64,000 bases of DNA from Pararhodobacter marinus. GTDB taxonomy: Bacteria > Pseudomonadota > Alphaproteobacteria > Rhodobacterales > Rhodobacteraceae. Each line of letters starts with the position of its first letter. Position 1 is the stretch's first letter. Below, piece by piece: positions 1 through 64,000 of this stretch. The DNA lies in contig NZ_QEYD01000006.1 of NCBI RefSeq assembly GCF_003122215.1, positions 62,001-126,000 on the forward strand, read 5' to 3'. The notes below the pieces were generated by a model. That model was not told the DNA's origin. It saw nothing but the letters and a program-made list of their open reading frames with translations, and made no database searches. The translations under genes were made by a program, and so were the position numbers.

Positions 1-2
1 TT

Positions 3-827
3 GCGCCGCTCTGGGCGGCGGGCTGGTTCCGGCTGGGCGAATGGCTGGACGACCTGGGGCGCACCGACGAAGCCTGCGCCGCCTGGGACCGCGCCACCGC
101 CGCCGATCCCGCCGACCGGCTGGGCGCGGGGCTGAAGCGCGATCTAGCGCGCAAGGTGCCGATGGTCGAGACGATGCCGCAAGCCTTCGTCGAGGCGCTG
201 TTCGACCAATATGCCGAGCGTTTCGATACCGCGCTGGTCGACAAGCTGGGCTACCGCGCGCCATGGCTTCTGCGTGATGCGCTGTCGCGCGCGCATCCGG
301 GGCGGCGCTTTGCGCGGGCGATGGATCTGGGCTGCGGCACGGGGCTTGCGGGCGAGGTGCTGCGCGGCTCGGTCGACTGGCTGGAGGGGTGTGACCTGTC
401 GGCCGCCATGCTGGCGCAGGCGCAGGCCAAGGGGCTTTACGACCGGCTGGACAAGGCCGACCTGTCCGCGCTGGAAATCGGCGCGACCTACGATCTGATC
501 CTTGCCGCCGATGTCTTCGTCTATCTGGGCGCGCTGGAACGCATCGTCGCGTGGTGCGCGGGCTCGCTGGCGCCGGGCGGCGTGCTGGCCTTCAGCGCCG
601 AGGCGGGTGAGGCGCCGCTCACCCTGCGCGAAAGCCGCCGCTTCGCCCATTCGCAGGATTACCTGCAGGGCGTGCTGACGGCGGCGGGCTTCACCGGGAT
701 CCGGCTTGAGCGCGCGGTGCTGCGCCACGACCGGGGCGCGGCGATCGAGGGCTTCATCGTCACCGCCAGCGCCCCCATGGCGCTGCGCGACCTGCAGGGC
801 GACGGCGAGGACGCGGCGCTGGTCTGA
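3..827 (+). CDS. SAM-dependent methyltransferase with TPR-like N-terminus (5' partial)
   Basis: The reading frame is open from the window edge, so the true start lies upstream; 274 residues are visible. Residues about 5-38 resemble one tetratricopeptide repeat (WFRLGEWLDDLGRTDEA then AWDRATAADP). From about residue 100 there is a class I methyltransferase fold: motif I reads MDLGCGTGLAGEVL, followed by an acidic residue in GCDLSAAML and a later DLILAADVFVYLG segment. The family transfers a methyl group from S-adenosylmethionine; the acceptor cannot be told from sequence. TPR-plus-methyltransferase proteins of this kind are common in alphaproteobacteria and remain uncharacterised. glnE follows 38 bases later on the same strand, possibly co-transcribed. 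No signal peptide can be judged because the N-terminus is missing. Confidence 0.8.
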   Translation, partial: APLWAAGWFRLGEWLDDLGRTDEACAAWDRATAADPADRLGAGLKRDLARKVPMVETMPQAFVEALFDQYAERFDTALVDKLGYRAPWLLRDALSRAHPGRRFARAMDLGCGTGLAGEVLRGSVDWLEGCDLSAAMLAQAQAKGLYDRLDKADLSALEIGATYDLILAADVFVYLGALERIVAWCAGSLAPGGVLAFSAEAGEAPLTLRESRRFAHSQDYLQGVLTAAGFTGIRLERAVLRHDRGAAIEGFIVTASAPMALRDLQGDGEDAALV

Positions 828-865
828 TCATTGACCTTCCCGTCCGGCCCGGCGCAAATCACCGG

Positions 866-3709
866 ATGGGAGATTTTTCGAACCGACTCACCCGCGCGCC
901 TCTGCCCTTCGACACGGAAGCGGCGGCGGATATCGCGCAGACCTTCGCCGATCTTGCCCCCGAGCTGCGCGATCTTCTGGGCGGCACGGCGGGCTGCAGC
1001 CCGTTCCTGAAAGGCCTGATCGAGCGCGACGCCGACTGGCTGCGAGAGGCGCTGTCCCAAGGCCCCGAAGCGGCGATGGCTGACCTCATGGCCGCTCTGG
1101 TGCCGCAGGGCCCCTCCGAGACCGGATCGGCGCTGCGGCTGGGCAAGCGGCGCATTGCACTGCTGGCCGCGCTCGCCGATCTGGGCGGCCTGTGGTCGCT
1201 GGAAGAGGTGACGGGCGCGCTGACCCGCTTTGCCGATGCCGCCGTCCACCGCGCCTTCGCCACCCATCTGGCCGAGGAAATCCGCCGCAAGAAGATCCCC
1301 GGCGCGCAGCCGGGGGACGAGGAACGCGGCGCGGGCATGGTGGCCTTCGCGATGGGCAAGATGGGCGCGGGCGAGCTGAATTATTCGTCCGATATCGACC
1401 TGATCTGCCTGTTCGACGAAAGCCGCTTCGACCCCGACGACTGGCACGAGGCGCGGCAGGCCTTCATCCGCGCGACGCGCAAGGCCTCGGCGATGCTGAA
1501 CGACCCGACGGGCGAGGGCTATGTCTTCCGCACCGACCTGCGGCTCAGGCCCGATGCATCGGTCACACCGGTCTGTATCTCGATGGATGCGGCCGAGCGG
1601 TATTACGAAAGCCTTGGCCGGACATGGGAGCGCGCGGCCTGGATCAAGGCGCGGCCCTGCGCGGGCGATCTGGAGGCGGGCGCGAAGTTCCAGGAGGTGC
1701 TGCGCCCCTTCGTCTGGCGCCGGCATCTGGATTTCTGGGCAATCGAGGACGCCTATGACATGATTCGCCGGATCCGCGAGCACAAGGGCCTGTCGGGACC
1801 GCTGGCGCTGGAATCGCATAACCTGAAACTGGGGCGCGGCGGGATCCGTGAGATCGAGTTCTTCACCCAGACCCGCCAGCTGATCGCGGGCGGGCGCGAC
1901 CCGGCGTTGCGGCATCGCGACACGGTCGGCGCGCTCGCGGCCCTGTCGGACAAGGGCTGGGTGCCCGAAGCCGTCACCACGCAGCTGACCGATGCCTACC
2001 GCGCGCATCGCGAACTCGAACACCGGCTGCAGATGGTGCATGACGCGCAGACCCAGATCCTGCCGCGCACGCCCGAGGAATGGGACCGCATCGCCCGGTT
2101 CTCGGGGCAGGGCGACACCGAGGCTTTCCGCAAGGACCTGCGCGCGCGGCTCGAAGCCGTCATCGAGCTGACCGAGGATTTCTTCCAGCCCGGCGAAACC
2201 GGCGCCGAGGCACAGGCACCGACCCCGCGCCCGGTGCTGAGCGACCAGCAGCGCGGCATCGTGCAGGGCTGGCGCGCCTATCCGGCGCTGCGCTCGAACC
2301 GCGCGCAGGACATCTTCGCCCGGCTCGAACCCGAGATCCTGAACCGGCTGCTCAAGGCCCCGGTGCCCGACGATGCGATCGTCAATTTCGACCGATTCCT
2401 GGCCGGGTTGCCCGCGGGCGTGCAGCTTTTCTCGCTGCTCGAGGCCAATCCGACGCTTATCGACCTTCTGGGCGATATCCTGTCGACCGCGCCTGCGCTG
2501 GGCCAGTACCTGTCGCGCAATGCCGAGGTCTTCGAAGCGGTCATTGCCGGGCGCTTCTTTTCGGACTGGCCGGGACGCGACGAGCTGACACAGGGCCTGA
2601 TCACGCGGCTCGACAGTGAACCCGATTACGAAGCCCGGCTCGATGCCGCGCGCGCCTGGATGAAGGACTGGCATTTCCGCATCGGCGTTCACCATCTGCG
2701 CGGCCTGATCGACAGTTTTGAAGCGGCCAAGCAATATGCCGATCTGGCCGATGCCGTGCTGGCGGCGATCTGGCCGGTGGTCGGCGCCGAGTTCGCCCGC
2801 AAACACGGCCCAGCGCCCGGGCGCGGCGCGGTGGTGCTGGGGATGGGATCGCTGGGCAGCGGACGGCTCAACGCGACCTCGGATCTCGACCTGATCGTGA
2901 TCTATGACGCGGACGGCGAGGAAAGCTCGGAAGGGCCCCGGCCCCTGGGTGCGCGGGCGTATTTCGCGCGGCTGACGCAGGCGATGGTGACGGCGCTGTC
3001 GGCGCCGATGGCGCAGGGGCGGCTATACGAGGTCGATATGCGGCTGCGCCCTTCCGGTCGGCAGGGTCCCGTGGCGACCGCGCTCAGTGCCTTCAAGAGC
3101 TACCAGTCGGGCGAGGCCTGGACATGGGAGCATCTGGCGCTGACCCGCGCCCGCCGTGTCGCGGGATCGGTGGCGCTGGGCGACGAGGTCGAAGCTTTCC
3201 GCCGCGACCTGCTGGCCGAGAAGGCGAAAGGCGAGACGCTGCGCGCCGATGTCGCCGCGATGCGCGCGCGGCTGAGATCGGCGAAGCCTTCGGAAGGCGC
3301 GCTCGACGCGAAGAACGGTCCGGGGCGTCTGCAGGATATCGAGCTGCTGGCGCAGACGCTGGCACTGCAATCGGCCGCGCCCGCGCGCCGGATCGAAGCC
3401 CAGCTCGCCGCCGGCAAACGCGGGGGCCTGATCGGCGGGGCCGAGGAAGACGCGCTCGGCGCGGCCTACCGGCTCTTGTGGCACCTGCACGGCGCGACGC
3501 GGCTGCTGGCCGACCGGGTTCTGGACCCCGACGCGCTGGGCGAGGGAGCGCGCGCGCTCGTGCTGCGCGAAACGGCCAGCGAGGATCTGGACGCGCTGCT
3601 CACGCGGCTGGAAAGCGCCACCGCCGAGAGCGCCCGGCTGATCGACGGGCTGCTCGACGGACTGCTCGACGACGCGGCAGAGCCGGCCGCAGATCCGGGC
3701 GCTGACTGA
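866..3709 (+). CDS. glnE: Bifunctional glutamine synthetase adenylyltransferase/adenylyl-removing enzyme
   Basis: GlnE adenylylates and de-adenylylates glutamine synthetase in response to PII, setting ammonia assimilation in the cytoplasm. The 947-residue length matches the two-headed family. Two nucleotidyltransferase active sites are visible. The N-terminal one (about residue 168) reads GAGELNYSSDIDLICLFD. The C-terminal one (about residue 663) reads GSGRLNATSDLDLIVIYD. Both keep the G-S-x-D-x-D signature, so both heads look intact, and both are followed by the R-L-R-P segment (DLRLRPDAS, DMRLRPSGR). The ATG at 866 has only a weak ribosome-binding site, but the protein begins sensibly there. 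It follows the methyltransferase gene by 38 bases and ends before a hairpin terminator at 3799. Confidence 0.96.
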   Translation: MGDFSNRLTRAPLPFDTEAAADIAQTFADLAPELRDLLGGTAGCSPFLKGLIERDADWLREALSQGPEAAMADLMAALVPQGPSETGSALRLGKRRIALLAALADLGGLWSLEEVTGALTRFADAAVHRAFATHLAEEIRRKKIPGAQPGDEERGAGMVAFAMGKMGAGELNYSSDIDLICLFDESRFDPDDWHEARQAFIRATRKASAMLNDPTGEGYVFRTDLRLRPDASVTPVCISMDAAERYYESLGRTWERAAWIKARPCAGDLEAGAKFQEVLRPFVWRRHLDFWAIEDAYDMIRRIREHKGLSGPLALESHNLKLGRGGIREIEFFTQTRQLIAGGRDPALRHRDTVGALAALSDKGWVPEAVTTQLTDAYRAHRELEHRLQMVHDAQTQILPRTPEEWDRIARFSGQGDTEAFRKDLRARLEAVIELTEDFFQPGETGAEAQAPTPRPVLSDQQRGIVQGWRAYPALRSNRAQDIFARLEPEILNRLLKAPVPDDAIVNFDRFLAGLPAGVQLFSLLEANPTLIDLLGDILSTAPALGQYLSRNAEVFEAVIAGRFFSDWPGRDELTQGLITRLDSEPDYEARLDAARAWMKDWHFRIGVHHLRGLIDSFEAAKQYADLADAVLAAIWPVVGAEFARKHGPAPGRGAVVLGMGSLGSGRLNATSDLDLIVIYDADGEESSEGPRPLGARAYFARLTQAMVTALSAPMAQGRLYEVDMRLRPSGRQGPVATALSAFKSYQSGEAWTWEHLALTRARRVAGSVALGDEVEAFRRDLLAEKAKGETLRADVAAMRARLRSAKPSEGALDAKNGPGRLQDIELLAQTLALQSAAPARRIEAQLAAGKRGGLIGGAEEDALGAAYRLLWHLHGATRLLADRVLDPDALGEGARALVLRETASEDLDALLTRLESATAESARLIDGLLDGLLDDAAEPAADPGAD

Positions 3710-3798
3710 GGGCCCCGTCGGAGCATCGCGGCCGGTTTCGGGCAAAAAAAGTTAGGGACAGTCAGACCGGAACGCCGCGAAACTCGCGAAGCCGAAGA

Positions 3799-3818
3799 GG
3801 GGGCGGACAGCCCCCTTT
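3799..3818 (+). terminator. Rho-independent terminator after glnE
   Basis: A six-pair stem GGGGGC/GCCCCC closes a GGACA loop and is followed by TTT. It sits between convergent glnE and the M20 amidohydrolase gene. The same stem with an AGACA loop recurs at 5088 and 9738. Confidence 0.7.
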
Positions 3819-3861
3819 CCCGGCAAGCCGCCGCTGCCGCGGGCAGGCAGGCGGAACAGCC

Positions 3862-5019
3862 TTAACCCGTCGCGCCCCGCGTCTCGATCATCCGTGCCAT
3901 CAGCGCCGCGCCGAGCGGCAGCGTCGCATCGTCGAAGACAAAGCCCGGATTATGCACCGCGACGCCGCTGCCATGCCCCACGGTGCAATAGGCGCCCGGC
4001 ACGACCTGCAGCATGTCGGCGAAATCCTCGGAGCCCATCACCGCCTCGGTCCGCTCGACCGCCCTGTCGCCGACCAGCGAAGACGCCGCGTCGAGCATCG
4101 CGCGCGATTGCTCGGCGTGGTTTTCCAGCACGTCGAAGACATTGCGCATCTCCAGGCTGACCGTGCAGCCATACGAGGCCGCCGCGCCATCGCACAGCGC
4201 TTGCAGCCGGTCGGTCACCGACTGCGCGAGGTCGCGGTTGAAGTAACGCACGGTGCCCGCCAGATGCGCGCTTTCGGGGATCACGTTATAGGCCGCGCCG
4301 GCATGGATCTGCGTGACCGAGACGACGATCCGCTCGGAGGAGGGGACATTGCGGGCGACGATGGTCTGGATCTGCCCGACCAGATGGGCGGCGATCATCA
4401 GCGCGTCGATCGAGGCTTCGGGCATCGCCGCATGCGCGCCCTGGCCGGTGACGCGGATGTCGAAGAAATTCGCCCCCGCCATGGCCGGGCCGGGTTTCAG
4501 CCCGATCTCGCCCGGCGCGTGGAAGGGTGAATTGTGCAGGGCATAGACTTCGTCGCAGGGAAAGCGTTCGAACAGGCCTTCGGCGATCATCCGCCGCGCG
4601 CCGCCCAGCCCCTCTTCGGCGGGCTGGAAGATGAACACAGCCGTCCCCGCGAAGTCCCGCGTCTCGGACAGGTAGCGCGCTGCGCCCAGAAGCATCGCGG
4701 TATGCGCGTCATGCCCGCAGGCATGCATCACCCCCGGCGTTTTCGACGCCCAGGGCAAGTTCGTGCGCTCGTCGATGGGCAGCGCATCCATATCGGCGCG
4801 CAAGCCGATGGTCCGCCCCGGCCGGTTGCCCCGGAGCACCCCGACCACGCCGGTTTCCGCGATGCCCGTCGTGACCTCGATCCCCAGCCGCTCGAGCTCG
4901 GCCGCAACGACGCCCGAGGTGCGGATTTCCTGAAATCCCAGCTCGGGATGCTGGTGCAGGTCGCGGCGGATCGCGGTCAGGTCGTCGGCGAAGTCCCGGA
5001 TGCGTTGGGGGATGGTCAT
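3862..5019 (-). CDS. M20 family metallo-amidohydrolase (hippurate / N-acyl-amino acid hydrolase type)
   Basis: This 385-residue cytosolic hydrolase belongs to the M20D group, which cleaves the amide bond of N-acyl amino acids, hippurate or related conjugates using a di-metal centre. Visible signatures run in order: DLHQHPELGFQE near the N-terminus, LRADMDALPI, the metal-binding MHACGHDAHTAMLLG, and FIFQPAEEGLGGA. The start is the ATG at 5019, preceded by AGGAGA with a six-base gap; an in-frame ATG 17 codons upstream lacks a good site. The substrate cannot be assigned. guaD lies upstream on the same strand, but the two are separated by a repeat and hairpin, so co-transcription is uncertain. 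Confidence 0.88.
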   Translation of the reverse strand: MTIPQRIRDFADDLTAIRRDLHQHPELGFQEIRTSGVVAAELERLGIEVTTGIAETGVVGVLRGNRPGRTIGLRADMDALPIDERTNLPWASKTPGVMHACGHDAHTAMLLGAARYLSETRDFAGTAVFIFQPAEEGLGGARRMIAEGLFERFPCDEVYALHNSPFHAPGEIGLKPGPAMAGANFFDIRVTGQGAHAAMPEASIDALMIAAHLVGQIQTIVARNVPSSERIVVSVTQIHAGAAYNVIPESAHLAGTVRYFNRDLAQSVTDRLQALCDGAAASYGCTVSLEMRNVFDVLENHAEQSRAMLDAASSLVGDRAVERTEAVMGSEDFADMLQVVPGAYCTVGHGSGVAVHNPGFVFDDATLPLGAALMARMIETRGATG

Positions 5020-5086
5020 GGCATTCTCCTGTTGCCGGCACAGGCTGGCGCGTTGGCCGGCGGGAGGCAAGCGGCAATCGTGGGGC

Positions 5087-5159
5087 AGGGGGGCTGTCTG
5101 CCCCCCTCTTGGCCTGCGGCCAATTCACCCCCCGAGGATATTTGTGGCGTAAAGATGCG
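5087..5159 (-). repeat. 73-bp intergenic element, copy 1 (inverted relative to copy 2)
   Basis: This stretch is the exact reverse complement of 9685-9757. Read on the minus strand from the end of guaD, it begins CGCATCTTTACGCCAC, passes through AAATATCCTCGGGGGG, and ends in a GGGGGGC-AGACA-GCCCCCC hairpin. In this copy the hairpin is followed by a single T, so it is a weak terminator. It lies just downstream of guaD. Confidence 0.9.
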
Positions 5160-5183
5160 GGGCGAGACAGGGCGAACCCTCTC

Positions 5184-6518
5184 TCAGAGGGGCCCGGTCA
5201 CGGGACGGCCCGCTTGACCCGCCGGGGGCGAGGCCGGTTTCACGGCGCGGCCATTCGCGTAGGTTTCGACCACGGCGCGGTCGTCGCCGAGGATCATCAG
5301 CGCGAACAGCTCGTCTTTGAGATCCTGCGCCGCCGTCATCCGCAGCGCCAGTTCGGGCGTCGCCCGGCTGTCGAGCACGACGAGATCGGCCTCGGTCCCG
5401 GCCTCGAGCGTGCCGATCCGGTCGGTCATCCCCAGCACATCGGCATTGCCCCGGGTGATCCACCAGAAGCCGGTCAGCGGGTCGAGCTTATGGTTCTGAA
5501 GCTGGGCGACGGCATAGGCCGCGCCGGCGGTTCGGAGCATCGACCAGCTCATGCCCGCGCCGATATCGGTGGCGATCCCGCAGGTGGCGCCCCGCGCATG
5601 CAGCGCCGTCTCGTCGAACAGGCCCGAGCCGAGGAACAGGTTCGAGGTCGGGCAATGGACGGCATGCGCGCCGGTTTCCGCGATGCGGTCGCGCTCGGCG
5701 TCGGACAGGTGGATCGAATGGCCCAGCAGCGACTTCGGGCCCAGCATGCCGTAGCGGTCATAGATATCCAGATACCCCTGCGCCTGTGGATAGAGCGCGC
5801 AGGCGAAGGCGATCTCGGCGTCGTTCTCGCTCAGATGGGTCTGGACGTGAAGGTCGGGATGGGCCGCGATCAGCGCCTGCGCCGCTTCCATCTGCTCGGG
5901 CGTCGAGGTGATCGCGAAGCGCGGCGAAATCACGTACGAGGCCCGTCCCCGCCCGTGCCAGCGCCCGATCAGCGCCGCGCTGTCGTCATAGGCCGATTGC
6001 GGCGTGTCCCGAAGGGCCTCGGGCGCGTTGCGGTCCATCAGCACCTTGCCGCCCAGCATCCTGAGCCCGCGCGCCCCGGCTTCCGAGAAATAGGCGTCGA
6101 CCGATTCCGGATGCACCGAGCAGAAGGCCGAAGCCGTGGTCGTGCCGTTCATCAGGAGCAGGTCGAAGAACGTTGTGGCGATCCGCGCGGCATGGACGGG
6201 ATCGGCGAAGCGGGTCTCGGCCGGGAAGGTATAGGTGTTGAGCCAGTCCATCAGCTGCGCGCCCCAGCTGGCGACGATCTCGCCTTGCGGGAAATGGATA
6301 TGCGCGTCGATGAAGCCCGCGGTGATCAGATGCGGGCGGTGGTCGGTCACGGGGATGCCGGCGGGCGCGATGGCGGCAAAATCGCCGGTGGCGACGATCA
6401 TCCCGTCGCGGATATGGACCGCGCCGTCCTCGAACCAGTCGCAGGCCGCCAGATCCGAGGGGCCTTCGGGGCGCCGGCGAAAGCTGAGCACTCGGCCGCG
6501 CAAAACCTGTTCCGTCAT
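5184..6518 (-). CDS. guaD: Guanine deaminase
   Basis: GuaD hydrolyses guanine to xanthine and ammonia in purine catabolism. The 444-residue protein has the amidohydrolase-superfamily TIM barrel. HxH is in FIDAHIHFPQGE, the substrate loop is ISPRFAITSTPEQ, the third His is in VQTHLSENDAE, the fourth metal ligand region is LLGHSIHLSDAE, and the catalytic Asp is in GIATDIGAGMS. These residues in this order are typical of guanine deaminase rather than the related chlorohydrolases. It is divergent from a LysR-type regulator starting 158 bases away, a natural candidate for its control. A repeat element follows its 3' end. Confidence 0.93.
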   Translation of the reverse strand: MTEQVLRGRVLSFRRRPEGPSDLAACDWFEDGAVHIRDGMIVATGDFAAIAPAGIPVTDHRPHLITAGFIDAHIHFPQGEIVASWGAQLMDWLNTYTFPAETRFADPVHAARIATTFFDLLLMNGTTTASAFCSVHPESVDAYFSEAGARGLRMLGGKVLMDRNAPEALRDTPQSAYDDSAALIGRWHGRGRASYVISPRFAITSTPEQMEAAQALIAAHPDLHVQTHLSENDAEIAFACALYPQAQGYLDIYDRYGMLGPKSLLGHSIHLSDAERDRIAETGAHAVHCPTSNLFLGSGLFDETALHARGATCGIATDIGAGMSWSMLRTAGAAYAVAQLQNHKLDPLTGFWWITRGNADVLGMTDRIGTLEAGTEADLVVLDSRATPELALRMTAAQDLKDELFALMILGDDRAVVETYANGRAVKPASPPAGQAGRPVTGPL

Positions 6519-6675
6519 TCCCGCGCTCTCCCTTGCTGCGCCTTACCCTAGCCCCGCCACGGCGTGGGGCAATCGCAGAAAAGCGTGGCAGAGTTTGCGC
6601 GCCCTGTTGAAAATGACCACCAGGCAAGGCTTGATTGTCAACGAAACGGGCGCCTGTCCGGGCGTGGAGCGAAAA

Positions 6676-7578
6676 TTGCCCTATCTGGAAAGCATCAAGG
6701 TCTTCGTGCGGGTGGTCGAGCTGGGCTCGATCACCTCGGGCGGGCGCGATCTGCGGCTGACGCCGGCCGTGGCCTCGAAGCGCATCAAGGAGCTTGAGCA
6801 GCGGCTGGGCACGCGCCTGTTGAACCGCACCACGCGCAAACTGGTCCCGACCGAGGCGGGGCGGTTGTTCTACGACCATGCGCGCGGCGTCGTTGCCTCG
6901 CTCGAGGATGCCGAGGCGGCGATCGCGGGGCTTGAGGGGAAGCCGCGCGGCACGGTGCGGGTGACGGCGCCGCTGGGCGTGGGCCGGCGCCTGGTTGCGC
7001 CCCTGGTGCCGTTGTTCTGCGAGGCGCATCCCGGCGTCGAGATCCGGCTGCGGCTGTCGGACCGGCGGGTCGATCTGTTCGAGGACGAGCAGGACGTGGC
7101 CTTCTTCCTGGGACAGCCGCAGGATTCCACGCTGAAACTGCGCAAGATCGCCGATTGTCCGCGTGTGCTGTGCGCCGCGCCCGCCTATCTGGCCCGCGCT
7201 GGGGTGCCGCGGGTTCCGCAGGATCTGCTGACGCATAATTGCCTGCTGCTGCGCTTTCCCCGCTCGCCCGAGTATTTCTGGGTACTCGACGGACCCGACG
7301 GCCCGATAAAGCTGGAAGTCTCGGGTCGGTTCGATACCGACGAGGGCGACGTGCTGCTGGACTGGGCGCTGGGCGGCTGGGGCATCGTGATGAAGCCGCG
7401 CTTCGAAGTGGCCGCCCATCTGCAAAGCGGCGCCCTGGTCGAGATCCTGCCCGACACGCCGCCGCAGGGCGCTCTTCTGGGCTGTCTCTACCCGCATCGC
7501 AAGCTGCAGGACCCCAAGGTTCAGCGCTTCATCGATTTCATGCTGCGCCATTGCCGCGCCGCGCTCGAACGTTCCTAG
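6676..7578 (+). CDS. LysR family transcriptional regulator (divergent from guaD)
   Basis: A LysR-type regulator of about 300 residues. The N-terminal winged helix-turn-helix covers roughly residues 4-63 (FVRVVELGSITSGGRDLRLT, then AVASKRIKELEQRLGTRLLN). It is followed by a substrate-binding effector domain starting about residue 90 (GTVRVTAPLGVGRRLVAPLV). I choose the TTG at 6676 because GGAG lies six bases upstream and family members normally begin at this point. ATG 6613 and GTG 6664 are in-frame alternatives without clear ribosome-binding sites. Its position back-to-back with guaD suggests control of that gene, which is inference only. The inducer is unknown. Confidence 0.85.
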   Translation: MPYLESIKVFVRVVELGSITSGGRDLRLTPAVASKRIKELEQRLGTRLLNRTTRKLVPTEAGRLFYDHARGVVASLEDAEAAIAGLEGKPRGTVRVTAPLGVGRRLVAPLVPLFCEAHPGVEIRLRLSDRRVDLFEDEQDVAFFLGQPQDSTLKLRKIADCPRVLCAAPAYLARAGVPRVPQDLLTHNCLLLRFPRSPEYFWVLDGPDGPIKLEVSGRFDTDEGDVLLDWALGGWGIVMKPRFEVAAHLQSGALVEILPDTPPQGALLGCLYPHRKLQDPKVQRFIDFMLRHCRAALERS

Positions 7579-7723
7579 CACGCCGCCGGGCGCCGACCGG
7601 GCAGGCAAGGCCCCGACCGCGTTTCTGTGCGCCCAACAATTGCCCCGATTCGAACCATTGATGCCCACAATCCGGGCCTAGACCGGGCGAAACGCGATCT
7701 ATGTCCTTCCCGGAGCTGTTCTC

Positions 7724-9631
7724 ATGAGTAACGTGCTTAACGACCTGATCCTCACCGATGTCGCCAGCCTCACGGTCGGGGATACGCTCACCCCCGGCGC
7801 CGGACTGACCGGGATCGCGGATTCCGGCGTGGTGACGGCGCAGACCGATCCCGGCGTACTGGCCGAGGGCGATACGCTTTATCTCAATTCCTCGACCGGC
7901 AGCATCACCGGGCTGAGCACGCTGCAGGCGAATGTCACCTATTCCAACGCGCTGGGCAGCGATGTCACGGCGGCGATGACGCTGGTGGCGGTCGAAGTCA
8001 CCGACAATGTCAGCGGCGCGACCTCGACCCTGCTGCTGCCGCTCGATGCGAATGGCGACATCATCCATATCAGCGCGCTGGAAATCACCGCGCTCGATAC
8101 CAATCCGGGCCTGACGCAGATCGATTTCGACAATGTCTCGGGCGACGAGACGGTGTCGCTGTCGCTGCCCGGGGTGATCGACGGCAGCGATGGCGGCGAG
8201 ACGATGTCGGCGGGCTATACCGATGGCGACGGTGACGCGATGGACGATTCGGGCAATGTCATCGAGGCCAATGGCGGCGACGACACGGTCTATGGCGGGC
8301 TGGGCGCCGATACGATCTCGGGCGGGACGGGCAATGACTGGCTGTTCGGCGGCGACGGCAACGACGTGCTGTCGGGCAATGACGGCGCCGATTCGATCTG
8401 GGGCGACCGCGGCGACGATACGCTTTTCGGCAACGAAGGCGACGACAAGCTGATCGGCGGCGAGGGCAATGACCTCATCATCGGCGGCGAAGGCAACAAC
8501 CTGATGTATGGCGACAGCGCCTTCGGCGATACCGGCGGCTGGTCGCCCAGCGATTCGCCCGAACCGGGCTATGGCAGCGATACGCTGGTCATGGGCAATG
8601 GCGACGACACCGCCTATGGCGGCTCGGGCGACGATTCCTTCCGCGTCTTCGACGCTTTCGGCAACCACCAGATCACCGGCGGCGAGGCCGGCGAAACGCT
8701 GGGCGACAAGATCGACGCCACGCTGATGACCGAAAGCACCAAGGTCACCTATACCGGCGACGAAGAAGGCACGATGGCCTCGGGCGCCAATACCGCCGGC
8801 TTCACCGAGATCGAGCGCATCAACCTGGGCTCGGGCGATGACGAGGCCGAGGTGATCACCACCACCACCGGCTATATCCATGGCGGTTCGGGTTTCGACC
8901 AGCTGGTCCTGCCCGAGGGCGACGAGGCGCCGGATGTCTTCATCACCAACACGGTGACCAATCCCGACGGCACGATCTCGCAAGACGGCTACGTGATCTT
9001 CAAGGATGGCTCACGGCTGGATTTCGAAAGCTTCGAAAAGATCATCTGCTTCATGCCCGGCACCCGGATCGACACGCTGCGCGGCCGCGTCGCGGTCGAG
9101 GACCTGCAGCCGGGCGACAAGGTCCTGACCCGCGATCACGGCTACCAGCCGCTGGCCTGGACCGGGCGCCACGATTTCACGATGTCGGAAACGCTGGCCC
9201 ATCCCAGCGTGATCCCCGTCCGGATCGAGGCCGGGGCGCTGGGCAAGGGGCTTCCCGAGCGCGACCTCTTCGTCTCGCCGCGCCACCGGATGCTGATCAG
9301 CGGCCCGCGCGCCGAGCTGATGTTCGGCGAAAGCGAGGTGCTGATCTGCGCCATGGACCTGCTGGGCCTGCCGGGCGTCAGCCGCATGTGCAAGGGGCCG
9401 GTCAGCTATGTGCATGTGATGTGCGACACGCACCAGATCATCCGCGCCGAAGGGTCCTGGACCGAAAGCTTCCAGCCCGCCGAAGCGGTGCTCGATTCCA
9501 TGGATGCCGAGGTCCGCGCCGAATTGCTGGCGCTGTTCCCCGAACTCGCCACGGAAGAGGGCCGCGCCGCCTATGGCGCCGCGCGCCCGGTGCTCTCGGG
9601 CGCCGAAGCGCGGGTCCTGTTCGCGGCCTGA
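7724..9631 (+). CDS. RTX-repeat protein with C-terminal Hint domain
   Basis: A 635-residue acidic protein with no classical signal peptide. Residues about 184-275 contain glycine/aspartate nonapeptides (GGDDTVYGG, GGTGNDWLFGG, GGDGNDVLSG) that fold as a calcium-binding beta-roll. This is typical of proteins secreted by type I systems. A Hint (hedgehog/intein, Hint_2) domain begins at Cys442 in CFMPGTRI. It continues through VEDLQPGDKVLTRDHG and LFVSPRHRMLI to CDTHQIIRAEGSWTESFQPA near the C-terminus. Rhodobacteraceae carry many such proteins; their role is unproven, and self-processing is conceivable through the N-terminal Cys of the Hint domain. The remaining C-terminus is Ala/Glu-rich. Type I exporter genes are not in the window. 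Confidence 0.9.
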   Translation: MSNVLNDLILTDVASLTVGDTLTPGAGLTGIADSGVVTAQTDPGVLAEGDTLYLNSSTGSITGLSTLQANVTYSNALGSDVTAAMTLVAVEVTDNVSGATSTLLLPLDANGDIIHISALEITALDTNPGLTQIDFDNVSGDETVSLSLPGVIDGSDGGETMSAGYTDGDGDAMDDSGNVIEANGGDDTVYGGLGADTISGGTGNDWLFGGDGNDVLSGNDGADSIWGDRGDDTLFGNEGDDKLIGGEGNDLIIGGEGNNLMYGDSAFGDTGGWSPSDSPEPGYGSDTLVMGNGDDTAYGGSGDDSFRVFDAFGNHQITGGEAGETLGDKIDATLMTESTKVTYTGDEEGTMASGANTAGFTEIERINLGSGDDEAEVITTTTGYIHGGSGFDQLVLPEGDEAPDVFITNTVTNPDGTISQDGYVIFKDGSRLDFESFEKIICFMPGTRIDTLRGRVAVEDLQPGDKVLTRDHGYQPLAWTGRHDFTMSETLAHPSVIPVRIEAGALGKGLPERDLFVSPRHRMLISGPRAELMFGESEVLICAMDLLGLPGVSRMCKGPVSYVHVMCDTHQIIRAEGSWTESFQPAEAVLDSMDAEVRAELLALFPELATEEGRAAYGAARPVLSGAEARVLFAA

Positions 9632-9684
9632 ACCGGGTGCTTGTCGCAAAACAGCCCCGCCGGGGGCTTTTCGCGCCCGCCTGG

Positions 9685-9757
9685 CGCATCTTTACGCCAC
9701 AAATATCCTCGGGGGGTGAATTGGCCGCAGGCCAAGAGGGGGGCAGACAGCCCCCCT
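9685..9757 (+). repeat. 73-bp intergenic element, copy 2
   Basis: Perfect 73-base inverted match to 5087-5159, placed 53 bases after the Hint gene stop codon and read in the same sense as that gene. It includes the AAATATCC core and the GACA-loop hairpin. The two copies bracket guaD, the LysR gene and the RTX/Hint gene. Confidence 0.9.
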
Positions 9758-9760
9758 TTT
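9738..9760 (+). terminator. Rho-independent terminator after the RTX/Hint gene
   Basis: Seven-pair stem GGGGGGC/GCCCCCC with an AGACA loop followed by TTTT. It overlaps the end of the 73-bp repeat and lies between convergent genes. Confidence 0.75.
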
Positions 9761-9782
9761 CCGCTGCCTCGCCGGGAAACCG

Positions 9783-10334
9783 TCAGCCGAAGCGGCGCAG
9801 CCCGTCTTCGGTGACAACCCCGTCCAGCCGCTGGTCGTAAGCGTCGATCGGCACTTCCGCGATCTCCTGCGCGCCATAGGCGAAACCAAGCGCGGTGACC
9901 GGGCCCGCCTTGCGCAGCATCTCCAGCGTGCGGTCGTAGAAGCCGCCGCCATAGCCCAGCCGGTAGCCGCGCGCGTCGAAGGCCAGAAGCGGCACGATCA
10001 GCACTTGCGGTACCATCGCCACGCCCTCCTCGGGCACGCGGGCGCCGAACGGGCCGTCGATCAGCACCGCGTCCGGCGTCCACAGATGGAACAGCAGCGG
10101 CTGCGCCTTTCCGGGGATCACCGGCACGCCGACCGGGCCGTCATGGGCGGCCATGGCGGGACGGGGGTCGATCTCGGTGCGGATCGGCAGATAGCCCGAG
10201 ACCGGCGCGCCGGGATGCTCTGCCAGCGCCGCGCGCAGATGCGCCTGCGCCGCCGCATCCAGCCCCTTGCCATGCGCCAGCTTGCGCGCGGCGAAGGCCG
10301 CTTTGCGGGTTTCGGCCTTGGTGTCGTCGATCAT
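9783..10334 (-). CDS. 5-formyltetrahydrofolate cyclo-ligase
   Basis: This 183-residue enzyme converts 5-formyl-THF to 5,10-methenyl-THF with ATP, returning a storage folate to the one-carbon pool. The family signature is visible near residue 130: VPLLAFDARGYRLGYGGGFYDR, with the substrate/ATP loop G-Y-G-G-G-F-Y-D. Earlier segments SGYLPIRTEIDPRP and GVPVIPGKAQPL also match. It starts 24 bases after the mgtE stop on the same strand, so the two are probably co-transcribed. No 6S RNA-like sequence is apparent between them, unlike the ssrS-ygfA arrangement in enterics. Confidence 0.92.
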   Translation of the reverse strand: MIDDTKAETRKAAFAARKLAHGKGLDAAAQAHLRAALAEHPGAPVSGYLPIRTEIDPRPAMAAHDGPVGVPVIPGKAQPLLFHLWTPDAVLIDGPFGARVPEEGVAMVPQVLIVPLLAFDARGYRLGYGGGFYDRTLEMLRKAGPVTALGFAYGAQEIAEVPIDAYDQRLDGVVTEDGLRRFG

Positions 10335-10358
10335 GGATGCCTCATGCAGCGGGACGGG

Positions 10359-11765
10359 TCAGAGCAGGATCGCCGAGGCGAGCCCGAGAAAGGCGAAGAA
10401 GCCCACCACATCGGTGACGGTGGTCACGAAGGGCCCCGATGCCAGCGCCGGGTCGACCTTGATCTTGTCCAGGATCACCGGCAGCACGATGCCGCTGAGC
10501 GCTGCCGCCGTCAGCGTCGCGACCATCGCCAGCGCGATCACCAAAGCCAGCATCGGCACGCCGAACCACACGCCCGCGACGCCCGCCATGATCAGCCCGA
10601 AGGCCGAGCCGTTGATCAGCCCCACGATCAGTTCGCGCCAGATGACGCGGCGGGTATTCTGCCCGGTCAGCTCGCGCGTCGCCAGCGCGCGCACGGCGAC
10701 CGTCATCGACTGGGTCCCGGCATTCCCGCCCATCGAGGCGACGATCGGCATCAGCACCGCCAGCGCGACCATGGCGTTGATCGCGTCTTCGAACTGCGCG
10801 ATCACGGCCGAGGCGAAGATCGCCGTGATCAGGTTGATGAACAGCCACAGGAACCGGCCGCGCGCGGTGTCGACGATGCGGTCGCTGAGCGAACTTTCCT
10901 CGTTCACGCCGGCCATCCTGAGCATGTCTTCCTCGTGCTCTTCGTCCAGCACGATCATGGCGTCGTCGATGGTGATGACCCCGACCAGCCGGCCCGCGTC
11001 ATCGACGACCGGGGTCGAGATCAAATGGTACTTATTGAACACCAGCGCGACTTCGGTCTCGGATTCGCTGGCCTCGAATGTCCGGAAACTGTCTTCGGTG
11101 ATGTCCTTGAGCGCCACGTCGCGTTTCGAGGCCAGGACCCGTCCCAGCGTCGCGTGGCCGGTGGGGCGGTGGCGTTCGTCGACCAGGATGACGTGGTAGA
11201 ACTGGTCCGGCAGCCAGTCGATAGTGCGCAGGTGGTCGATGGTTTCGCCCACCGTCCAGTCCTGCGGCGCGCTGACCGTTTCCGACTGCATCAGGCGCCC
11301 GGCCGAGTATTCGGGCCAGGCCAGCGAGCTTTCGACCGCTGCCCGGTCGTCGCTTTCCAGCGCGCCCAGGATGAAGGCCTGGTCGTCGTCTTCGAGATCC
11401 TCGATGATGTCGACGACGTCGTCGGTATCGAGCTCGCGCATCGCCTCGGCCAGCGCCTCGCGCGGGAGGGCCTCGATGATCTCTTCGCGCAGGTTCTCGT
11501 CGAGTTCCGACAGGACCTCGCCGTCGATCCCGGCGGGGTAGAGGGTCAGAAGCGCGTGACGCTGCGGGCCGCTGATCTGTTCCAGAAGGTCCGAGATATC
11601 GGCCGGGTGCAGCGGTTCCAGCGCTTCGGCCACCGCCCTGGCATCGCCCGCTTCGACCGCGTCGAGGATCGTGTCGATCCGGTCGCTGTCGAGATCCGAA
11701 TTGCCCGGTTCGTCACTCTGGTCGGCGGGCACGAGGCGGGTTTCGTCGTCGGCGGGGTGGGTCAT
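10359..11765 (-). CDS. mgtE: Magnesium transporter MgtE
   Basis: MgtE is an inner-membrane Mg2+ channel gated by its cytosolic domain. The 468-residue protein shows the family order. There is an N-terminal helical domain (EALEPLHPADISDLLEQISG), then paired CBS domains around residues 140-260 (GRLMQSETVSAPQDWTVG; LISTPVVDDAGRLVGVIT). Five C-terminal membrane helices follow, including RFLWLFINLITAIFASAVI and the pore-associated MPIVASMGGNAGTQSMTV. The start is the ATG at 11765, preceded by GAGG with a five-base gap; the open frame extends further upstream without family similarity. It is followed by the formyl-THF cyclo-ligase gene. No M-box riboswitch was recognised in the 200-base leader. Confidence 0.95.
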   Translation of the reverse strand: MTHPADDETRLVPADQSDEPGNSDLDSDRIDTILDAVEAGDARAVAEALEPLHPADISDLLEQISGPQRHALLTLYPAGIDGEVLSELDENLREEIIEALPREALAEAMRELDTDDVVDIIEDLEDDDQAFILGALESDDRAAVESSLAWPEYSAGRLMQSETVSAPQDWTVGETIDHLRTIDWLPDQFYHVILVDERHRPTGHATLGRVLASKRDVALKDITEDSFRTFEASESETEVALVFNKYHLISTPVVDDAGRLVGVITIDDAMIVLDEEHEEDMLRMAGVNEESSLSDRIVDTARGRFLWLFINLITAIFASAVIAQFEDAINAMVALAVLMPIVASMGGNAGTQSMTVAVRALATRELTGQNTRRVIWRELIVGLINGSAFGLIMAGVAGVWFGVPMLALVIALAMVATLTAAALSGIVLPVILDKIKVDPALASGPFVTTVTDVVGFFAFLGLASAILL

Positions 11766-11969
11766 CGGCGCCTCGTTCTGTATCGTGCTGGCGGGTCGCG
11801 GGCTTTGTCGTGTCGGGTCGGCCTGTGGCGTCGTCGCGCGGCGTTGCGGGTCGGGGAACCGCGCGGCCGCGCCTCTGGTTGTTAAGCGCAAACGGGATGT
11901 CGATAAAGGCCCCAGACGTGTCCTGAAGCGGAAAGGACGCGTGCCGGGTCGGAAAGCTTGCGCGCGCGG

Positions 11970-12779
11970 TCAGCCGGCCAGCAGGGCGAGCGCTTCGGCA
12001 TGCACCGCCGGGTTGGCAGCGGCGATCACACGGCCCCCCTGATGCGCGTGTCCGCCCGTCCAGTCGGTGACGATCCCGCCCGCCGCCTCGATCACCGCAA
12101 GCGGGGCCATGATGTCGTAGCTTTTCAGCCCGGCTTCGATCACCAGATCGATCTGTCCGGCTGCCAGCAGCGCATAGGCATAGCAATCCATGCCGTAGCG
12201 GGTGAGTTGCGCGCGCGCCGAGACGCGCTCGAAGGCGTCGCGATCGTCGGGCGTGCCGATTTCCGGGAAGGTGGTGAACAGGATCGACTGGGCGAGAGCG
12301 CGCGCGGGGCGTGTGGCCAGCGTATGCGTGCCCGTCGGACCGGTGACGCGGGCGATGCCGAAGCCGCCGCAGAAACGCTCGCCGATAAAGGGCTGATCGA
12401 CGATGCCGAGGCGCGCGCCGTGATCGTCGGCAAGCCCGATCAGCACGCCCCATGTGGGCGCACCCGACAGAAAGGCGCGGGTGCCGTCTATCGGGTCCAG
12501 AACCCAGGTCAGCCCCGATGTGCCGGGTTTGGCGTCCTGTTCCTCGCCCAGGATGGCGTCCTGCGGGCGCATCTGCGCCAGGATCTCGCGCATCGCCGCT
12601 TCGCAATCGCGGTCGGCCACGGTGACGGGATCGAAGCCGCCGGCGTCCTTGTTGTCGGCGGTCAGGCCCCGGGCGCGGAAATGCTTCAGTGTCACGTCGC
12701 GCGCGGCATCGGCCAGCGCATGGGCGGTACGCCAGAGCTCGGCGCGGGTTTCGGGCGAGAGATCGGCGGATCGCGTCAT
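11970..12779 (-). CDS. hisN: Histidinol-phosphatase, inositol monophosphatase family
   Basis: HisN dephosphorylates histidinol phosphate, the penultimate histidine step in many alphaproteobacteria. The 269-residue protein has the IMPase metal sites: ILGEEQD (about residue 88), then WVLDPIDGTRAFLSG (about residue 104). The late motif is LKSYDIMAPLAVIEAAGG; the Tyr-Asp in place of the usual Trp-Asp is characteristic of the HisN branch rather than SuhB or CysQ. Start at ATG 12779 with GAGGA eight bases upstream; the open frame continues upstream as arginine-rich nonsense. mgtE lies downstream on the same strand after 204 bases. Confidence 0.87.
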   Translation of the reverse strand: MTRSADLSPETRAELWRTAHALADAARDVTLKHFRARGLTADNKDAGGFDPVTVADRDCEAAMREILAQMRPQDAILGEEQDAKPGTSGLTWVLDPIDGTRAFLSGAPTWGVLIGLADDHGARLGIVDQPFIGERFCGGFGIARVTGPTGTHTLATRPARALAQSILFTTFPEIGTPDDRDAFERVSARAQLTRYGMDCYAYALLAAGQIDLVIEAGLKSYDIMAPLAVIEAAGGIVTDWTGGHAHQGGRVIAAANPAVHAEALALLAG

Positions 12780-13117
12780 CGGGCAGGTCCTCGGTCCGGG
12801 GCTGGGGCGGGCGGCGGGCTTTGGGAGGGTGTAGACGCGCGGCACGGCAAACGCCAGCGCGCGAACGTATCGGCGCCGCCTTCTCCGCGGGCGGGACCCG
12901 GGATCCGGCGGCGCTGAACACTCGTTACGACAAACGACGCAGGCCTTCCGCGCCGGGCGCGTCGGATACGACAGCACACGGCGTGAGGCAAGGTCTGATT
13001 TCGGGAAGTCTGGCTACGGGTTAACTGAACAGGTGACTGGTACGGAACAGGAAAACCACTCGGAACACGGATGGTTACGGGTACGTCACTGGTACGGAAC
13101 GCGTCGACGCGGACCCG
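12780..13117. other. Intergenic region between XRE gene and hisN
   Basis: 338 bases without a convincing gene. It carries two direct copies of ACTGGTACGGAAC (13036-13048 and 13088-13100), with a related TGGTTACGGGTAC between them. It presumably also holds the hisN promoter, although no confident -35/-10 pair was found. Confidence 0.6.
13036..13100. repeat. Pair of 13-bp direct repeats, 52-bp period
   Basis: ACTGGTACGGAAC occurs exactly twice with start-to-start spacing of 52 bases, close to five helical turns. A degenerate copy lies between at about 13072. The repeats are just downstream of the XRE stop codon and upstream of hisN. Confidence 0.7.
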
Positions 13118-13477
13118 TCAGGCGGCGTCGGAGAGAACCCGGGCGAGGTCGAACAGACGTTTTCGTTGCGCTTCGGGAATGGCGTAATAGGCGCGGACAA
13201 GCTCCATCGCTTCCTTGTTGGCAAGGATGTCGGTTTCCGCATCGGCGGCGCTTTCGTCCTCGCTGAGGCCCTGGAAGAAGAAACCGATCTGCACGCCGAG
13301 CGTGCGCGCGATGTCCCACAGCCGAGAGGCGCTGACCCGGTTCATGCCGGTTTCGTATTTCTGGATCTGCTGGAATTTGATGCCGACAGAATCGGCCAGC
13401 TGCTGCTGCGTCATGCCGACCATCCAGCGTCTGTGCCGGATTCGCTTGCCGACATGCACGTCAACGGGGTGCTTCAC
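13118..13477 (-). CDS. XRE family DNA-binding regulator
   Basis: A 119-residue regulator with an N-terminal Cro/C1-type helix-turn-helix: RIRHRRWMVGMTQQQLADSV then GIKFQQIQKYETGMNRVSAS. It is followed by an acidic linker (EDESAADAETD) and a helical C-terminal tail that may dimerise. The GTG at 13477 is chosen because AAGGAG precedes it by seven bases and the conserved family sequence begins VKHPVDVHVGKRIRHRRWM; the frame extends upstream without support. Close homologues occur throughout Rhodobacterales as single-gene units. Targets are unknown. It is divergent from the quinone oxidoreductase gene across a long AT-rich region. Confidence 0.88.
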   Translation of the reverse strand: MKHPVDVHVGKRIRHRRWMVGMTQQQLADSVGIKFQQIQKYETGMNRVSASRLWDIARTLGVQIGFFFQGLSEDESAADAETDILANKEAMELVRAYYAIPEAQRKRLFDLARVLSDAA

Positions 13478-13974
13478 GTCGTTACTCCTTCGTATTCTGG
13501 CTGCTGTGCCCGTGAGCGAGCCCGCAACCGACAACCGTCAAACCAGTACAAGCAATAACCGTGCCAAGTTTCGCGTTCGGGAAGTTTTTTTCCGGGTTTC
13601 TGGGAGTTCTCATCTTCCGGAAGAACCATTTCCGCGGATTCCATCCCTGATCGTCTCGTCAAAGGTGATCTTTCGACCGGCACACGCGCTATGAGAGACC
13701 ATCCACATTTTCCTGAACTTCCGGCAAACCCGGATTCTAACATCGGAATATTTTAGCTGCTCCGACCCCGTCATCAAGCTGTGTTTTGCAATTTGCACAT
13801 CTTTTTGCATCAACTTAAACGTGTATTTGCAATTTGCGACGTAACGGCGCGGACGGAAGGGCGGGCACAGCGGCTTGTTCTTGGCCCGCGGGCTGTCCAT
13901 TCTCGACCCCGGAAGAGGAAACCCACCCCCAGACCGGCAATCCAGACCGGCAACCCCGTTGCAAAGGAGCCCCG
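13478..13974. promoter_or_regulatory. Divergent AT-rich regulatory region with TTTGCAATTTGC repeats
   Basis: 497 bases between the XRE and quinone oxidoreductase genes, markedly richer in A/T than the surroundings. Two exact copies of TTTGCAATTTGC lie at 13785-13796 and 13826-13837 (41-base spacing), with CTTTTTGCATCAAC between them. A near match occurs upstream of the sugar transferase gene at 19517. No convincing small gene is present. Confidence 0.55.
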
Positions 13975-14940
13975 ATGCGCGCCTTCGTCCTTGCGTCGAC
14001 CGAGACCCCGCCCGCCCTGACCGAACTCCCGGTGCCCGAGCCGGGTCCCGGCGAGATCCGTGTGCGTATCCGCGCCTGCGGTCTGAACTTCGCCGACCTG
14101 CTGATGGCCAAGGGCACCTATCAGGAGATCCCGCCGATGCCCTTCGTCATGGGGATGGAACTGGCGGGCGAGGTCGATGCGCTGGGCGAGGGCGTCTCGC
14201 GCTTGAAGCCGGGCCAGCGCGTCGCGGTCTTCGCGGGGCAGGGGGGGCTTGCGGAATACGGCTGCTTCCCCGCCGCGCGCTGCCTGCCCATTCCCGACGC
14301 GATGCCTTTCGACCATGCGGCGGGCTTCATGGTGGCTTACGGCACCTCGCATGTGGCGCTTCGTCACCGTGCGCGGCTGAAGGCGGGCGAGACGCTGCTG
14401 GTTCTGGGTGCCGCGGGCGGCGTCGGGCTGACCGCGGTCGAGATCGGCGCCAAGCTGGGCGCGCGGGTCGTGGCGGTGGCGCGCGGGGCCGAGAAGCTGA
14501 AGGTGGCCCAGGCCGCCGGCGCCTCGGTGCTGATCGACAGCGAGGGCGACGATCTGAAGGCCGCTTTCAAGGCGCTGGGCGGTGTCGACGTCGTCTATGA
14601 CGCGGTGGGCGAGCCTGCCGCCTCGGCCGCGCTGCGCGCGATGAACCCCGAAGGCCGCTACGTCGTGATCGGCTTTGCCGGCGGCACGGTGCCGCAATTC
14701 CCGGCCAATATCCTTCTCGTCAAGAATATCGACGTGATCGGGCTTTACTGGGGCGGCTATTCGGCCTTCGCGCCCGAGGTGTTGACGGATTCGCTGGCCG
14801 AGCTGATGCGCCTCTATGCCGAGGGCGGGTTGCATCCGCATGTCAGCCACGCGCTTCCGCTGGAGCAAACGGCCGAGGCGATGGCGCTGATGCGCTCGCG
14901 CGCCTCGACCGGCAAGGTTGTCATCACCATGGCCGACTGA
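13975..14940 (+). CDS. NADPH:quinone oxidoreductase family protein (MDR superfamily)
   Basis: A 321-residue zinc-independent medium-chain dehydrogenase/reductase. N-terminal GroES-like domain with RACGLNFADLLMAKGTYQ (about residue 31) and FVMGMELAGEV. Nucleotide-binding Rossmann fold at about residue 142: LLVLGAAGGVGLTAVEIGAK. C-terminal LPLEQTAEAMALMRSRASTG closes the fold. The zinc-ligand cysteines of alcohol dehydrogenases are absent, as expected for quinone oxidoreductases. The start is ATG 13975 with AAAGGAG upstream. The enzyme probably reduces quinones or enones with NADPH; the physiological substrate is unknown. It is convergent with a LysR gene, with only four bases between the stops. 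Confidence 0.88.
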   Translation: MRAFVLASTETPPALTELPVPEPGPGEIRVRIRACGLNFADLLMAKGTYQEIPPMPFVMGMELAGEVDALGEGVSRLKPGQRVAVFAGQGGLAEYGCFPAARCLPIPDAMPFDHAAGFMVAYGTSHVALRHRARLKAGETLLVLGAAGGVGLTAVEIGAKLGARVVAVARGAEKLKVAQAAGASVLIDSEGDDLKAAFKALGGVDVVYDAVGEPAASAALRAMNPEGRYVVIGFAGGTVPQFPANILLVKNIDVIGLYWGGYSAFAPEVLTDSLAELMRLYAEGGLHPHVSHALPLEQTAEAMALMRSRASTGKVVITMAD

Positions 14941-14944
14941 GCGT

Positions 14945-15904
14945 CTATTCCGCCGCGACACCGGCCTGCGCCGCGGGCCGGGCCGCGGACGGGATCGCCG
15001 CCTGCGCGAGCGGCCGGATCTCGCCGCTCCACGCCTTGCGCAGAAGCTCGGCCAACGCGGTGACGCCGGGAATGGTGTTGCCGGGCCGAACGTAGAGGTT
15101 GATGAGGAAGCTCGACAATTCGGGCAGCCCGCAGCCCGGCGGGATGCGTTCCACATGCGGCGGCTCGGTGCCGGCCAGCAGCGCATGCACCGCCATGTCG
15201 CAGCTGACCGCCGCTTCCAGCGTGCGGTCGGAATCGCTTTCGACCGCCGTTTCCCAGGGCACGCCCGCCCGGTCGAGCGCGGCGATGATGCCCGCCCGGA
15301 ACGCGCAGACCCGCCCCTGCGCCAGCCGCAGCGGCCGCTGGCGATAGGCCAGCCCGCCCGGCGCGCCGATCCAGACCAGCGGCAGATGCGCCAGCGTCTC
15401 GCCGCCCGCGTCGCATTGCATTTCGGTCGTCAGGATCAGGTCGCATTCGCCGCGCCCATAGGCTTCCTTGGCACGCACAGTATTGAGCGTCTGAAGCTGG
15501 ACGTTCATGCGCGGGAACAGCGTGTTGAAATGGCGCAGGACCTGCGGGATATGCGGGTAGATGATGTCATGGGGCAGCGCGAAGCGGATCTCGCCCTCGT
15601 ATTCGCTGTCGGTCAGCCGTTCGACCGCCTCGTCGTTGAGGGCAAGGATCCGGCGCGCATAGGACAGAAGCTGCTCGCCCGCATTGCTCAGCGTCACACC
15701 GCGCCCCGATCGTTCAAGCAGCGTCAGCCCGAGGCTTTCCTCCAGCCGCTTGATCTGCATCGAGACGGCGGATTGCGTCAGGTTCAGAAGCTGCGCGGCC
15801 TTGGTGACGCCGCCGAAATCGGCGATCGCGGCAAGGGCGCGCAGGGCGGCAAGGTCGAGATTTCGGCGCATATCAAGATCCGTGAACATACCCATCAGAA
15901 ACAT
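14945..15904 (-). CDS. LysR family transcriptional regulator (divergent from DUF1127 gene)
   Basis: A 319-residue LysR-type regulator. N-terminal helix-turn-helix (FGGVTKAAQLLNLTQSAVSM then QIKRLEESLGLTLLERSGRG, about residues 29-68), then an effector-binding domain opening with GEIRFALPHDIIYPHIPQVL. The start at ATG 15904 has AAGGG six bases upstream. The C-terminus ends in an Ala/Pro-rich tail. The DUF1127 gene starts 90 bases away on the other strand, an arrangement common in this order, so it is the likeliest target; that is inference. The inducer is unknown. Confidence 0.88.
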   Translation of the reverse strand: MFLMGMFTDLDMRRNLDLAALRALAAIADFGGVTKAAQLLNLTQSAVSMQIKRLEESLGLTLLERSGRGVTLSNAGEQLLSYARRILALNDEAVERLTDSEYEGEIRFALPHDIIYPHIPQVLRHFNTLFPRMNVQLQTLNTVRAKEAYGRGECDLILTTEMQCDAGGETLAHLPLVWIGAPGGLAYRQRPLRLAQGRVCAFRAGIIAALDRAGVPWETAVESDSDRTLEAAVSCDMAVHALLAGTEPPHVERIPPGCGLPELSSFLINLYVRPGNTIPGVTALAELLRKAWSGEIRPLAQAAIPSAARPAAQAGVAAE

Positions 15905-15994
15905 TCGTTTCCCTTATACAGCACGCAGGGCTATCTGATCAACATCCGTGATGAGCGGATGACGAAAGATCACGATACGCAAGAGGATGCTCTG

Positions 15995-16222
15995 ATGACC
16001 TGTGTTGACAGCCACCTGCAAGCCACCCTGCCGGCCAAAGCCGCGCCCTCGCGGCTGGCCCGTCTCTTCCGCACGGTTCTGGAGGCACGTTCGCTGGTGC
16101 GTCAGCGTGTCGCGCTCGGCGCTCTCGACGACCGACTGCTGAAGGATATCGGGCTCGACCGCAGCACCGCCCGGGCGGAGGCCGATCGCCCTTTCTGGGA
16201 TGGCCCGGACTGGTGGCGCTGA
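15995..16222 (+). CDS. Small DUF1127 protein
   Basis: A 75-residue basic protein ending in the DUF1127 arginine-rich motif: RQRVALGALDDRLLKDIGLD, then an R-x-E-A-x-R-P-F-W-D finish. In Rhodobacter, DUF1127 proteins are known as small RNA-binding factors (CcaF1). The same kind of role is plausible here but not shown. I place the start at ATG 15995, which has AAGAGGA seven bases upstream; an in-frame ATG at 15959 would add 12 residues with no clear ribosome-binding site. It is divergent from a LysR regulator and followed by a 190-base gap before the membrane protein gene. Confidence 0.85.
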   Translation: MTCVDSHLQATLPAKAAPSRLARLFRTVLEARSLVRQRVALGALDDRLLKDIGLDRSTARAEADRPFWDGPDWWR

Positions 16223-16412
16223 GACATCGGCACAAGGCGTGCAAAGCGCGCCGGACCGCCCGCGCGCGGGTCCTCTACCGCAGGCGCGCGCGCGGAATCT
16301 AATCGCTTCCGGTCAACCTGATCTTGAAATGCGAGTCTTCCTTCCCGATATTGAACGCAAGTCCGGTTCCCGAGGCCGGGAACCTGCGTCCAACATCTTA
16401 ACGGAGGGATAC

Positions 16413-17195
16413 ATGGCCAACTACCAGTCGGTGCGCACGTCCGACGCTGGCGCGCTTGGCGCACGGATCGACGAGGGCCTGCGCGCGCATATGAACAAGG
16501 TCTACGGCACGATGTCCGTGGGCATGCTGATCACCGCAGCGGGGGCCTGGGCCATTTCCGGTCTCGCCACCACCTCGGACCCGGCAACCGCCGCGGCCCA
16601 GCTTCAGAACGGCCAATACCTGTCGCAGCTCGGCTACGCGCTCTATGCCTCGCCGCTGCGCTGGGTGGTGATGTTCGCGCCGCTCGCCTTCATCCTGTTC
16701 GGATGGGGCGCGATGCTGCGCAATGCCTCGGCTGCGGCGATGCAGATCGCCTTCTACGTCTTCGCGGCGATGATCGGCGTGTCGCTCAGCTCGATCTTCC
16801 TGATCTATACCGACGCCTCGATCGTGCAGACCTTCCTGGTCACGGCCATCGCCTTCGCGGGGCTCAGCCTTTACGGCTACACCACGAAACGCGACCTTTC
16901 GGGTTTCGGCACCTTCCTCGTTATGGGGGTGATCGGGCTGATCGTGGCGATGGTGATCAACATCTTCCTGCAATCGGCGGCGATGACCTTCGCGATCTCG
17001 GTGATCGGCGTACTGCTCTTCGCCGGCCTGACCGCTTTCGACACGCAGTCGATCAAGGCCAATTACGTGGCCCACGCCCAGCAGGGCGATACCGAATGGC
17101 TGCAGAAATCGGCCATCGCCGGCGCGCTCAGCCTGTATCTGGACTTCCTCAACATGTTCCAGTTCCTGCTGATGTTCCTGGGCAACCGCGAATAA
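16413..17195 (+). CDS. Bax inhibitor-1/YccA family membrane protein
   Basis: A 260-residue integral membrane protein of the BI-1/YccA (TMBIM) family, probably with seven membrane helices. Clear ones include FYVFAAMIGVSLSSIFLIYT, FGTFLVMGVIGLIVAMVINI and ISVIGVLLFAGLTAFDTQSI. The signature aspartate pair region (LTAFDTQSIK and LDFLNMFQFLLM) is present near the C-terminus. Bacterial members modulate membrane proteases or leak calcium or protons; the precise role here is unknown. Start ATG 16413 follows ACGGAGGGAT. A strong terminator follows at 17216, so it is monocistronic or ends its unit. Confidence 0.93.
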   Translation: MANYQSVRTSDAGALGARIDEGLRAHMNKVYGTMSVGMLITAAGAWAISGLATTSDPATAAAQLQNGQYLSQLGYALYASPLRWVVMFAPLAFILFGWGAMLRNASAAAMQIAFYVFAAMIGVSLSSIFLIYTDASIVQTFLVTAIAFAGLSLYGYTTKRDLSGFGTFLVMGVIGLIVAMVINIFLQSAAMTFAISVIGVLLFAGLTAFDTQSIKANYVAHAQQGDTEWLQKSAIAGALSLYLDFLNMFQFLLMFLGNRE

Positions 17196-17215
17196 CGCGT
17201 TCCCATCCGTTTTCG

Positions 17216-17245
17216 AAAGGGCCGGTCGAAAGACCGGCCCTTTTT
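17216..17245 (+). terminator. Rho-independent terminator after the BI-1 gene
   Basis: Perfect 12-pair hairpin AAAGGGCCGGTC / GACCGGCCCTTT with a GAAA tetraloop followed by further T residues, 20 bases after the stop codon. Confidence 0.9.
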
Positions 17246-17252
17246 CGTGGCC

Positions 17253-17309
17253 CGCATCTTTGTTCCGGAAATATCCCGGGGGGTGCGGGGGGCAGCGCCC
17301 CCCGCCCGG
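17253..17309 (+). repeat. 3'-end element with AAATATCC core and G-C hairpin
   Basis: Reads CGCATCTTTGTTCCGG then AAATATCCCGGGGGGTG, followed by a GGGGGGC/GCCCCCC hairpin. It is related to the 5087 and 9685 elements and lies downstream of the BI-1 gene. The rest of the stretch to 17519 shows no gene. Confidence 0.7.
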
Positions 17310-17519
17310 TCGCGCGAGACCTCGGCGCCGGAGGCGTCGCGGGCGAGGGCGAAACCCCTCACCCGGCTGGCAAGAAGCCGCGGTGACGGCAGGGGCGTTG
17401 CTGCGGGGGCGGCGGCGCAGGCGACATGCGGTCGCGCGGCCCTGGGGGGCGATGAGACGCGCTGAGCAGCATGCGGCAGGCAAGGGGCCCTCGGCGGCAG
17501 ACCTGGCCCCTCGGAAACG

Positions 17520-17545
17520 AAAAAGGCCACCCGCGCGGGGTGGCC
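17520..17545 (-). terminator. Rho-independent terminator of rpmG
   Basis: On the minus strand GGCCACCCC...GGGTGGCC forms a stem with a short GC loop and runs into TTTTT, 25 bases after the rpmG stop codon. Confidence 0.85.
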
Positions 17546-17569
17546 CAATTCCGGTACGGCAGGCAGATC

Positions 17570-17737
17570 TTACTTGATCTTGCCTTCCTTGTACTCGACA
17601 TGCTGACGCACAACCGGGTCGAACTTCCGGATGGTCATCTTTTCGGTCATCGTGCGGGCGTTCTTCTTGGTCACGTAGAAGTGGCCGGTGCCCGCCGTCG
17701 AGTTCAGACGGATCTTGATCGTCGTCGGCTTCGCCAT
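17570..17737 (-). CDS. rpmG: 50S ribosomal protein L33
   Basis: A 55-residue basic protein, [20 protein letters not shown] at the N-terminus and ending [13 protein letters not shown]. This is the zinc-free (C-minus) form of L33: no CxxC pairs are present. It is a structural protein of the large ribosomal subunit near the E site. The ATG at 17737 has AGGAGA five bases upstream. It is a single-gene unit closed by its own terminator at 17520. Confidence 0.97.
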
Positions 17738-17844
17738 GGGTGTCTCCTGCGCACGGCCGCCGCAGGCTGGCCGGTGAATTCCTTTGAAGCCCGCCTTTTA
17801 CGCATCCCCGGGCCAGAGTCAACGCCCCAAACGCGGCAATTCGT

Positions 17845-19374
17845 TCAATAGGCGTTTTTCGTGGTGACAAGGCTCACGGGCGTCATCAGCACGATCTTCA
17901 GATCCAGCCACAGCGACCAGTGTTCGATGTAGTAGAGGTCGTGTTCGATGCGCTGGGTGATCTTCTCCATCGAGTTCATCTCGCCGCGCCAGCCCTTGAC
18001 CTGCGCCCATCCGGTGACGCCCGGCTTGACCTTGTGGCGGGCCGAATAGGCCTGCTCGATCTGGTCATAGACGATGTCGCCGGTGCGCGCGGCGGTGGCG
18101 TGGGGGCGGGGCCCCACCATCGACAGGTCACCCTTGATGACGTTGAAGAATTGCGGGAATTCGTCGATCGAGGCCCGGCGGATGAAGCGGCCGACGCGGG
18201 TGACCCGGGCATCGCCCTTGCGCACCGCCTTGACCGCCGTCGGATCGCACAGATCGGTGTACATCGACCGGAATTTCAGCACGCTGATCGGCTTGTTGTT
18301 ATAGCCGTGCCGTTTCTGGCGGAACAGCACCGGACCGGGCGAATCGAGCTTGATGGCAATCGCGGTGATCAGCATCACCGGGGACAGCATCAGGATCGCG
18401 AGCGAGGCGAAGAACAGGTCGAAGATCCGCTTCTCTACCGCCGCGAAACCGCCGATCGGGCGCTTGTAGATCTCGATCAGCCCGATCGGCCCGATCTTCG
18501 AGCGTTTCTTGCGCGAATAATCCGGGATCTCGGTGCCTTCGGTCACGCGGATATCCACCGGCAGGACGAAGAGCCGCGCCAGCAATTCGCGGATCCGCGC
18601 CTGCGAGGCGCCGGGAATGGCGATGATCACCGTGTCGATCTTGGCCAGCCGGGCGAACTCGACCAGGTCGTCGATATCCCCGGTCTTGTGATGGCCTGCC
18701 AGCGTCGCGGGAGAACGCGCGCCCATGCGCTCGTCGAAAAAGCCGCACAGGCGCCGCCCGCGTCCGCGCTCGCGGTCGATCTCGCGGATCAGGGGTTCGA
18801 TATCGGCGCCGCCGCCGACCAGCACGATCCGGTGCTCCAGGATCCCCGCGCGGACAAGATGATGCACCCGCGCGCGCATCGCCACGCGGCTCACGCCCAT
18901 CAGCCCGCCCGCAGCGAGGCCCCAGTACAGGCCCCAGACTTGCAGCGTGCTCATCGGCATCCCGGCCCATCCCAGCGCCGCCAGCGTCAGCAGAAGCCCG
19001 CCCCCAAGGCTGACCAGCCCCACCGCGAGCCCCTTGCGCAGCGAGCGCATGCGGCGAAACCCGTAGCCGCCCAGAAGCTTCGCAAGGAAGGTCACGCAGA
19101 GCGCCGCCATCCAGACCGCGCCGGCCCGTTGCATCGGCCCCAGCATCGCATCCGCCACGAGGCTATGCGCCAGCAGGCCGGTCAGCCCGATGCTCAGCAG
19201 GTCGGCGACGAACTGGATATAGCCCAGCACGCGCGGCTGCATGGTCGAGCGCGACAGCCTTTGCGCCGCGGCCAGTGCCTGTCCGCCCAGAAGCCGGGGC
19301 CGCGCGGTGCCGGTATAGGGCCGGCGGCGATGGGTTTCCGTGAACAGGCGTTTTCGCGCGAAGGATTCATTCAT
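17845..19374 (-). CDS. Polyprenyl glycosylphosphotransferase (undecaprenyl-phosphate sugar transferase)
   Basis: A 509-residue membrane enzyme that primes exopolysaccharide synthesis by transferring a sugar phosphate to undecaprenyl phosphate. N-terminal part: four or so membrane helices (VLGYIQFVADLLSIGLTGLL; VSLGGGLLLTLAALGWAGM). Middle: a nucleotide-binding-like fold starting HRIVLVGGGADIEPLI (about residue 177). C-terminal catalytic domain from about residue 315: KRIFDLFFASLAILMLSP, then SVLKFRSMY, SIDEFPQFFNVIKGDLSMVG and the KPGVTGWAQV motif. These are hallmarks of the WcaJ/PssY-type family. No other polysaccharide genes are adjacent, so it is an isolated priming enzyme. The ATG at 19374 has only a weak ribosome-binding site. 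Confidence 0.92.
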   Translation of the reverse strand: MNESFARKRLFTETHRRRPYTGTARPRLLGGQALAAAQRLSRSTMQPRVLGYIQFVADLLSIGLTGLLAHSLVADAMLGPMQRAGAVWMAALCVTFLAKLLGGYGFRRMRSLRKGLAVGLVSLGGGLLLTLAALGWAGMPMSTLQVWGLYWGLAAGGLMGVSRVAMRARVHHLVRAGILEHRIVLVGGGADIEPLIREIDRERGRGRRLCGFFDERMGARSPATLAGHHKTGDIDDLVEFARLAKIDTVIIAIPGASQARIRELLARLFVLPVDIRVTEGTEIPDYSRKKRSKIGPIGLIEIYKRPIGGFAAVEKRIFDLFFASLAILMLSPVMLITAIAIKLDSPGPVLFRQKRHGYNNKPISVLKFRSMYTDLCDPTAVKAVRKGDARVTRVGRFIRRASIDEFPQFFNVIKGDLSMVGPRPHATAARTGDIVYDQIEQAYSARHKVKPGVTGWAQVKGWRGEMNSMEKITQRIEHDLYYIEHWSLWLDLKIVLMTPVSLVTTKNAY

Positions 19375-19516
19375 GACTGTACCGACCGGCTTCCCAAAAG
19401 ACGCGACCGGCGCTGTCCGCTGACTCGCCGGTTCGGGATCACTCTAGGAGCCGGGTCGGGCACAATTGTGGCACTTTGGGGCCAGACTGTCCCGTTTTCG
19501 GGATTTCCCCCATGCA

Positions 19517-19530
19517 TTTTGCAATCTGCG
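19517..19530. promoter_or_regulatory. TTTTGCAATCTGCG motif upstream of sugar transferase gene
   Basis: One-mismatch relative of the TTTGCAATTTGC repeats at 13785 and 13826, lying 143 bases before the sugar transferase start. Could be a shared regulator site; no regulator can be named. Confidence 0.3.
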
Positions 19531-19624
19531 CGTGTGCGGGGTGATGCCCGCGTCAAACACCGCGTGGCGTGGCGTGTTTCAGGTGTCTTGAAGGCGCATC
19601 GTGATGGCGGGTCAGGGGATATTT

Positions 19625-20045
19625 GCGCGGATGGCCTGTAAGCCGGATTCTGTTCCGGGTTGCCCCGGCGACGACCATTCATCTGCCCCGTCCGTTACCG
19701 GCGGGGTCAAGCTGCCAACCCGGGCCTCTGGGCTGAGACGTCCCTGCGGCGATATCGGTCCGCCCGAAGACGACACCGATCATGCCCGCGCGAGGCCCCT
19801 ATTCGGCATTGCTCCCGGTGGGGCTTGCCATGCCGGTCCGGTTACCCGTCCCGCGGTGGGCTCTTACCCCACCGTTTCACCCTTGCCGCGGCCCGTCTCC
19901 CTTGCGGGGCCGGGCGGTGCGGCGGTCTGTTCTCTGTGGCGCTTTCCCTCGGGTTGCCCCGGCCGGGCGTTACCCGGCACCGTTGTCTCATGGAGTCCGG
20001 ACTTTCCTCGGACCTTTCGGCCCGCGGCCGTCCGGCCATCCGCGC
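19625..20045 (-). ncRNA. rnpB: RNase P RNA
   Basis: The catalytic RNA of RNase P, about 421 bases, matures tRNA 5' ends. On the minus strand the universal core GAGGAAAGTCCGGACTCCA is present near the 5' end, and ACAGAATCCGGCTTACAGG near the 3' end. The termini pair as helix P1: GCGCGGATGGCC at 20045-20034 with GGCCATCCGCGC at 19636-19625. The stretch is not coding; open frames across it are incidental. It lies between the lipoprotein and sugar transferase genes, both on the same strand. Confidence 0.97.
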
Positions 20046-20052
20046 GACGGGT

Positions 20053-20081
20053 GTCCTACGCCGCGCATGGGCAGTCGTCAA
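20053..20081 (-). promoter_or_regulatory. rnpB: rnpB promoter
   Basis: On the minus strand TTGACG (20081-20076) and TAGGAC (20058-20053) are separated by 17 bases and stand seven bases before the predicted 5' end of the RNase P RNA at 20045. The fit to a housekeeping sigma promoter agrees with the P1 pairing. Confidence 0.75.
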
Positions 20082-20088
20082 CGGGCGT

Positions 20089-20583
20089 CTACTCGGTGCA
20101 GAGCGTCTCGCGGCGGCCGCGCGCGGTATAGACCTCCTGGCAGCCGAAGATCGGCGTCAGCGGCGCACAGGTGCCCGAACGGGCAAGGCAGAGCCCCTCG
20201 CAATCGCTGCCCTCGTCGCAGGCCTGCCCGCCATCGCGCGTGGTCTCGACGCAGGCGTAAAGACCGCTCGTGCCCCGCGCCATGAGCTGGCCACCGCGCT
20301 CGCGGCACAAGGCACGCTGTTGGGCGAGGAAGGGTGGTTCGGAGGGCGGGGCCGTTTCGGGCGGGGATTCGGGCGAGCTTTCGGGCAGGATTTCGGGCGC
20401 GGCAGGGGCCTGCGCCCCGGATACCGCGGCGCCATCCGCTGGCGTGTCGTCCATGGCCGTCCCGGTCGGGCTTTCCTGCGCGACCGGCATGTCGCTGGTA
20501 TCCGCAACCGGGCCGGACCCGTTCCGCTCTCCGCCGCCGCAGGCGGCGAGGCTCAGGCACAACAGAAGGGCCAGCGCGCGCAT
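20089..20583 (-). CDS. Cysteine-rich lipoprotein, hypothetical
   Basis: A 164-residue predicted lipoprotein. The N-terminus MRALALLLCLSLAACGGG has a lipobox LAAC with Cys15 as the lipidation site. Residues about 20-85 are a low-complexity Pro/Glu/Ser linker. The C-terminal 75 residues hold eight cysteines (CRERGGQLMARG, CVETTRDGGQACDEGSDCEG, CLARSGTCAPLTPIFGC) and probably form a disulfide-bonded periplasmic domain. I recognise it as a conserved Rhodobacterales family of unknown function. It lies six bases downstream of the aldo/keto reductase gene on the same strand, so the two are probably co-transcribed. Confidence 0.8.
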   Translation of the reverse strand: MRALALLLCLSLAACGGGERNGSGPVADTSDMPVAQESPTGTAMDDTPADGAAVSGAQAPAAPEILPESSPESPPETAPPSEPPFLAQQRALCRERGGQLMARGTSGLYACVETTRDGGQACDEGSDCEGLCLARSGTCAPLTPIFGCQEVYTARGRRETLCTE

Positions 20584-20589
20584 CGGGGG

Positions 20590-21645
20590 TCAGTACGGCA
20601 TCGGGTGCGCCTTGTGCACACCGTCGATGGCCTGCGCCAGCCCCTCGGGCAGGGTGACGTCCAGCGCGGGGATCTGCGCCTCGAGCTGCTCGAAACGGGT
20701 CGCGCCCAGGATCGGGATCGAGGTGAAGGGCCGCGTGCGATGCCAGGCCAGCGCCATCACCACCGGGTCGATCGACCAGTCGCGTGCAAGGCCCAGATAG
20801 GCCGAAACCGCCTCGAACACACGCGGCGTGATGCGGCCCCCCAGATCGGACACGACCGAGCGGCGCGAGCCTTCGGGCGTGACGTCGCCCGCGTATTTCC
20901 CCGTCAGCAGCCCCGCCGCAAGGGGCGAATAGGCCAGCAGCGGGATGTTTTCCTGCAGGCTGGTCTCGGCCATGTCGGTGTCGAACAGGCGGCACAGCAG
21001 CGAATATTCGTTCTGCACCGAGACAAGACGCGGCAGGGCGGATTCGTCGGCCACCCGGCTCCATTGCGCAAGGCCCCAGGCGGTTTCGTTCGACATGCCC
21101 AGATGGCCGATCTTGCCCTCGTCCTGCAGCGCCTTTGCCTCGGCGAGGATCGCCTGCATATGCGCGCGGGTGGCATGCGCGTCGAAGGGCGCTTCGGTCT
21201 TCGGCGCGTAGGTCCAGTAACGGCGGAAATGGTACGAGCCGCGATTGGGCCAGTGCAGCTGGAACAGGTCGATATGGTCGGTCCGCAGCCGCGTGAGCGA
21301 CTCCTCGACCGCGCTGCGCAGGCGCGCGGCGTCGATCATCGGCGTGCCGCCCTCCATCGCTTGCGAGCCTTCGCCGGTGACCTTCGTGGCAAGGATCATC
21401 CGCTCGCGCCCGCCATGCCGGGCGATCCAGTTGCCGATCACCGTTTCCGTCCCGCCGCGCTTGTCGGCCGTGACCGGGTTCGTGGGATACATCTCGGCGG
21501 TGTCGAGAAAGACCAGCCCGTGATCGAGCCCGAGGGCGATCTGGCGGTGGGCGTCGTCCTCGGGCGTCTGGCGGCCCCATGTCATCGTGCCAAGGCAGAT
21601 ATCGGGGACGCGGGGACCGGAGGGGCCGAGGGTCAGGGTTTTCAT
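20590..21645 (-). CDS. Aldo/keto reductase (Tas/YhdN-like)
   Basis: A 351-residue NADPH-dependent reductase with the TIM-barrel aldo/keto reductase fold. Catalytic residues are visible: Asp and Tyr in LVFLDTAEMYPT, Lys in MILATKVTGEG and His in IDLFQLHWPNRG. The C-terminal cofactor motif SIPILGATRFEQLE is present. The MTWGRQ N-terminus with a TYAPKT loop resembles the Tas subgroup. The ATG at 21645 has AAAGGA six bases upstream. The substrate is unknown. The lipoprotein gene follows six bases downstream. The gene is divergent from imuA. Confidence 0.9.
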   Translation of the reverse strand: MKTLTLGPSGPRVPDICLGTMTWGRQTPEDDAHRQIALGLDHGLVFLDTAEMYPTNPVTADKRGGTETVIGNWIARHGGRERMILATKVTGEGSQAMEGGTPMIDAARLRSAVEESLTRLRTDHIDLFQLHWPNRGSYHFRRYWTYAPKTEAPFDAHATRAHMQAILAEAKALQDEGKIGHLGMSNETAWGLAQWSRVADESALPRLVSVQNEYSLLCRLFDTDMAETSLQENIPLLAYSPLAAGLLTGKYAGDVTPEGSRRSVVSDLGGRITPRVFEAVSAYLGLARDWSIDPVVMALAWHRTRPFTSIPILGATRFEQLEAQIPALDVTLPEGLAQAIDGVHKAHPMPY

Positions 21646-21773
21646 ACGCGGTCCTTTTTTGCGCAATCCGAGGCGCAGTCCGTTTTCATGGTCGTCGTTT
21701 TGGCGGCGAAGGTAACGCCTGAGGGCTGAAAGACAAGGTTGGAGAGCGGCAGGATAGCGGCGGGAGGGATTGA

Positions 21774-21788
21774 GAACATAAGGCGAAC
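21774..21788. promoter_or_regulatory. LexA box, GTTC-N7-GTTC type
   Basis: GAAC-ATAAGGC-GAAC on the plus strand, which is GTTC-N7-GTTC on the minus strand. This is the direct-repeat LexA operator known from Rhodobacter and other alphaproteobacteria. It ends 16 bases before the imuA-like start, so it would cover that gene's promoter. Confidence 0.75.
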
Positions 21789-21804
21789 ATTGTAGCATTG
21801 CGGC

Positions 21805-22581
21805 ATGGCCCGCATCGCCGATTCCCATCCCCTGCCGTCCGACCCCGCGCCCGGTGAAGGCGGGGATGAAAAGGCTGACGCCCAGACGGAGGCGACGCCG
21901 GATCTGGACGATCTGCGGCGGATGATGCAGGGCGTGCCGGGGCTTCTGGACGGGGTGGACGAGGCCCCGCCCGATCCCCTCAGGCCGCTGCCGCAGATGG
22001 CCCTGACGCGGGGCCGCGTGCACGAGGCGACGGGCCGCTCGCGGCGGCGGCTGGCGGCGCTGGCGGCGGGCGCGGCCCAGCCCGAAGGGCAGGTGATGTG
22101 GCTGCGCCCCGCCTGGCGGATCGAGGCGCTCTATCCCTACGGGCTGCTGGACCTGATGCCCGATCCCGGCGCGCTGATCATCGTCGCCTGTCCCAAGCCC
22201 GTCGATATCCTGTGGTGCATGGAAGAGGCGCTTCACGCGGGCTGCGTGTCGCTCGTCGTGGCCGAGATCGTCGGGATGCCGGATCTGCGGCAGGTGCGGC
22301 GGCTGCATCTGGCCGCGGGCGAAGGGCTGGCGCGCAACCGGCGGGGCGGGCGGGTCCGCCCCGCGCCGCTGGGGTTGATGCTGGACGCCGAGCGCGCCCG
22401 AAGCCAGGTGCCGGGGGTCGAGAGCCGCTGGGGGCTGCATCCGGTGCCGGGGCCCGACAGCCTGTCCCCGGTCGGGCGCTGGCGGCTGGAGCGGCAGCTG
22501 GCGCGCGGCAAGCCGCCCCGCGACTGGGACATTCTGGAGACCCGGCTTCCCGGCGGCGCGCCGGGCCGAGAGCGGGGCTGA
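21805..22581 (+). CDS. imuA: ImuA-like SOS mutagenesis protein (solitary)
   Basis: A 258-residue protein resembling ImuA, the RecA-related partner of the ImuB-DnaE2 mutagenic polymerase complex. Matching segments: LTRGRVHEATGRSRRRLAAL, RPAWRIEALYPYGLLDLMPD, IIVACPKPVDILWCMEEALH, VVAEIVGMPDLRQVRRLHLA and ESRWGLHPVPGPDS. It has no Walker A loop, as usual for ImuA. The first 45 residues are acidic and proline-rich. A LexA box precedes it, supporting an SOS role. What is odd is the absence of imuB and dnaE2: the next gene is convergent and unrelated. The assignment rests on pattern similarity and the operator; the function of a solitary copy is unclear. Confidence 0.7.
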   Translation: MARIADSHPLPSDPAPGEGGDEKADAQTEATPDLDDLRRMMQGVPGLLDGVDEAPPDPLRPLPQMALTRGRVHEATGRSRRRLAALAAGAAQPEGQVMWLRPAWRIEALYPYGLLDLMPDPGALIIVACPKPVDILWCMEEALHAGCVSLVVAEIVGMPDLRQVRRLHLAAGEGLARNRRGGRVRPAPLGLMLDAERARSQVPGVESRWGLHPVPGPDSLSPVGRWRLERQLARGKPPRDWDILETRLPGGAPGRERG

Positions 22582-22603
22582 GTATTTGGGGCAGAATGAA
22601 GGG
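22580..22603 (+). repeat. GAGTATTT...AGAATGAA 3'-end element
   Basis: GAGTATTTGGGGCAGAATGA then AGG begins inside the imuA stop codon. It is a short dispersed element related to 63734 (GAGTATTTGCAGCAGAATGA) and more distantly to the AAATATCC elements. It lies between convergent genes. Confidence 0.6.
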
Positions 22604-22636
22604 GGCGCGGGGGCGCCCGGCTTCAGGGCTCCGGGC

Positions 22637-24673
22637 TCAATGCACCGCCATCAGCCGCAGCGCGTCGAGGATCGCGGCATGGGTATTGCGCGAGGCCACG
22701 GCATCGCCGATGCGCCACAGCCGGAACCGCCCGTCGGGGTTGGTGATGCCTGTCTGCGGCGCCTGTGCGACCAGCGCCTCGTGATCGAGCGCGCCCAGAT
22801 TGACCGAAAGCGGCTTGAGGTCGAAATAGAGCGCGTCGAGCGGCAGGGTGCCGTGGTTGACGACGACCTGATCGACGATCCGTTCCTGCGTGGTCGGGCC
22901 GTAATCGCTGCCGATCACCGCCTTCAGCTGGTTGCCGGCGCGGCTGACCCCGGTCAGGCGCCAGGTCACGGTAAAGGTCACGTCGCGCGGCTGCATCGCG
23001 CGCATATAGGGCACGAGGTTCATGCCCATGACCTCGGGGGCGAAGGCGCGGTCGGGGGTCATGATTTCCAGCCGGGCGCCGGATTCGGCAATCATTTCCG
23101 CCGCCTGCATCCCGGCGTGATCGCCTGCATCGTCGAAGAGCAACACGTTCCGGCCGGGTTTCGCATCGCCTGACAGGATGTCCCAGGCGCTGACGACCAG
23201 ATCGTTGCCCTGCGTCAGGATGTCCGTATTGGGCAGGCCGCCGGTGGCGATGACGACGAGATCGGGGGATTCGTCGAGAATCGTGTCGATCTCGGCATAG
23301 GTGTTGAACCGGAAATTAACCCCGGCGGCGGAACATTCCGCCATGCGCCAGTCGATGATTCCCATCATTTCCTTCTTGCGCTGGCTCTGCGCGGTCAGCC
23401 GGATCTGGCCGCCGGGCTTGTCGGCGGCTTCGAACACGGTGACGTCATGGCCGCGCAATCCCGCCACGCGCGCCGCTTCCAGCCCGCCGGGACCGGCGCC
23501 GACGATCACCACCTTGCGCCGCTCGGGCGCGGGGGCGATATCCTGCGGCAGCGTTTCCTCGCGCCCCGAGGCGGCGTTGTGGATGCAGAAGGCAAGGCCG
23601 CCCTGATAGATCCGGTCCAGGCAGTAATTCGCGCCGACGCAGGGGCGGATGCGGTCCTCGCGTTTCTCGATGATGCGCCGAACGAGGTTCGGCTCGGTCA
23701 GATGGGCGCGGGTCATGCCGATCATGTCCACCTTGCCCGACGCGATGGCATGGCGCGCGGTGGCGACGTCCGGCACGCGCGCGGCATGGAAGATCGGCAC
23801 ATCGATCGCGGCGCGCACCTCGCCCGCGAAGTCGAGATGCGGCGAGGCGGGCATGCCCTGGATCGGGATCACGTCGGTCAGGCCGGGATCGGTGTCGATA
23901 TGGCCGCGGATGACGTTGAGAAAATCGACGAGCCCCGATTGCTTGAAGCGGCGCCCGACCTCGATCCCCTCGGCGGCATCGACGCCGCCGGGCAGGCGTT
24001 CATCGGCGACGTAGCGGATGCCGAGGATGAAATCCTCGCCCACCCTTTCACGACAGGCGCGCAGAACCGCCAGCGGGAAGGCCATCCGCCCGTCCAGATC
24101 GCCGCCCCAGGGCGCGTCGAGCGTGTTGGTCAGCGGCGAGATGAACTGGTCCATCAGGTGGCCGTAGCATTCGAACTCGACGCCATCCATGCCGCCCGCC
24201 TTCATCCGCTCGCAGGCCTCGGCATAGTCGCGGATCACGCGCTCGATATCCCACTCCTCCATCTGCTTGGTGAAGGCGCGGTGGGCGGGTTCGCGTTCGT
24301 GGCCGGGCGAAAGGACGGGCAGCCAGTCGCCCTTGTCCCAGCGCGTGCGCCGCCCCAGATGCGTAAGCTGGATCATGATCGCCGCGCCTTCGTCATGCAC
24401 GGCGTCGGTCATCGCGCGCAGATGCGGCACGACTTCGTCCTTCCAGGCAAGGATGTTGTTGAAGACGGGCGGGCTGTCGCGCGACACGCTGGCCGATCCC
24501 GCCGTCATCGTCAGCGCTACGCCCCCTTTGGCGCGCGCGACGTGATAGGCGCGGTAGCGGCCCTTGGGCATCCCGTCCTCGGGATAGGCGGGTTCATGCG
24601 CCGAGATGAAAAGGCGGTTCCTCAGCGTCAGGTGCTTGAGCTGGAAGGGCTGCAGAAGGGGATCGGTCGACAT
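22637..24673 (-). CDS. Trimethylamine-dehydrogenase-like FMN/FAD oxidoreductase (N-methylproline demethylase type)
   Basis: A 678-residue Old-Yellow-Enzyme barrel fused to a pyridine-nucleotide/FAD domain, the architecture of trimethylamine dehydrogenase and 2,4-dienoyl-CoA reductase. The barrel runs from about residue 5 (FQLKHLTLRNRLFISAHEPA) to 340. The iron-sulfur region is CVGANYC then LCIHNA-like FCIHNA: Cys345, Cys351 and Cys363 are present, but the second ligand position (348) is Ala. The nucleotide-binding motif KVVIVGAGPGGLEAARVAG begins at about residue 388. Related proteins demethylate N-methylproline in stachydrine catabolism (StcD). The MttB-type gene nearby fits use of methylated amines. 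It is divergent from a LysR regulator. The exact substrate is inference. Confidence 0.85.
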   Translation of the reverse strand: MSTDPLLQPFQLKHLTLRNRLFISAHEPAYPEDGMPKGRYRAYHVARAKGGVALTMTAGSASVSRDSPPVFNNILAWKDEVVPHLRAMTDAVHDEGAAIMIQLTHLGRRTRWDKGDWLPVLSPGHEREPAHRAFTKQMEEWDIERVIRDYAEACERMKAGGMDGVEFECYGHLMDQFISPLTNTLDAPWGGDLDGRMAFPLAVLRACRERVGEDFILGIRYVADERLPGGVDAAEGIEVGRRFKQSGLVDFLNVIRGHIDTDPGLTDVIPIQGMPASPHLDFAGEVRAAIDVPIFHAARVPDVATARHAIASGKVDMIGMTRAHLTEPNLVRRIIEKREDRIRPCVGANYCLDRIYQGGLAFCIHNAASGREETLPQDIAPAPERRKVVIVGAGPGGLEAARVAGLRGHDVTVFEAADKPGGQIRLTAQSQRKKEMMGIIDWRMAECSAAGVNFRFNTYAEIDTILDESPDLVVIATGGLPNTDILTQGNDLVVSAWDILSGDAKPGRNVLLFDDAGDHAGMQAAEMIAESGARLEIMTPDRAFAPEVMGMNLVPYMRAMQPRDVTFTVTWRLTGVSRAGNQLKAVIGSDYGPTTQERIVDQVVVNHGTLPLDALYFDLKPLSVNLGALDHEALVAQAPQTGITNPDGRFRLWRIGDAVASRNTHAAILDALRLMAVH

Positions 24674-24795
24674 GAGATTTCCTGAGGGGCATTTCGGGCT
24701 GTGGCCGGGACAGACTGGACCGCGTTGGGGGCTTTCCTCAACCGGAAATCCGCGTCAGAGTGGCATGATCCAGGCTTATGGGAAAGGCTGTGCGC

Positions 24796-25686
24796 ATGGC
24801 TGGCTTTCGGCGCGAGGTTTCATCGCTGGGGGCCCTGGCCACGTTCGAAGCGGCGGCGCGGCTGCAGGGCTTCACCCGCGCGGCCGAGGAACTGGGCGTG
24901 ACGCAGGCGGCGGTGTCGCGGCAGATCAAGCTGCTCGAGGACGAGCTGAACACCGCTTTGTTCCTGCGCGGCCACCGCAAGGTCGAGCTGACGCCCGCCG
25001 GGCTGACCCTGTCGCGCGCGCTGACGGGCGCCTTCGATCAGGTGTCCGAGGCGCTCGACACGATCCGCCGCCCCGCCGAGACGAAGACGGTCACGGTGGC
25101 CGCGACGCTGGCCTTCACGCATTTCTGGCTGTTGCCGCGCCTGCCCGCGTTCCGCGCCGCGCATCCCGAGGTGCAATTGCGGCTGGTGTCGCAGGACAGC
25201 GGCTTCGATCTGCGCCGCGATACGCTGGACGTTCTGGTCCATTACGGTCGCCCGCCGGTCGATGGCGCGCGCTGCCTTGCCACGCTGCCCGAGCGGGTCT
25301 TTCCGGTCTGCGCGCCGGATCTTGCCGGGCAGTCGCTGGAGACCTTGCCGCTGATTTCCTGCGAATGGACAGAGCCCACATGGATGGGCTGGCGTCGCTG
25401 GGCACAGCGGGCGGGCATGGTGCCGATGACGCGGCGCAGCGCGCTGCGGTTCAGCCAGTATTCCGACGCGATCTATGCCGCGATCGGCGGCGAGGGCGTG
25501 GCGCTGGGCTGGCAGGCTCTGGTGGGGATGCATCTGGAGGATGGACGGCTGGTGCGTCTGGGTGAGGCCGAGGTCGTGCCCGACGAGGTCAACATGCTGC
25601 TGGTGCCCGTCACGCGGCGCCCGGGCAAGGCGGCGCAGGTCTTCATCGACTGGCTGGTAACCGCGTTCGAGCGCGCGCAGACATAA
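24796..25686 (+). CDS. LysR family regulator, GcvA-like
   Basis: A LysR-type regulator of about 296 residues. The helix-turn-helix is in LGALATFEAAARLQGFTRAA then EELGVTQAAVSRQIKLLEDE. The effector domain starts at about residue 85 with KTVTVAATLAFTHFWLLPRL. The pattern of ALATFEAAARL and FWLLPRLPAFRAAHPEV resembles the GcvA subgroup. I prefer ATG 24796, with GGAAAGG eight bases upstream; ATG 24778 would add six residues. It lies between the divergent demethylase-like gene and the downstream MttB-type gene, and probably regulates one or both; this is inference. Confidence 0.88.
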   Translation: MAGFRREVSSLGALATFEAAARLQGFTRAAEELGVTQAAVSRQIKLLEDELNTALFLRGHRKVELTPAGLTLSRALTGAFDQVSEALDTIRRPAETKTVTVAATLAFTHFWLLPRLPAFRAAHPEVQLRLVSQDSGFDLRRDTLDVLVHYGRPPVDGARCLATLPERVFPVCAPDLAGQSLETLPLISCEWTEPTWMGWRRWAQRAGMVPMTRRSALRFSQYSDAIYAAIGGEGVALGWQALVGMHLEDGRLVRLGEAEVVPDEVNMLLVPVTRRPGKAAQVFIDWLVTAFERAQT

Positions 25687-25775
25687 GCGCAGATCATTCT
25701 AACGCGGCCAATTTCTGCGCGTCACAGGGCCGGGGGGCGGGCGTAGCGTGGGCAGGATCCACAGACAGGTGCGCC

Positions 25776-27353
25776 ATGAGCCTTGATGAATCCTTTCCCG
25801 CCGATGCCGCTTCTGGTGCCGCTTCCGGTGCGGGCCGCCCGCGCGGAGGCCGCGCCGCGCGCCGGGCCGAGCGGGCCGCGCCCTCGGGCCCGCGCGCGCC
25901 CTTCATCGTGCGGGGCATCCCGACCTATGACATCCTGGGCGAGGAATCGCTCATCCGGATCGAAGACGCTGCCGACCGCATTCTGGCCGAGACCGGGATC
26001 GAGTTCCGCGACGATCCCGAGGCGCTGGACTTGTGGCGCCGGGCAGGGGCCGAGATGGACGGTGTGCGGGTGCGCTTTCCCAGGGGGATGCTGCGCGAGA
26101 TCCTGAAAACCGCGCCGTCCGAGTTCACCCAGCACGCGCGCAACCCTGCCAACAACGTGCAGATCGGCGGCAGGAACGTCGTCTTCGCGCCCGCCTATGG
26201 CAGCCCCTTCGTGATGGATCTGGATCGCGGGCGGCGGTTCGGAACGCTGGAGGATTTCGAGAATTTCGTGAAACTCGCGCAGTCGAGCCCGTGGCTGCAC
26301 CATTCCGGCGGCACGATCTGCGAGCCGACCGATATCGCCGTCAACAAGCGGCATCTGGACATGGTCTATGCCCATATCCGCTATTCGGACCGGGCGTTTC
26401 TGGGATCGGTCACGGCCGAGGAGCGGGTCGAGGATTCGATCGACATGGCCCGGCTGGTCTTCGGGACGGACTTCACCGACGCGAATTGCGTGATCATGGG
26501 GAATTTCAACGTCAACTCGCCGCTGGTCTGGGACGGAACGATGACGCGCGGCATGCGGGCCTATGCCCGGGCCAATCAGGGCGTGGTTCTGGTGCCGTTC
26601 ATCCTGGGCGGCGCGATGGGGCCGGTGACGAGCGCGGGGGCCATCGCGCAGGCGCTGGCCGAGACGATGGCGGGCTGCGCGCTGACGCAGCTTGTCCGTC
26701 CGGGCGCGCCGGTCGTGTTCGGCAATTTCCTGTCGTCGATGTCGCTCAGATCCGGCTCGCCCACTTTCGGCACGCCCGAACCCGCCATCGGCTCGATGGT
26801 GATCGGCCAATTGGCGCGCAGGCTGGGTCTGCCGCTGCGCTGCTCGGGGAATTTCACCAATTCGAAACTGCCCGACGCGCAGGCGATGATGGAAGGCACG
26901 ATGTCGATGCTGGCGGCGGTGCAATGCGGGGCGAATTACGTGCTGCATTCGGCCGGGTTCCTCGATGGACTGCTGTCGATGTCCTACGAGAAATTCATGC
27001 TCGACTGCGACCTGTGCGGGGCGCTGCATTCTTATCTGAAGGGCGTGGTCGTCGATGACGACCATCTGGCGGTCGATGCCTTTGCCGAGGTCGGGCCCGG
27101 CAACCATTTCTTCGGCTGCGCGCACACGCTGAAGCATTACGAAACCGCGTTCTGGGACAGCGAGCTGAGCGACAACGAACCGTTCGAGAAATGGGAGGCG
27201 AACGGGTCCGAGGATGCGGCGATCCGCGCGAACCGGCTGTGGAAGGCGCGGCTGGCCTCGTATCAGGCGCCGGCGCTCGATCCGGGGATCGACGAGGCGC
27301 TGGGTGACTTCATGGCGCGGCGCAAGACCGGCACGCCGGATCAGTGGTACTGA
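25776..27353 (+). CDS. MttB-family (non-pyrrolysine) methyltransferase
   Basis: A 525-residue member of the trimethylamine methyltransferase superfamily. In these enzymes a methyl group from a quaternary or tertiary amine is passed to a corrinoid protein. The first 40 residues are a basic Gly/Ala/Arg-rich tail. The barrel opens with IRIEDAADRILAETGIEF and includes NVVFAPAYGSPFVMDLDRG, FLGSVTAEERVEDSIDMARL and GANYVLHSAGFLDGLLSMSY. There is no in-frame TAG, so it belongs to the pyrrolysine-free branch, known to demethylate glycine betaine, proline betaine or carnitine. No corrinoid-protein gene is adjacent. It is 89 bases downstream of the LysR gene. Confidence 0.88.
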   Translation: MSLDESFPADAASGAASGAGRPRGGRAARRAERAAPSGPRAPFIVRGIPTYDILGEESLIRIEDAADRILAETGIEFRDDPEALDLWRRAGAEMDGVRVRFPRGMLREILKTAPSEFTQHARNPANNVQIGGRNVVFAPAYGSPFVMDLDRGRRFGTLEDFENFVKLAQSSPWLHHSGGTICEPTDIAVNKRHLDMVYAHIRYSDRAFLGSVTAEERVEDSIDMARLVFGTDFTDANCVIMGNFNVNSPLVWDGTMTRGMRAYARANQGVVLVPFILGGAMGPVTSAGAIAQALAETMAGCALTQLVRPGAPVVFGNFLSSMSLRSGSPTFGTPEPAIGSMVIGQLARRLGLPLRCSGNFTNSKLPDAQAMMEGTMSMLAAVQCGANYVLHSAGFLDGLLSMSYEKFMLDCDLCGALHSYLKGVVVDDDHLAVDAFAEVGPGNHFFGCAHTLKHYETAFWDSELSDNEPFEKWEANGSEDAAIRANRLWKARLASYQAPALDPGIDEALGDFMARRKTGTPDQWY

Positions 27354-27462
27354 ACAGGCCGACCTTCCCGCCCTTGACCCGGCGCGGTGGCGCGCTTGAT
27401 CGGCTCTTGGCGGCGGGTGCGATCCGGGGCATCTTGCGCGCCAGCCAAGAGGGAGATCCGGC

Positions 27463-28059
27463 ATGGCAAGACCCTGGGCGACGCCCGGGCAGGTTATCGG
27501 TTTGCTGGGCGGGTCCTTCGATCCGCCGCATGAGGGCCATGTCCATCTGACGCGCGAGGCGCTCAAGCGGCTGGGGTTGGACCGGGTGTGGTGGCTGGTG
27601 AGCCCCGGCAACCCGATCAAGGCCAATCCGCCCGCGCCGCTGGCCGACCGGGTCGCGGCCTCGCGCCGGATCATGCGGCATCCGGCGGTGACGATCACCG
27701 ATCTGGAAGCCCGGTTCGGAACGCGCGCGACGGTGGATACTTTGGCCGCCTTGCAGCGCGCCTATCCGCTGGTACGCTTCGTGTGGCTTATGGGGGCGGA
27801 CAATCTGGCCGGGTTCCATCAATGGGACCGCTGGCCCGAGATCATGGCCCGCGTGCCCGTCGCGGTGTTCGCCCGTCCCGGCCAGCGGATGCGGGCGCTG
27901 CATTCGCGCGCGGCCCAGCGATTCGAACACGCCCGGATCCGCGGCGCGGAGATCCGGCGGCTGGGTCAGGCCGAGCCGCCGGCCTGGGCCTATCTGGACA
28001 TGCCGATGCGGCATATTTCCTCGACCCAGCTGCGCGCGCAGCGCAAAATCGCCCTCTGA
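27463..28059 (+). CDS. nadD: Nicotinate-nucleotide adenylyltransferase
   Basis: NadD joins nicotinate mononucleotide and ATP to give deamido-NAD. The 198-residue protein has the nucleotidyltransferase signature [19 protein letters not shown] with the catalytic (H/T)xGH as HEGH at about residue 23. Further on are [14 protein letters not shown] and [19 protein letters not shown], and the C-terminal ISSTQLRAQ motif (ISSTxxR). Start at ATG 27463 with GGGAGA upstream. In many alphaproteobacteria nadD sits near proA and rsfS; here it stands alone before dacB, 106 bases apart. Confidence 0.95.
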
Positions 28060-28165
28060 CCGACAGGAATCCGCCCAAGATTAATCGCTTTGAGCGGGCA
28101 GATTTGATGTAAGGTAAGACCGGATTAAGGTTGTGACCCAGCATTTGAATGAATCAGGTTTGACG

Positions 28166-29695
28166 ATGGTTGGTAAAGGTCGCGGGTTGAGCAGACGCGG
28201 ACTGCTGGCGGGATTGCTGGCCAGTGCCGCCTCGCCGGTTCTGGCCCGCGCGCCCAGCCGCTCGCCCTTGCCGCCCGCGCGTCCCGAAACCAACCGTTTC
28301 GCGGCTCTTGCTCTGGACGAGCCCGTCCGGCAGGCGCCGCTCAGTTCGTTGTCCTCGGTTCTGCAGGCGGCGAATATCAGCGGCGAGACGGCGCTGATCG
28401 CGGTCGATGCGCAAACCGGCGCGCTGATCGAAGAGCACCGCGCGGATCTTCTGGTGCCGCCTGCCAGCACGGCGAAGGCGCTGACGGCGATGTATGCGCT
28501 GCACATGCTGGGCGCCGAACATCGCTTCATCACCCGGGTCGAAGCGCGGGGTGGCGCGATCGCGTCCGGGGTCCTGACCGGCGATCTGGTCCTGCGGGGC
28601 GGCGGCGATCCGACTTTGCAGACCGCGCATCTGGCGGAACTGGCCGACCAGCTGATCGCGCGCGGATTGCGCCGGGTCGAAGGGCGGTTCCTGTTGGATG
28701 ACGGCGCGCTGCCGGTGCTGGAACAGATCGACCCGACGCAGCCGGTCGCGGCCGGGTATAACCCGGCGGTGGGCGGGCTGAACCTGAATTTCAACCGGGT
28801 CTATTTCGGCTGGGAGACGCTGAACGGGCGCGCGGCCTTGTCGATGGATGCCCGCTCGGGGTCCGAAGTGCCCCCCGTCTCGGTCATCGGGATCGAGGCC
28901 GTGGCGCGCGATTTCCCGGTTTACACCTATGCCAGCCGGGGCGGGCGCGAGACATGGACCGTCGCCGCCAGCGCGCTGGGCGGATCGGGCTCGCGCTGGT
29001 TGCCGGTGCGCCATCCGACGGAATATGCAGGCGACGTGCTGCGGGCGATGCTGCGCGCGCGGGGCTGCGAGCTGCCCGAGCCGCGCCGCGCCAGCGTGCC
29101 GGCGGGGGCGATTCTGGCCGAGTATCGCTCGGCCACGCTGCCCGGCGTGCTGCGCGAGATGCTGCGGTATTCGACCAATATCACCGCCGAATGCGCGGGG
29201 CTCAGCGCCTCGTTGCGGCGGGGCGGCGAGGTGCGGTCGCTCGCGGGGTCGGCCGACCGGATGAATGACTGGCTGGCCGAGCGCTACGGCGCGCAGGGGC
29301 TCGCGCTGGTCGATCACTCGGGCCTGTCCGACGAATCCCGCGTCTCGGCGCGGGCGATGGCCGATTATCTGGTGGCGGCGCGGCGCGAGAACATCCTCCC
29401 CGACCTGCTGCGCGAGCATCCGATGCGCGATGCCAGCGGCGCGCCGATGGCCTCGCATCCGGTCGAGGTTCGCGCCAAGACCGGCACGCTGAATTTCGTC
29501 TCGGCGCTGGCGGGATACGCCCAGCCGCGCGGCGGTCGCGAGATCGTGTTCGCCATCGTCAGCGCCGACATGGCGCGGCGGCGCACGATCCGGGACGAGG
29601 ATTCCGAGCGTCCGCCGGGCGCCCGGACCTGGACCGCGCGGGCGCGCAACCTGCAACAAACGCTGATCGAGCGGTGGTCGGCGCTACACGGCTGA
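28166..29695 (+). CDS. dacB: D-alanyl-D-alanine carboxypeptidase/endopeptidase (PBP4)
   Basis: A 509-residue S13-family penicillin-binding protein that trims or opens peptidoglycan cross-links in the periplasm. All three active-site motifs are present: SxxK in VPPASTAKALTAM (about residue 105), SxN in RYSTNITAE (about residue 337) and KTG in VRAKTGTLNF (about residue 437). The N-terminus LSRRGLLAGLLASAASPVLA carries a twin-arginine-type signal peptide, unusual but seen in alphaproteobacterial PBP4. I prefer ATG 28166 because the signal peptide begins naturally there; GTG 28133 is an in-frame alternative with AAGG too close. Confidence 0.93.
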   Translation: MVGKGRGLSRRGLLAGLLASAASPVLARAPSRSPLPPARPETNRFAALALDEPVRQAPLSSLSSVLQAANISGETALIAVDAQTGALIEEHRADLLVPPASTAKALTAMYALHMLGAEHRFITRVEARGGAIASGVLTGDLVLRGGGDPTLQTAHLAELADQLIARGLRRVEGRFLLDDGALPVLEQIDPTQPVAAGYNPAVGGLNLNFNRVYFGWETLNGRAALSMDARSGSEVPPVSVIGIEAVARDFPVYTYASRGGRETWTVAASALGGSGSRWLPVRHPTEYAGDVLRAMLRARGCELPEPRRASVPAGAILAEYRSATLPGVLREMLRYSTNITAECAGLSASLRRGGEVRSLAGSADRMNDWLAERYGAQGLALVDHSGLSDESRVSARAMADYLVAARRENILPDLLREHPMRDASGAPMASHPVEVRAKTGTLNFVSALAGYAQPRGGREIVFAIVSADMARRRTIRDEDSERPPGARTWTARARNLQQTLIERWSALHG

Positions 29696-29739
29696 GGCCG
29701 CAGACGGCGCCTATCCGGGGACGCCCCGGCCCGCCCCGA

Positions 29740-30162
29740 TCAAGGCTGGGCGAAGCGGGCGCGGGCGCCGCGTTCGATGGCGGCGGCGTGCAGGCGGTCG
29801 AGATCCAGCTCGAAGCGCATTTCCTCGAGCATCCGCAGCTCGGTCTGGCGCAACTGCCCGTCCGAGGCGGCGACGTCGCAGGACAGGGCATAGGCGGTCT
29901 CGAACAGCCGCGGGGGCAGGTTTTCGCGGATCAGGCCGAACAGCGCGTCAAGCCCGTCCTCTTCTTCCATCAGGTCGAACACGGTCTGCGAGACGATCTT
30001 GATGCGGTCGGCGTCATAGCCCGAGAAAACCGGCAGATGCGCGACGATCTGTTCGATGGCCAGCAATTCCTCGGTCCGGATCGCGCTGTCGGCGACCGAC
30101 GCCATGAGCATCACCGCAACAAGGCAGTCCTGCGGAGACAGGGAAGAGGAAGTGTCGTTCAT
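29740..30162 (-). CDS. TerB-like protein
   Basis: A 140-residue all-helical protein resembling the tellurite-resistance TerB / DjlA N-terminal family. The typical pattern is seen in LSPQDCLVAVMLMASVADSA then IRTEELLAIEQIVAHLP, followed by DVAASDGQLRQTELRMLEEM near the C-terminus. TerB-like proteins have been proposed to bind divalent metal ions through acidic residues in such loops. The acidic stretch LMEEEDGLDALF lies in the middle. No other ter genes are present, so a tellurite role should not be assumed. It is divergent from lysK. Confidence 0.8.
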   Translation of the reverse strand: MNDTSSSLSPQDCLVAVMLMASVADSAIRTEELLAIEQIVAHLPVFSGYDADRIKIVSQTVFDLMEEEDGLDALFGLIRENLPPRLFETAYALSCDVAASDGQLRQTELRMLEEMRFELDLDRLHAAAIERGARARFAQP

Positions 30163-30277
30163 GGCATGTCCTGTAGTGGTTCGGGTGCAGAATATTGACT
30201 GGAACCGGGCCGGGCAATAGGAAGCCCGGGTTCAGATGGGCCGCAAGGGCGCGCCCGACAACACGAAAGAGCGAGAC

Positions 30278-31858
30278 ATGACTTCTCTGCGCGATGCTGC
30301 GATGACTTCCAAGGCCTGGCCCTTCGAAGAGGCCCGCCGCCTGCTGAAACGCTACGAGAAGAAGGCGCCGGAAAAGGGCTATGTGCTGTTCGAGACGGGC
30401 TATGGCCCCTCGGGACTGCCGCATATCGGCACGTTCGGCGAGGTCGCGCGCACGACGATGATCCGGCGTGCTTTCGAAGTGATCTCGGACATTCCCACCC
30501 GGCTGATCTGTTTCTCGGACGATATGGACGGGATGCGGAAGGTGCCGGAAAACGTGCCGCAGCAGGATCTTCTGAAGGCCAATATCCAGAAACCCCTGAC
30601 CTCGGTCCCCGATCCGTTCGGCGAATACGAAAGCTTCGGGCACCACAACAACGCCATGCTGCGGCGGTTCCTCGATACGTTCGGGTTCGAATACGAATTC
30701 TACTCGGCCACCGATTACTACAAGTCGGGCCAGTTCGACGCGGTGCTGCTGCGCGCCTGCGAACGCTATGACGACATCATGGCCGTGATGCTGAAATCGC
30801 TGCGCGAAGAGCGTCAGCAGACCTATTCGTGCTTCCTGCCGATCCATCCCGAAACCGGGCGCGTCCTGTATGTCCCGATGAAAGAGGTGAACGCCAAGGA
30901 CGGCACGATCACCTTCGATGACGAGGACGGGCGCGAATGGACGCTGCCGGTCACGGGCGGGCAGGTGAAGCTGCAATGGAAGCCCGATTTCGGCGCGCGC
31001 TGGGCCGCGCTGGATGTCGATTTCGAGATGTATGGCAAGGATCACAGCACGAATACGCCGATCTACGATCGGATTTGTGAAATTCTCGGCGGCAAGAAGC
31101 CCGAGCATTTCACCTACGAGCTGTTCCTCGACGAGAATGGCGAGAAGATCTCGAAATCCAAGGGCAACGGCCTGACGATCGACGAATGGCTGACCTATGC
31201 CTCGTCGGAGAGCCTGTCCTATTTCATGTTCCAGAAGCCCAAGACCGCCAAGCGGCTGTGGTGGGACGTGATCCCCAAGGCGATGGACGAATACCACCAG
31301 CAGCTGCGCGCCTATCCCGGTCAGTCGGTCGAGCAGCAGCTGGCCAATCCGGTCTGGCATATCCACGGCGGCAAGGTGCCGGAGTCGGACATGGTGGTGC
31401 CGTTCTCGATGCTCTTGAACCTTGCCTCGGTCGCCGGGGCGCAGGATGCGGCGGGGCTGTGGGGTTTCATCAAGCGCTATGCGCCCGAGGCCTCGCCCCA
31501 GACGCATCCGCAGCTCGATCAGGCGGCGGGCTTCGCGGTGCGGTATTTCAACGATTTCGTGGCGCCCAAGCGGACCTTCCGCCTGCCCACCGACAGCGAG
31601 CGCGCGGCAATCGAGGATCTGGCGGCGCGGCTGCGCACCTGGGGCGGCGGGCTGGATGCCGAAGCGCTGCAATCCGAGGTCTTCGCGGTCGGCAAGGCGC
31701 ATGGGTTCGAGAACCTGCGCGAATGGTTCCAGGCGCTCTACGAGGTGCTGCTGGGTCAGAGCCAGGGCCCGCGTTTCGGCGGCTTCATCGCGCTTTACGG
31801 CATCGACGAGACGGTCGCGCTGATCGACAAGGCGCTGTCGGGCGAACTGGTCGCCTGA
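30278..31858 (+). CDS. lysK: Lysyl-tRNA synthetase, class I
   Basis: A 526-residue class I (archaeal-type) lysyl-tRNA synthetase, which charges tRNA-Lys. The HIGH signature is HIGT in [16 protein letters not shown] (about residue 48) and the KMSKS loop is KISKSKGNG (about residue 290). The zinc-independent catalytic fold and the C-terminal helical anticodon-binding domain are of full length. Alphaproteobacteria commonly use this form instead of class II LysS. I choose ATG 30278 ([20 protein letters not shown]) with an AAGAGCGAG-type site before it. A terminator follows at 31882. Confidence 0.96.
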
Positions 31859-31881
31859 GCCGCGATACCGGCACGAACGGA

Positions 31882-31918
31882 CGCCCCCGCAGCTTTCTGC
31901 GGGGGTGTTTGCGTTTTG
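31882..31918 (+). terminator. Terminator after lysK
   Basis: Stem CGCCCCCGCAG / CTGCGGGGGTG with a CTTT loop followed by GTTTGCGTTTT. It separates lysK from the DUF4336 gene. Confidence 0.75.
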
Positions 31919-31949
31919 CGGCCGGCGCTGGGCGTGTTAGGGCGCAGGC

Positions 31950-32684
31950 ATGACAGACCAGCCCGCTTACGCCCCGCTCAACACGCTGAAGCCCGTGGCC
32001 GAGGATCTCTGGATCGTCGATGGTCCGGTCATCCGGTTCTATGGACTGCCGTTCACAACGCGGATGACGGTGATCCGGCTGCCCGATGGCGGGCTTTGGG
32101 TGCATTCGCCGATTGCCCCGGATTCGGGGCTGATGGCGGAAATCGAGGCGCTGGGCCCCGTCCGCCATCTGATCGCGCCGAACTGGATCCATTACGCCTA
32201 TGTGCCGGACTGGCAGGCGCGCTATCCCGATGCGGTGACATGGGCCGCGCCGGGCGTACGCGAGCGGGCGCAGTCGCGGGGGGTGGCGTTGCGGATCGAC
32301 CATCTGCTGGACAGCACGGCGCCGGATGATTGGGCCGGGGTGATCGATCAGGAACTGGTCGCGGGCAGCAGCATCCATCACGAGGTGGCTTTCTTCCATC
32401 GTCCCTCGCGCAGTCTGGTCCTGACCGACCTGATCGAGAATCTCGAGCGCCGCGCGGTGCCCGTCTGGCTGGTCCCGCTGTTGATGATGGCGGGCAATCT
32501 GGACCCCGACGGCAAGACGCCGCGCGACATGCAGATGACCTTTCGCAAGGGCCGGGACGCCGCGCGCGCCTCGGCCCGGCGGATCGTCGGCTGGGCGCCC
32601 GAGCGGGTCATCCTGGCGCATGGCCGCTGGTATGCGCAGAACGGCGAAGCGGAACTGAGGCGGGCCTTTCGCTGGATCCTATGA
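31950..32684 (+). CDS. DUF4336 domain protein
   Basis: A 244-residue protein matching the DUF4336 family, which resembles a metallo-beta-lactamase fold. Features visible: WIVDGPVIRFYGLPFTTRMT, the HSPIAPDSGL segment where beta-lactamases place early metal ligands, RHLIAPNWIHYAYVPDWQ, and VILAHGRWYAQNG with a late His. Whether it binds metal cannot be told. No signal peptide. It overlaps the convergent DUF1194 gene by six bases at the stop codons. Function unknown. Confidence 0.8.
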   Translation: MTDQPAYAPLNTLKPVAEDLWIVDGPVIRFYGLPFTTRMTVIRLPDGGLWVHSPIAPDSGLMAEIEALGPVRHLIAPNWIHYAYVPDWQARYPDAVTWAAPGVRERAQSRGVALRIDHLLDSTAPDDWAGVIDQELVAGSSIHHEVAFFHRPSRSLVLTDLIENLERRAVPVWLVPLLMMAGNLDPDGKTPRDMQMTFRKGRDAARASARRIVGWAPERVILAHGRWYAQNGEAELRRAFRWIL

Positions 32685-33428
32685 CGGGCCGGGGCCGGGT
32701 AAGTCGAGGGGTGGGTCGAGGCTGCCGATCATCTGTTCGGACAGCTCGCGGATCAGCTTGCGGCGGAAGGTTTCGGCGAAGTGCCGGTGGGTCGGCGCGT
32801 ATTCCACGAACGCGCCCGGCCCGTGGCGCACATGGCGCTCGAACCATGCGCGGATCGTGCTTTCATGCCCGCCGATGGCCAGCCCGTTGACGGTGATCGC
32901 CGAGAAATCCGTGTCGCGATAGACGACCTGCGGATGCGGCCCGGCATTGGTCTGTCCGTCGCCCGACAGGTCCAACGTTTGCCATGTGCAGGCGGGGGCG
33001 GCGTCAAAGAGCGCGTGGGCATAGGCCAGCGCGGGGCCGATCGCGGTCAGGCTGTCAAAGCGCCGTTCGTTCAGCAGGATGCGCTGCGCCAGCGCGTCGA
33101 TGGCGGCGGCACTGTCGAGCAGTGTCCAGTCCGCCAGCAATGCCTGTTCGCGGAGTCCCGCCCATTCGAACACCGCCAATGCGACGGGTTCGGGCGGGTC
33201 AAGGATCAGCCGGCGGATCGCGGGGTCAAAAAGGGCGGCGACAATGCCGTCGATCTGGAGCCGGTAATCGGCCTCGTCCACCGAGCGCGAGACGTCGAAA
33301 CCCAGCGCCAGCGCCAGCCGGCAGGCCTGCGCGGGCTGGGGCAGGAACAAATGTGCCGCCGCGAGCGCGGCCCCGATCAGGGCGCGCCACGACGCGCTGG
33401 AGCGCGGGAATGTCGGGCGGGGCGTCAT
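32679..33428 (-). CDS. DUF1194 von Willebrand-like secreted protein
   Basis: A 249-residue protein with a predicted signal peptide (SWRALIGAALAAAHLFLPQP then AQA). The DUF1194 domain follows, a von Willebrand factor A-like fold: LALALGFDVSRSVDEADYRL, with the D-x-S-x-S of a MIDAS metal site, and later WQTLDLSGDGQTNAG and ITVNGLAIGG. This suggests a metal-dependent protein-binding domain in the periplasm. The start at ATG 33428 fits the signal peptide; its ribosome-binding site is weak. Partners are unknown. It is divergent from the DUF4864 gene. Confidence 0.82.
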   Translation of the reverse strand: MTPRPTFPRSSASWRALIGAALAAAHLFLPQPAQACRLALALGFDVSRSVDEADYRLQIDGIVAALFDPAIRRLILDPPEPVALAVFEWAGLREQALLADWTLLDSAAAIDALAQRILLNERRFDSLTAIGPALAYAHALFDAAPACTWQTLDLSGDGQTNAGPHPQVVYRDTDFSAITVNGLAIGGHESTIRAWFERHVRHGPGAFVEYAPTHRHFAETFRRKLIRELSEQMIGSLDPPLDLPGPGPS

Positions 33429-33530
33429 GGCGCGAAGTCTGCCACAGGTCCGGCGGGCTGTCGCCGGGTTCGGCACCCAGTGATCCACCGGGGATGCCGC
33501 TGCGTAATCCCGGTAACACAGGAGGTAGCC

Positions 33531-33947
33531 ATGATCCGTTTCCGCCGACTCTCCCTGCTTTTGTCGTTTCTCGCTTTCGGCGCGCTGGCCCTGCCGGCCA
33601 GCGCGCAAGAGCGAACCCCGCCGCAGCTCATCGACGCGCAGATCGACGCGTTCCGCGACGGCGATTTCGTCACTGCGTTCGGCTTCGCCTCGACCGAGTT
33701 GCGGGCGATCTTCGGCACGCCCGAGGCGTTCGGGCGCATGGTGCGACAAGGTTATCCGATGGTGCTGGACCCCGCCGAGATCCGCTACCTGGATCAGGGC
33801 GAGCGGGGCGGCGCCGTGGTGCAGCGGGTGCTGATCCTTGACCGCGACGGGCGGTCGTACCTGCTGGAATACCTGATGCGCGGCACGGGCGCGGAGATGC
33901 GGATCGCGGGCGTCAGCATCCTGCCGGAAACCGGCACCGGGGTCTGA
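33531..33947 (+). CDS. DUF4864 secreted protein
   Basis: A 138-residue protein with a signal peptide (RLSLLLSFLAFGALALPASA, cleavage after ASA) and a DUF4864 domain: IDAQIDAFRDGDFVTAFGFA then EAFGRMVRQGYPMVLDPAEI. The fold is probably NTF2/cystatin-like. The ribosome-binding site AGGAGGTAGCC is strong. It stops three bases before the convergent CHAD gene's stop. The family is conserved in Rhodobacterales; function unknown. Confidence 0.85.
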   Translation: MIRFRRLSLLLSFLAFGALALPASAQERTPPQLIDAQIDAFRDGDFVTAFGFASTELRAIFGTPEAFGRMVRQGYPMVLDPAEIRYLDQGERGGAVVQRVLILDRDGRSYLLEYLMRGTGAEMRIAGVSILPETGTGV

Positions 33948-33950
33948 CGC

Positions 33951-34811
33951 TCAGCCGCGCCAGAGCTTCCACCATGCGCCCCAGCGCGCGGCCAGGGCTG
34001 CACCCGGCTCGCCCAGAAGGCGCCGGGCGAGCGGGTCGGCGCGGTCTGCGAGCGCCCGGGCCTCTTGCCGGGCGAGCGTGACCAGAGGCGCCGCGCCGGG
34101 CTGGCCGTCAAGCCTGTCGGCCAACAGCATCCGGTCGCGCGCATCGCCCAGAAACTCGCCCAGATCGTCGGCCACCGCGCGATGCGGGGCGATCATCCGG
34201 GGCCATGCCGGTTCCAGCAGCGTTGCGTGATACCAGTGAGTTTTCAGACGCTTGCGGGCGGTGTGAAAGGCATCGTCACCGCCGGTGTCGCGCCAGCTGT
34301 CCAGCGCCGCGCGGGCCTCGTCCACGCCTTGCGCCAGTCCGGGCGCCAGCAGGCCGAAGCCCCGCGCATCGAAGCGCCAGTCCGCGATACGCGCGCGGAT
34401 CGCGGCGATCTCGGCCCGGTGGCGGAGAAGCGCCTCGTCCGGCGCGGGGCCGTCCGGCGTAAGGTCCCGCGCGAGCGCGTCGCGCAGCGCCGCCGCCTGC
34501 GGGCGGGGCAGGGCCACCTCGGCGGCAAGGCGGTCGAACAGTGCCAGCATCACGTCGCGGTCGCGCAGCGCCGAGATCCCCTGTCCGGCCCGGCGCAGCG
34601 CGCGGTTCTCGCGCTTGTAGCCGCCAAAGCGGGGCCGGATCAGCCGCAGCAGCGCGCGGGTCTTTTTCACGTTCTTGCGCAGCTCGTGCAGGCCCGCCGC
34701 ATCGACCTCGCCCGCGTCGATCAGGGCGAGCGAGGCGTCGAGCCGTTTGCGCGCGATCCGCCTGACGCCACGCGCCGCATCGCGGTCGCCGCGTTTGAAC
34801 CTGTAGGCCAT
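33951..34811 (-). CDS. CHAD domain protein
   Basis: A 286-residue helical protein spanning a single CHAD domain, rich in conserved His and Arg/Lys: LHELRKNVKKTRALLRLIRP near residue 42, ALRDRDVMLALFDRL near 82, and AFHTARKRLKTHWYHATLLE near 188. The last segment is the second conserved H/K cluster. CHAD domains bind polyphosphate and localise to storage granules in some bacteria. No CYTH triphosphatase partner is adjacent. Polyphosphate binding is family knowledge, not shown here. Confidence 0.9.
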   Translation of the reverse strand: MAYRFKRGDRDAARGVRRIARKRLDASLALIDAGEVDAAGLHELRKNVKKTRALLRLIRPRFGGYKRENRALRRAGQGISALRDRDVMLALFDRLAAEVALPRPQAAALRDALARDLTPDGPAPDEALLRHRAEIAAIRARIADWRFDARGFGLLAPGLAQGVDEARAALDSWRDTGGDDAFHTARKRLKTHWYHATLLEPAWPRMIAPHRAVADDLGEFLGDARDRMLLADRLDGQPGAAPLVTLARQEARALADRADPLARRLLGEPGAALAARWGAWWKLWRG

Positions 34812-34977
34812 GCTGACATTCCTTTCCGTCCGGCCGCTTCCCCGTATTTAGGCGCCTGGGCGTGCCGTGCAACGCGCGGTGGCCTCAATCCGGTTTAAGC
34901 GCGCCTTGCTACCCCCTGTCGACGACGGATCGCGCCCTCGCGGTCCCGCACCGAGCGTTTCTAGACAGGGGTCTGAC

Positions 34978-37269
34978 ATGAACAAGGCAGTGACCGAGGG
35001 GCTGATCCTGATGCCGCCTCCCTTCGCGGACGGGCTGGGCGTGTGGTCGAGCGGCGACGGCACGCCCGGCTCGCCCACCTATGACGGCGCAGCGAACGCG
35101 GCCTTCGTGCCCTCGGACCCCGATTTCGAGGGCTGTCTGGAGCTGCTGAAGACCGACGGCACGCAAAAGCTGCGCTGGATGGGGCAGATGCCAGTGCTGA
35201 ACGGGTTGTACCTGCGCGTCACTGCGCGGGTGAAGGCGATGTCGGGCGCGCTGCCGAATGTGCGCATCGCGGGCTTTGCGGCCAATGCCAACAACTCGGC
35301 CTTCGGCGGCGTGGTGCTGAACGGGCCGGCCACCGCGCTGACCACCTATGGCGAGATCGTCGAGGTGAGCGCGATCATTGCCACCGCCGCGCGCACCGGC
35401 GTCGATATGGCGTGGCCCGGCGTGCATCACGGCTTCGTCGGGCTGGACCTGACCGGGCCGAATGGCGGGATCGTGCGGGTCGACGACATCACCATCGAGG
35501 ATGTCACCGGCTTCTGGCTGCGCGACATGATGGACTGGGTCGATGTGCGCGATTATGGCGCGGTGGGGGACGGCACGACCGACGACCACGCCGCATTCAT
35601 CGCCGCGCGCAACGCCGCGGTGAACAGCGGGCGCACGCTTCTGGTTTCGGAGGGCACGTTTCATATCGGCGACACGCTGACGCTGGAATGCCCGGTGCGG
35701 TTCCAGGGCACCTTGTCGATGCCCGCGGCCGCGCGGCTGCAGATGACGAAGAATTTCGACTTCCCCAGCTATGCCGCCGCCTTCGGCAGCGAGGGGCTGG
35801 GCCTGCGCAAGGGCTTGCAGGCGCTGTTCTGGTACACCGATCACGACACCTTCGATCTGAAGGGCCGGCGGATCCTTCTGGATGCGCCCATCGACCTGGC
35901 CGAGACGACGGGGCTCGATTATTATGCGATCCGGCGCGTCGTGTGCAACGGGTTGATCGAGGCCAATGACCTGCCCACATGGAACACGGTGACGGTCAGC
36001 TCGCAGGCCACCTATTCGCCCGGCCAGCCCAATGTCCTGACCAATGTGGGCAATGTCGCGAATGTTCCGGTGGGGGCGCGGGTTTCGGGCTCGGGCGTGG
36101 GGCGCGAGGTCTATGTCCGCGCGCGCAACATCAGCGCGGGCACGCTGACGCTGAGCCAGCCGCTGCACGGCGCCAGCGGAACCCAATGGTACACGTTCGA
36201 GCGGTTCCAGTACATTCTGGACATGTCCGGGTTCGGCACGCTCGAACGCTTCGAGCTGGCCGATATCGAGTTCCAGTGCAAGAATATCTGCTCGGCGCTG
36301 AACCTGTCCACGCAGGGGCCGGTCTTCAGCCTGCGCAACTGCACCTTCAACCGGCCGAAGGACAAGGCGATCACCTCGATCGGGCGGGGCTGCCAGGGGA
36401 TGCTGGTCGACAATTGCATCTTCCTGTCCTCGGAATCCGATATGCGCGCGCAGGACCGCGTGTCGGTCGCGATCAACGTCAACGCCAACGACGTCAAGTT
36501 GCGCGACAATCTGGTGCAGCGTTTCGGACGGTTCGCGGTGATGGCGGGGACCTATCACCTGATCGCGAACAACCATTTCTATCACGGCGATAACGAGCAG
36601 AACGCGGTCCGGCAGGCGGGGATCGTGCTGGCCTATCCCAACACGGTGACCACGATCACCGGCAATTACATCGACAACAGCTTCATCGAGCACACGAACG
36701 AATACGACCCGACGCCGAATTTCAGCAATGAATACAGCTTCGGCGGGTTGTCGATCACCAACAACATCTTCCTTGTGTCCAACGTGATCTCGAGCTTCCG
36801 GTTCATCGTGATCAAGCCCTATGGCAGCGGGCATTTCGTGTCCGGGCAGGTGGTGACGGGCAATGTGTTCCGCACGGTGAACGCGACGCCGGCCCGCGCC
36901 GACGGGGTCAATTCGACCTATGCGGATCTTAATTACGGGCTGTTTCGCAACGTGATCTGGCAGCACAACACCTATAACGGCATCGCGGTCCAGACCGAGA
37001 GCCCGATGACGATCCGCCACAACCAGAACACCGCCGCGACCAGCTGGACGATCTATACCGGCGGCAAGCTGCCCTTCAACGGCTACGCACGGACGGTGAG
37101 CGCCCTGGTGATGGAGGGGCAGGCCAATGGTCCCGCGAACGAGGTACGCACCGGGATGCCCTATGCGAATGTGCAGCAGGGCACCAACCGCAACGAGGTA
37201 CGGCTGACATGGCCGAGCGCGACGCGGGGGCGGGCGGTGATCACCATCCGGGGCGACAACCCGCTCTGA
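34978..37269 (+). CDS. Large right-handed beta-helix protein (pectate-lyase-3/GH28-related)
   Basis: A 763-residue protein without signal peptide or membrane segment. Residues 1-175 form a beta-rich N-terminal domain. Then the linker VDVRDYGAVGDGTTDDHAAF (about residue 195) opens a pectate-lyase-3-type right-handed beta-helix, with repeated short strands such as FSLRNCTFNRPKDKAI, GMLVDNCIFLSS and LIANNHFYHGDN. This architecture is shared by phage tailspikes and polysaccharide-binding proteins. The lack of a signal peptide suggests either a tailspike-type structural protein, such as the head spike of a gene transfer agent, or an atypically exported enzyme. Catalytic residues could not be recognised. 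It is monocistronic, closed by a terminator at 37294. Confidence 0.75.
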   Translation: MNKAVTEGLILMPPPFADGLGVWSSGDGTPGSPTYDGAANAAFVPSDPDFEGCLELLKTDGTQKLRWMGQMPVLNGLYLRVTARVKAMSGALPNVRIAGFAANANNSAFGGVVLNGPATALTTYGEIVEVSAIIATAARTGVDMAWPGVHHGFVGLDLTGPNGGIVRVDDITIEDVTGFWLRDMMDWVDVRDYGAVGDGTTDDHAAFIAARNAAVNSGRTLLVSEGTFHIGDTLTLECPVRFQGTLSMPAAARLQMTKNFDFPSYAAAFGSEGLGLRKGLQALFWYTDHDTFDLKGRRILLDAPIDLAETTGLDYYAIRRVVCNGLIEANDLPTWNTVTVSSQATYSPGQPNVLTNVGNVANVPVGARVSGSGVGREVYVRARNISAGTLTLSQPLHGASGTQWYTFERFQYILDMSGFGTLERFELADIEFQCKNICSALNLSTQGPVFSLRNCTFNRPKDKAITSIGRGCQGMLVDNCIFLSSESDMRAQDRVSVAINVNANDVKLRDNLVQRFGRFAVMAGTYHLIANNHFYHGDNEQNAVRQAGIVLAYPNTVTTITGNYIDNSFIEHTNEYDPTPNFSNEYSFGGLSITNNIFLVSNVISSFRFIVIKPYGSGHFVSGQVVTGNVFRTVNATPARADGVNSTYADLNYGLFRNVIWQHNTYNGIAVQTESPMTIRHNQNTAATSWTIYTGGKLPFNGYARTVSALVMEGQANGPANEVRTGMPYANVQQGTNRNEVRLTWPSATRGRAVITIRGDNPL

Positions 37270-37293
37270 GTCTGATCGCGACGCGGCAGGCAG

Positions 37294-37328
37294 GGCCGGC
37301 ATCCTTCGGGTGCCGGCCTTGTTTTTTT
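37294..37328 (+). terminator. Terminator after the beta-helix gene
   Basis: Stem GGCCGGCA(T)CC / GGTGCCGGCC with a TTCG tetraloop and one bulge, followed by TTGTTTTTTT. Confidence 0.88.
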
Positions 37329-37735
37329 GGCGATAACGGCTGAGTCGCCGCGCCGGCGAATCAGCGGCGCTTCCGGGTGTGTAACCTGGGGTTGTGCGGG
37401 CAGGCCGGGGCAGCCGGATGGACGCTGCGTCAAGCGGCCGCGGCACCGCGTCGAAGCGTGAACCTCACGACTTTGTCAACGGCGCTGTGCGCGTTGACTT
37501 TTTCGCCCTCGCCACGCCGCTGAAAAACATGGCGGAATTGCGGCCATGCGTCGCGCGATTTACAGTTTGCCAAGAAGTCGGTGAAGAAATTTACAAAAAA
37601 TCCTATAATAAAAAAAGAGTTATCAAAAAATTGACCGATACGCTAAGATCGATCCCGGAGTGAGGAAGGCCGTATCCGATGCCGCCCGCAGGGTCGGGCA
37701 AGGCGCGGGGCGGCCCCAAGGCAGGAGGATCGCAG
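37329..37735 (+). promoter_or_regulatory. Leader/promoter region of acs, with AT-rich tract
   Basis: About 400 bases without a credible gene. Between 37550 and 37645 the composition becomes strikingly A/T-rich and contains an exact TATAAT at 37604-37609, but no good -35 at 16-18 bases upstream, so an activator-dependent promoter is possible. A small open frame (37394-37663) is not supported by composition or a ribosome-binding site. Confidence 0.5.
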
Positions 37736-39697
37736 ATGTCGGATCTGGCACAGGCGGGCGTGTATCCCGCGTCGGCGGAGTTCACGCAGAAGGCGCATGT
37801 CGACGCCGAGAAGTACGAGGCGATGTACGCCGAGTCGGTCGACAACCCCGAGGCGTTCTGGGCCGAGCACGGCAAGCGGATCGACTGGATCAAGCCCTAT
37901 ACCAAGGTCAAGAACACCACATTCGAGTTCGGCAAGGTCGATATCAAGTGGTTCGAGGACGGCGTGCTGAACGTCGCCCATAACTGCGTCGACCGCCATC
38001 TGGCGACGCGCGGCGACCAGACCGCGATCATTTTCGAACCCGACGATCCTCAGGATCCGGCGCAGCACATCAGCTACAAACAGCTGTCGGAAAACGTGAA
38101 CCGGATGGCCAACGTGCTGCTGTCGCAGGGCGTGATGCGGGGCGACCGCGTGGTGATCTACCTGCCGATGATCCCCGAGGCGGCCTATGCGATGCTGGCC
38201 TGCGCGCGGATCGGCGCCATCCATTCCATCGTCTTCGCGGGCTTTTCGCCCGATGCGCTGGCCAACCGGATCAACGATTGCGGCGCCAAGCTGGTGATCA
38301 CCGCCGACACCGCCCCGCGCGGCGGGCGCCGTACGGCGCTGAAATCGAATACCGACGCGGCCCTGCTGCACTGCTCGGACAAGGTCCGCTGCCTAGTCGT
38401 CAAGCATACCGGCGATCAGACCAGCTGGATCGACGGGCGCGACGTGGACGTCAAGTACCTGATGAAACACGCCTCGCCCGATTGTCCGCCGCGCCCGATG
38501 AACGCCGAGGATCCGCTGTTCATCCTGTATACCTCGGGCTCGACCGGCAAGCCGAAGGGCGTCGTGCATTCCTCGGGCGGGTATCTGGTCTATGCGGCGA
38601 TGACGCATGAGTTGACCTTCGACTACCACGAGGGCGACGTGTTCTGGTGCACCGCCGATGTGGGCTGGGTCACGGGGCACAGCTATATCATCTATGGCCC
38701 CCTCGCGAACGGCGCGACGACGCTGATGTTCGAAGGCGTGCCGACCTATCCCGATGCAGGCCGCTTCTGGGCCGTGTGCGAAAAGCACAAAGTCAACCAG
38801 TTCTACACCGCCCCCACCGCCATTCGTGCACTGATGGGGCAGGGGAGCGAATGGGTCGAGAAATACGACCTGTCGTCGCTGAAACTTCTGGGCTCGGTCG
38901 GCGAGCCGATCAACCCCGAAGCGTGGAACTGGTACAACACGCATGTCGGCAAGGGGAATTGCCCGATCGTCGACACGTTCTGGCAGACCGAAACCGGCGG
39001 CCACATGCTGACCCCGCTGCCGGGCGCCATTCCGGCGAAGCCCGGCTCGGCCACCAAGCCTTTCTTCGGGGTGAAGCCCGTGGTTCTGGACCCGACCAGC
39101 GCCGAGGAGCAGAAGGACACCAAGGCCGAGGGCGTGCTGTGCATCGCCGATAGCTGGCCGGGCCAGATGCGCACCGTCTGGGGCGATCACGAGCGTTTCC
39201 AGGAGACGTATTTCAGCCAGTACAAGGGCTATTACTTCACCGGCGACGGCTGCCAGCGCGACGAGGACGGCTATTACTGGATCACCGGGCGCGTGGATGA
39301 CGTGATCAACGTCTCGGGCCACCGGATGGGCACGGCAGAAGTCGAAAGCGCGCTGGTGGCGCATGCCAAGGTCGCAGAGGCCGCGGTGGTGGGCTATCCG
39401 CACCCGGTCAAGGGGCAGGGCATCTACGCCTATGTCACGCTCATGAACGACATCGAGCCGTCGGAGGATCTGCGCAAGGAACTGGTGAAATGGGTCCGCA
39501 CCGAGATCGGGCCGATTGCCTCGCCCGACCTGATCCAGTGGGCGCCGGGCCTGCCGAAAACCCGCTCGGGCAAGATCATGCGCCGCATCCTGCGCAAGAT
39601 CGCCGAGGACGATTTCGGCGCGCTGGGCGATACCTCGACGCTGGCCGACCCGTCGGTGGTCGATGACCTGATCGCCAACCGCATGAACAAGAGCTGA
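37736..39697 (+). CDS. acs: Acetyl-CoA synthetase
   Basis: Acs activates acetate to acetyl-CoA through acetyl-AMP, releasing AMP and pyrophosphate. The 653-residue protein is full length for AMP-forming acetyl-CoA synthetase. The P-loop-like motif is [18 protein letters not shown]. The hinge region includes [20 protein letters not shown], and Lys613 in TRSGKIMRR is the residue that protein acetylation normally silences. The ATG at 37736 has GGAGGATCGCAG upstream. adk follows after 14 bases and the acetate-type symporter genes follow that, making an acetate-use unit. Confidence 0.96.
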
Positions 39698-39711
39698 CGG
39701 GGGCCGGGCGC

Positions 39712-40392
39712 ATGAGCGAGACGATGACCAAGGGCGCCGTGCTGATCCTGCTGGGCCCGCCGGGCGCGGGCAAGGGGACGCAGGCCCGGATGCTGGAGGA
39801 GCGTTTCGGGCTGGTGCAATTGTCGACCGGCGACCTGTTGCGCGCGGCGGTGGCCGCGGGCACCGAGGCGGGCCTGGCCGCAAGGTCGGTGATGGAGGCC
39901 GGCGGGCTTGTCTCGGACGAGATCGTGCTGGCGATCCTGAAGGACCGCCTTGCCGAACCCGACACCGCGCGGGGCGTGATCCTGGACGGCTTTCCCCGCA
40001 CGCCGGGGCAGGCCGAGGCGCTGGATGCGTTGCTGGCCGGGCAGGGGCTGAGCATCTCGGCCGCGATTTCGATGGAGGTCGATGACGCGGCGATGGTGAC
40101 GCGGGTTTCGGGCCGCTACACCTGCGCGTCCTGCGGCGAGGGCTATCACGACAGCTTCAAGCAGCCGGCGCGGGCCGGGACCTGCGACAAATGCGGCAGC
40201 GGCGATTTCAAGCGCCGGGCCGACGACAATGCCGAGACGGTGGGGGCGCGTCTGACCGCCTATCACGCGTCCACGGCACCCCTGATCGCCTATTACGAAC
40301 AGCGCGGAGTTCTGCGGAGCGTCGATGGCATGGGCGCCATCGACACGATCGCCGCCGATCTCGGTGCCATCGTGACGGACATCACGGGCTGA
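39712..40392 (+). CDS. adk: Adenylate kinase, long zinc-lid form
   Basis: A 226-residue adenylate kinase (AMP + ATP to 2 ADP). Walker A is LILLGPPGAGKGTQARML (residues about 12-29), the AMP-binding STGDLLRAAV and LDGFPRTPGQAEAL segments are present, and the LID contains two CxxC pairs (YTCASCGEGYH and GTCDKCGSGDF) that bind zinc. Its place 14 bases after acs suggests it is expressed to recycle the AMP formed during acetate activation. A second, housekeeping adk in the ribosomal protein cluster would be expected elsewhere; that is inference. Confidence 0.93.
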   Translation: MSETMTKGAVLILLGPPGAGKGTQARMLEERFGLVQLSTGDLLRAAVAAGTEAGLAARSVMEAGGLVSDEIVLAILKDRLAEPDTARGVILDGFPRTPGQAEALDALLAGQGLSISAAISMEVDDAAMVTRVSGRYTCASCGEGYHDSFKQPARAGTCDKCGSGDFKRRADDNAETVGARLTAYHASTAPLIAYYEQRGVLRSVDGMGAIDTIAADLGAIVTDITG

Positions 40393-40494
40393 CCGCCGGC
40401 TTCCCCGCCCGCAAGCCGGGGGAGCGGAGGGACATTGACAGGCGGGCATCCCGTGGCGGGGTGCCGGCAGGAGGAAAAACCGGGAGGACAAACA

Positions 40495-40752
40495 ATGTCT
40501 GACAAATCGGCCAGTGCCTACTGGGCGGCGAATATCAGGCTCATCACCATTTGCCTGGTGATCTGGGCCGTCGCCTCTTTCGGGCTCGGAATTCTTTTGC
40601 GCCCGCTTCTTTCGGGCATCCCCGTCGGGGGCACGGATCTGGGCTTCTGGTTCGCCCAGCAGGGTTCGATCCTGACATTCCTGGTTCTGATCTTCTTCTA
40701 TGCCGCGCGCATGAACAAGATCGACCGGGAATTCGGCGTCGACGAGCAGTAA
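40495..40752 (+). CDS. DUF4212 small subunit of sodium/solute symporter
   Basis: An 85-residue membrane protein with two predicted helices (LITICLVIWAVASFGLGILL; FWFAQQGSILTFLVLIFFYA) and a charged C-terminal tail, RMNKIDREFGVDEQ. It is the DUF4212 / symporter small-subunit family, always encoded directly before a large sodium:solute symporter, as here (15 bases). It probably forms a complex with that protein. Start at ATG 40495 after GGGAGGACAAACA. Confidence 0.93.
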   Translation: MSDKSASAYWAANIRLITICLVIWAVASFGLGILLRPLLSGIPVGGTDLGFWFAQQGSILTFLVLIFFYAARMNKIDREFGVDEQ

Positions 40753-40767
40753 GGGAGCGGGGGAGAT

Positions 40768-42552
40768 ATGGATCAGTTCACTCTCAACCTGATCGTGGTG
40801 GGGCTGTCTTTCGCCCTCTACATCGGGATCGCGATCTGGGCCCGTGCCGGGTCCACGTCGGAATTCTACGCCGCCAACCGGGGCGTGCACCCGGTTCTCA
40901 ACGGCATGGCGACCGCAGCCGACTGGATGTCGGCGGCCTCGTTCATCTCGATGGCCGGGATCATCGCCTTCGTGGGCTATGACAACTCGACCTACCTGAT
41001 GGGCTGGACCGGCGGCTACGTGCTGCTGGCGCTGCTGCTCGCGCCCTATCTGCGCAAGTTCGGCCGCTTCACTGTGCCCGATTTCATCGGCGACCGCTTC
41101 TACAGCCAGACCGCCCGTATCGTGGCCGTCATCGCGCTGCTGGTCATCTCGATCACCTACGTGATCGGCCAGATGGCGGGCGCGGGCGTCGCGTTCTCGC
41201 GCTTCCTCGAAGTCAGCAGCTCGACGGGTCTGTGGATCGCCTCGGCGGTGGTGTTCTGCTACGCGGTTCTGGGCGGCATGAAGGGCATCACCTATACCCA
41301 GGTGGCCCAGTACTGCGTGCTGATCATCGCCTACACGATCCCGGCGATCTTCATCTCGCTGCAGCTGACCGGCACCTTCCTGCCGCAGATCGGCCTGTTC
41401 AGCGCCGACAATTCGGGCACGCCGCTTCTGGCGCATCTGGACGGCCTGCTGACCGATCTGGGCTTCCGCGCCTATACCGAGCATCATTCGAACACGCTGG
41501 ACATGGTTCTGTTCACGCTGGCGTTGATGATCGGGACCGCCGGTCTGCCGCACGTCATCATCCGCTTCTTCACCGTGCCGAAAGTGTCGGATGCCCGCGC
41601 CTCGGCCGGGTGGGCGCTGGTGTTCATCGCGCTGCTCTACACCGTGGCTCCGGCCGTGGGGGCGATGGCGCGCTACAACATCACCACCCAGATGTGGCCC
41701 GAAGGCGTGACCGGCGAGGCGGTGTCGCTGGAGACCATCCAGACCGACGAGCAGTACAACTGGATGCTTAACTGGCAGACCACCGGCCTGCTGGGCTGGG
41801 AAGACAAGAACGGCGACGGCCGGATCCAGTACTACAACGATGCCAGCGCCGACATGCAGGCCATCGCCGCCGAGCGGGGCTGGAACGGCAACGAGCTGAC
41901 CAACTTCAACCGCGACATCCTCGTGCTGGCCAACCCGGAAATCGCCGGTCTGCCGGGCTGGGTGATCGCGCTGATCGCGGCGGGTGGTCTGGCGGCCGCT
42001 CTGTCGACGGCGGCGGGTCTGCTGCTGGCGATCTCGTCGGCGGTGTCGCATGACCTCATCAAGTCGGTGCTCAATCCGGGCATCAGCGAGAAGGGCGAAA
42101 TGCTGGCCGCGCGGATCTCGATGGCGGTGGCCATCCTGATCGCCACGCTTCTGGGTCTGAACCCTCCGGGCTTCGCGGCCCAGGTGGTTGCCATCGCCTT
42201 CGGTCTGGCGGCGGCCTCGCTGTTCCCGACGATCATGATGGGGATCTTCTCGAAGACCATGAACTCGACCGGTGCGGTCGCGGGCATGCTCGTCGGGCTG
42301 ATCGTCGAGATGGTCTACATCTTCACCTATGTGGGCTGGTTCTTCATTCCCGGCACCAACATGCTGCCGAACACCGCCGATAACTGGCTGTTCGGTATCC
42401 AGCCGGCCTCGTTCGGTGTGGTCGCCGCGATCCTGAACTTCATCGTGGCCTATGTCGTGCTTGCCATGACCAAGCCCGCCCCGGCCGAGATCCAGGATCT
42501 GGTGGAATCGATCCGCGTGCCGCGCGGCGCCGGTGTGGCCCAGTCGCACTGA
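40768..42552 (+). CDS. Sodium:solute symporter, large subunit (acetate-permease-like)
   Basis: A 594-residue inner-membrane transporter of the solute:sodium symporter family (VC_2705 / ActP-like group) with about 13 membrane helices. Early signature: STSEFYAANRGVHPVLNGMA then TAADWMSAASFISMAGIIAF. A later conserved run is AAGGLAAALSTAAGLLLAIS. An inserted hydrophilic region around residues 310-385 (EDKNGDGRIQYYNDASADMQ) is typical of this subgroup. Its neighbours acs and adk point to acetate or a similar short carboxylate as substrate, which is inference. The stop codon lies within a 14-bp tandem repeat. Confidence 0.92.
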   Translation: MDQFTLNLIVVGLSFALYIGIAIWARAGSTSEFYAANRGVHPVLNGMATAADWMSAASFISMAGIIAFVGYDNSTYLMGWTGGYVLLALLLAPYLRKFGRFTVPDFIGDRFYSQTARIVAVIALLVISITYVIGQMAGAGVAFSRFLEVSSSTGLWIASAVVFCYAVLGGMKGITYTQVAQYCVLIIAYTIPAIFISLQLTGTFLPQIGLFSADNSGTPLLAHLDGLLTDLGFRAYTEHHSNTLDMVLFTLALMIGTAGLPHVIIRFFTVPKVSDARASAGWALVFIALLYTVAPAVGAMARYNITTQMWPEGVTGEAVSLETIQTDEQYNWMLNWQTTGLLGWEDKNGDGRIQYYNDASADMQAIAAERGWNGNELTNFNRDILVLANPEIAGLPGWVIALIAAGGLAAALSTAAGLLLAISSAVSHDLIKSVLNPGISEKGEMLAARISMAVAILIATLLGLNPPGFAAQVVAIAFGLAAASLFPTIMMGIFSKTMNSTGAVAGMLVGLIVEMVYIFTYVGWFFIPGTNMLPNTADNWLFGIQPASFGVVAAILNFIVAYVVLAMTKPAPAEIQDLVESIRVPRGAGVAQSH

Positions 42553-42607
42553 GACAGTCGCACTGAGACAGTCGCACTGAGACAGTCGCACTGACCGTCG
42601 CACTGAG
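42541..42607 (+). repeat. 14-bp tandem repeat spanning the symporter stop codon
   Basis: The unit CAGTCGCACTGAGA occurs three times exactly from 42541, then a fourth copy with two changes, then a shortened fifth. The first copy encodes the last residues Gln-Ser-His and the TGA. Extra copies lie wholly downstream of the stop, so copy-number change would not alter the protein. Confidence 0.9.
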
Positions 42608-42689
42608 CTGACGGACAGCGAGAAAACCGGGGGGCGCGGACGCCGCGCCCCCTCTCTCCCCCGAAACACCCCTTGCACCAGGTGTCCCG

Positions 42690-44513
42690 ATGGAACCGCA
42701 GATCGAAACGATCATCGCTTTCCTCGAAACGGTGCATCCCTATGACAGCCTGCCGCGCAACGACCTGGTGCGAGTCGCCACGTCCTTCGGCCGCAGGGAA
42801 TACCGCGCGGGCGATCGCATCTACGAAGCCGGAGAGCCGCTGAAAGGGCTCTACCTGATCAAGCGCGGCTCGGTCGAGGTGACGGACCGCAACGGCGTGC
42901 TGGTCTCGATCCTGGGCCCGCGCAACACCTTCGGCGAGCGTGGCCTCATGCGCGACGGTCTGGCGGTGACGACAGCGGCGGCGGTCGAGCCGTCGGTCGT
43001 CCTGCTTCTGCCCGAGGCCGAGTGGCGCACCCTGATCGCGGGCGTTCCCGCCTTCGAGCGGTTCTTCAACCGCTCGCGCCCGGCCGAGACGCGGGGCACG
43101 GACCTGTCGACGCTCAAGGTCTCGGACCTGATGGCGCGCACGCCGGTGACGCTGCCGCCCGATGCCAGCGTGACCGAGGCCGCGCAGATCATGCGCGACC
43201 GGCATATCAGCTCGATCGCGGTCACGCGGGGCGAGGCGCTGAAAGGGCTCATCACCACCCGCGATCTGGCCGAGCGGGTCCTCGCCGCCGAACTGCCCGG
43301 CTCGACCTTGCTGGAACAGGTCATGACGCCCGACCCGCTGACGCTGACGCCCGATGCGCTGGGCTCGGACATCCTGCACACGATGCTGGAACGTGGCATC
43401 GGCCATGTGCCGGTGGTGCAGGACGGCAAGCTCAAGGGGATCATCACCCAGACCGACCTGACGCGGTTTCAGGCGGTCAGCTCGGCGCTGCTGGTGCGCG
43501 ATGTCGCCGCCTGCGAAACGCCCGAGGAAATGGCCGAGGTGACGGCGCGCATCCCGCGGCTGCTGCAACAGCTGGTCGCGGCGCATAACGCGCATGAAGT
43601 CGTCACGCGGCTGATCACCGATATCGCCGACACGGTGACCCGCCGGCTTCTGAAACTGGCCGAGGCGCAGCTGGGCCCGGCGCCGGTGCCCTATCTGTGG
43701 CTCGCCTGCGGCAGCCAGGGGCGGCAGGAGCAGACGGGCGTGTCGGATCAGGACAATTGCCTGATCCTTGACGATGCGGTCACGCCCGATGACCGGACGT
43801 ATTTCAAGGCGCTGGCGCGTTTCGTCAGCGACGGTCTCAATACGGCGGGCTATGTCTATTGCCCGGGCGACATGATGGCCACGGCCGAGCGCTGGTGCCA
43901 GCCGAAAGCGGTCTGGCGGCGCTATTTCCGCGGCTGGATCGACACCCCCAGCCCCGAGGCGCAGATGCTCGCCTCGGTGATGTTCGACCTGCGGCCCATC
44001 GGCGGCACCACGGCGCTGTTTCGCGAATTGCAGGAGGAAACGCTGGCGCTGGCGTCGAAGAACTCGATCTTCGTCGCGCATATGATCGCCAATTCGCTCA
44101 AGCATCACCCGCCTCTGGGATTGCTGCGGGGTTTTGCCACGATCCGCTCGGGCGAATACAAGAACCATATCGACATGAAGCATAACGGCGTCGTGCCGGT
44201 GGCCGATATCGCGCGGGTCTACGCGCTGAGGGGCGAGCTGACCGAGGTCAATACCCGCGCACGGATCGAAGCGGCCGAGGATGCGGGCGTGGTGTCCGTC
44301 TCGGGCGCGCGCGACCTGATCGAGGCCTATGACCTGATCGCCTCGCTGCGGCTGGAAAATCAGGCGGCGCTGGTCAAGGCCGGCCGGAAGCCCGACAATT
44401 ACCTTGCGCCCTCGGACCTGTCCGATTTCGAGCGCAGCCATCTGCGCGACGCCTTCGTCGTCGTGCGTACCATGCAATCGGCCCTGAGCCAGCGAAGCGG
44501 TGTGCTGGGGTGA
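42690..44513 (+). CDS. cNMP-binding/CBS/DUF294 nucleotidyltransferase-like protein
   Basis: A 607-residue cytosolic signalling protein. Domains in order: cyclic-nucleotide-binding-like (residues about 10-125, with YRAGDRIYEAGEPLKGLYLI and GERGLMRDG); a CBS pair (about 145-262, VSDLMARTPVTLPPDASVTE and LLEQVMTPDPLTLTPDAL); a DUF294 nucleotidyltransferase domain (about 335, LWLACGSQGRQEQTGVSDQD with G-S-x-G-R-x-E/Q and an Asp); and the DUF294 C-terminal substrate domain. Such proteins accompany ActP-like symporters in many proteobacteria and may tune carbon uptake to nucleotide state, but the reaction is unknown. It starts the second half of the acetate block. Confidence 0.88.
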   Translation: MEPQIETIIAFLETVHPYDSLPRNDLVRVATSFGRREYRAGDRIYEAGEPLKGLYLIKRGSVEVTDRNGVLVSILGPRNTFGERGLMRDGLAVTTAAAVEPSVVLLLPEAEWRTLIAGVPAFERFFNRSRPAETRGTDLSTLKVSDLMARTPVTLPPDASVTEAAQIMRDRHISSIAVTRGEALKGLITTRDLAERVLAAELPGSTLLEQVMTPDPLTLTPDALGSDILHTMLERGIGHVPVVQDGKLKGIITQTDLTRFQAVSSALLVRDVAACETPEEMAEVTARIPRLLQQLVAAHNAHEVVTRLITDIADTVTRRLLKLAEAQLGPAPVPYLWLACGSQGRQEQTGVSDQDNCLILDDAVTPDDRTYFKALARFVSDGLNTAGYVYCPGDMMATAERWCQPKAVWRRYFRGWIDTPSPEAQMLASVMFDLRPIGGTTALFRELQEETLALASKNSIFVAHMIANSLKHHPPLGLLRGFATIRSGEYKNHIDMKHNGVVPVADIARVYALRGELTEVNTRARIEAAEDAGVVSVSGARDLIEAYDLIASLRLENQAALVKAGRKPDNYLAPSDLSDFERSHLRDAFVVVRTMQSALSQRSGVLG

Positions 44514-44529
44514 GTGAGGGAGACGCGCT

Positions 44530-45084
44530 ATGCTGATCGACCTGATGGGCGCGCTGGCGACCGGGTTCGGCCTGATGGGGCTGGTTCTGATGCTGAACCG
44601 GCTGGTTCTGCGCGGCGCGCTGGGGCGGTGGATCTATCCCGCCAGCGTGGCGGCGGGGATGATCCTGTACACGGTCTGGGCCGAATACACCTGGGCCGAC
44701 CGCACCATCGACGCGCTGCCGCAGCTTGCGCTGGTGTCCGAGGACGGCGACGCGGTGATCTACCGGCCCTGGACCTATGTCTGGCCGCAGACGACCCGCA
44801 TGGTGGCGCTGGACCTGTCGCAGACCCGCACCCATCCCCAGCAGCCGGGGCTGGTGATGACGCGGATCGTGCTGATCGGGCGCTGGCAGCCGATGCGGGC
44901 GGTGACGGTGGTCTACGACTGCCCCGCCCATCGCCGCGCCGATCTGCGCGAGGGGGTGGCGTTGAACGCCGACGGAACGCTGGAGGGGGCGGACTGGACG
45001 GCGCTGGAGCAAGGGGACGCGGCGTTGCGCGCCGCCTGTTCCGCCGTGGAGGAGGAAGTCGATGAGCAAGGCAGCGGAGCCTAA
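44530..45084 (+). CDS. Conserved hypothetical membrane protein
   Basis: A 184-residue protein with one or two N-terminal membrane helices (LMGALATGFGLMGLVLMLNR; WIYPASVAAGMILYTVW) and a soluble domain of unknown fold (TYVWPQTTRMVALDLSQTRT; AVTVVYDCPAHRRADLREG). The ATG at 44530 has AGGGAG seven bases upstream. It follows the DUF294 gene by 16 bases and overlaps the response regulator start by 23 bases, so it is part of the same operon. I do not recognise a family function. Confidence 0.75.
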   Translation: MLIDLMGALATGFGLMGLVLMLNRLVLRGALGRWIYPASVAAGMILYTVWAEYTWADRTIDALPQLALVSEDGDAVIYRPWTYVWPQTTRMVALDLSQTRTHPQQPGLVMTRIVLIGRWQPMRAVTVVYDCPAHRRADLREGVALNADGTLEGADWTALEQGDAALRAACSAVEEEVDEQGSGA

Positions 45085-45496
45085 GCGGATCCTCGTCGTC
45101 GAGGACGAGGACAATATCGCCGTCGCGCTGGATTACCTGATGACGCGCGAAGGCTACAGCCAGCAACGCATCGCCACCGGCGCCGGCGCCGTCGCGCTGA
45201 TCCGCGAGACCCGGCCCGACCTGGTGCTTCTGGACGTGATGTTGCCCGAGGTCTCGGGCTACGAGATCTGCCAGGACGTGCGCATGGACCCTTCGCTCAA
45301 CGAGGTGAAGATCCTGATGATGACCGCGCGCGGCTCGGCGATGGAGCGGCGCAAGGGGCTGGCGATGGGGGCCGATGGCTTCATCTCGAAACCCTTCGAG
45401 CTGAAGGCCCTGCGCGCCGAGGTGCGGCGCATCCTGGCCGGCGAGGCACCCGGCGATCTGGATGACGGCGCGCGCGGCGAGGCGCGCCATGCTTGA
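45062..45496 (+). CDS. Receiver-only response regulator
   Basis: A 144-residue single-domain CheY-like protein. The acidic pocket is VVEDEDN (about residues 12-18), the phosphoacceptor Asp is in LVLLDVMLPEVSGYEI (about residue 58), the conserved Thr in ILMMTARGSAMERR and the Lys in FISKPFELKALRAEV. There is no output domain. Its stop overlaps the next gene's start in ATGCTTGA, suggesting translational coupling to the PAS/exonuclease protein. The partner kinase is unknown, because the downstream protein lacks a phosphorylatable His. Confidence 0.92.
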   Translation: MSKAAEPKRILVVEDEDNIAVALDYLMTREGYSQQRIATGAGAVALIRETRPDLVLLDVMLPEVSGYEICQDVRMDPSLNEVKILMMTARGSAMERRKGLAMGADGFISKPFELKALRAEVRRILAGEAPGDLDDGARGEARHA

Positions 45497-47576
45497 GCGG
45501 CTGAGCCTGCGGCTGCGGATCCTGTTGTTCTTCGCGCTGCTCGCGCTCGGCGCGGTGGCGCTGGTCGCGGCGGGCCTGTGGATTGCCGCGCGGGACACCG
45601 GCCTTGCCGCGCTGGCGCCGGAAGTGGTGCAGGGCGCGCTGGTGGCAGGCTTCGGCATGGTCGGGCTGGTCGTCTGGGTCTGGTTCCTGTTCGACAGCCA
45701 TGTCGCGCGGGCGATCGACGGGCTGGCCGCGGCGATCCGCGCGCGGGCGCATGCCGGGATCGAGCGGGACCTTGCCGCCGAGTCCCGCGCCGCGCGCTAT
45801 CTGGGCGATCTGGCCCCCGCCGCCGAGGCGGTGACGCGCTCGCTGGTCGAGACGCGCAGCGCGCTGGCCGAAAGCGTCGCGCGCGAAACCACGCGGCTCG
45901 CGGCCGAGAAGTCGCGGCTGGAGACGTTGCTGGCCGATGTGCCCGTCGCGGTGCTGCTGTGCTCGGCCGAGCACCAGCTGGCGTTCTACAACGGGCAGGC
46001 GGTGGACATCCTGGGCGGCGGCACCGCGCCGGGGTTGGACCGCAACCTGCTGGATTACCTGCGCGAGGGACCGATCCGCCACGCTTACGAGCGGCTGGCA
46101 GGGGCGGGGGATCCGGATGCGGCGTCGGATCTTCTATGCGCCACGGCGTCGGGCGGGCGGCTTCTGGCCGGGCGGATGCGGGTGTTGCGGCGGCGCGAAG
46201 AGGGCGTCGCGCCCGGCTATGTGCTTACCCTGCGCGATGTCACCGCCGATATCGCCGCGCATACCAGCCGCGAGGCCCTGCTGAGCGAGATTTTCGAGCG
46301 CGTGCGCCGCCCGGCCGCCAACCTGCAGACCGTGATCGGGGTGATGGCCGAGCTGGAGACCGGGGCGGGTGTTCCCGACCTGTCCGCGGCCCTGCGCTCC
46401 GAGGTCGAGGCGCTGACGCGGGCGATCACGCAGCTGGGTACGCGGTACGACGCGATCCAGTCGGACTGGCGCCCCTTGGTCAACACCCGCTCGGGCGATC
46501 TGCTCGACGGGCTGGCGGCGCGGTTCCAGGCGCATGGGCTGGGGCTGGAAACCCGGAGCCTCGACCTGATCCTGCAGGTCGACGGGTTCGAGATCATCGC
46601 CTTCTGGACATGGCTCGCCGATCACATCGCGGCCGAAGGGCTGGCGCGGCGGTTCCGCATCGAGATCGAGGAAGAGGACGGGCCGGGCGCGGTGATGCGG
46701 CTGTGCTGGCAGGGCGCGCCCCTGTCGGTGGGGCTGCTCGACGGCTGGCTTCAGGGCTCGCTGGGGCGCGACACGGGCGAGCTGACGGCACGCGCGGTGT
46801 TGCAGACCCATGGCACCGAGGCCTGGCCCGAGAGCCATGGCGGGGGGCCGTCGGTTGTGATGCCGATCCGCTCGGTGCGGCGGGCGGGGCGGCGGGTGGC
46901 CCCGATCGCGCGCAAGGTGGTCTACGATTTCGAACTGCTGGGCAAGGCGCGCAACGCGGCGGTGGCCGAGACGCGGCTTGAGGATCTGACCTTCGTCGTT
47001 TTCGATACCGAGACCACGGGCCTGTCGCCGTCGAGCGACAGCGTCGTGCAGATCGCGGCGGTCCGGCTGGTGAACGGGCGGCGGCTGGAAAACGAGGTCT
47101 TCGATACGCTGGTCGATCCGAAGCGCCCGATCCCGCCCGGCTCGACCGATGTGCATGGCATCACCGACAGCATGGTGGTGGGCGCGCCCGACATTGCCGA
47201 GGCGGGGCGGCAGTTTCACAAATTCGCCGAGGGTGCGGTGCTGATCGCGCATAACGCGCCCTTCGACATGGAGTTCCTGCGCCGGCAGGAAGCGGCGATC
47301 GGCAAGGCTTTCGATCACCCGATCCTGGACACGGTGCTGCTGTCGGCGGTGATCTTCGGCCAGCTGGAACAGCATTCGCTCGATGCGCTGACCGCGCGGC
47401 TGGGGATCACCATCCCCGACGAGGCGCGCCATACCGCTTTGGGCGACGCGGTGGCGACGGCAGAAGCCTTCCTGCGGCTGGTGCCGATGCTGAAGGCGCG
47501 CGGGCTGTCGACCTTCGGGCAGGTCGTGGCCGAGATGCGCAAGCACGGGCGATTGCTGAAGGATCTGAACGGGTAG
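45489..47576 (+). CDS. Membrane PAS/pseudo-kinase protein fused to a DEDDh 3'-5' exonuclease
   Basis: A 695-residue fusion. Two membrane helices lie at residues about 10-32 and 48-72. A coiled region and PAS-like domain follow (about 145-240: LLADVPVAVLLCSAEHQLAF). Next is a region that looks like a histidine-kinase dimerisation helix (about 266: SEIFERVRRPAANLQTVIGV), but the expected phosphoacceptor His is Glu and no N or G boxes are visible. The C-terminal 190 residues are a PolC/epsilon-type exonuclease with all catalytic residues: FVVFDTETTGLSPSSD, LIAHNAPFDMEFL and RHTALGDAVATAEAFL. The substrate, RNA or DNA, is unknown. It is translationally coupled to the response regulator. Confidence 0.85.
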   Translation: MLERLSLRLRILLFFALLALGAVALVAAGLWIAARDTGLAALAPEVVQGALVAGFGMVGLVVWVWFLFDSHVARAIDGLAAAIRARAHAGIERDLAAESRAARYLGDLAPAAEAVTRSLVETRSALAESVARETTRLAAEKSRLETLLADVPVAVLLCSAEHQLAFYNGQAVDILGGGTAPGLDRNLLDYLREGPIRHAYERLAGAGDPDAASDLLCATASGGRLLAGRMRVLRRREEGVAPGYVLTLRDVTADIAAHTSREALLSEIFERVRRPAANLQTVIGVMAELETGAGVPDLSAALRSEVEALTRAITQLGTRYDAIQSDWRPLVNTRSGDLLDGLAARFQAHGLGLETRSLDLILQVDGFEIIAFWTWLADHIAAEGLARRFRIEIEEEDGPGAVMRLCWQGAPLSVGLLDGWLQGSLGRDTGELTARAVLQTHGTEAWPESHGGGPSVVMPIRSVRRAGRRVAPIARKVVYDFELLGKARNAAVAETRLEDLTFVVFDTETTGLSPSSDSVVQIAAVRLVNGRRLENEVFDTLVDPKRPIPPGSTDVHGITDSMVVGAPDIAEAGRQFHKFAEGAVLIAHNAPFDMEFLRRQEAAIGKAFDHPILDTVLLSAVIFGQLEQHSLDALTARLGITIPDEARHTALGDAVATAEAFLRLVPMLKARGLSTFGQVVAEMRKHGRLLKDLNG

Positions 47577-47591
47577 GGGTGTTCGGGGAAA

Positions 47592-47615
47592 GGTGCGTGA
47601 GATCACGCACCCTAC
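47592..47615. repeat. GGTGCGTGA palindromic element
   Basis: GGTGCGTGA-GA-TCACGCACC with trailing CTAC forms a nine-pair hairpin between convergent genes. It matches the widely seen GTAGGGTGCGTG...CACGCACC type of extragenic palindrome. Confidence 0.65.
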
Positions 47616-47649
47616 AGCCGCGCGCGGGATGCCGGCGGGGCAGATAACA

Positions 47650-47675
47650 CGAAGCCCCGCCGGGGCGGGGCTTCG
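47650..47675. terminator. Bidirectional hairpin between exonuclease fusion and phaZ
   Basis: Perfect inverted repeat CGAAGCCCCGCC / GGCGGGGCTTCG with a GG loop, between convergent genes. T-runs on both sides are poor, so termination in either direction is probable rather than certain. Confidence 0.6.
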
Positions 47676-47695
47676 TCGATAAAGAGGCGTGCCGC

Positions 47696-48982
47696 TCAGT
47701 CGTTGGACGCGGCCAGCGTCACCGCCGGTTTCGACGTGGCCTTGCTTTTGCGTTCGGCATGGGTGTCCATGAAGCTGAACACCAGCGGGCGAATATTGTT
47801 GCGCCAGCTCGACCCCGCGAAGATGCCGTAATGGCCCGCGCCGGGTTCCAGATGCTGGGCCTTGTAGGCGTCGGGCAGTCCGGTCAGCAGGTCGAGCGCG
47901 GCAAGGCACTGGCCGGGGGCCGAGATGTCGTCCTTGGCGCCCTCGACGATCATCGTCGCGACATCCGTGACCTTGCCGATATCGACGCTCTTGCCGTTCA
48001 CCACGAATTCGTTCTTCGCGATCTCGCCGTTCTTGAAGATCCGCTCGACGGTCGAGAGGTAGAATTCGGCGGTCATGTCCATGACGGCGAGGTATTCGTC
48101 ATAGAAGCGGTTATGCTGGTCGCGTTCGCTGCCTTCACCGCGCGCTTCGGCGGCGATCTTGTCCGAGAAGGCCTGCGCGTGGCGGTCGAGATTCATCGAG
48201 ATGAAACCGGCAAGCTGCAGCAGGCCGGGATAGACCTGGCGACCGACGCCGGCATGTTTGAAGCCCACCCGCTGGATCGCCAGGTGCTCGAGCTGCCCCA
48301 TCGTGACCCGGCGGCCGAAATCGGTGACTTCGGTCGCGGCGGCGTCGGGGTCGATGGGACCGCCGATCAGCGTCAGCGTGAGGGGCTGAGCGTCGGGCGC
48401 TTCCTCGGCCAGCATGGCAGTGGCGGCCAGCGCCAGCGGCGCGGGCTGGCAGACCGCGATCACATGAGTGTCGGGGCCGAGAAACTTCATGAAATCGACG
48501 AGATACTGGGTATAATCCTCGATATCGAATTTGCCTTCGGAAACCGGGATGTCGCGCGCATTATGCCAGTCGGTGATCCACAATTCCGCGTCCGGCAGCA
48601 GCGAGGCCACGGTCGAGCGCAGAAGCGTCGCGTAATGGCCCGACATCGGCGCGCAGAGCAGGATGCGGCGGCTTTTCTCGCGCCGGCCGTTGACGCGGAA
48701 CCGCACAAGGTCGCCGAAGGGGCGCTTCATCTCGGTTTCCAGCTCGACCAGGTGGTCCTTGCCGTCTTCGCCGACCACGGTGCGGATGCCCCAGGCGGGT
48801 TTGGTGACCATGCGCGCGAAGCTGCGCTCGGTCACGCGACCCCAGGCCTCGACCATGTCGAACATCGGGTTCGACGTAAGGCCGAAGACCGGATAGGATG
48901 CCATGGCACGGGCCGTTGCACCGAGCCATTCATTGGTATTCCGCATCGTTTCCATGAGGTCGTACGTGGCCATTTGTCGCAT
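47696..48982 (-). CDS. phaZ: Intracellular polyhydroxyalkanoate depolymerase
   Basis: A 428-residue intracellular PHB depolymerase of the alpha/beta-hydrolase fold. It mobilises the storage polymer. The nucleophile is a Cys, in HVIAVCQPAPLALAATAM (Cys178), as in the PhaZ enzymes of Paracoccus and Ralstonia, rather than a Ser. The N-terminus MATYDLMETMRNTNEWLGAT and the late AYKAQHLEPGAGHYGIFAGS, with the catalytic His, also match. Start ATG 48982 has GGAGAG four bases upstream. It is divergent from phaC, 104 bases apart, with a PhaR-type palindrome in between. Confidence 0.93.
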   Translation of the reverse strand: MRQMATYDLMETMRNTNEWLGATARAMASYPVFGLTSNPMFDMVEAWGRVTERSFARMVTKPAWGIRTVVGEDGKDHLVELETEMKRPFGDLVRFRVNGRREKSRRILLCAPMSGHYATLLRSTVASLLPDAELWITDWHNARDIPVSEGKFDIEDYTQYLVDFMKFLGPDTHVIAVCQPAPLALAATAMLAEEAPDAQPLTLTLIGGPIDPDAAATEVTDFGRRVTMGQLEHLAIQRVGFKHAGVGRQVYPGLLQLAGFISMNLDRHAQAFSDKIAAEARGEGSERDQHNRFYDEYLAVMDMTAEFYLSTVERIFKNGEIAKNEFVVNGKSVDIGKVTDVATMIVEGAKDDISAPGQCLAALDLLTGLPDAYKAQHLEPGAGHYGIFAGSSWRNNIRPLVFSFMDTHAERKSKATSKPAVTLAASND

Positions 48983-49052
48983 GGGACTCTCCGTGATGTG
49001 ACCGCTCACGCGCACAGATCGGCGGTTCCACCAAGGGCACTGCCAGTCTATG

Positions 49053-49063
49053 CTGCGGTGCAG
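49053..49063. promoter_or_regulatory. PhaR operator between phaZ and phaC
   Basis: CTGC-GGT-GCAG matches the CTGC-N3-GCAG palindrome bound by PhaR in Paracoccus and Rhodobacter. It lies 24 bases before the phaC start codon. Confidence 0.7.
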
Positions 49064-49086
49064 GAGTGTAGGGGGGAGGCTTTTCA

Positions 49087-50886
49087 ATGGCAACTTCTGA
49101 ATGCGAAAATTCAGAGAAACTCGAGGCCCTGAACGAGAATCTGGCCAAGATCGAAACCCTGACTCAACGCCTGATTGCTGCGTTTGCAAAGAAGCAGCCG
49201 CAGCGCAGCGACCTGCAGGCGCCCGATCCGTCGATCTATCTGCGCGCGGCCTCGGCCTATTGGAACGAGATGGTCAATCATCCGTCCAAGGTGATCGAGC
49301 AGCAGGTGGAATACTGGGGCAAGACGCTGAAGCATTTCGCCGAGGCGCAGGAGGCGCTCAAGCACGGCCAGCTTGTCGCGCCCGAAGACCATACCCCCGA
49401 CGACAAGCGTTTCACCAACCCCTTGTGGAAAACGCATCCCTATTTCAACTACATCAAGCAGCAGTACCTGATGTCCTCGGAAGCGATCGAGAAGGCGATC
49501 GAGGAGCTGGATACGCTGGAGCCGCGCGAAAAGCGGCGGCTCGAATATTTCGGCCGGCAGATCATCGACATGATGGCGCCGACCAATTTCCTGGGCACCA
49601 ACCCGGACGCGCTGATGCGCGCGGTCGAGACCGAGGGCGAGAGCCTTGTGAAGGGGCTTGAGAATCTCGTGCGGGACATCGAGGCCAATAACGGCGATCT
49701 GCTGGTCACGCTGGCCGACCGCGAGGCGTTCAAGGTGGGCGGCAATATCGGCACGACCGAAGGCGAGGTCGTCTATCGCAACCGGATGTTCGAACTGATC
49801 CAGTACAAGCCGACCACCGAGCAGGTGCACGAAACGCCGCTGATGATCTTCCCGCCCTGGATCAACAAGTTCTACATCCTGGACCTGAAGCCGCAGAACA
49901 GCCTGATCAAATGGATTGTCGATCAGGGTTACACGCTGTTCGTGGTAAGCTGGGTCAATCCCGATGCCCGCTATGCCGATGTCGGCATGGAGACCTATGT
50001 CGAAGAGGGCTATCTGGAGGCCATCGCGAAGGTCAAGGACATCTGCAAGGTCCGGCAGGTCAACGCGGTGGGCTATTGCATCGCCGGGACCACGCTGTCG
50101 CTGACGCTGTCGCTGCTGCACAAGCGCAAGGACAAGTCGATCAAGTCGGCCACCTTCTTCACCACGCTGACCGATTTTTCGGATCAGGGCGAGGTGGGCG
50201 TGTTCCTGGAGGACGATTTCGTCGACGGGATCGAGGCCGAGGCCGATGAGAAGGGCTACCTGCACAGCTATTACATGACCAAGACGTTCAGCTATCTGCG
50301 CTCGAACGATCTGATCTATGGCCCGGCGATCCGCAGCTACATGATGGGCGAGGCGCCGCCGGCTTTCGATCTGCTGTTCTGGAATGGCGACGGCACCAAC
50401 CTGCCGGGCCGGATGGCGGTGGAATATCTGCGCGGGCTCTGCCAGCAGGACAAGCTGTGCTCGGGCGGCTACGAGATGTTCGGCGAGGTGCTGAAGATCG
50501 AGGATGTGAAGGTTCCGCTCTGCGCCGTGGCCTGCGAGACCGACCATATCGCGGCGTGGCGGTCGAGCTTCCGGGGCGTGTCGAAGATGGGCTCGACCAA
50601 CAAGACCTTCATCCTGTCGGAATCGGGCCATATCGCCGGGATCGTCAATCCGCCGTCCAAGAAGAAATACGGCCATTACACCTCGGAGCATCCGATCGAC
50701 GGCGATCCCGATGCCTGGCGGGCCGAGGCCGAGCGGCATGACGGATCGTGGTGGCCGCGCTGGGAAGAGTGGCTGCGCAGCCGCTCGGGCAAGAAGATAC
50801 CCGCGCGCGAGATCGGCGATTCGCAGCTGGGTCCGGCGCCGGGGAGCTATGTCATGGCTAATCCGAACGCGTTGTCAGTCACTTAG
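49087..50886 (+). CDS. phaC: Poly(3-hydroxyalkanoate) synthase, class I
   Basis: A 599-residue polymerase that joins 3-hydroxyacyl-CoA into PHA on granules. The lipase-like box GYCIAG holds the nucleophile Cys331; Asp486 (CETDHIAAW) and His515 (SESGHIAGIVNPPSKKKYGH) complete the triad. The N-terminal domain includes SIYLRAASAYWNEMVNHP and TPLMIFPPWINKFYILDLKP, with the class I pattern and length. The ATG at 49087 follows GGGGGGAGG. It is divergent from phaZ and followed by the phasin gene after a promoter region with two PhaR sites. Confidence 0.96.
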   Translation: MATSECENSEKLEALNENLAKIETLTQRLIAAFAKKQPQRSDLQAPDPSIYLRAASAYWNEMVNHPSKVIEQQVEYWGKTLKHFAEAQEALKHGQLVAPEDHTPDDKRFTNPLWKTHPYFNYIKQQYLMSSEAIEKAIEELDTLEPREKRRLEYFGRQIIDMMAPTNFLGTNPDALMRAVETEGESLVKGLENLVRDIEANNGDLLVTLADREAFKVGGNIGTTEGEVVYRNRMFELIQYKPTTEQVHETPLMIFPPWINKFYILDLKPQNSLIKWIVDQGYTLFVVSWVNPDARYADVGMETYVEEGYLEAIAKVKDICKVRQVNAVGYCIAGTTLSLTLSLLHKRKDKSIKSATFFTTLTDFSDQGEVGVFLEDDFVDGIEAEADEKGYLHSYYMTKTFSYLRSNDLIYGPAIRSYMMGEAPPAFDLLFWNGDGTNLPGRMAVEYLRGLCQQDKLCSGGYEMFGEVLKIEDVKVPLCAVACETDHIAAWRSSFRGVSKMGSTNKTFILSESGHIAGIVNPPSKKKYGHYTSEHPIDGDPDAWRAEAERHDGSWWPRWEEWLRSRSGKKIPAREIGDSQLGPAPGSYVMANPNALSVT

Positions 50887-50894
50887 CCATTATG

Positions 50895-50944
50895 CTGCAG
50901 TGCAGCACAAAACACTTGATTTTCTGCGCTGCAGCATCCATATT
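50895..50944 (+). promoter_or_regulatory. Phasin promoter with two PhaR operators
   Basis: CTGC-AGT-GCAG (50895-50905) and CTGC-GCT-GCAG (50924-50934) are perfect PhaR palindromes 29 bases apart. A candidate promoter, TTGATT (50916-50921) and CATATT (50939-50944) with a 17-base spacer, has the second operator inside the spacer. This explains repression by PhaR when no granules are present. Confidence 0.75.
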
Positions 50945-50997
50945 CTTCTTCAGATGCACGGGTCCGGATGTTCGGGCCATGGACTAGGAGAGAACAG

Positions 50998-51480
50998 ATG
51001 GCCAAGACCAACGATTTCAGCAAAGTCATGCAAGACATGATGACCGCGTTCCCCGTCGATACCTCGGCGATGCAGGACGCGTTCAAGACGCAAGCCGCGC
51101 TGGGCGAGAAGATGAGCAAGGTCGTGCTGGAAGCCGCCGAGAAATCGGCCGAGGTTTCGAGCAAGTGGACCAAGGACACCCTGGCGAAGATCGGCGAAGT
51201 GTCGACCGTCAAGGAAGAGCCTGCGGACTACGCCAAGGCTTACACCGACTTCGCCTCGGCCTCGGCCGAAATGGCGGCCGAGCACATGTCGGCCTTCGCG
51301 GATATCGCCAAGCGCGTTCAGATGGACACCGTCGAGCTGATGCTGGCCGCCGGCAAGGACATGTCGGCCGATGCGACCGCCGCGATGCAGAAGGCGACTT
51401 CGGACATGACCGCCGCCGCGAAGAAAGCGTCGGAAGACGTGACCGCTGCCGCGAAAAAAGCCAGCGCGACCGCGAAATGA
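50998..51480 (+). CDS. phaP: Phasin
   Basis: A 160-residue helical, Ala/Lys-rich granule-surface protein of the phasin family: MAKTNDFSKVMQDMMTAFPV, then YTDFASASAEMAAEHMSAFA in the core. A tail of alternating Ala-Ala-Lys-Lys repeats (AAAKKASEDVTAAAKKASAT) follows, like histone- or phasin-type amphipathic tails. It coats PHA granules. Start ATG 50998 has AGGAGAGAACAG upstream. A strong terminator follows at 51541. It is probably repressed by PhaR through the two upstream operators. Confidence 0.9.
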   Translation: MAKTNDFSKVMQDMMTAFPVDTSAMQDAFKTQAALGEKMSKVVLEAAEKSAEVSSKWTKDTLAKIGEVSTVKEEPADYAKAYTDFASASAEMAAEHMSAFADIAKRVQMDTVELMLAAGKDMSADATAAMQKATSDMTAAAKKASEDVTAAAKKASATAK

Positions 51481-51540
51481 TCCGGCTGGCGGGGCTCGCC
51501 CCGCCGGAACGGCACGGACCCGGCCCCGCCGGGTGGGAAA

Positions 51541-51566
51541 GGGCGGCCTCGGGGCCGCCCTTTTTT
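51541..51566 (+). terminator. Terminator after the phasin gene
   Basis: GGGCGGCC / GGCCGCCC stem with a TCGG loop followed by TTTTTT, 60 bases after the stop codon. Confidence 0.92.
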
Positions 51567-51621
51567 CGTTCCCCGGTTGTGTTCATCCCCTGACTGCATG
51601 GAATTTCATCGAAATTCCGTC

Positions 51622-51681
51622 CCGCAGCGCAGAAACCTGTTTTCCGAACGCGTTTCGGGGTCTAGGCTTGCTGCAATGCAA
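51622..51681 (+). promoter_or_regulatory. Candidate PhaR autoregulatory sites
   Basis: CTGC-AAT-GCAA (51671-51681) and CCGC-AGC-GCAG (51622-51632) each have one mismatch to CTGC-N3-GCAG. They lie upstream of phaR, consistent with the autorepression known for PhaR. Confidence 0.55.
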
Positions 51682-51704
51682 CATCGACCCGGGGGAGCAA
51701 CGAC

Positions 51705-52289
51705 GTGTCCGAGACTGAAAAACCGCTTCTGATCAAGCGCTACGCGTCGCGTCGTCTCTACAATACCGAAAGCAGCGACTACGTCACGCTGGAAGACATC
51801 GCCGGTTTCATCCGCGCCGGGCGCGAGGTGAAGATCGTCGATCTGAAGACCGGCGACGACCTGACGCGGCAATACCTGCTGCAGATCGTGGCCGAGCATG
51901 AGAGCCGGGGCGAGAACGTGCTGCCGCTCGATGTGCTGACCGATCTGGTGCGCAGCTACACCGCGCAGGCGCAAAGCGTGGTGCCGCAATTCCTGGCGAT
52001 GTCGTTCGAGATGCTGAAAGACGGCCCGAAACTGGCCGAGCAGATGAGCGCGATGAACCCGATGATGGCGCAGATGCAGAAAATGCCCGGCTTCGCCGAG
52101 ATGCAGCGCCAGCAGCAGGCGTTCATGGAAAACATGATGGCGGGCTGGAAGAACATGCCCGGCATGACCGGCGCCGAGACCCCGGAAGAGGGCGCCGCGT
52201 CCGAGGGGGCCTCGGACGACGAGGACCTGACCGCGATCCGCCGTCAGCTGGCCGCGCTGGAAGCCAAGCTCAGCAAAATGGGCAAGTAA
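51705..52289 (+). CDS. phaR: Polyhydroxyalkanoate synthesis repressor PhaR
   Basis: A 194-residue regulator that senses PHA and represses phasin (and its own) transcription. The conserved N-terminal PHB/PHA accumulation domain reads LIKRYASRRLYNTESSDYVT, with LEDIAGFIRAGREVKIVDLK after it; a second conserved helix is FLAMSFEMLKDGPKL. The C-terminal part is Met/Gln-rich and acidic. The start is GTG 51705, after GGGGGAG. The terminator at 52315 closes the cluster. Confidence 0.95.
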   Translation: MSETEKPLLIKRYASRRLYNTESSDYVTLEDIAGFIRAGREVKIVDLKTGDDLTRQYLLQIVAEHESRGENVLPLDVLTDLVRSYTAQAQSVVPQFLAMSFEMLKDGPKLAEQMSAMNPMMAQMQKMPGFAEMQRQQQAFMENMMAGWKNMPGMTGAETPEEGAASEGASDDEDLTAIRRQLAALEAKLSKMGK

Positions 52290-52314
52290 CGTCCAAACGA
52301 CCCAAGGCGACAGG

Positions 52315-52341
52315 GGCCGGTCCACGCGACCGGCCCTTTTC
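52315..52341 (+). terminator. Terminator after phaR
   Basis: GGGCCGGTC / GACCGGCCC nine-pair stem with a CACGC loop and TTTT, between phaR and the convergent ASKHA gene. Confidence 0.9.
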
Positions 52342-52344
52342 CGT

Positions 52345-54378
52345 TCAGCGCCGTCGCCGTCGCCCGCCTTCGCCGCTGCCGCCCGTATTGAAGCTGACAT
52401 CGGGCAGCGTCACGACGCTGGACAGGTTGGGGAAGCTGTCCACCGCATGCGGCATGGCCGAGGCGTTGACGAAATGCTCCTGAAAGCGCGGCTCGATGGC
52501 GGTTTCGACCTTGTGGATCCGCGTGACCTGCGCCTCGATCCCCGCGCGCGCGGCGATGTTGCACAGGGCGATCCGCGCGCCGGTGCCGGCGGCGTTGCCG
52601 GCGCTTGTCACCTTGTCCAGCGGGCAATCGGGGATCATGCCCAGCACCATCGCGTGCTTGGCGCTGATATGCGCGCCGAAGGCCCCGGCCAGAACGATTT
52701 TCTCGACACGATCGGCGCCCATCTCGTCCATCAGCAGGCGCGCGCCGGCATAAAGCGCCGATTTCGCCAGCTGGATCGCGCGGATATCGCCCTGCGTGAC
52801 GGTGATGCGCGGCCCGTTCTGCGCGGTGGCGTCATGGATCAGGTAGCTATGCGTGCGCCCTTCGGGCTGACAGCGGGCGGTGCCGGTCTGCTCGGGCGAG
52901 CCGATCAGCCCCGCCGCGTCGACGATACCCGCCATGCGCATCTCGGCCACCGCCTCGATGATGCCCGAGCCGCAGATCCCGGTGATGCCCGTGCCCTCGG
53001 TCGCCTTGGCGAAACCCTCATCATCCGACCACAGATCGCAGCCGATGACGCGGAAGCGGGGCTCCTTGGTGACGGGGTCGATCTCGATCCGCTCGATGGC
53101 GCCGGGCGCGGCGCGCTGGCCGCTGGAAATCTGCGCGCCCTCGAAGGCCGGGCCCGTGGGCGAGGAACAGGCCAGAACGCGGCTCTTGTTGCCCAGCAAG
53201 ATCTCGGCATTGGTGCCGACATCGACGATCAGCGTCAGGTCGTCCTGATCCTGCGGCGCTTCGGACAGCGCGACGGCCGCGGCATCGGCGCCGACATGGC
53301 CGGCGATGCAGGGCAGGGTGTAAAGCCGGGCCTCGGGGTTGATCGCCGTCAGGTCCACATCGCGTGCAGGCAAGGACAGCGAGGACGAGGTCGCCAGCGC
53401 GAAGGGCGCCTGTCCCAGCTCGACCGGGTCGATCCCCAGGAACAGGTGATGCATCACGGGATTGCAGACCACGACCGTCTCCATGATCGCCTGCGGCGGT
53501 ACCTTTGCCTCGTCCGCGACCGACACCGCCAGCGCATCGATCGCCGTGCGCACGGCTTTCGTCATCTCGACATCGCCGCCGGGGTTCATCATGGCATAGG
53601 AGACGCGGCTCATCAGGTCCTCGCCGAAGCGGATCTGCGGGTTCATGATCCCGCCCGAGGCCAGAACCTCGCCATTGCGCAGGTCGCAAAGATGGGCGGC
53701 GATGGTGGTCGATCCCAGATCAATCGCCAGCCCCGCCAGCGCGCCTTCGTAAAGGCCGGGGAACACGTCCAGAATCCGCGTGGGCCCGCCGTGGTGGTCG
53801 CGGAAGGCGGCGACCGTCACGCCCCAGTTTCCCTTGCGCAGCACGGGCTGGATCTTGCGCAGGACGGCGGGGCCGGCCTCGATCCGGTCGATCTGCCACT
53901 GGTCTTTCAGCGCGCGCGCCAGCCGTTCCAGATCGCCCGAGGGTTCGTGCATGTCGGGCTCGGCCACCTCGACATAGAAAAGCCGCGTGGCCGGATCCAT
54001 CTTGACCGCGCGGATGCTCGCCGCCTTGCGCACGACCTGGCGGTGAAGCTGGCTTTCGGGCGGAACGTCGATCACCACGTCGCCCATGATCTTCGCCTGA
54101 CAGCCCAGTCGGCGGCCCTCGATCAGGCCGCGCTTGTCCTTGTAGCGCTGCTCGACCGCGTTCCACTCGCTCAGCGCGTCGGGGGACACCGTCACGCCAT
54201 GTTTGGGAAACGACCCGACGCCCGGCGTGATCTGGCATTTCGAGCAGATGCCGCGCCCGCCGCAGACCGAATCCAGGTCGACGCCCAGTTGCCGGGCGGC
54301 GGTCAGGACCGGCGTGCCGTGGGCGAAGCGGCCCCGCTTGCCCGAGGGTGTGAAGATCACCAGCGCGTCGCTTGTCAT
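52345..54378 (-). CDS. Ferredoxin/ASKHA-domain protein (DUF4445, corrinoid-activator-like)
   Basis: A 677-residue protein. Residues 1-100 form a plant-type [2Fe-2S] domain with cysteines in DSVCGGRGICSKCQITPG and a later LGCQAKI. From about residue 215 to 640 is an actin-like ATPase fold (LAIDLGSTTIAAHLCDLRNG; LIVDVGTNAEILLGNKSR; VLAGAFGAHISAKHAM). This is the architecture of reductive activators of corrinoid methyltransferase proteins (RACE/RamA-like). The C-terminus is basic (Arg-rich). The MttB-type methyltransferase at 25.8 kb could belong to the same pathway, but the genes are 25 kb apart. Function is inferred from domain order. Confidence 0.85.
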   Translation of the reverse strand: MTSDALVIFTPSGKRGRFAHGTPVLTAARQLGVDLDSVCGGRGICSKCQITPGVGSFPKHGVTVSPDALSEWNAVEQRYKDKRGLIEGRRLGCQAKIMGDVVIDVPPESQLHRQVVRKAASIRAVKMDPATRLFYVEVAEPDMHEPSGDLERLARALKDQWQIDRIEAGPAVLRKIQPVLRKGNWGVTVAAFRDHHGGPTRILDVFPGLYEGALAGLAIDLGSTTIAAHLCDLRNGEVLASGGIMNPQIRFGEDLMSRVSYAMMNPGGDVEMTKAVRTAIDALAVSVADEAKVPPQAIMETVVVCNPVMHHLFLGIDPVELGQAPFALATSSSLSLPARDVDLTAINPEARLYTLPCIAGHVGADAAAVALSEAPQDQDDLTLIVDVGTNAEILLGNKSRVLACSSPTGPAFEGAQISSGQRAAPGAIERIEIDPVTKEPRFRVIGCDLWSDDEGFAKATEGTGITGICGSGIIEAVAEMRMAGIVDAAGLIGSPEQTGTARCQPEGRTHSYLIHDATAQNGPRITVTQGDIRAIQLAKSALYAGARLLMDEMGADRVEKIVLAGAFGAHISAKHAMVLGMIPDCPLDKVTSAGNAAGTGARIALCNIAARAGIEAQVTRIHKVETAIEPRFQEHFVNASAMPHAVDSFPNLSSVVTLPDVSFNTGGSGEGGRRRRR

Positions 54379-54475
54379 GGCCGTCCCGTCCTTTGTCGTC
54401 GCGCGCCACCATACCCCGCCCGCCGGTGACGAAAAGAGAGAAGGCGACCAGCGGTCGCGGGAAAGCGACGAAGGC

Positions 54476-54838
54476 TCAGTCCGGTCGCGCGGGGCCGGTG
54501 CCGACCGGGCGCGGGGACAGGCCGTGGCCGAGCAGCCGCGCCTCGCAGATCAGCGCGATCAGCGCGTCGATATGGCGCGCGGCGCGCCACGGATCCCCCA
54601 CTTCATGCGGTGGGCGGGTGCGCAGGGCTTCAAGCCCGGCTTCAAGCTCAAGAAGCTGGCGCAGGCTCGCCGGCCCGGGCGGCGGCGTCGCGGGCAGGCG
54701 CAGGATGCGGCGCAGGTCGCTGTCGCGGTGGTAATCGACGATGCCGAACCGCGCCGTCCGCAGCAGCAGGGCCGGGCGCCTCAGCGTGGCAAGCTCGGCC
54801 AGGAGACTCAGCAGGGTCGAGGAGGTCAGGCAGGTCAT
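54476..54838 (-). CDS. DUF6477 protein
   Basis: A 120-residue small protein: LSLLAELATLRRPALLLRTA then RFGIVDYHRDSDLRRILRLP, ending in ARHIDALIALICEARLLG. I recognise it as the DUF6477 family found beside the DUF6456 regulator in Rhodobacterales (in Rhodobacter capsulatus the corresponding pair is, I believe, rcc01866/rcc01865). The start at ATG 54838 has AAAGGAG six bases upstream. It is divergent from the DUF6456 gene across a 275-base intergenic region. Function unknown. Confidence 0.72.
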   Translation of the reverse strand: MTCLTSSTLLSLLAELATLRRPALLLRTARFGIVDYHRDSDLRRILRLPATPPPGPASLRQLLELEAGLEALRTRPPHEVGDPWRAARHIDALIALICEARLLGHGLSPRPVGTGPARPD

Positions 54839-54980
54839 GGTGCGCTCCTTTCGCATGGGCACTCGCGTCGTGGTGCCAAGATGGCACAACCGAGGCGGGT
54901 GTTGCGCGGAGCGCGAAAGGTTGCGTACGGCGCCTTCAGCGCTCTTTACCGATTGCCGCACAGGCTGGAGGGGCGAAGGA

Positions 54981-54995
54981 TTAACAATCCCGTAA
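54981..54995. promoter_or_regulatory. Near-consensus CtrA site
   Basis: TTAA-CAATCCC-GTAA has one mismatch to TTAA-N7-TTAA, the CtrA site. It lies in the divergent region between DUF6477 and DUF6456 genes, 119 bases before the latter's start. CtrA dependence is known for gafA in Rhodobacter capsulatus. Confidence 0.5.
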
Positions 54996-55113
54996 CGAAT
55001 GCCCGCATAATTTGGCCATTGTTTACGATTTCGCAACAACCGTTCGGGGAGCTGCGGACAAATCGAACCGTTCCCCGGGGGTGCTATGGATCACACCGGG
55101 ATGGGAAACGCCA

Positions 55114-56160
55114 ATGACTGCCAATATCTCGCCGCTTGACCGGCTTCCGGATTGGGTGCCTTCGGCCGTGCGGCTGTACCTGACGCATACCGAGGGGGGC
55201 CGTTCGCTGCGCGAGATCGCGCGGGAGGAGGGGGTGCATGCCTCGACCGTGATGCGGCAGGTGCGCCGGTTCGAGAACCGGCGCGACGATCCGCTGGTGG
55301 ACGGGGCGCTGGGCTGGCTGTGCGGCGGGGGCACGGGCCGCGCGCCGGTCCGGCCCGAAGCGGCGGCGGGCGAGGGGATCGCGGGGATCTGCCCCATCGC
55401 CAATGACGCGCTCGAGGCCGAAGCGCGGCGGGTGCTGCCCCGGCTGGCCGAGCCCGGGGCGCTTCTGGCCGTGGCGCCCGACATGGAGCGCGCGGTGGTG
55501 CTGCGCGCCCATGACGGGCAGACCGCGCGGCTGGCGGTTCTGGACCGCCCGGTGGCCGAGGCTTTCGCGCTGCGCGACTGGATCGAATGCGTGCAGACCG
55601 GGCGGGTGCTGCGCTACGAGCTGACGCTGGCCGGGCGCAGCGCGATCCGTCAGCTTCTGGGCGATGACGCCCTGCCACCGGCCGCGCCCCGGCCCGACCT
55701 GTCCGACGACGAGGCGCGGCGCACCCGGCCCGTGACCGTCGACAGCCCGGTCACTGCACTGGCCCGGCGGCGCACGCGCGAAGGCGAGCCGTTCCTCACG
55801 CCCGATCTGGTCTCGGCCGCCGAGCGCCTGCGCGAGGATTTCGAAGCCGCGCAGGCGGGCACGCAGACGACGCAGAACTGGGACCGGTTCCTGACCGGCC
55901 CCTCGCGCACGACGCCCGGTCCCGGGCTGCCCTTAGGCGCCTCGGGGCCGCGCGAACGGGTCGAGGCGGCGCTGCGCGATCTGGGCTCTGGGCTGGCCGA
56001 CATGGCGTTGCGCTGCTGTTGCTACATGGAAGGTCTGGAAACCGCCGAGCGACACCTGGGGTGGTCGGCGCGCTCAGGCAAGATCGTGCTGCGCATCGCA
56101 CTTTTGCGCCTGCGGCAGCATTACGATGCGCTGGGGGATGCCGGGAAGATGCTGGGCTAG
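55114..56160 (+). CDS. Helix-turn-helix / DUF6456 regulator, candidate GafA-type activator
   Basis: A 348-residue protein. The N-terminal 70 residues contain a helix-turn-helix (GRSLREIAREEGVHASTVMR then QVRRFENRRDDPLVDGAL). A variable Pro/Arg-rich middle follows (about 195-275). The C-terminal DUF6456 domain ends RCCCYMEGLETAERHLGWSA then RSGKIVLRIALLRLRQHYDA. Proteins of this layout, next to a DUF6477 gene, include the gene-transfer-agent activator GafA of Rhodobacter capsulatus; I recall this from the literature but cannot compare sequences. The ATG at 55114 is chosen by the conserved start. A near-CtrA box lies upstream. It is convergent with trpD. Confidence 0.75.
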   Translation: MTANISPLDRLPDWVPSAVRLYLTHTEGGRSLREIAREEGVHASTVMRQVRRFENRRDDPLVDGALGWLCGGGTGRAPVRPEAAAGEGIAGICPIANDALEAEARRVLPRLAEPGALLAVAPDMERAVVLRAHDGQTARLAVLDRPVAEAFALRDWIECVQTGRVLRYELTLAGRSAIRQLLGDDALPPAAPRPDLSDDEARRTRPVTVDSPVTALARRRTREGEPFLTPDLVSAAERLREDFEAAQAGTQTTQNWDRFLTGPSRTTPGPGLPLGASGPRERVEAALRDLGSGLADMALRCCCYMEGLETAERHLGWSARSGKIVLRIALLRLRQHYDALGDAGKMLG

Positions 56161-56255
56161 GGTAATGCCTGACAAATCGCGGATGTTCGATCTGTGACAC
56201 TGCGTGCGCAGTTTCGCGCGCGTCGCGATCACAAATGTTGAATTTGTCCGATTTC

Positions 56256-57278
56256 TCAGGCGGGTTTCATCGGCTGCAGCCGCGCCAGATCGCTCACTTT
56301 CTGCGCCGCTGCGCCGGTCTCCAGCGCGGTCCGCGCAAGCGCCACGCCCTCGGTCAGGCTGGCAGTCCGTCCCGCCACGATCAGCGCCGCCGCCGCGTTC
56401 AGGAGCACCGCGTCGCGATAGGCCGGGCGTCCGCCGCCGGTAAGAACGGCTTTCAACTCGGCCGCGTTCTGCACCGGATCGCCGCCCAGAAGGTCCTCGA
56501 ACGGATAGGTGGGCAGGCCCGCATCCGACGCGCTGATCGTGAATTCGGTGATCTCGCCCTTGTCCAGCGCGACCACCAGCGAGGGCTCGGCGATCGACAG
56601 CTCGTCGGTGCCGTCGCCGCCATGCACCAGCCAGGCTTTCTCGGATCCCAGCGCGCGCAGCACCTCGGCCATGGGGCGCAGAAGGTCGGGCGAAAAGGCG
56701 CCGGTCAGTTGCCGCCGCACCCCGGCGGGATTGGTCAGGGGACCCAGAATGTTGAAGATCGTCCGCGTGCCCAGCTCGGCCCGGACGGGCCCGACATGGC
56801 GCATCGCGGGATGATGCATTGGCGCCATCATGAAGCCCAGCCCGACTTCGGCCAGCGCCTTGTTCACCGCCTCGGCGCCGACCATGACGTCGATGCCCAG
56901 GGCCCCCAGCGCATCCGCCGCGCCGGATTTCGAGCTGAGGTTGCGGTTGCCGTGCTTGGCCACGGGCACGCCCGCGCCCGCCACGACGAAGGCCGTCGCG
57001 GTCGAGATATTGAGCGTCCCCTTGCCGTCGCCACCGGTGCCGACGATGTCGATGGCCCCCGCGGGCGCCGTGACCGGCACGCAGCGCGCCCGCATGACGG
57101 CCGCCGCCGCGGCGTATTCGTCCACCGTCTCGCCGCGCGTGCGCAGCGTCATCAACAGCCCGCCCATCTGCGCGGGCGTGGCATCGCCCGCGAACAGGAT
57201 GCCGAAGGCGTGTTCGGCCTCGGCGCGGGTCAGCGGACGGTCGACGGCGGTGGCGATCAGCGGTTTCAGCGCGCTCAT
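56256..57278 (-). CDS. trpD: Anthranilate phosphoribosyltransferase
   Basis: TrpD joins anthranilate and PRPP in tryptophan synthesis. The 340-residue protein has the glycine-rich PRPP loop [18 protein letters not shown] (about residue 76), [20 protein letters not shown] (about 105), the anthranilate-site [20 protein letters not shown] and the GGDGTDELS loop. It overlaps trpG by four bases (ATGA), so they are co-translated. The usual neighbour trpC does not follow; instead the convergent DUF6456 gene ends 95 bases away. Confidence 0.96.
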
Positions 57279-57877
57279 GCCGGGACCCCTTCGGTGATCC
57301 CGGACACCCCGGCTTCGACAAGGAAGTTGCGCAGCATCGCGTGGCCGTGCTGCGAGGCAATGCTTTCGGGGTGGAACTGCACGCCCTCGATGGGCAGCGA
57401 TTTGTGCCGCAGCCCCATGATGATGCCGTTTTCCAGCCAGGCGGTGATCTGCAGGTCGTCGGGCAGCGTTTCACGCTCGACGATCAGCGAATGATAGCGC
57501 GTGGCTTCCAGCGGCGAGGGGAGGTCCGAGAAGACGCCCGCGCCTTCGTGATGGACGATGCCCATCTTGCCATGCACGATCTCGCCCGCGCGCACGACCT
57601 TGCCGCCAAAGGCCTGCCCGATGGTCTGGTGGCCAAGGCAGACGCCCAGCAGCGGCGTGCGGGTTTCTGCGGCAGCGGCGACCAGCGGCAGGCAGATCCC
57701 CGCCTGGTCGGGGTCGCAGGGACCGGGACTGAGCACGATGGCTTCGGCGCCCATGCCCATGGCTTCCTGCACGTCGAGCGCATCGTTGCGGCGGACCACG
57801 ACATCGGCGCCGAGTTCGCCGAAATAATGCACCAGATTGTAGGTGAAGCTGTCGTAATTATCGATCAAGAGCAACAT
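57275..57877 (-). CDS. trpG: Anthranilate synthase glutamine amidotransferase subunit
   Basis: A 200-residue class I glutamine amidotransferase. It supplies ammonia to TrpE for anthranilate synthesis. Motifs: [20 protein letters not shown] at the N-terminus, [13 protein letters not shown], the nucleophile in [16 protein letters not shown] (about Cys84), and the His-Glu pair in [14 protein letters not shown]. The start is ATG 57877, with AAGGA eight bases upstream. It may also serve PabB. trpE is not adjacent: the gene to the right is divergent. Confidence 0.95.
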
Positions 57878-58104
57878 GCGGCGCATCCTTCGCGTGATCC
57901 CGGGCGAAGGACCCGGGCCGGCGATCCCTACATGCATCCCCGCACGGGAGGTGGTCAAGCCCGCAGCCCCGTGGCAGCCCCGTAGCAGCCCCCTATCGAC
58001 CGGGTATCGGTGAAGCGCGGGCGTCCCGCGACCGAGTCGTGCGGGGGTGTAACGTCTTAACCATCGCGGTATAGTGGGGCAAAAGACGGGGGCACCAAGG
58101 GCAG

Positions 58105-60129
58105 ATGTCCGGTTTCATCAAGGGAATCGTCGTGGGCGTGATCAGCTTCGGGCTGGGTTTCGCCGTGTTGTCGCTGGCCATTCCGGTCGAGGCGCCCGAG
58201 CGCGCGGGGACCGCGCCTGTGGCACCGGCGCCGGACCCCGTGCCGCCCGCAGCCGATGCCGAGGACAGCGCGCGCCCGAGCCTGTCGGAACCCGTCGCGC
58301 CGGCGGAGCCGGACGCGGGGGCCTTGGCCCCGGCAGGACGCGGCGAGGACATATCCCCGGTTCGCGGCGAGGCCCTGCCCGAGGCGGTCGAGCTGATGGA
58401 GGACAGTCAACCCGCCGCGCCGGTTCTGGGGGAAGACGCGCCGGGTGCGTCGGAGAGTGGCGAGAGCGGCGCCGGGACGGATCCGGTTGACGCGGCGCGC
58501 GGGGATGGCGACGATCTGCCGGACGAGGCACCGCTTCCATCCGAAGAGGCCGCGGCGAGCGAGGGCGCGACCGGTGCGGGCGCGCCGGCGACGGATCCGG
58601 GGGCGTCGGGGGAGGGGGTGGTCGATAGGTCGTCAGACGCTCGGCAGGCCGACGACCTGCAACCCGACGATCTTCAAGGCGAAGTCCCGGATGCTGTGGC
58701 GGCCACGACCGAAGCTCCGATGACGGAACCGGCGGAGACCGACGCGCCGCCCACGGAAACACAGCCGAGCGAGACGCCATCGCCCGAAATGCCAGCGACC
58801 GATGTGGGCACGGCCGCCGGGACGGCGGATGCGGTCGGGTCAGGCGGCGCGGAGATGGACAGCGACAGCGAGCCGGTCGCCGCCGCGCCGGATGACGACG
58901 CCGCGGCGCCGGTCGCGGCACGTCCTGAAACCGCGTCCCGCCCGGCACCGGACACCGCCCCGGCGCCCGCCTCGCTCGAGTCCGGACCTGAGGCAACGAT
59001 AGAAACGCCAGAAACCGAAGCGCCGGTATCCGAAGCGCCAGCAACTGATACAACGGAGATCGAAACCCCCGAGACCGAAACGCCGGAGACGGGCTCGGAA
59101 AGCACGGCCCCGGATTCGACCCCCGAGACCATGGCGCCCGGAAGCCCCGCTGCCGAGGATGCCGAACCCGGCGAGCCGGCGCGCGAAAGCCTTGACGCGC
59201 TTGCGCCGGTGCCCGCCGAAACCATGCCCGCGAACGAACCGCTGCTGGGTGCGGACACGCCCGCAGCCACCGCGCTGCCCCGGGTCAGCGACATGCCCTC
59301 GGGCACGCCCGACGTGACCGTGCGTCGGCCGGGCGACGGGGACGATCCGGCGGTGCGGCGGCTGGGAAGCGGGGGCGGGCGCCTGCCCGGCGTCGGCGAG
59401 ACCATCGTCGTGTCGCCCGACGCAGCCGGGAGCGCCGCGCCCGAGGCCGATCCCGACGCGCCCGCGATCCGGCGCTTTGCCGCCACGCCCGAGATACAGC
59501 CCGACCAGCGGCCGCTGGGCGTGGTGCTGATCGACAGCCCCGAGGCCGAGACCGGCGTTCTGGCGCTGCCGGTGCCGGTGACCATTGCGCTCGACCCGTT
59601 CGACGCCGACGCGCCGCGCCGCGCGCGCGCCTACCGCGACGCGGGTCACGAGATCGCCCTGCGCGCGGCGCGGCTGCCGGCTCTGGCCAGTGCCTCGGAT
59701 ATCGCGCTGACGCTCGATTTCTGGCAACGCGAATTCCCGCAAACGGCCTTGTTCGTGGATGTGCCGATCAATGGGCTGGGGGCGAATGCGCCGCTGGCGC
59801 GCGATTTCGCCGGGATGATCGCGCCCTACGGCTACGGCGTCGTCGCCCTGCGCAACGGGCTCGATGCCTTCCTGCAGGCGGCGCGCGGCAATGGCCTGCC
59901 CGCGACCTCGGTCTACCGGGCGCTCGATGACGAGGATCAGGGCGAGTTCACGATCCGCCGCCTGATCGACCGCGCGGCGTTCGAGGCGCTGCGTCAGGAC
60001 GGGATCGTCGTGATGGGCGACGCGGCGAACCGCGCAACGATGACCGAGCTTGCCGATTTCGCCGCCGGGTCCGGACGCGCGGGCGTCGCGCTGACGCCCG
60101 TCAGCACGACGCTGATCGGGACGCCATAG
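58105..60129 (+). CDS. Divergent polysaccharide deacetylase family protein with long acidic linker
   Basis: A 674-residue membrane-anchored protein. An N-terminal signal/anchor helix ([20 protein letters not shown]) is followed by about 420 residues of low-complexity Pro/Ala/Glu/Asp/Thr sequence with TETPE-like repeats. The C-terminal 220 residues form the divergent polysaccharide deacetylase (DUF610) domain: [20 protein letters not shown] then [20 protein letters not shown] and [14 protein letters not shown]. Homologues usually carry a periplasmic catalytic-like domain of unknown activity near ctpA and envC. Here the linker is unusually long, and the usual neighbours are absent. It is followed by the KefB-like gene nine bases downstream. 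Confidence 0.88.
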
Positions 60130-60137
60130 GCCGCGCC

Positions 60138-61817
60138 ATGCATGACGCTTCTCTCGCTCCGGTCTTCCTGGAGATCGCGCTTCTGGTGCTGATGGCGGCG
60201 GGGCTTGGTCTTGTGGGCCTTGCGCTGCGACAGCCGCTGGTCGTGGCCTTCATCGCGGCGGGGATCCTTGCGGGACCCGAGGCGCTGGGGCTGGTGCAAT
60301 CCGAAGCGTTCATCGCCCTTCTGAGCCAGATCTCGATCGCGGTTCTGCTGTTCCTGGTCGGGCTGAAGCTGGATGTCGGGCTGATCCGCTCGCTGGGGGC
60401 GGTGGCCGTCGTCGCGGGGCTGGGGCAGGTGGCGCTCAGCACCGGGCTGGGCGCGGTGCTGGCGCGGCTCATGGGCTTCGACTGGACGACGGCGATCTAT
60501 GTGGCGCTGGCGCTGGCCTTTTCCTCGACCATCATCGTGGTCAAGCTGTTGTCGGACAAGCGCGAGATCGACGCGCTGCACGGGCGGATCGCGCTGGGCA
60601 TCCTGATCGTGCAGGATATCGTTGTCGTAGCGGCGATGGTGGTGGTGGCCGCCAGCGGCGCGGGCGGCGCGGGGGCGGAAGGCGGCCATGGCGCAAGCCC
60701 GCTGGTCATGGCGGCGGGCGCGCTGGGCATGATCGGCGTGGTCTGGGTCTTCATGCGCTGGCTGGCCGCCCCGCTGCTGGCCCGGATCGCCAGGGCGCCG
60801 GAGCTGGTGGTGATCTTCGCCGTGGGCTGGGCCGCGGGCTTTGCCGCCATCGCCGACATGGTCGGGCTGGGGCAGGAGCTGGGCGGGCTGGCCGCCGGGG
60901 TGTCGCTGGCCTCGACCCCGTTTCGCGACGCGATCGGTGCAAGGCTGGCGCCGCTGCGCGATTTCCTGCTGCTGTTTTTCTTCCTCAGCCTCGGCGCGGG
61001 GCTCGATCTGAATGGCTTGGGCGCGCAGGTGGGGCCGGCGCTGATCCTGTCGGCCTTCGTGCTTCTGGGCAAGCCGCTGATCGTGCTGGGCCTGACCCAC
61101 GCGATGGGCTACCGCACCCGCACCGGGTTTCTGGCGGGCGTGACGCTGGGCCAGATCTCGGAATTCGGGCTGATCTTCATGGCGATGGGCGCGGGAATGG
61201 GACTGGTCGGCGCCGAGGCGGCCTCGCTGGTGACGCTGATCGCGCTCATCACCATCGCGGTCTCGGTCTATGGGATCGGGTACGCCCACCGGCTGCACGC
61301 GTGGGTCGAGCCGCTGCTGAAACCGCTGGAACGGCGGCGCGAGACACGCGAGGGAGCCGAAGACAGCCCCGACCGGCCCGGCGCGGGCTACGACATCCTC
61401 GTGCTGGGGTTGGGGCGTTATGGCTGCCGGATCGGCGAGGGGCTGAAAGCGCGCGGCTACCGGCTGCTGGGTGTCGATTTCGACCCCGAGGCGCTGCGCA
61501 ACTGGCAATCCAAGGGGCTGGACGCGCATTTCGGCGATGCCACCGATCCCGAATTCGTGGCGCATCTGCCGCTGCGGGGGGTGAGGGCCGTGATCTCGGC
61601 GGTGCCGCCCGGGCGCGGCGGGCTGAGCGAGGCGTCCTCGCATCCCGCCTTGCTGCACGCGTTGCGCGCGGCGGGCTACGAGGGCGAAATCGCCGTCACG
61701 GTCCATCAGCGCAGCGAGGCCGACGCCTTGCGCGTGCTGGGCGCGACGCTGGTCCTGTCGCCCTTCGAGGATGCGGCGGAACGCGCGGCGGAGAAGATCG
61801 CCGAGGGGTGCCGTTAG
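60138..61817 (+). CDS. KefB-like monovalent cation:proton antiporter
   Basis: A 559-residue CPA2-family antiporter. About 12 membrane helices cover residues 5-385: IALLVLMAAGLGLVGLALRQ; LVVAFIAAGILAGPEALGLV; ISEFGLIFMAMGAGMGLVG. The cytosolic TrkA-N/RCK nucleotide-binding domain begins at about residue 418 (YDILVLGLGRYGCRIGEGLK, then VDFDPEALRNW), which gates transport by NAD(H) in this family. The second RCK subdomain (RCK_C) looks absent. It probably exchanges K+ or Na+ for protons. It lies nine bases after the deacetylase-family gene, so they are co-transcribed. Confidence 0.92.
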   Translation: MHDASLAPVFLEIALLVLMAAGLGLVGLALRQPLVVAFIAAGILAGPEALGLVQSEAFIALLSQISIAVLLFLVGLKLDVGLIRSLGAVAVVAGLGQVALSTGLGAVLARLMGFDWTTAIYVALALAFSSTIIVVKLLSDKREIDALHGRIALGILIVQDIVVVAAMVVVAASGAGGAGAEGGHGASPLVMAAGALGMIGVVWVFMRWLAAPLLARIARAPELVVIFAVGWAAGFAAIADMVGLGQELGGLAAGVSLASTPFRDAIGARLAPLRDFLLLFFFLSLGAGLDLNGLGAQVGPALILSAFVLLGKPLIVLGLTHAMGYRTRTGFLAGVTLGQISEFGLIFMAMGAGMGLVGAEAASLVTLIALITIAVSVYGIGYAHRLHAWVEPLLKPLERRRETREGAEDSPDRPGAGYDILVLGLGRYGCRIGEGLKARGYRLLGVDFDPEALRNWQSKGLDAHFGDATDPEFVAHLPLRGVRAVISAVPPGRGGLSEASSHPALLHALRAAGYEGEIAVTVHQRSEADALRVLGATLVLSPFEDAAERAAEKIAEGCR

Positions 61818-61853
61818 GCGCCCGCAGCCCGGCCTTGCGCCGGTTGCGAGCGC

Positions 61854-61903
61854 CCGGGGGCCTTGCCCCCGGACCCCCAGGATATTTGGGGAACAAAGAT
61901 GAG
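61854..61903. repeat. 3'-end element between convergent genes
   Basis: A CCGGGGGC-CTT-GCCCCCGG hairpin followed by CAGGATATTTGGGGAACAAA then GATGAG. Read from the erpA-like gene it has the CATCTTT...AAATATCC order seen at 5087, 9685 and 17253. Confidence 0.65.
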
Positions 61904-61935
61904 GGCGCGCGGCGCAGCGCGGGCGGATGTGGCGC

Positions 61936-62265
61936 TTACATCGAGAAGCTGATGCCGCAGCCGCAGCTGGAGCTGGCATTGGGGTTTTCGATCACGAAGC
62001 GCGCGCCGATCAGTTCCTCGGTGAAGTCGATGACCGCGTTTTCGAGGAAGGGCAGCGAGACGGGGTCGATCACCACCTGCTGACCCTTGCCCTCGAGCAC
62101 GAGGTCTTCGTCCTCGGGCGCGTCGAGCGTGATCTCGTATTGAAAGCCCGAACAGCCACCGCCCGAGACGGCGACGCGCAGCACCTGGGGCCCGCCGGCA
62201 TTCTCGGCGATCTCGGCGAGGCGGTCGAAGGCACGGTCGGTGACGCGGGGCGGAAGCTTGAGCAT
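61936..62265 (-). CDS. erpA: Iron-sulfur cluster insertion protein (ErpA/IscA type)
   Basis: A 109-residue A-type carrier that passes [Fe-S] clusters to apo-proteins. The three cysteines are present: the first in SGGGCSGFQYEI, the pair in SSSCGCGISFSM at the C-terminus. The beta-rich core VLRVAVSGGG and VVIDPVSLPFLENAVIDF fits. Start at ATG 62265; the frame runs upstream without support. ErpA is chosen over IscA or SufA because it is alone, next to dgt, as in many alphaproteobacteria; this choice is inference. Divergent from dgt. Confidence 0.88.
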   Translation of the reverse strand: MLKLPPRVTDRAFDRLAEIAENAGGPQVLRVAVSGGGCSGFQYEITLDAPEDEDLVLEGKGQQVVIDPVSLPFLENAVIDFTEELIGARFVIENPNASSSCGCGISFSM

Positions 62266-62435
62266 GGGCGGGGCCTTTTCGGCATGGGGAACGTCGTTAC
62301 CGGGCAAGGTAGTGAGACTTGGCCCGGCTCTCAAGGGGAAGGGGCGATTGTCGCTTCCCTTGCCCCCCTCGTCTTGGGGCGCGCGCGCTGTTATAGGCGG
62401 GCAAAAGGCGGCTTTCGCGCCGTCACCCATGTATC

Positions 62436-63668
62436 GTGACAGGAGCCGGGCGCCCGCCCGTGGACATCGTGACCGCCCCATTCGCCGCCGACCCGGCCCA
62501 AAGCCGGGGCCGATTGTTCCCCGAGCGCATCTCGACCTTCCGCTCGCCGTTTCAGCGCGATCGCGACCGGATCATCCATGCCTCGGCCTTCCGGCGGCTC
62601 AAGCACAAGACGCAGGTCTTCATCGAGCATGAGGGCGATTATTACCGCACGCGGCTCACGCATTCGATCGAGGTCGCGCAGGTCGCGCGCACGCTGGCGG
62701 GGGCGCTGGGTCTGAACACAGACCTGGCCGAGGCGATCGCGCTGGCCCACGACCTGGGCCACACGCCGTTCGGCCATACCGGCGAGGACGCGATGTCCGA
62801 GCTGATGGCGCCCTATGGCGGGTTCGATCACAACGCGCAGGCGCTGAGGATCGTTACCGCGCTGGAGCGGCATTACGCGGATTTCGACGGGCTGAACCTG
62901 ACATGGGAGACGCTGGAAGGGATCGCCAAGCATAACGGGCCGATCCTTGCCGCCGATGGCAGCCCGCTGAAAGACGCGCTGCCGGTCGCGCTGGCCGAGT
63001 ATAACGCGCAGCACGATCTGTGGCTGCAGACCTATGCCAGCGCCGAGGCGCAGGTCGCGGCCATCGCCGATGACGTGGCCTATAACCACCACGATCTGCA
63101 TGACGGGCTGCGCTCGGGGCTGTTCTCGGAAGAGGACCTGATGGCGTTGCCGATCACCGGGCCGGCTTTCGCCGAGGTGGACGCGCAGTATCCGGGGCTC
63201 GACAGGATGCGGCGGCGTCACGAGGCGCTGCGGCGGGTTTTCGGCGTGATGGTCGAGGACGTGATCCTGGTGGCCAATACGCGGCTGCAGGCGGCCGAGC
63301 CCGCCGATGCGGATGCGGTGCGGCATCTGGGCACGAAGATCATCCGCTTTTCCGACCGGCTGTTCCGGGAGTTGAAGGTGATCCGGCACTTCCTGTTCAC
63401 CCGGATGTACCGCGCCGAGCGGGTGGTGGCGATGCGCGCCGAGGTGACGGAGGTCGTGCGCGATCTCTTCACGCTGTATATGGGCGATCCCGCGACGCTG
63501 CCCGAGGAATGGCGCGGGGATGTGGCCCGGGCGGGCGACGAGGCGGCGCTGGCGCGGATCGTGTGCGATTACGTGGCGGGCATGACCGACCGTTTCGCGC
63601 TGCAGGAACATGCGCGGCTGCTGGGATCGGATTCGGCGCGCTTCACGCGGTATATCGTTTCGGGGTGA
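62436..63668 (+). CDS. dgt: Deoxyguanosinetriphosphate triphosphohydrolase-like protein
   Basis: A roughly 400-residue HD-domain dNTPase that hydrolyses dGTP or other dNTPs to nucleoside and tripolyphosphate. HD motif residues: YYRTRLTHSIEVAQVARTLA (His), IALAHDLGHTPFGHTGEDAM (His-Asp), and IADDVAYNHHDLHDGLRSG (Asp). The start is uncertain: GTG 62436 lacks a good ribosome-binding site, while GTG 62460 and 62469 are too far from AGGAG at 62441. The conserved part begins near TAPFAADPAQSRGRLFPE. It precedes argS in the same direction with 171 bases between. Confidence 0.93.
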   Translation: MTGAGRPPVDIVTAPFAADPAQSRGRLFPERISTFRSPFQRDRDRIIHASAFRRLKHKTQVFIEHEGDYYRTRLTHSIEVAQVARTLAGALGLNTDLAEAIALAHDLGHTPFGHTGEDAMSELMAPYGGFDHNAQALRIVTALERHYADFDGLNLTWETLEGIAKHNGPILAADGSPLKDALPVALAEYNAQHDLWLQTYASAEAQVAAIADDVAYNHHDLHDGLRSGLFSEEDLMALPITGPAFAEVDAQYPGLDRMRRRHEALRRVFGVMVEDVILVANTRLQAAEPADADAVRHLGTKIIRFSDRLFRELKVIRHFLFTRMYRAERVVAMRAEVTEVVRDLFTLYMGDPATLPEEWRGDVARAGDEAALARIVCDYVAGMTDRFALQEHARLLGSDSARFTRYIVSG

Positions 63669-63733
63669 CGGGTGGGGCCGGATGAGGGCCGGGGACTTCA
63701 ATCCGCCGGTCGCGCCTGCGGGATCCGCCGGAT

Positions 63734-63758
63734 GAGTATTTGCAGCAGAATGAAATGA
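63734..63758 (+). repeat. GAGTATTT...AGAATGAA 3'-end element
   Basis: GAGTATTTGCAGCAGAATGA then AATGA, 65 bases after dgt. Close relative of the element at 22580. Confidence 0.6.
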
Positions 63759-63839
63759 GGAGCGCGCCGCAGGCAGGGTCGGGCCCGTGTTGACCTTGGC
63801 AGTTTCCATGGTAGTGCAGAGCCAGCAAAGGACGCGACG

Positions 63840-64000
63840 ATGAACCTCTTTACCGATATCCGTGAACTGGTGCTGGATTGCCTGGCGGCGATGGCCGGGG
63901 CGGGCGAACTTCCGGCGGGGCTCGAGACCGCCAACGTGACCGTGGAGCCTCCGCGCGACGCGGCGCATGGCGACATGGCGACCAATGCGGCGATGGTGCT
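63840..64000 (+). CDS. argS: Arginyl-tRNA synthetase (3' partial)
   Basis: The first 53 residues of ArgS, cut off by the window edge. The N-terminal [20 protein letters not shown] and [18 protein letters not shown] are the additional (Add-1) domain of arginyl-tRNA synthetase, with the typical HGD-x-A-T-N-A-A motif. The ATG at 63840 has AAAGGA upstream. A possible -35, TTGACC, is at 63790. Confidence 0.93.

Follow-up and report, generated by a model that had tools for sequence, protein, structure and literature searches.

The window, a stretch of 64,000 nucleotides of Pararhodobacter marinus DNA, encodes a protein in which a membrane-bound, predicted pseudo-histidine kinase is continuous with a DEDDh 3'-5' exonuclease, and the small receiver encoded just upstream is the key to this fusion because, among homologues, it comes and goes with the fusion's DHp hairpin. 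A membrane pseudokinase-exonuclease that is kept with a receiver beside acetate-uptake genes suggests that the breakdown of RNA or DNA may be under the direct control of a nutrient signal. The genes concerned are as follows:

37679..39697, + strand: acetyl-CoA synthetase gene (PF00501, PF13193, PF16177), context.
40435..40752, + strand: DUF4212 small symporter subunit (PF13937, 6e-33; TIGR03647, 2e-32), context.
40768..42552, + strand: SLC5/SSF symporter of the VC_2705 family (PF00474; TIGR03648, 2.8e-243), context.
42690..44513, + strand: cNMP-CBS-DUF294 nucleotidyltransferase-like protein (PF03445, PF10335, PF00571, PF00027), a conserved operon member.
44530..45084, + strand: 184-aa protein (ORF184), between the DUF294 and receiver genes.
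45062..45496, + strand: single-domain receiver, 144 aa (PF00072, 4.5e-25), with D58, T88 and K110.
45489..47576, + strand: membrane pseudo-histidine kinase and DEDDh exonuclease fusion, 695 aa.

The symporter and acetyl-CoA synthetase genes place the fusion in an acetate-uptake block, and the open reading frames of the receiver and the fusion overlap by ATGCTTGA; on both points the first-pass annotation of this DNA was right. ORF184 returned zero matches when Pfam and NCBIfam were searched up to E=1. Both ORF184 and the DUF294 gene are present in 71/71 short-form loci (those without the DHp hairpin, CA domain and receiver) and 50/52 full-form loci of the window's taxonomic family.

The whole-chain AlphaFold model of the 695-residue fusion (mean pLDDT 91.3, pTM 0.82) orders the protein as two membrane helices, a HAMP-like linker and coiled coil, a PAS domain, a DHp hairpin, a HATPase-type fold and the exonuclease:

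45507..45695, + strand: two transmembrane helices, residues 7-69, joined by a very short loop (hydropathy; model helices 7-37 and 44-89).
45936..46253, + strand: PAS domain, residues about 150-255 (weak PAS_4 match; fold in the model).
46242..46469, + strand: DHp hairpin, helices 252-288 and 298-327 (AlphaFold model; motif FDRxRRPAANLQ across close homologues).
46296..46298, + strand: codon of Glu270, at the phosphoacceptor His position (D/E in 148/156 full-length proteins).
46305..46307, + strand: codon of Arg273, at His position +3, conserved where the receiver is present.
46479..46874, + strand: degenerate HATPase (CA) domain, residues 331-462, without ATP-binding boxes (models, Foldseek).
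46986..47498, + strand: DEDDh 3'-5' exonuclease domain of PolC/DnaQ type (PF00929; PDB matches; catalytic residues).

The membrane helices and PAS-like domain recognized at first pass are borne out by hydropathy, which peaks in 19-residue windows beginning near residues 11 and 50 and reaches at most 1.33 past residue 80, and by the model, in which the PAS fold is clear (pLDDT 86-97 by blocks); its sequence match is weak (PAS_4, E=0.0098). The next segment had been described as a kinase-like helix, correctly in that kinase motifs are lacking, but the HATPase fold at residues about 331-462 had been missed, and so the protein carries a whole pseudo-histidine kinase and not a kinase-like helix alone. 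A helix-only kinase remnant is ruled out by the AlphaFold models and by their Foldseek matches to sensor kinases (WalK 9a5d, 4i5s, 4gcz, ThkA-TrrA 3a0r and NifL 9qq6), DivL 4q20 being among the matches with the first model.

The fusion is real, far beyond chance. An origin in a frameshift, which the first-pass annotation had raised against itself, or in an assembly artefact is ruled out, the matched stretch being one open frame in 80/80 homologue loci; in L150, from a fragmented draft genome, the fusion is split between two frames. The arrangement had been called unusual, but it is not an isolated one: the fusion belongs to a widely conserved protein family found in the window's taxonomic family, its class and elsewhere in the phylum. 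In the open-licence PMC literature, searched on broad topics by best-ranked matches, we found no paper on the fusion, which is weak evidence of absence; the accessible part of PMC5715377 does not mention 'exonuclease'.

Loss of the kinase residues runs through the family. Glu270 replaces the phosphoacceptor His, as first noticed, and in 156 full-length homologues this position is Asp/Glu in 148 and His in none. The H-box pattern and GxG[LIMF]G each occur in 0/156 of these homologues versus 14/14 active kinases, DxGxG in 2/156 versus 14/14, and a loose NA[hydrophobic] motif in 9/156 versus 12/14; its own genome gives 29 HATPase_c matches, none of which is the fusion. The earlier statement that there are no ATP-binding boxes thus stands for the N, G1 and G2 box motifs, although a HATPase-type fold is there nonetheless, and where an intact HATPase domain would have spoken against the first reading, structure prediction gave the fold in a degenerate form without the boxes. 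Judged by its residues, the fusion is a pseudokinase that should not be able to autophosphorylate.

The C-terminal domain, by comparison, is a complete DEDDh exonuclease, as had been claimed. It matches PF00929 at E=1.8e-37 over residues 503-661, matches 2p1j (4.4e-29), 9qpc and 2gui in the PDB, and has all five catalytic residues (D506, E508, D593, H648 and D653). It could be an exonuclease in sequence only, serving as a nucleic-acid-binding or structural module, given that the nuclease activity of the family is a prediction from sequence and that P. putida from which the RNase_T gene pp_0353 has been deleted grows without a defect on acetate or succinate, though with one on pyruvate (PMC9927547). 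We consider this highly improbable, since D506, E508 and D593 are present in 258/258 aligned rows, and H648 and D653 in all except 3 with a gap there.

The receiver is also well preserved, with D58 and K110 in 152/152 receivers and T or S at position 88 in 151/152. These residues make it an intact single-domain receiver that is predicted to be phosphorylatable; a Pfam search found no output domain, hence no LuxR-type output.

The occurrence of the receiver follows that of the DHp hairpin. In the family and class samples it adjoins 58/63 DHp-intact proteins versus 1/97 proteins in which DHp is lacking or incomplete, a test that leaves out the contig-edge loci L182 and L199, the split L150, two weak family matches (G450, G627) and a class match without a locus (G189). 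In a non-redundant set that includes 80 full-form-like loci, picked by their likeness to the full form, the receiver accompanies 133/138 DHp-intact proteins versus 1/102 others, the single exception being the split gene L150; in this tally and that of the 156 proteins, L150, L182, L199 and exonuclease-only rows are scored as short. Where the CA domain is kept and DHp is incomplete, the receiver is missing in 9/10, or 11/11 after realignment, which moves L251 and L156 between classes, hence the slight differences in counts between the receiver and DHp tallies. The SSF, DUF294 and ORF184 genes are retained where the receiver is gone in the window's taxonomic family. Residue 273 is Arg in 150/151 proteins with a receiver and in 2/11 forms that keep CA without an intact DHp and receiver.

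Five DHp-intact proteins have no adjoining receiver at the threshold used. In G079 a receiver lies 4.6 kb off, beside an SLC5-type kinase; in G327 a divergent receiver occupies the slot; in L245 Arg273 is lost; and for G512 and G912 we found no explanation. An unlinked receiver orthologue was sought in 24 genomes, two of them serving as positive controls, at 299 and 253 bits; the remaining 22, all without an adjoining receiver (5 DHp-intact, 7 CA-only and 10 short), gave best matches of only 77-120 bits, and the 119.5-bit match is the G079 receiver at the same locus.

The full, DHp-less and short forms thereby offer a natural experiment on the joint loss of signalling modules. A tree of 129 rows built on DUF294, the membrane helices and the exonuclease has 6 DHp changes and 7 receiver changes; well-supported branches hold 3 independent pairs, which are concordant and too few for significance, and the tree from a smaller alignment holds 1. 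That the signalling part was lost together with the receiver several times is, taken jointly with the full pathway described below, a proposition on which we are nearly balanced, leaning slightly against. Mutual information between receiver and pseudokinase placed 0 of the top 50 pairs in DHp (Neff 48), so that docking is unsupported by covariation.

These distributions also bear on whether the receiver is needed. The membrane PAS sensor alone might gate the exonuclease through signal-driven helix movement, with the receiver as an accessory, and a TM-PAS-exonuclease without a receiver is indeed what all 71/71 short-form loci of the window's taxonomic family contain, so PAS-only control may suffice there. 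We nevertheless find this account unlikely, as proteins that keep DHp nearly always keep the receiver (58/63) and the receiver gene overlaps the fusion gene in 57/78 loci, counted where a pattern search found the receiver in the full-form-like homologue set.

A phosphate donor is suggested by the clusters outside the window's taxonomic family, where an SLC5-type sensor histidine kinase lies within 14/21 loci and is lacking from 7/21, the 21 being made up of the complete set of 11 full-form loci from the class and 10 of about 32 other full-form loci from the phylum. Of six such kinases scanned, all have HisKA and HATPase_c and two have SSF at E<0.001. A genome search found the window genome's own SLC5-type kinase (SSF, 27.1 bits) unlinked to the fusion locus. 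Restriction of this kinase to full forms is unsupported: it occurs in 262/295 family genomes, whether or not they carry the fusion, and its distance to a receiver paralogue is 263-377 bp in 9/10 family genomes compared, among the matches listed (the ten were drawn from the 24 of the unlinked-receiver search and had the kinase among those matches). Being so common and usually beside its own receiver, the SLC5-type kinase is not specific to the fusion system.

The receiver might instead act back on other kinases, for example the SLC5-type one, with the pseudokinase as a membrane sink or scaffold that determines the amount of free receiver and the exonuclease as a separate, constitutive activity. 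Short forms, which lack DHp, CA and receiver, retain D506, E508 and D593 in 91/91 and H648 and D653 in 90/91 (one gap), so that a nuclease no longer under receiver control can still be maintained; single-domain receivers can, moreover, act on kinases, as DivK does on DivJ (PMC4211667). A sink needs no nuclease fusion, whereas in the family, in the class and in other parts of the phylum the fusion has been conserved, and we give this account a low probability.

Receivers can be dephosphorylated by DHp-type proteins that lack kinase activity, and the pseudokinase might accordingly be a phosphatase for the receiver, serving the SLC5-type kinase pathway as a control arm. The HisKA phosphatase motif needs T/N at +4, a position that is Arg274 in 80/81 close homologues, which makes a phosphatase quite improbable. 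The nearest analogue, DivL, has neither kinase nor phosphatase activity (PMC4211667).

We favor, instead, a pathway in which a solute-sensing kinase phosphorylates the receiver and the DHp pseudokinase reads it and gates the exonuclease, a model that we judge fairly probable as a whole. The phosphate donor would most likely be the SLC5-type (transporter-like) sensor histidine kinase, which many relatives encode within the cluster and this genome encodes at another site. The DHp hairpin would be the docking site that reads the receiver's phosphorylation state, as DivL reads DivK~P. Receiver docking, together with the signal from the PAS domain and membrane helices, would change the DHp-CA conformation and thereby gate the output of the pseudokinase, its own membrane-anchored C-terminal exonuclease; by gating we mean either sign of regulation. 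Uptake of acetate or a related carboxylate would in this way be tied to turnover of RNA (the more likely substrate) or DNA at the membrane. The putative link between carbon state and RNA or DNA turnover, already suggested at first pass, is helped by P. putida pp_0353 (PMC9927547). The most specific version, in which the SLC5-type kinase senses a carboxylate and signals through the output-less receiver and a DivL-like pseudokinase to the membrane exonuclease, so that the decay of RNA or DNA is set directly by nutrient uptake, is one that we rate as slightly less likely than not.

Most two-component pathways have transcription, second messengers or motility as their output. If the model is true, this one would lead to a nuclease by way of a dead kinase; it would also assign a role to the exonuclease and DUF294 genes found alongside acetate symporters, and single-domain receivers would have one more pseudokinase among their readers.

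Four known systems come closest:

(i) DivL-DivK of Caulobacter shares the PAS, DHp and CA fold, a substituted phosphoacceptor and a stand-alone receiver partner. Arg553 of DivL, at acceptor +3, is required for DivK~P binding (PMC4211667), and Arg273 of the fusion holds the same place, an equivalence by motif position rather than structural alignment. The acceptor is Tyr in DivL and Asp/Glu in the fusion family, and DivL acts on another kinase (CckA), whereas the fusion would act through its own exonuclease; unlike in DivL-DivK, receiver reading here is a proposal from sequence and models.

(ii) CrbS/CrbR (MxtR/ErdR) and RpuS/RpuR have SLC5/STAC sensor kinases with a link to growth on acetate or pyruvate, similar to the SLC5-type kinase in the 14/21 outside-family fusion clusters. 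As regulators they use transcription factors of LuxR type (PMC9100948), whereas the fusion's receiver has no output domain.

(iii) In P. putida, an RNase_T protein and a CBS protein likewise share an operon, pp_0353-pp_0354. PMC9927547 reports that the operon adjoins actP in some Pseudomonas, that it is required for normal pyruvate growth and that pp_0353 is an MxtR/ErdR target; in contrast to the fusion, it describes no fused sensor, and control is transcriptional. We compared the two by description, not by the pp_0353 sequence.

(iv) The PolC and DnaQ epsilon exonucleases share the five catalytic residues and, in most Foldseek alignments, 31-38% domain identity, with a TM-score (target) of up to 0.85 for DnaQ epsilon. 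Unlike them, the fusion's exonuclease lies outside any polymerase, tethered to the membrane and joined to a pseudokinase.

The fusion protein and its receiver are encoded on the + strand together with an acetyl-CoA synthetase, an adenylate kinase, a DUF4212 protein, an SLC5 symporter (SSF) of the VC_2705 family, a cNMP-CBS-DUF294 protein and a 184-aa protein, ORF184:

44530-45084, + strand, ORF184, between DUF294 and the receiver, no Pfam or NCBIfam match
45062-45496, + strand, receiver
45489-47576, + strand, fusion protein

The receiver and fusion genes overlap by ATGCTTGA, as the first-pass annotation had described. The receiver protein is a complete receiver domain without an output domain, its phospho-Asp and Lys are invariant across 152 receivers, and it adjoins 78 of 80 close homologues of the fusion by pattern search and 80/80 by profile. 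The two genes overlap in 57 of the 78 pattern-found loci, and in 46 of these the overlap is 8 bases long, the same length as in the window. ORF184 is present in 131/133 Rhodobacteraceae (family) loci counted, whether the receiver is there or not.

Two models of the fusion protein were obtained, the first from 35 sequences (pLDDT 74) and the second from 79 more diverse sequences (pLDDT 91.3, pTM 0.82). The predicted parts are as follows, with "HAMP-like" and the topology names being our own interpretation of the model:

Residues 7-37 and 44-69, membrane helices
To residue 149, HAMP-like linker and coiled coil
Between the coiled coil (ending at 149) and the DHp helices, PAS
Residues 252-288 and 298-327, DHp helices
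Residues 331-462, HATPase-type CA domain
Linker, then exonuclease from residue 500

Foldseek matches of the second model include WalK 9a5d (4.4e-15), 4gcz, 4i5s, ThkA-TrrA 3a0r and NifL 9qq6, with sensor kinases aligning over 340-473 columns at low TM-scores (target-normalised 0.2-0.37), as would be expected if the domains are oriented differently; DivL 4q20 is among the listed matches of the first model only. The Pfam HATPase_c profile finds 29 places in the genome, the fusion's CA domain not among them, so this domain is recognisable by fold and not by that profile. The membrane sensor-exonuclease fusion proposed at first pass stands for its TM, PAS, DHp and exonuclease parts, and its kinase part also has a HATPase-type CA fold.

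The exonuclease domain matches PF00929 strongly (1.8e-37, Pfam) and PolC exonuclease 2p1j (4.4e-29), and the C-terminal end of both models matches PolC and epsilon in Foldseek. The genome holds three RNase_T matches at E <=0.001, the fusion among them, and named relatives among the close-homologue matches are chiefly Rhodobacteraceae. Seven loci (L107-L113) with shorter RNase_T proteins were also matched by profile; a DUF294 gene adjoins the exonuclease in 5/7.

The loss of the phosphoacceptor His, Glu270 here, extends throughout the homologues: 77 of 81 close sequences carry D here and 4 carry E, while among 156 full-length proteins (132 from the close-homologue set and family, 11 from the class and 13 from a further set) 113 have D, 35 have E, 8 have another residue and none has His. 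The ATP-binding boxes are likewise almost entirely missing as motifs, with the G1 pattern in 2/156 and G2 in 0/156, versus G1, G2 and H-box each in 14/14 active kinases from the fetched clusters. Arg273, three residues beyond Glu270, is conserved in 150/151 receiver-linked proteins.

Presence of the receiver follows that of the DHp. The family sample matched in 138/295 genomes, and of 136 loci read, 52 have DHp and CA intact (receiver in 49), 10 have CA with an incomplete DHp (receiver in 1), 71 encode a short TM-PAS-exonuclease (receiver in 0), two lie at contig edges and one is split. The Alphaproteobacteria (class) sample matched in 31/385 genomes, adding 27 loci beyond the family's own. 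Of these, 11 are intact, nine of them with a receiver, and 16 lack the DHp, none of them with a receiver. Pooled, with contig-edge and split loci left out, the receiver accompanies 58/63 DHp-intact proteins versus 1/97 others (Fisher 1.9e-36, ignoring relatedness). The operon neighbours persist in the 71 short family loci (ORF184 71, DUF294 71, SSF 69, receiver 0), and the existence of these short forms suggests a use for the exonuclease where no receiver is present.

A 129-row tree built on the alignment columns of DUF294, TM and exonuclease places six DHp and seven receiver changes; on average 2.8 of three independent pairs on well-supported branches change in the same direction and none in the opposite one (sign test, p 0.25 at median). 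The first tree, without DUF294 (140 rows), gave eight DHp and nine receiver changes, with one independent pair on well-supported branches. Covariation between receiver and pseudokinase did not single out the DHp. Five DHp-intact proteins have no adjacent receiver at the threshold used, two of them unexplained. In G327, the slot usually holding the receiver contains a divergent receiver-like ORF (L286:9259-9915, - strand). In the fragmented draft G406 (L150), the genes for SSF, DUF294 and the fusion are each spread over two frames, probably reflecting assembly quality. In the 22 genomes tested that lack an adjacent receiver, a search for an orthologue at other sites gave none, save that of G079 in the same locus.

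Outside the family, 14/21 loci carry a sensor-kinase open frame in the cluster (roughly 840-1040 aa; one, L281, is counted on a contig holding just the kinase start), in which HisKA and HATPase_c accompany an N-terminal part remotely like SLC5, and in 12 of the 14 it lies immediately 3' of the fusion gene and in the same orientation. We label it SLC5-type from the two of six clustered kinases scanned that match SSF at E <0.001 (Pfam), the window genome's kinase and mutual similarity. This kinase is the best candidate for phosphate donor to the receiver. It is not specific to the fusion system, being present in 262/295 family genomes, where it lies away from the fusion. A receiver paralogue lies 263-377 bp from the kinase in 9/10 family genomes compared, kinases being among the matches listed; the window genome's own kinase (L276:1866-4607, - strand, C24) has one about 340 bp off. 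The paralogue's open frames in G022, G389, G463, G464, G582 and G607 (128-156 aa) fit a single domain. The regulator of CrbS/CrbR is LuxR-type, whereas the paralogue here, judged by these relatives, seemingly has no output domain. In G079 (L277:4708-11828), DUF294 follows the fusion on the other strand, together with an SLC5-type kinase and a single-domain receiver; all system parts thus occupy one locus, though rearranged.

The first-pass observation is confirmed, and its interpretation holds in part, for a sensor-fused exonuclease with a receiver; the arrangement is not a lone one, since the variant is conserved in the family and class samples. According to PMC9927547, the P. putida RNase_T gene pp_0353 forms an operon with a CBS protein under the SLC5-kinase system MxtR/ErdR and is needed for normal pyruvate growth, while its deletion leaves acetate or succinate growth unaffected; a part in mRNA degradation is the authors' speculation. 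DivL (PMC4211667) is a dead kinase able to read a receiver via the normal docking face. By analogy with these precedents, the favoured role of the fusion system would most likely be receiver-gated RNA turnover during carboxylate use. The system represents a conserved form of pseudokinase-receiver signalling whose output is apparently a nuclease.
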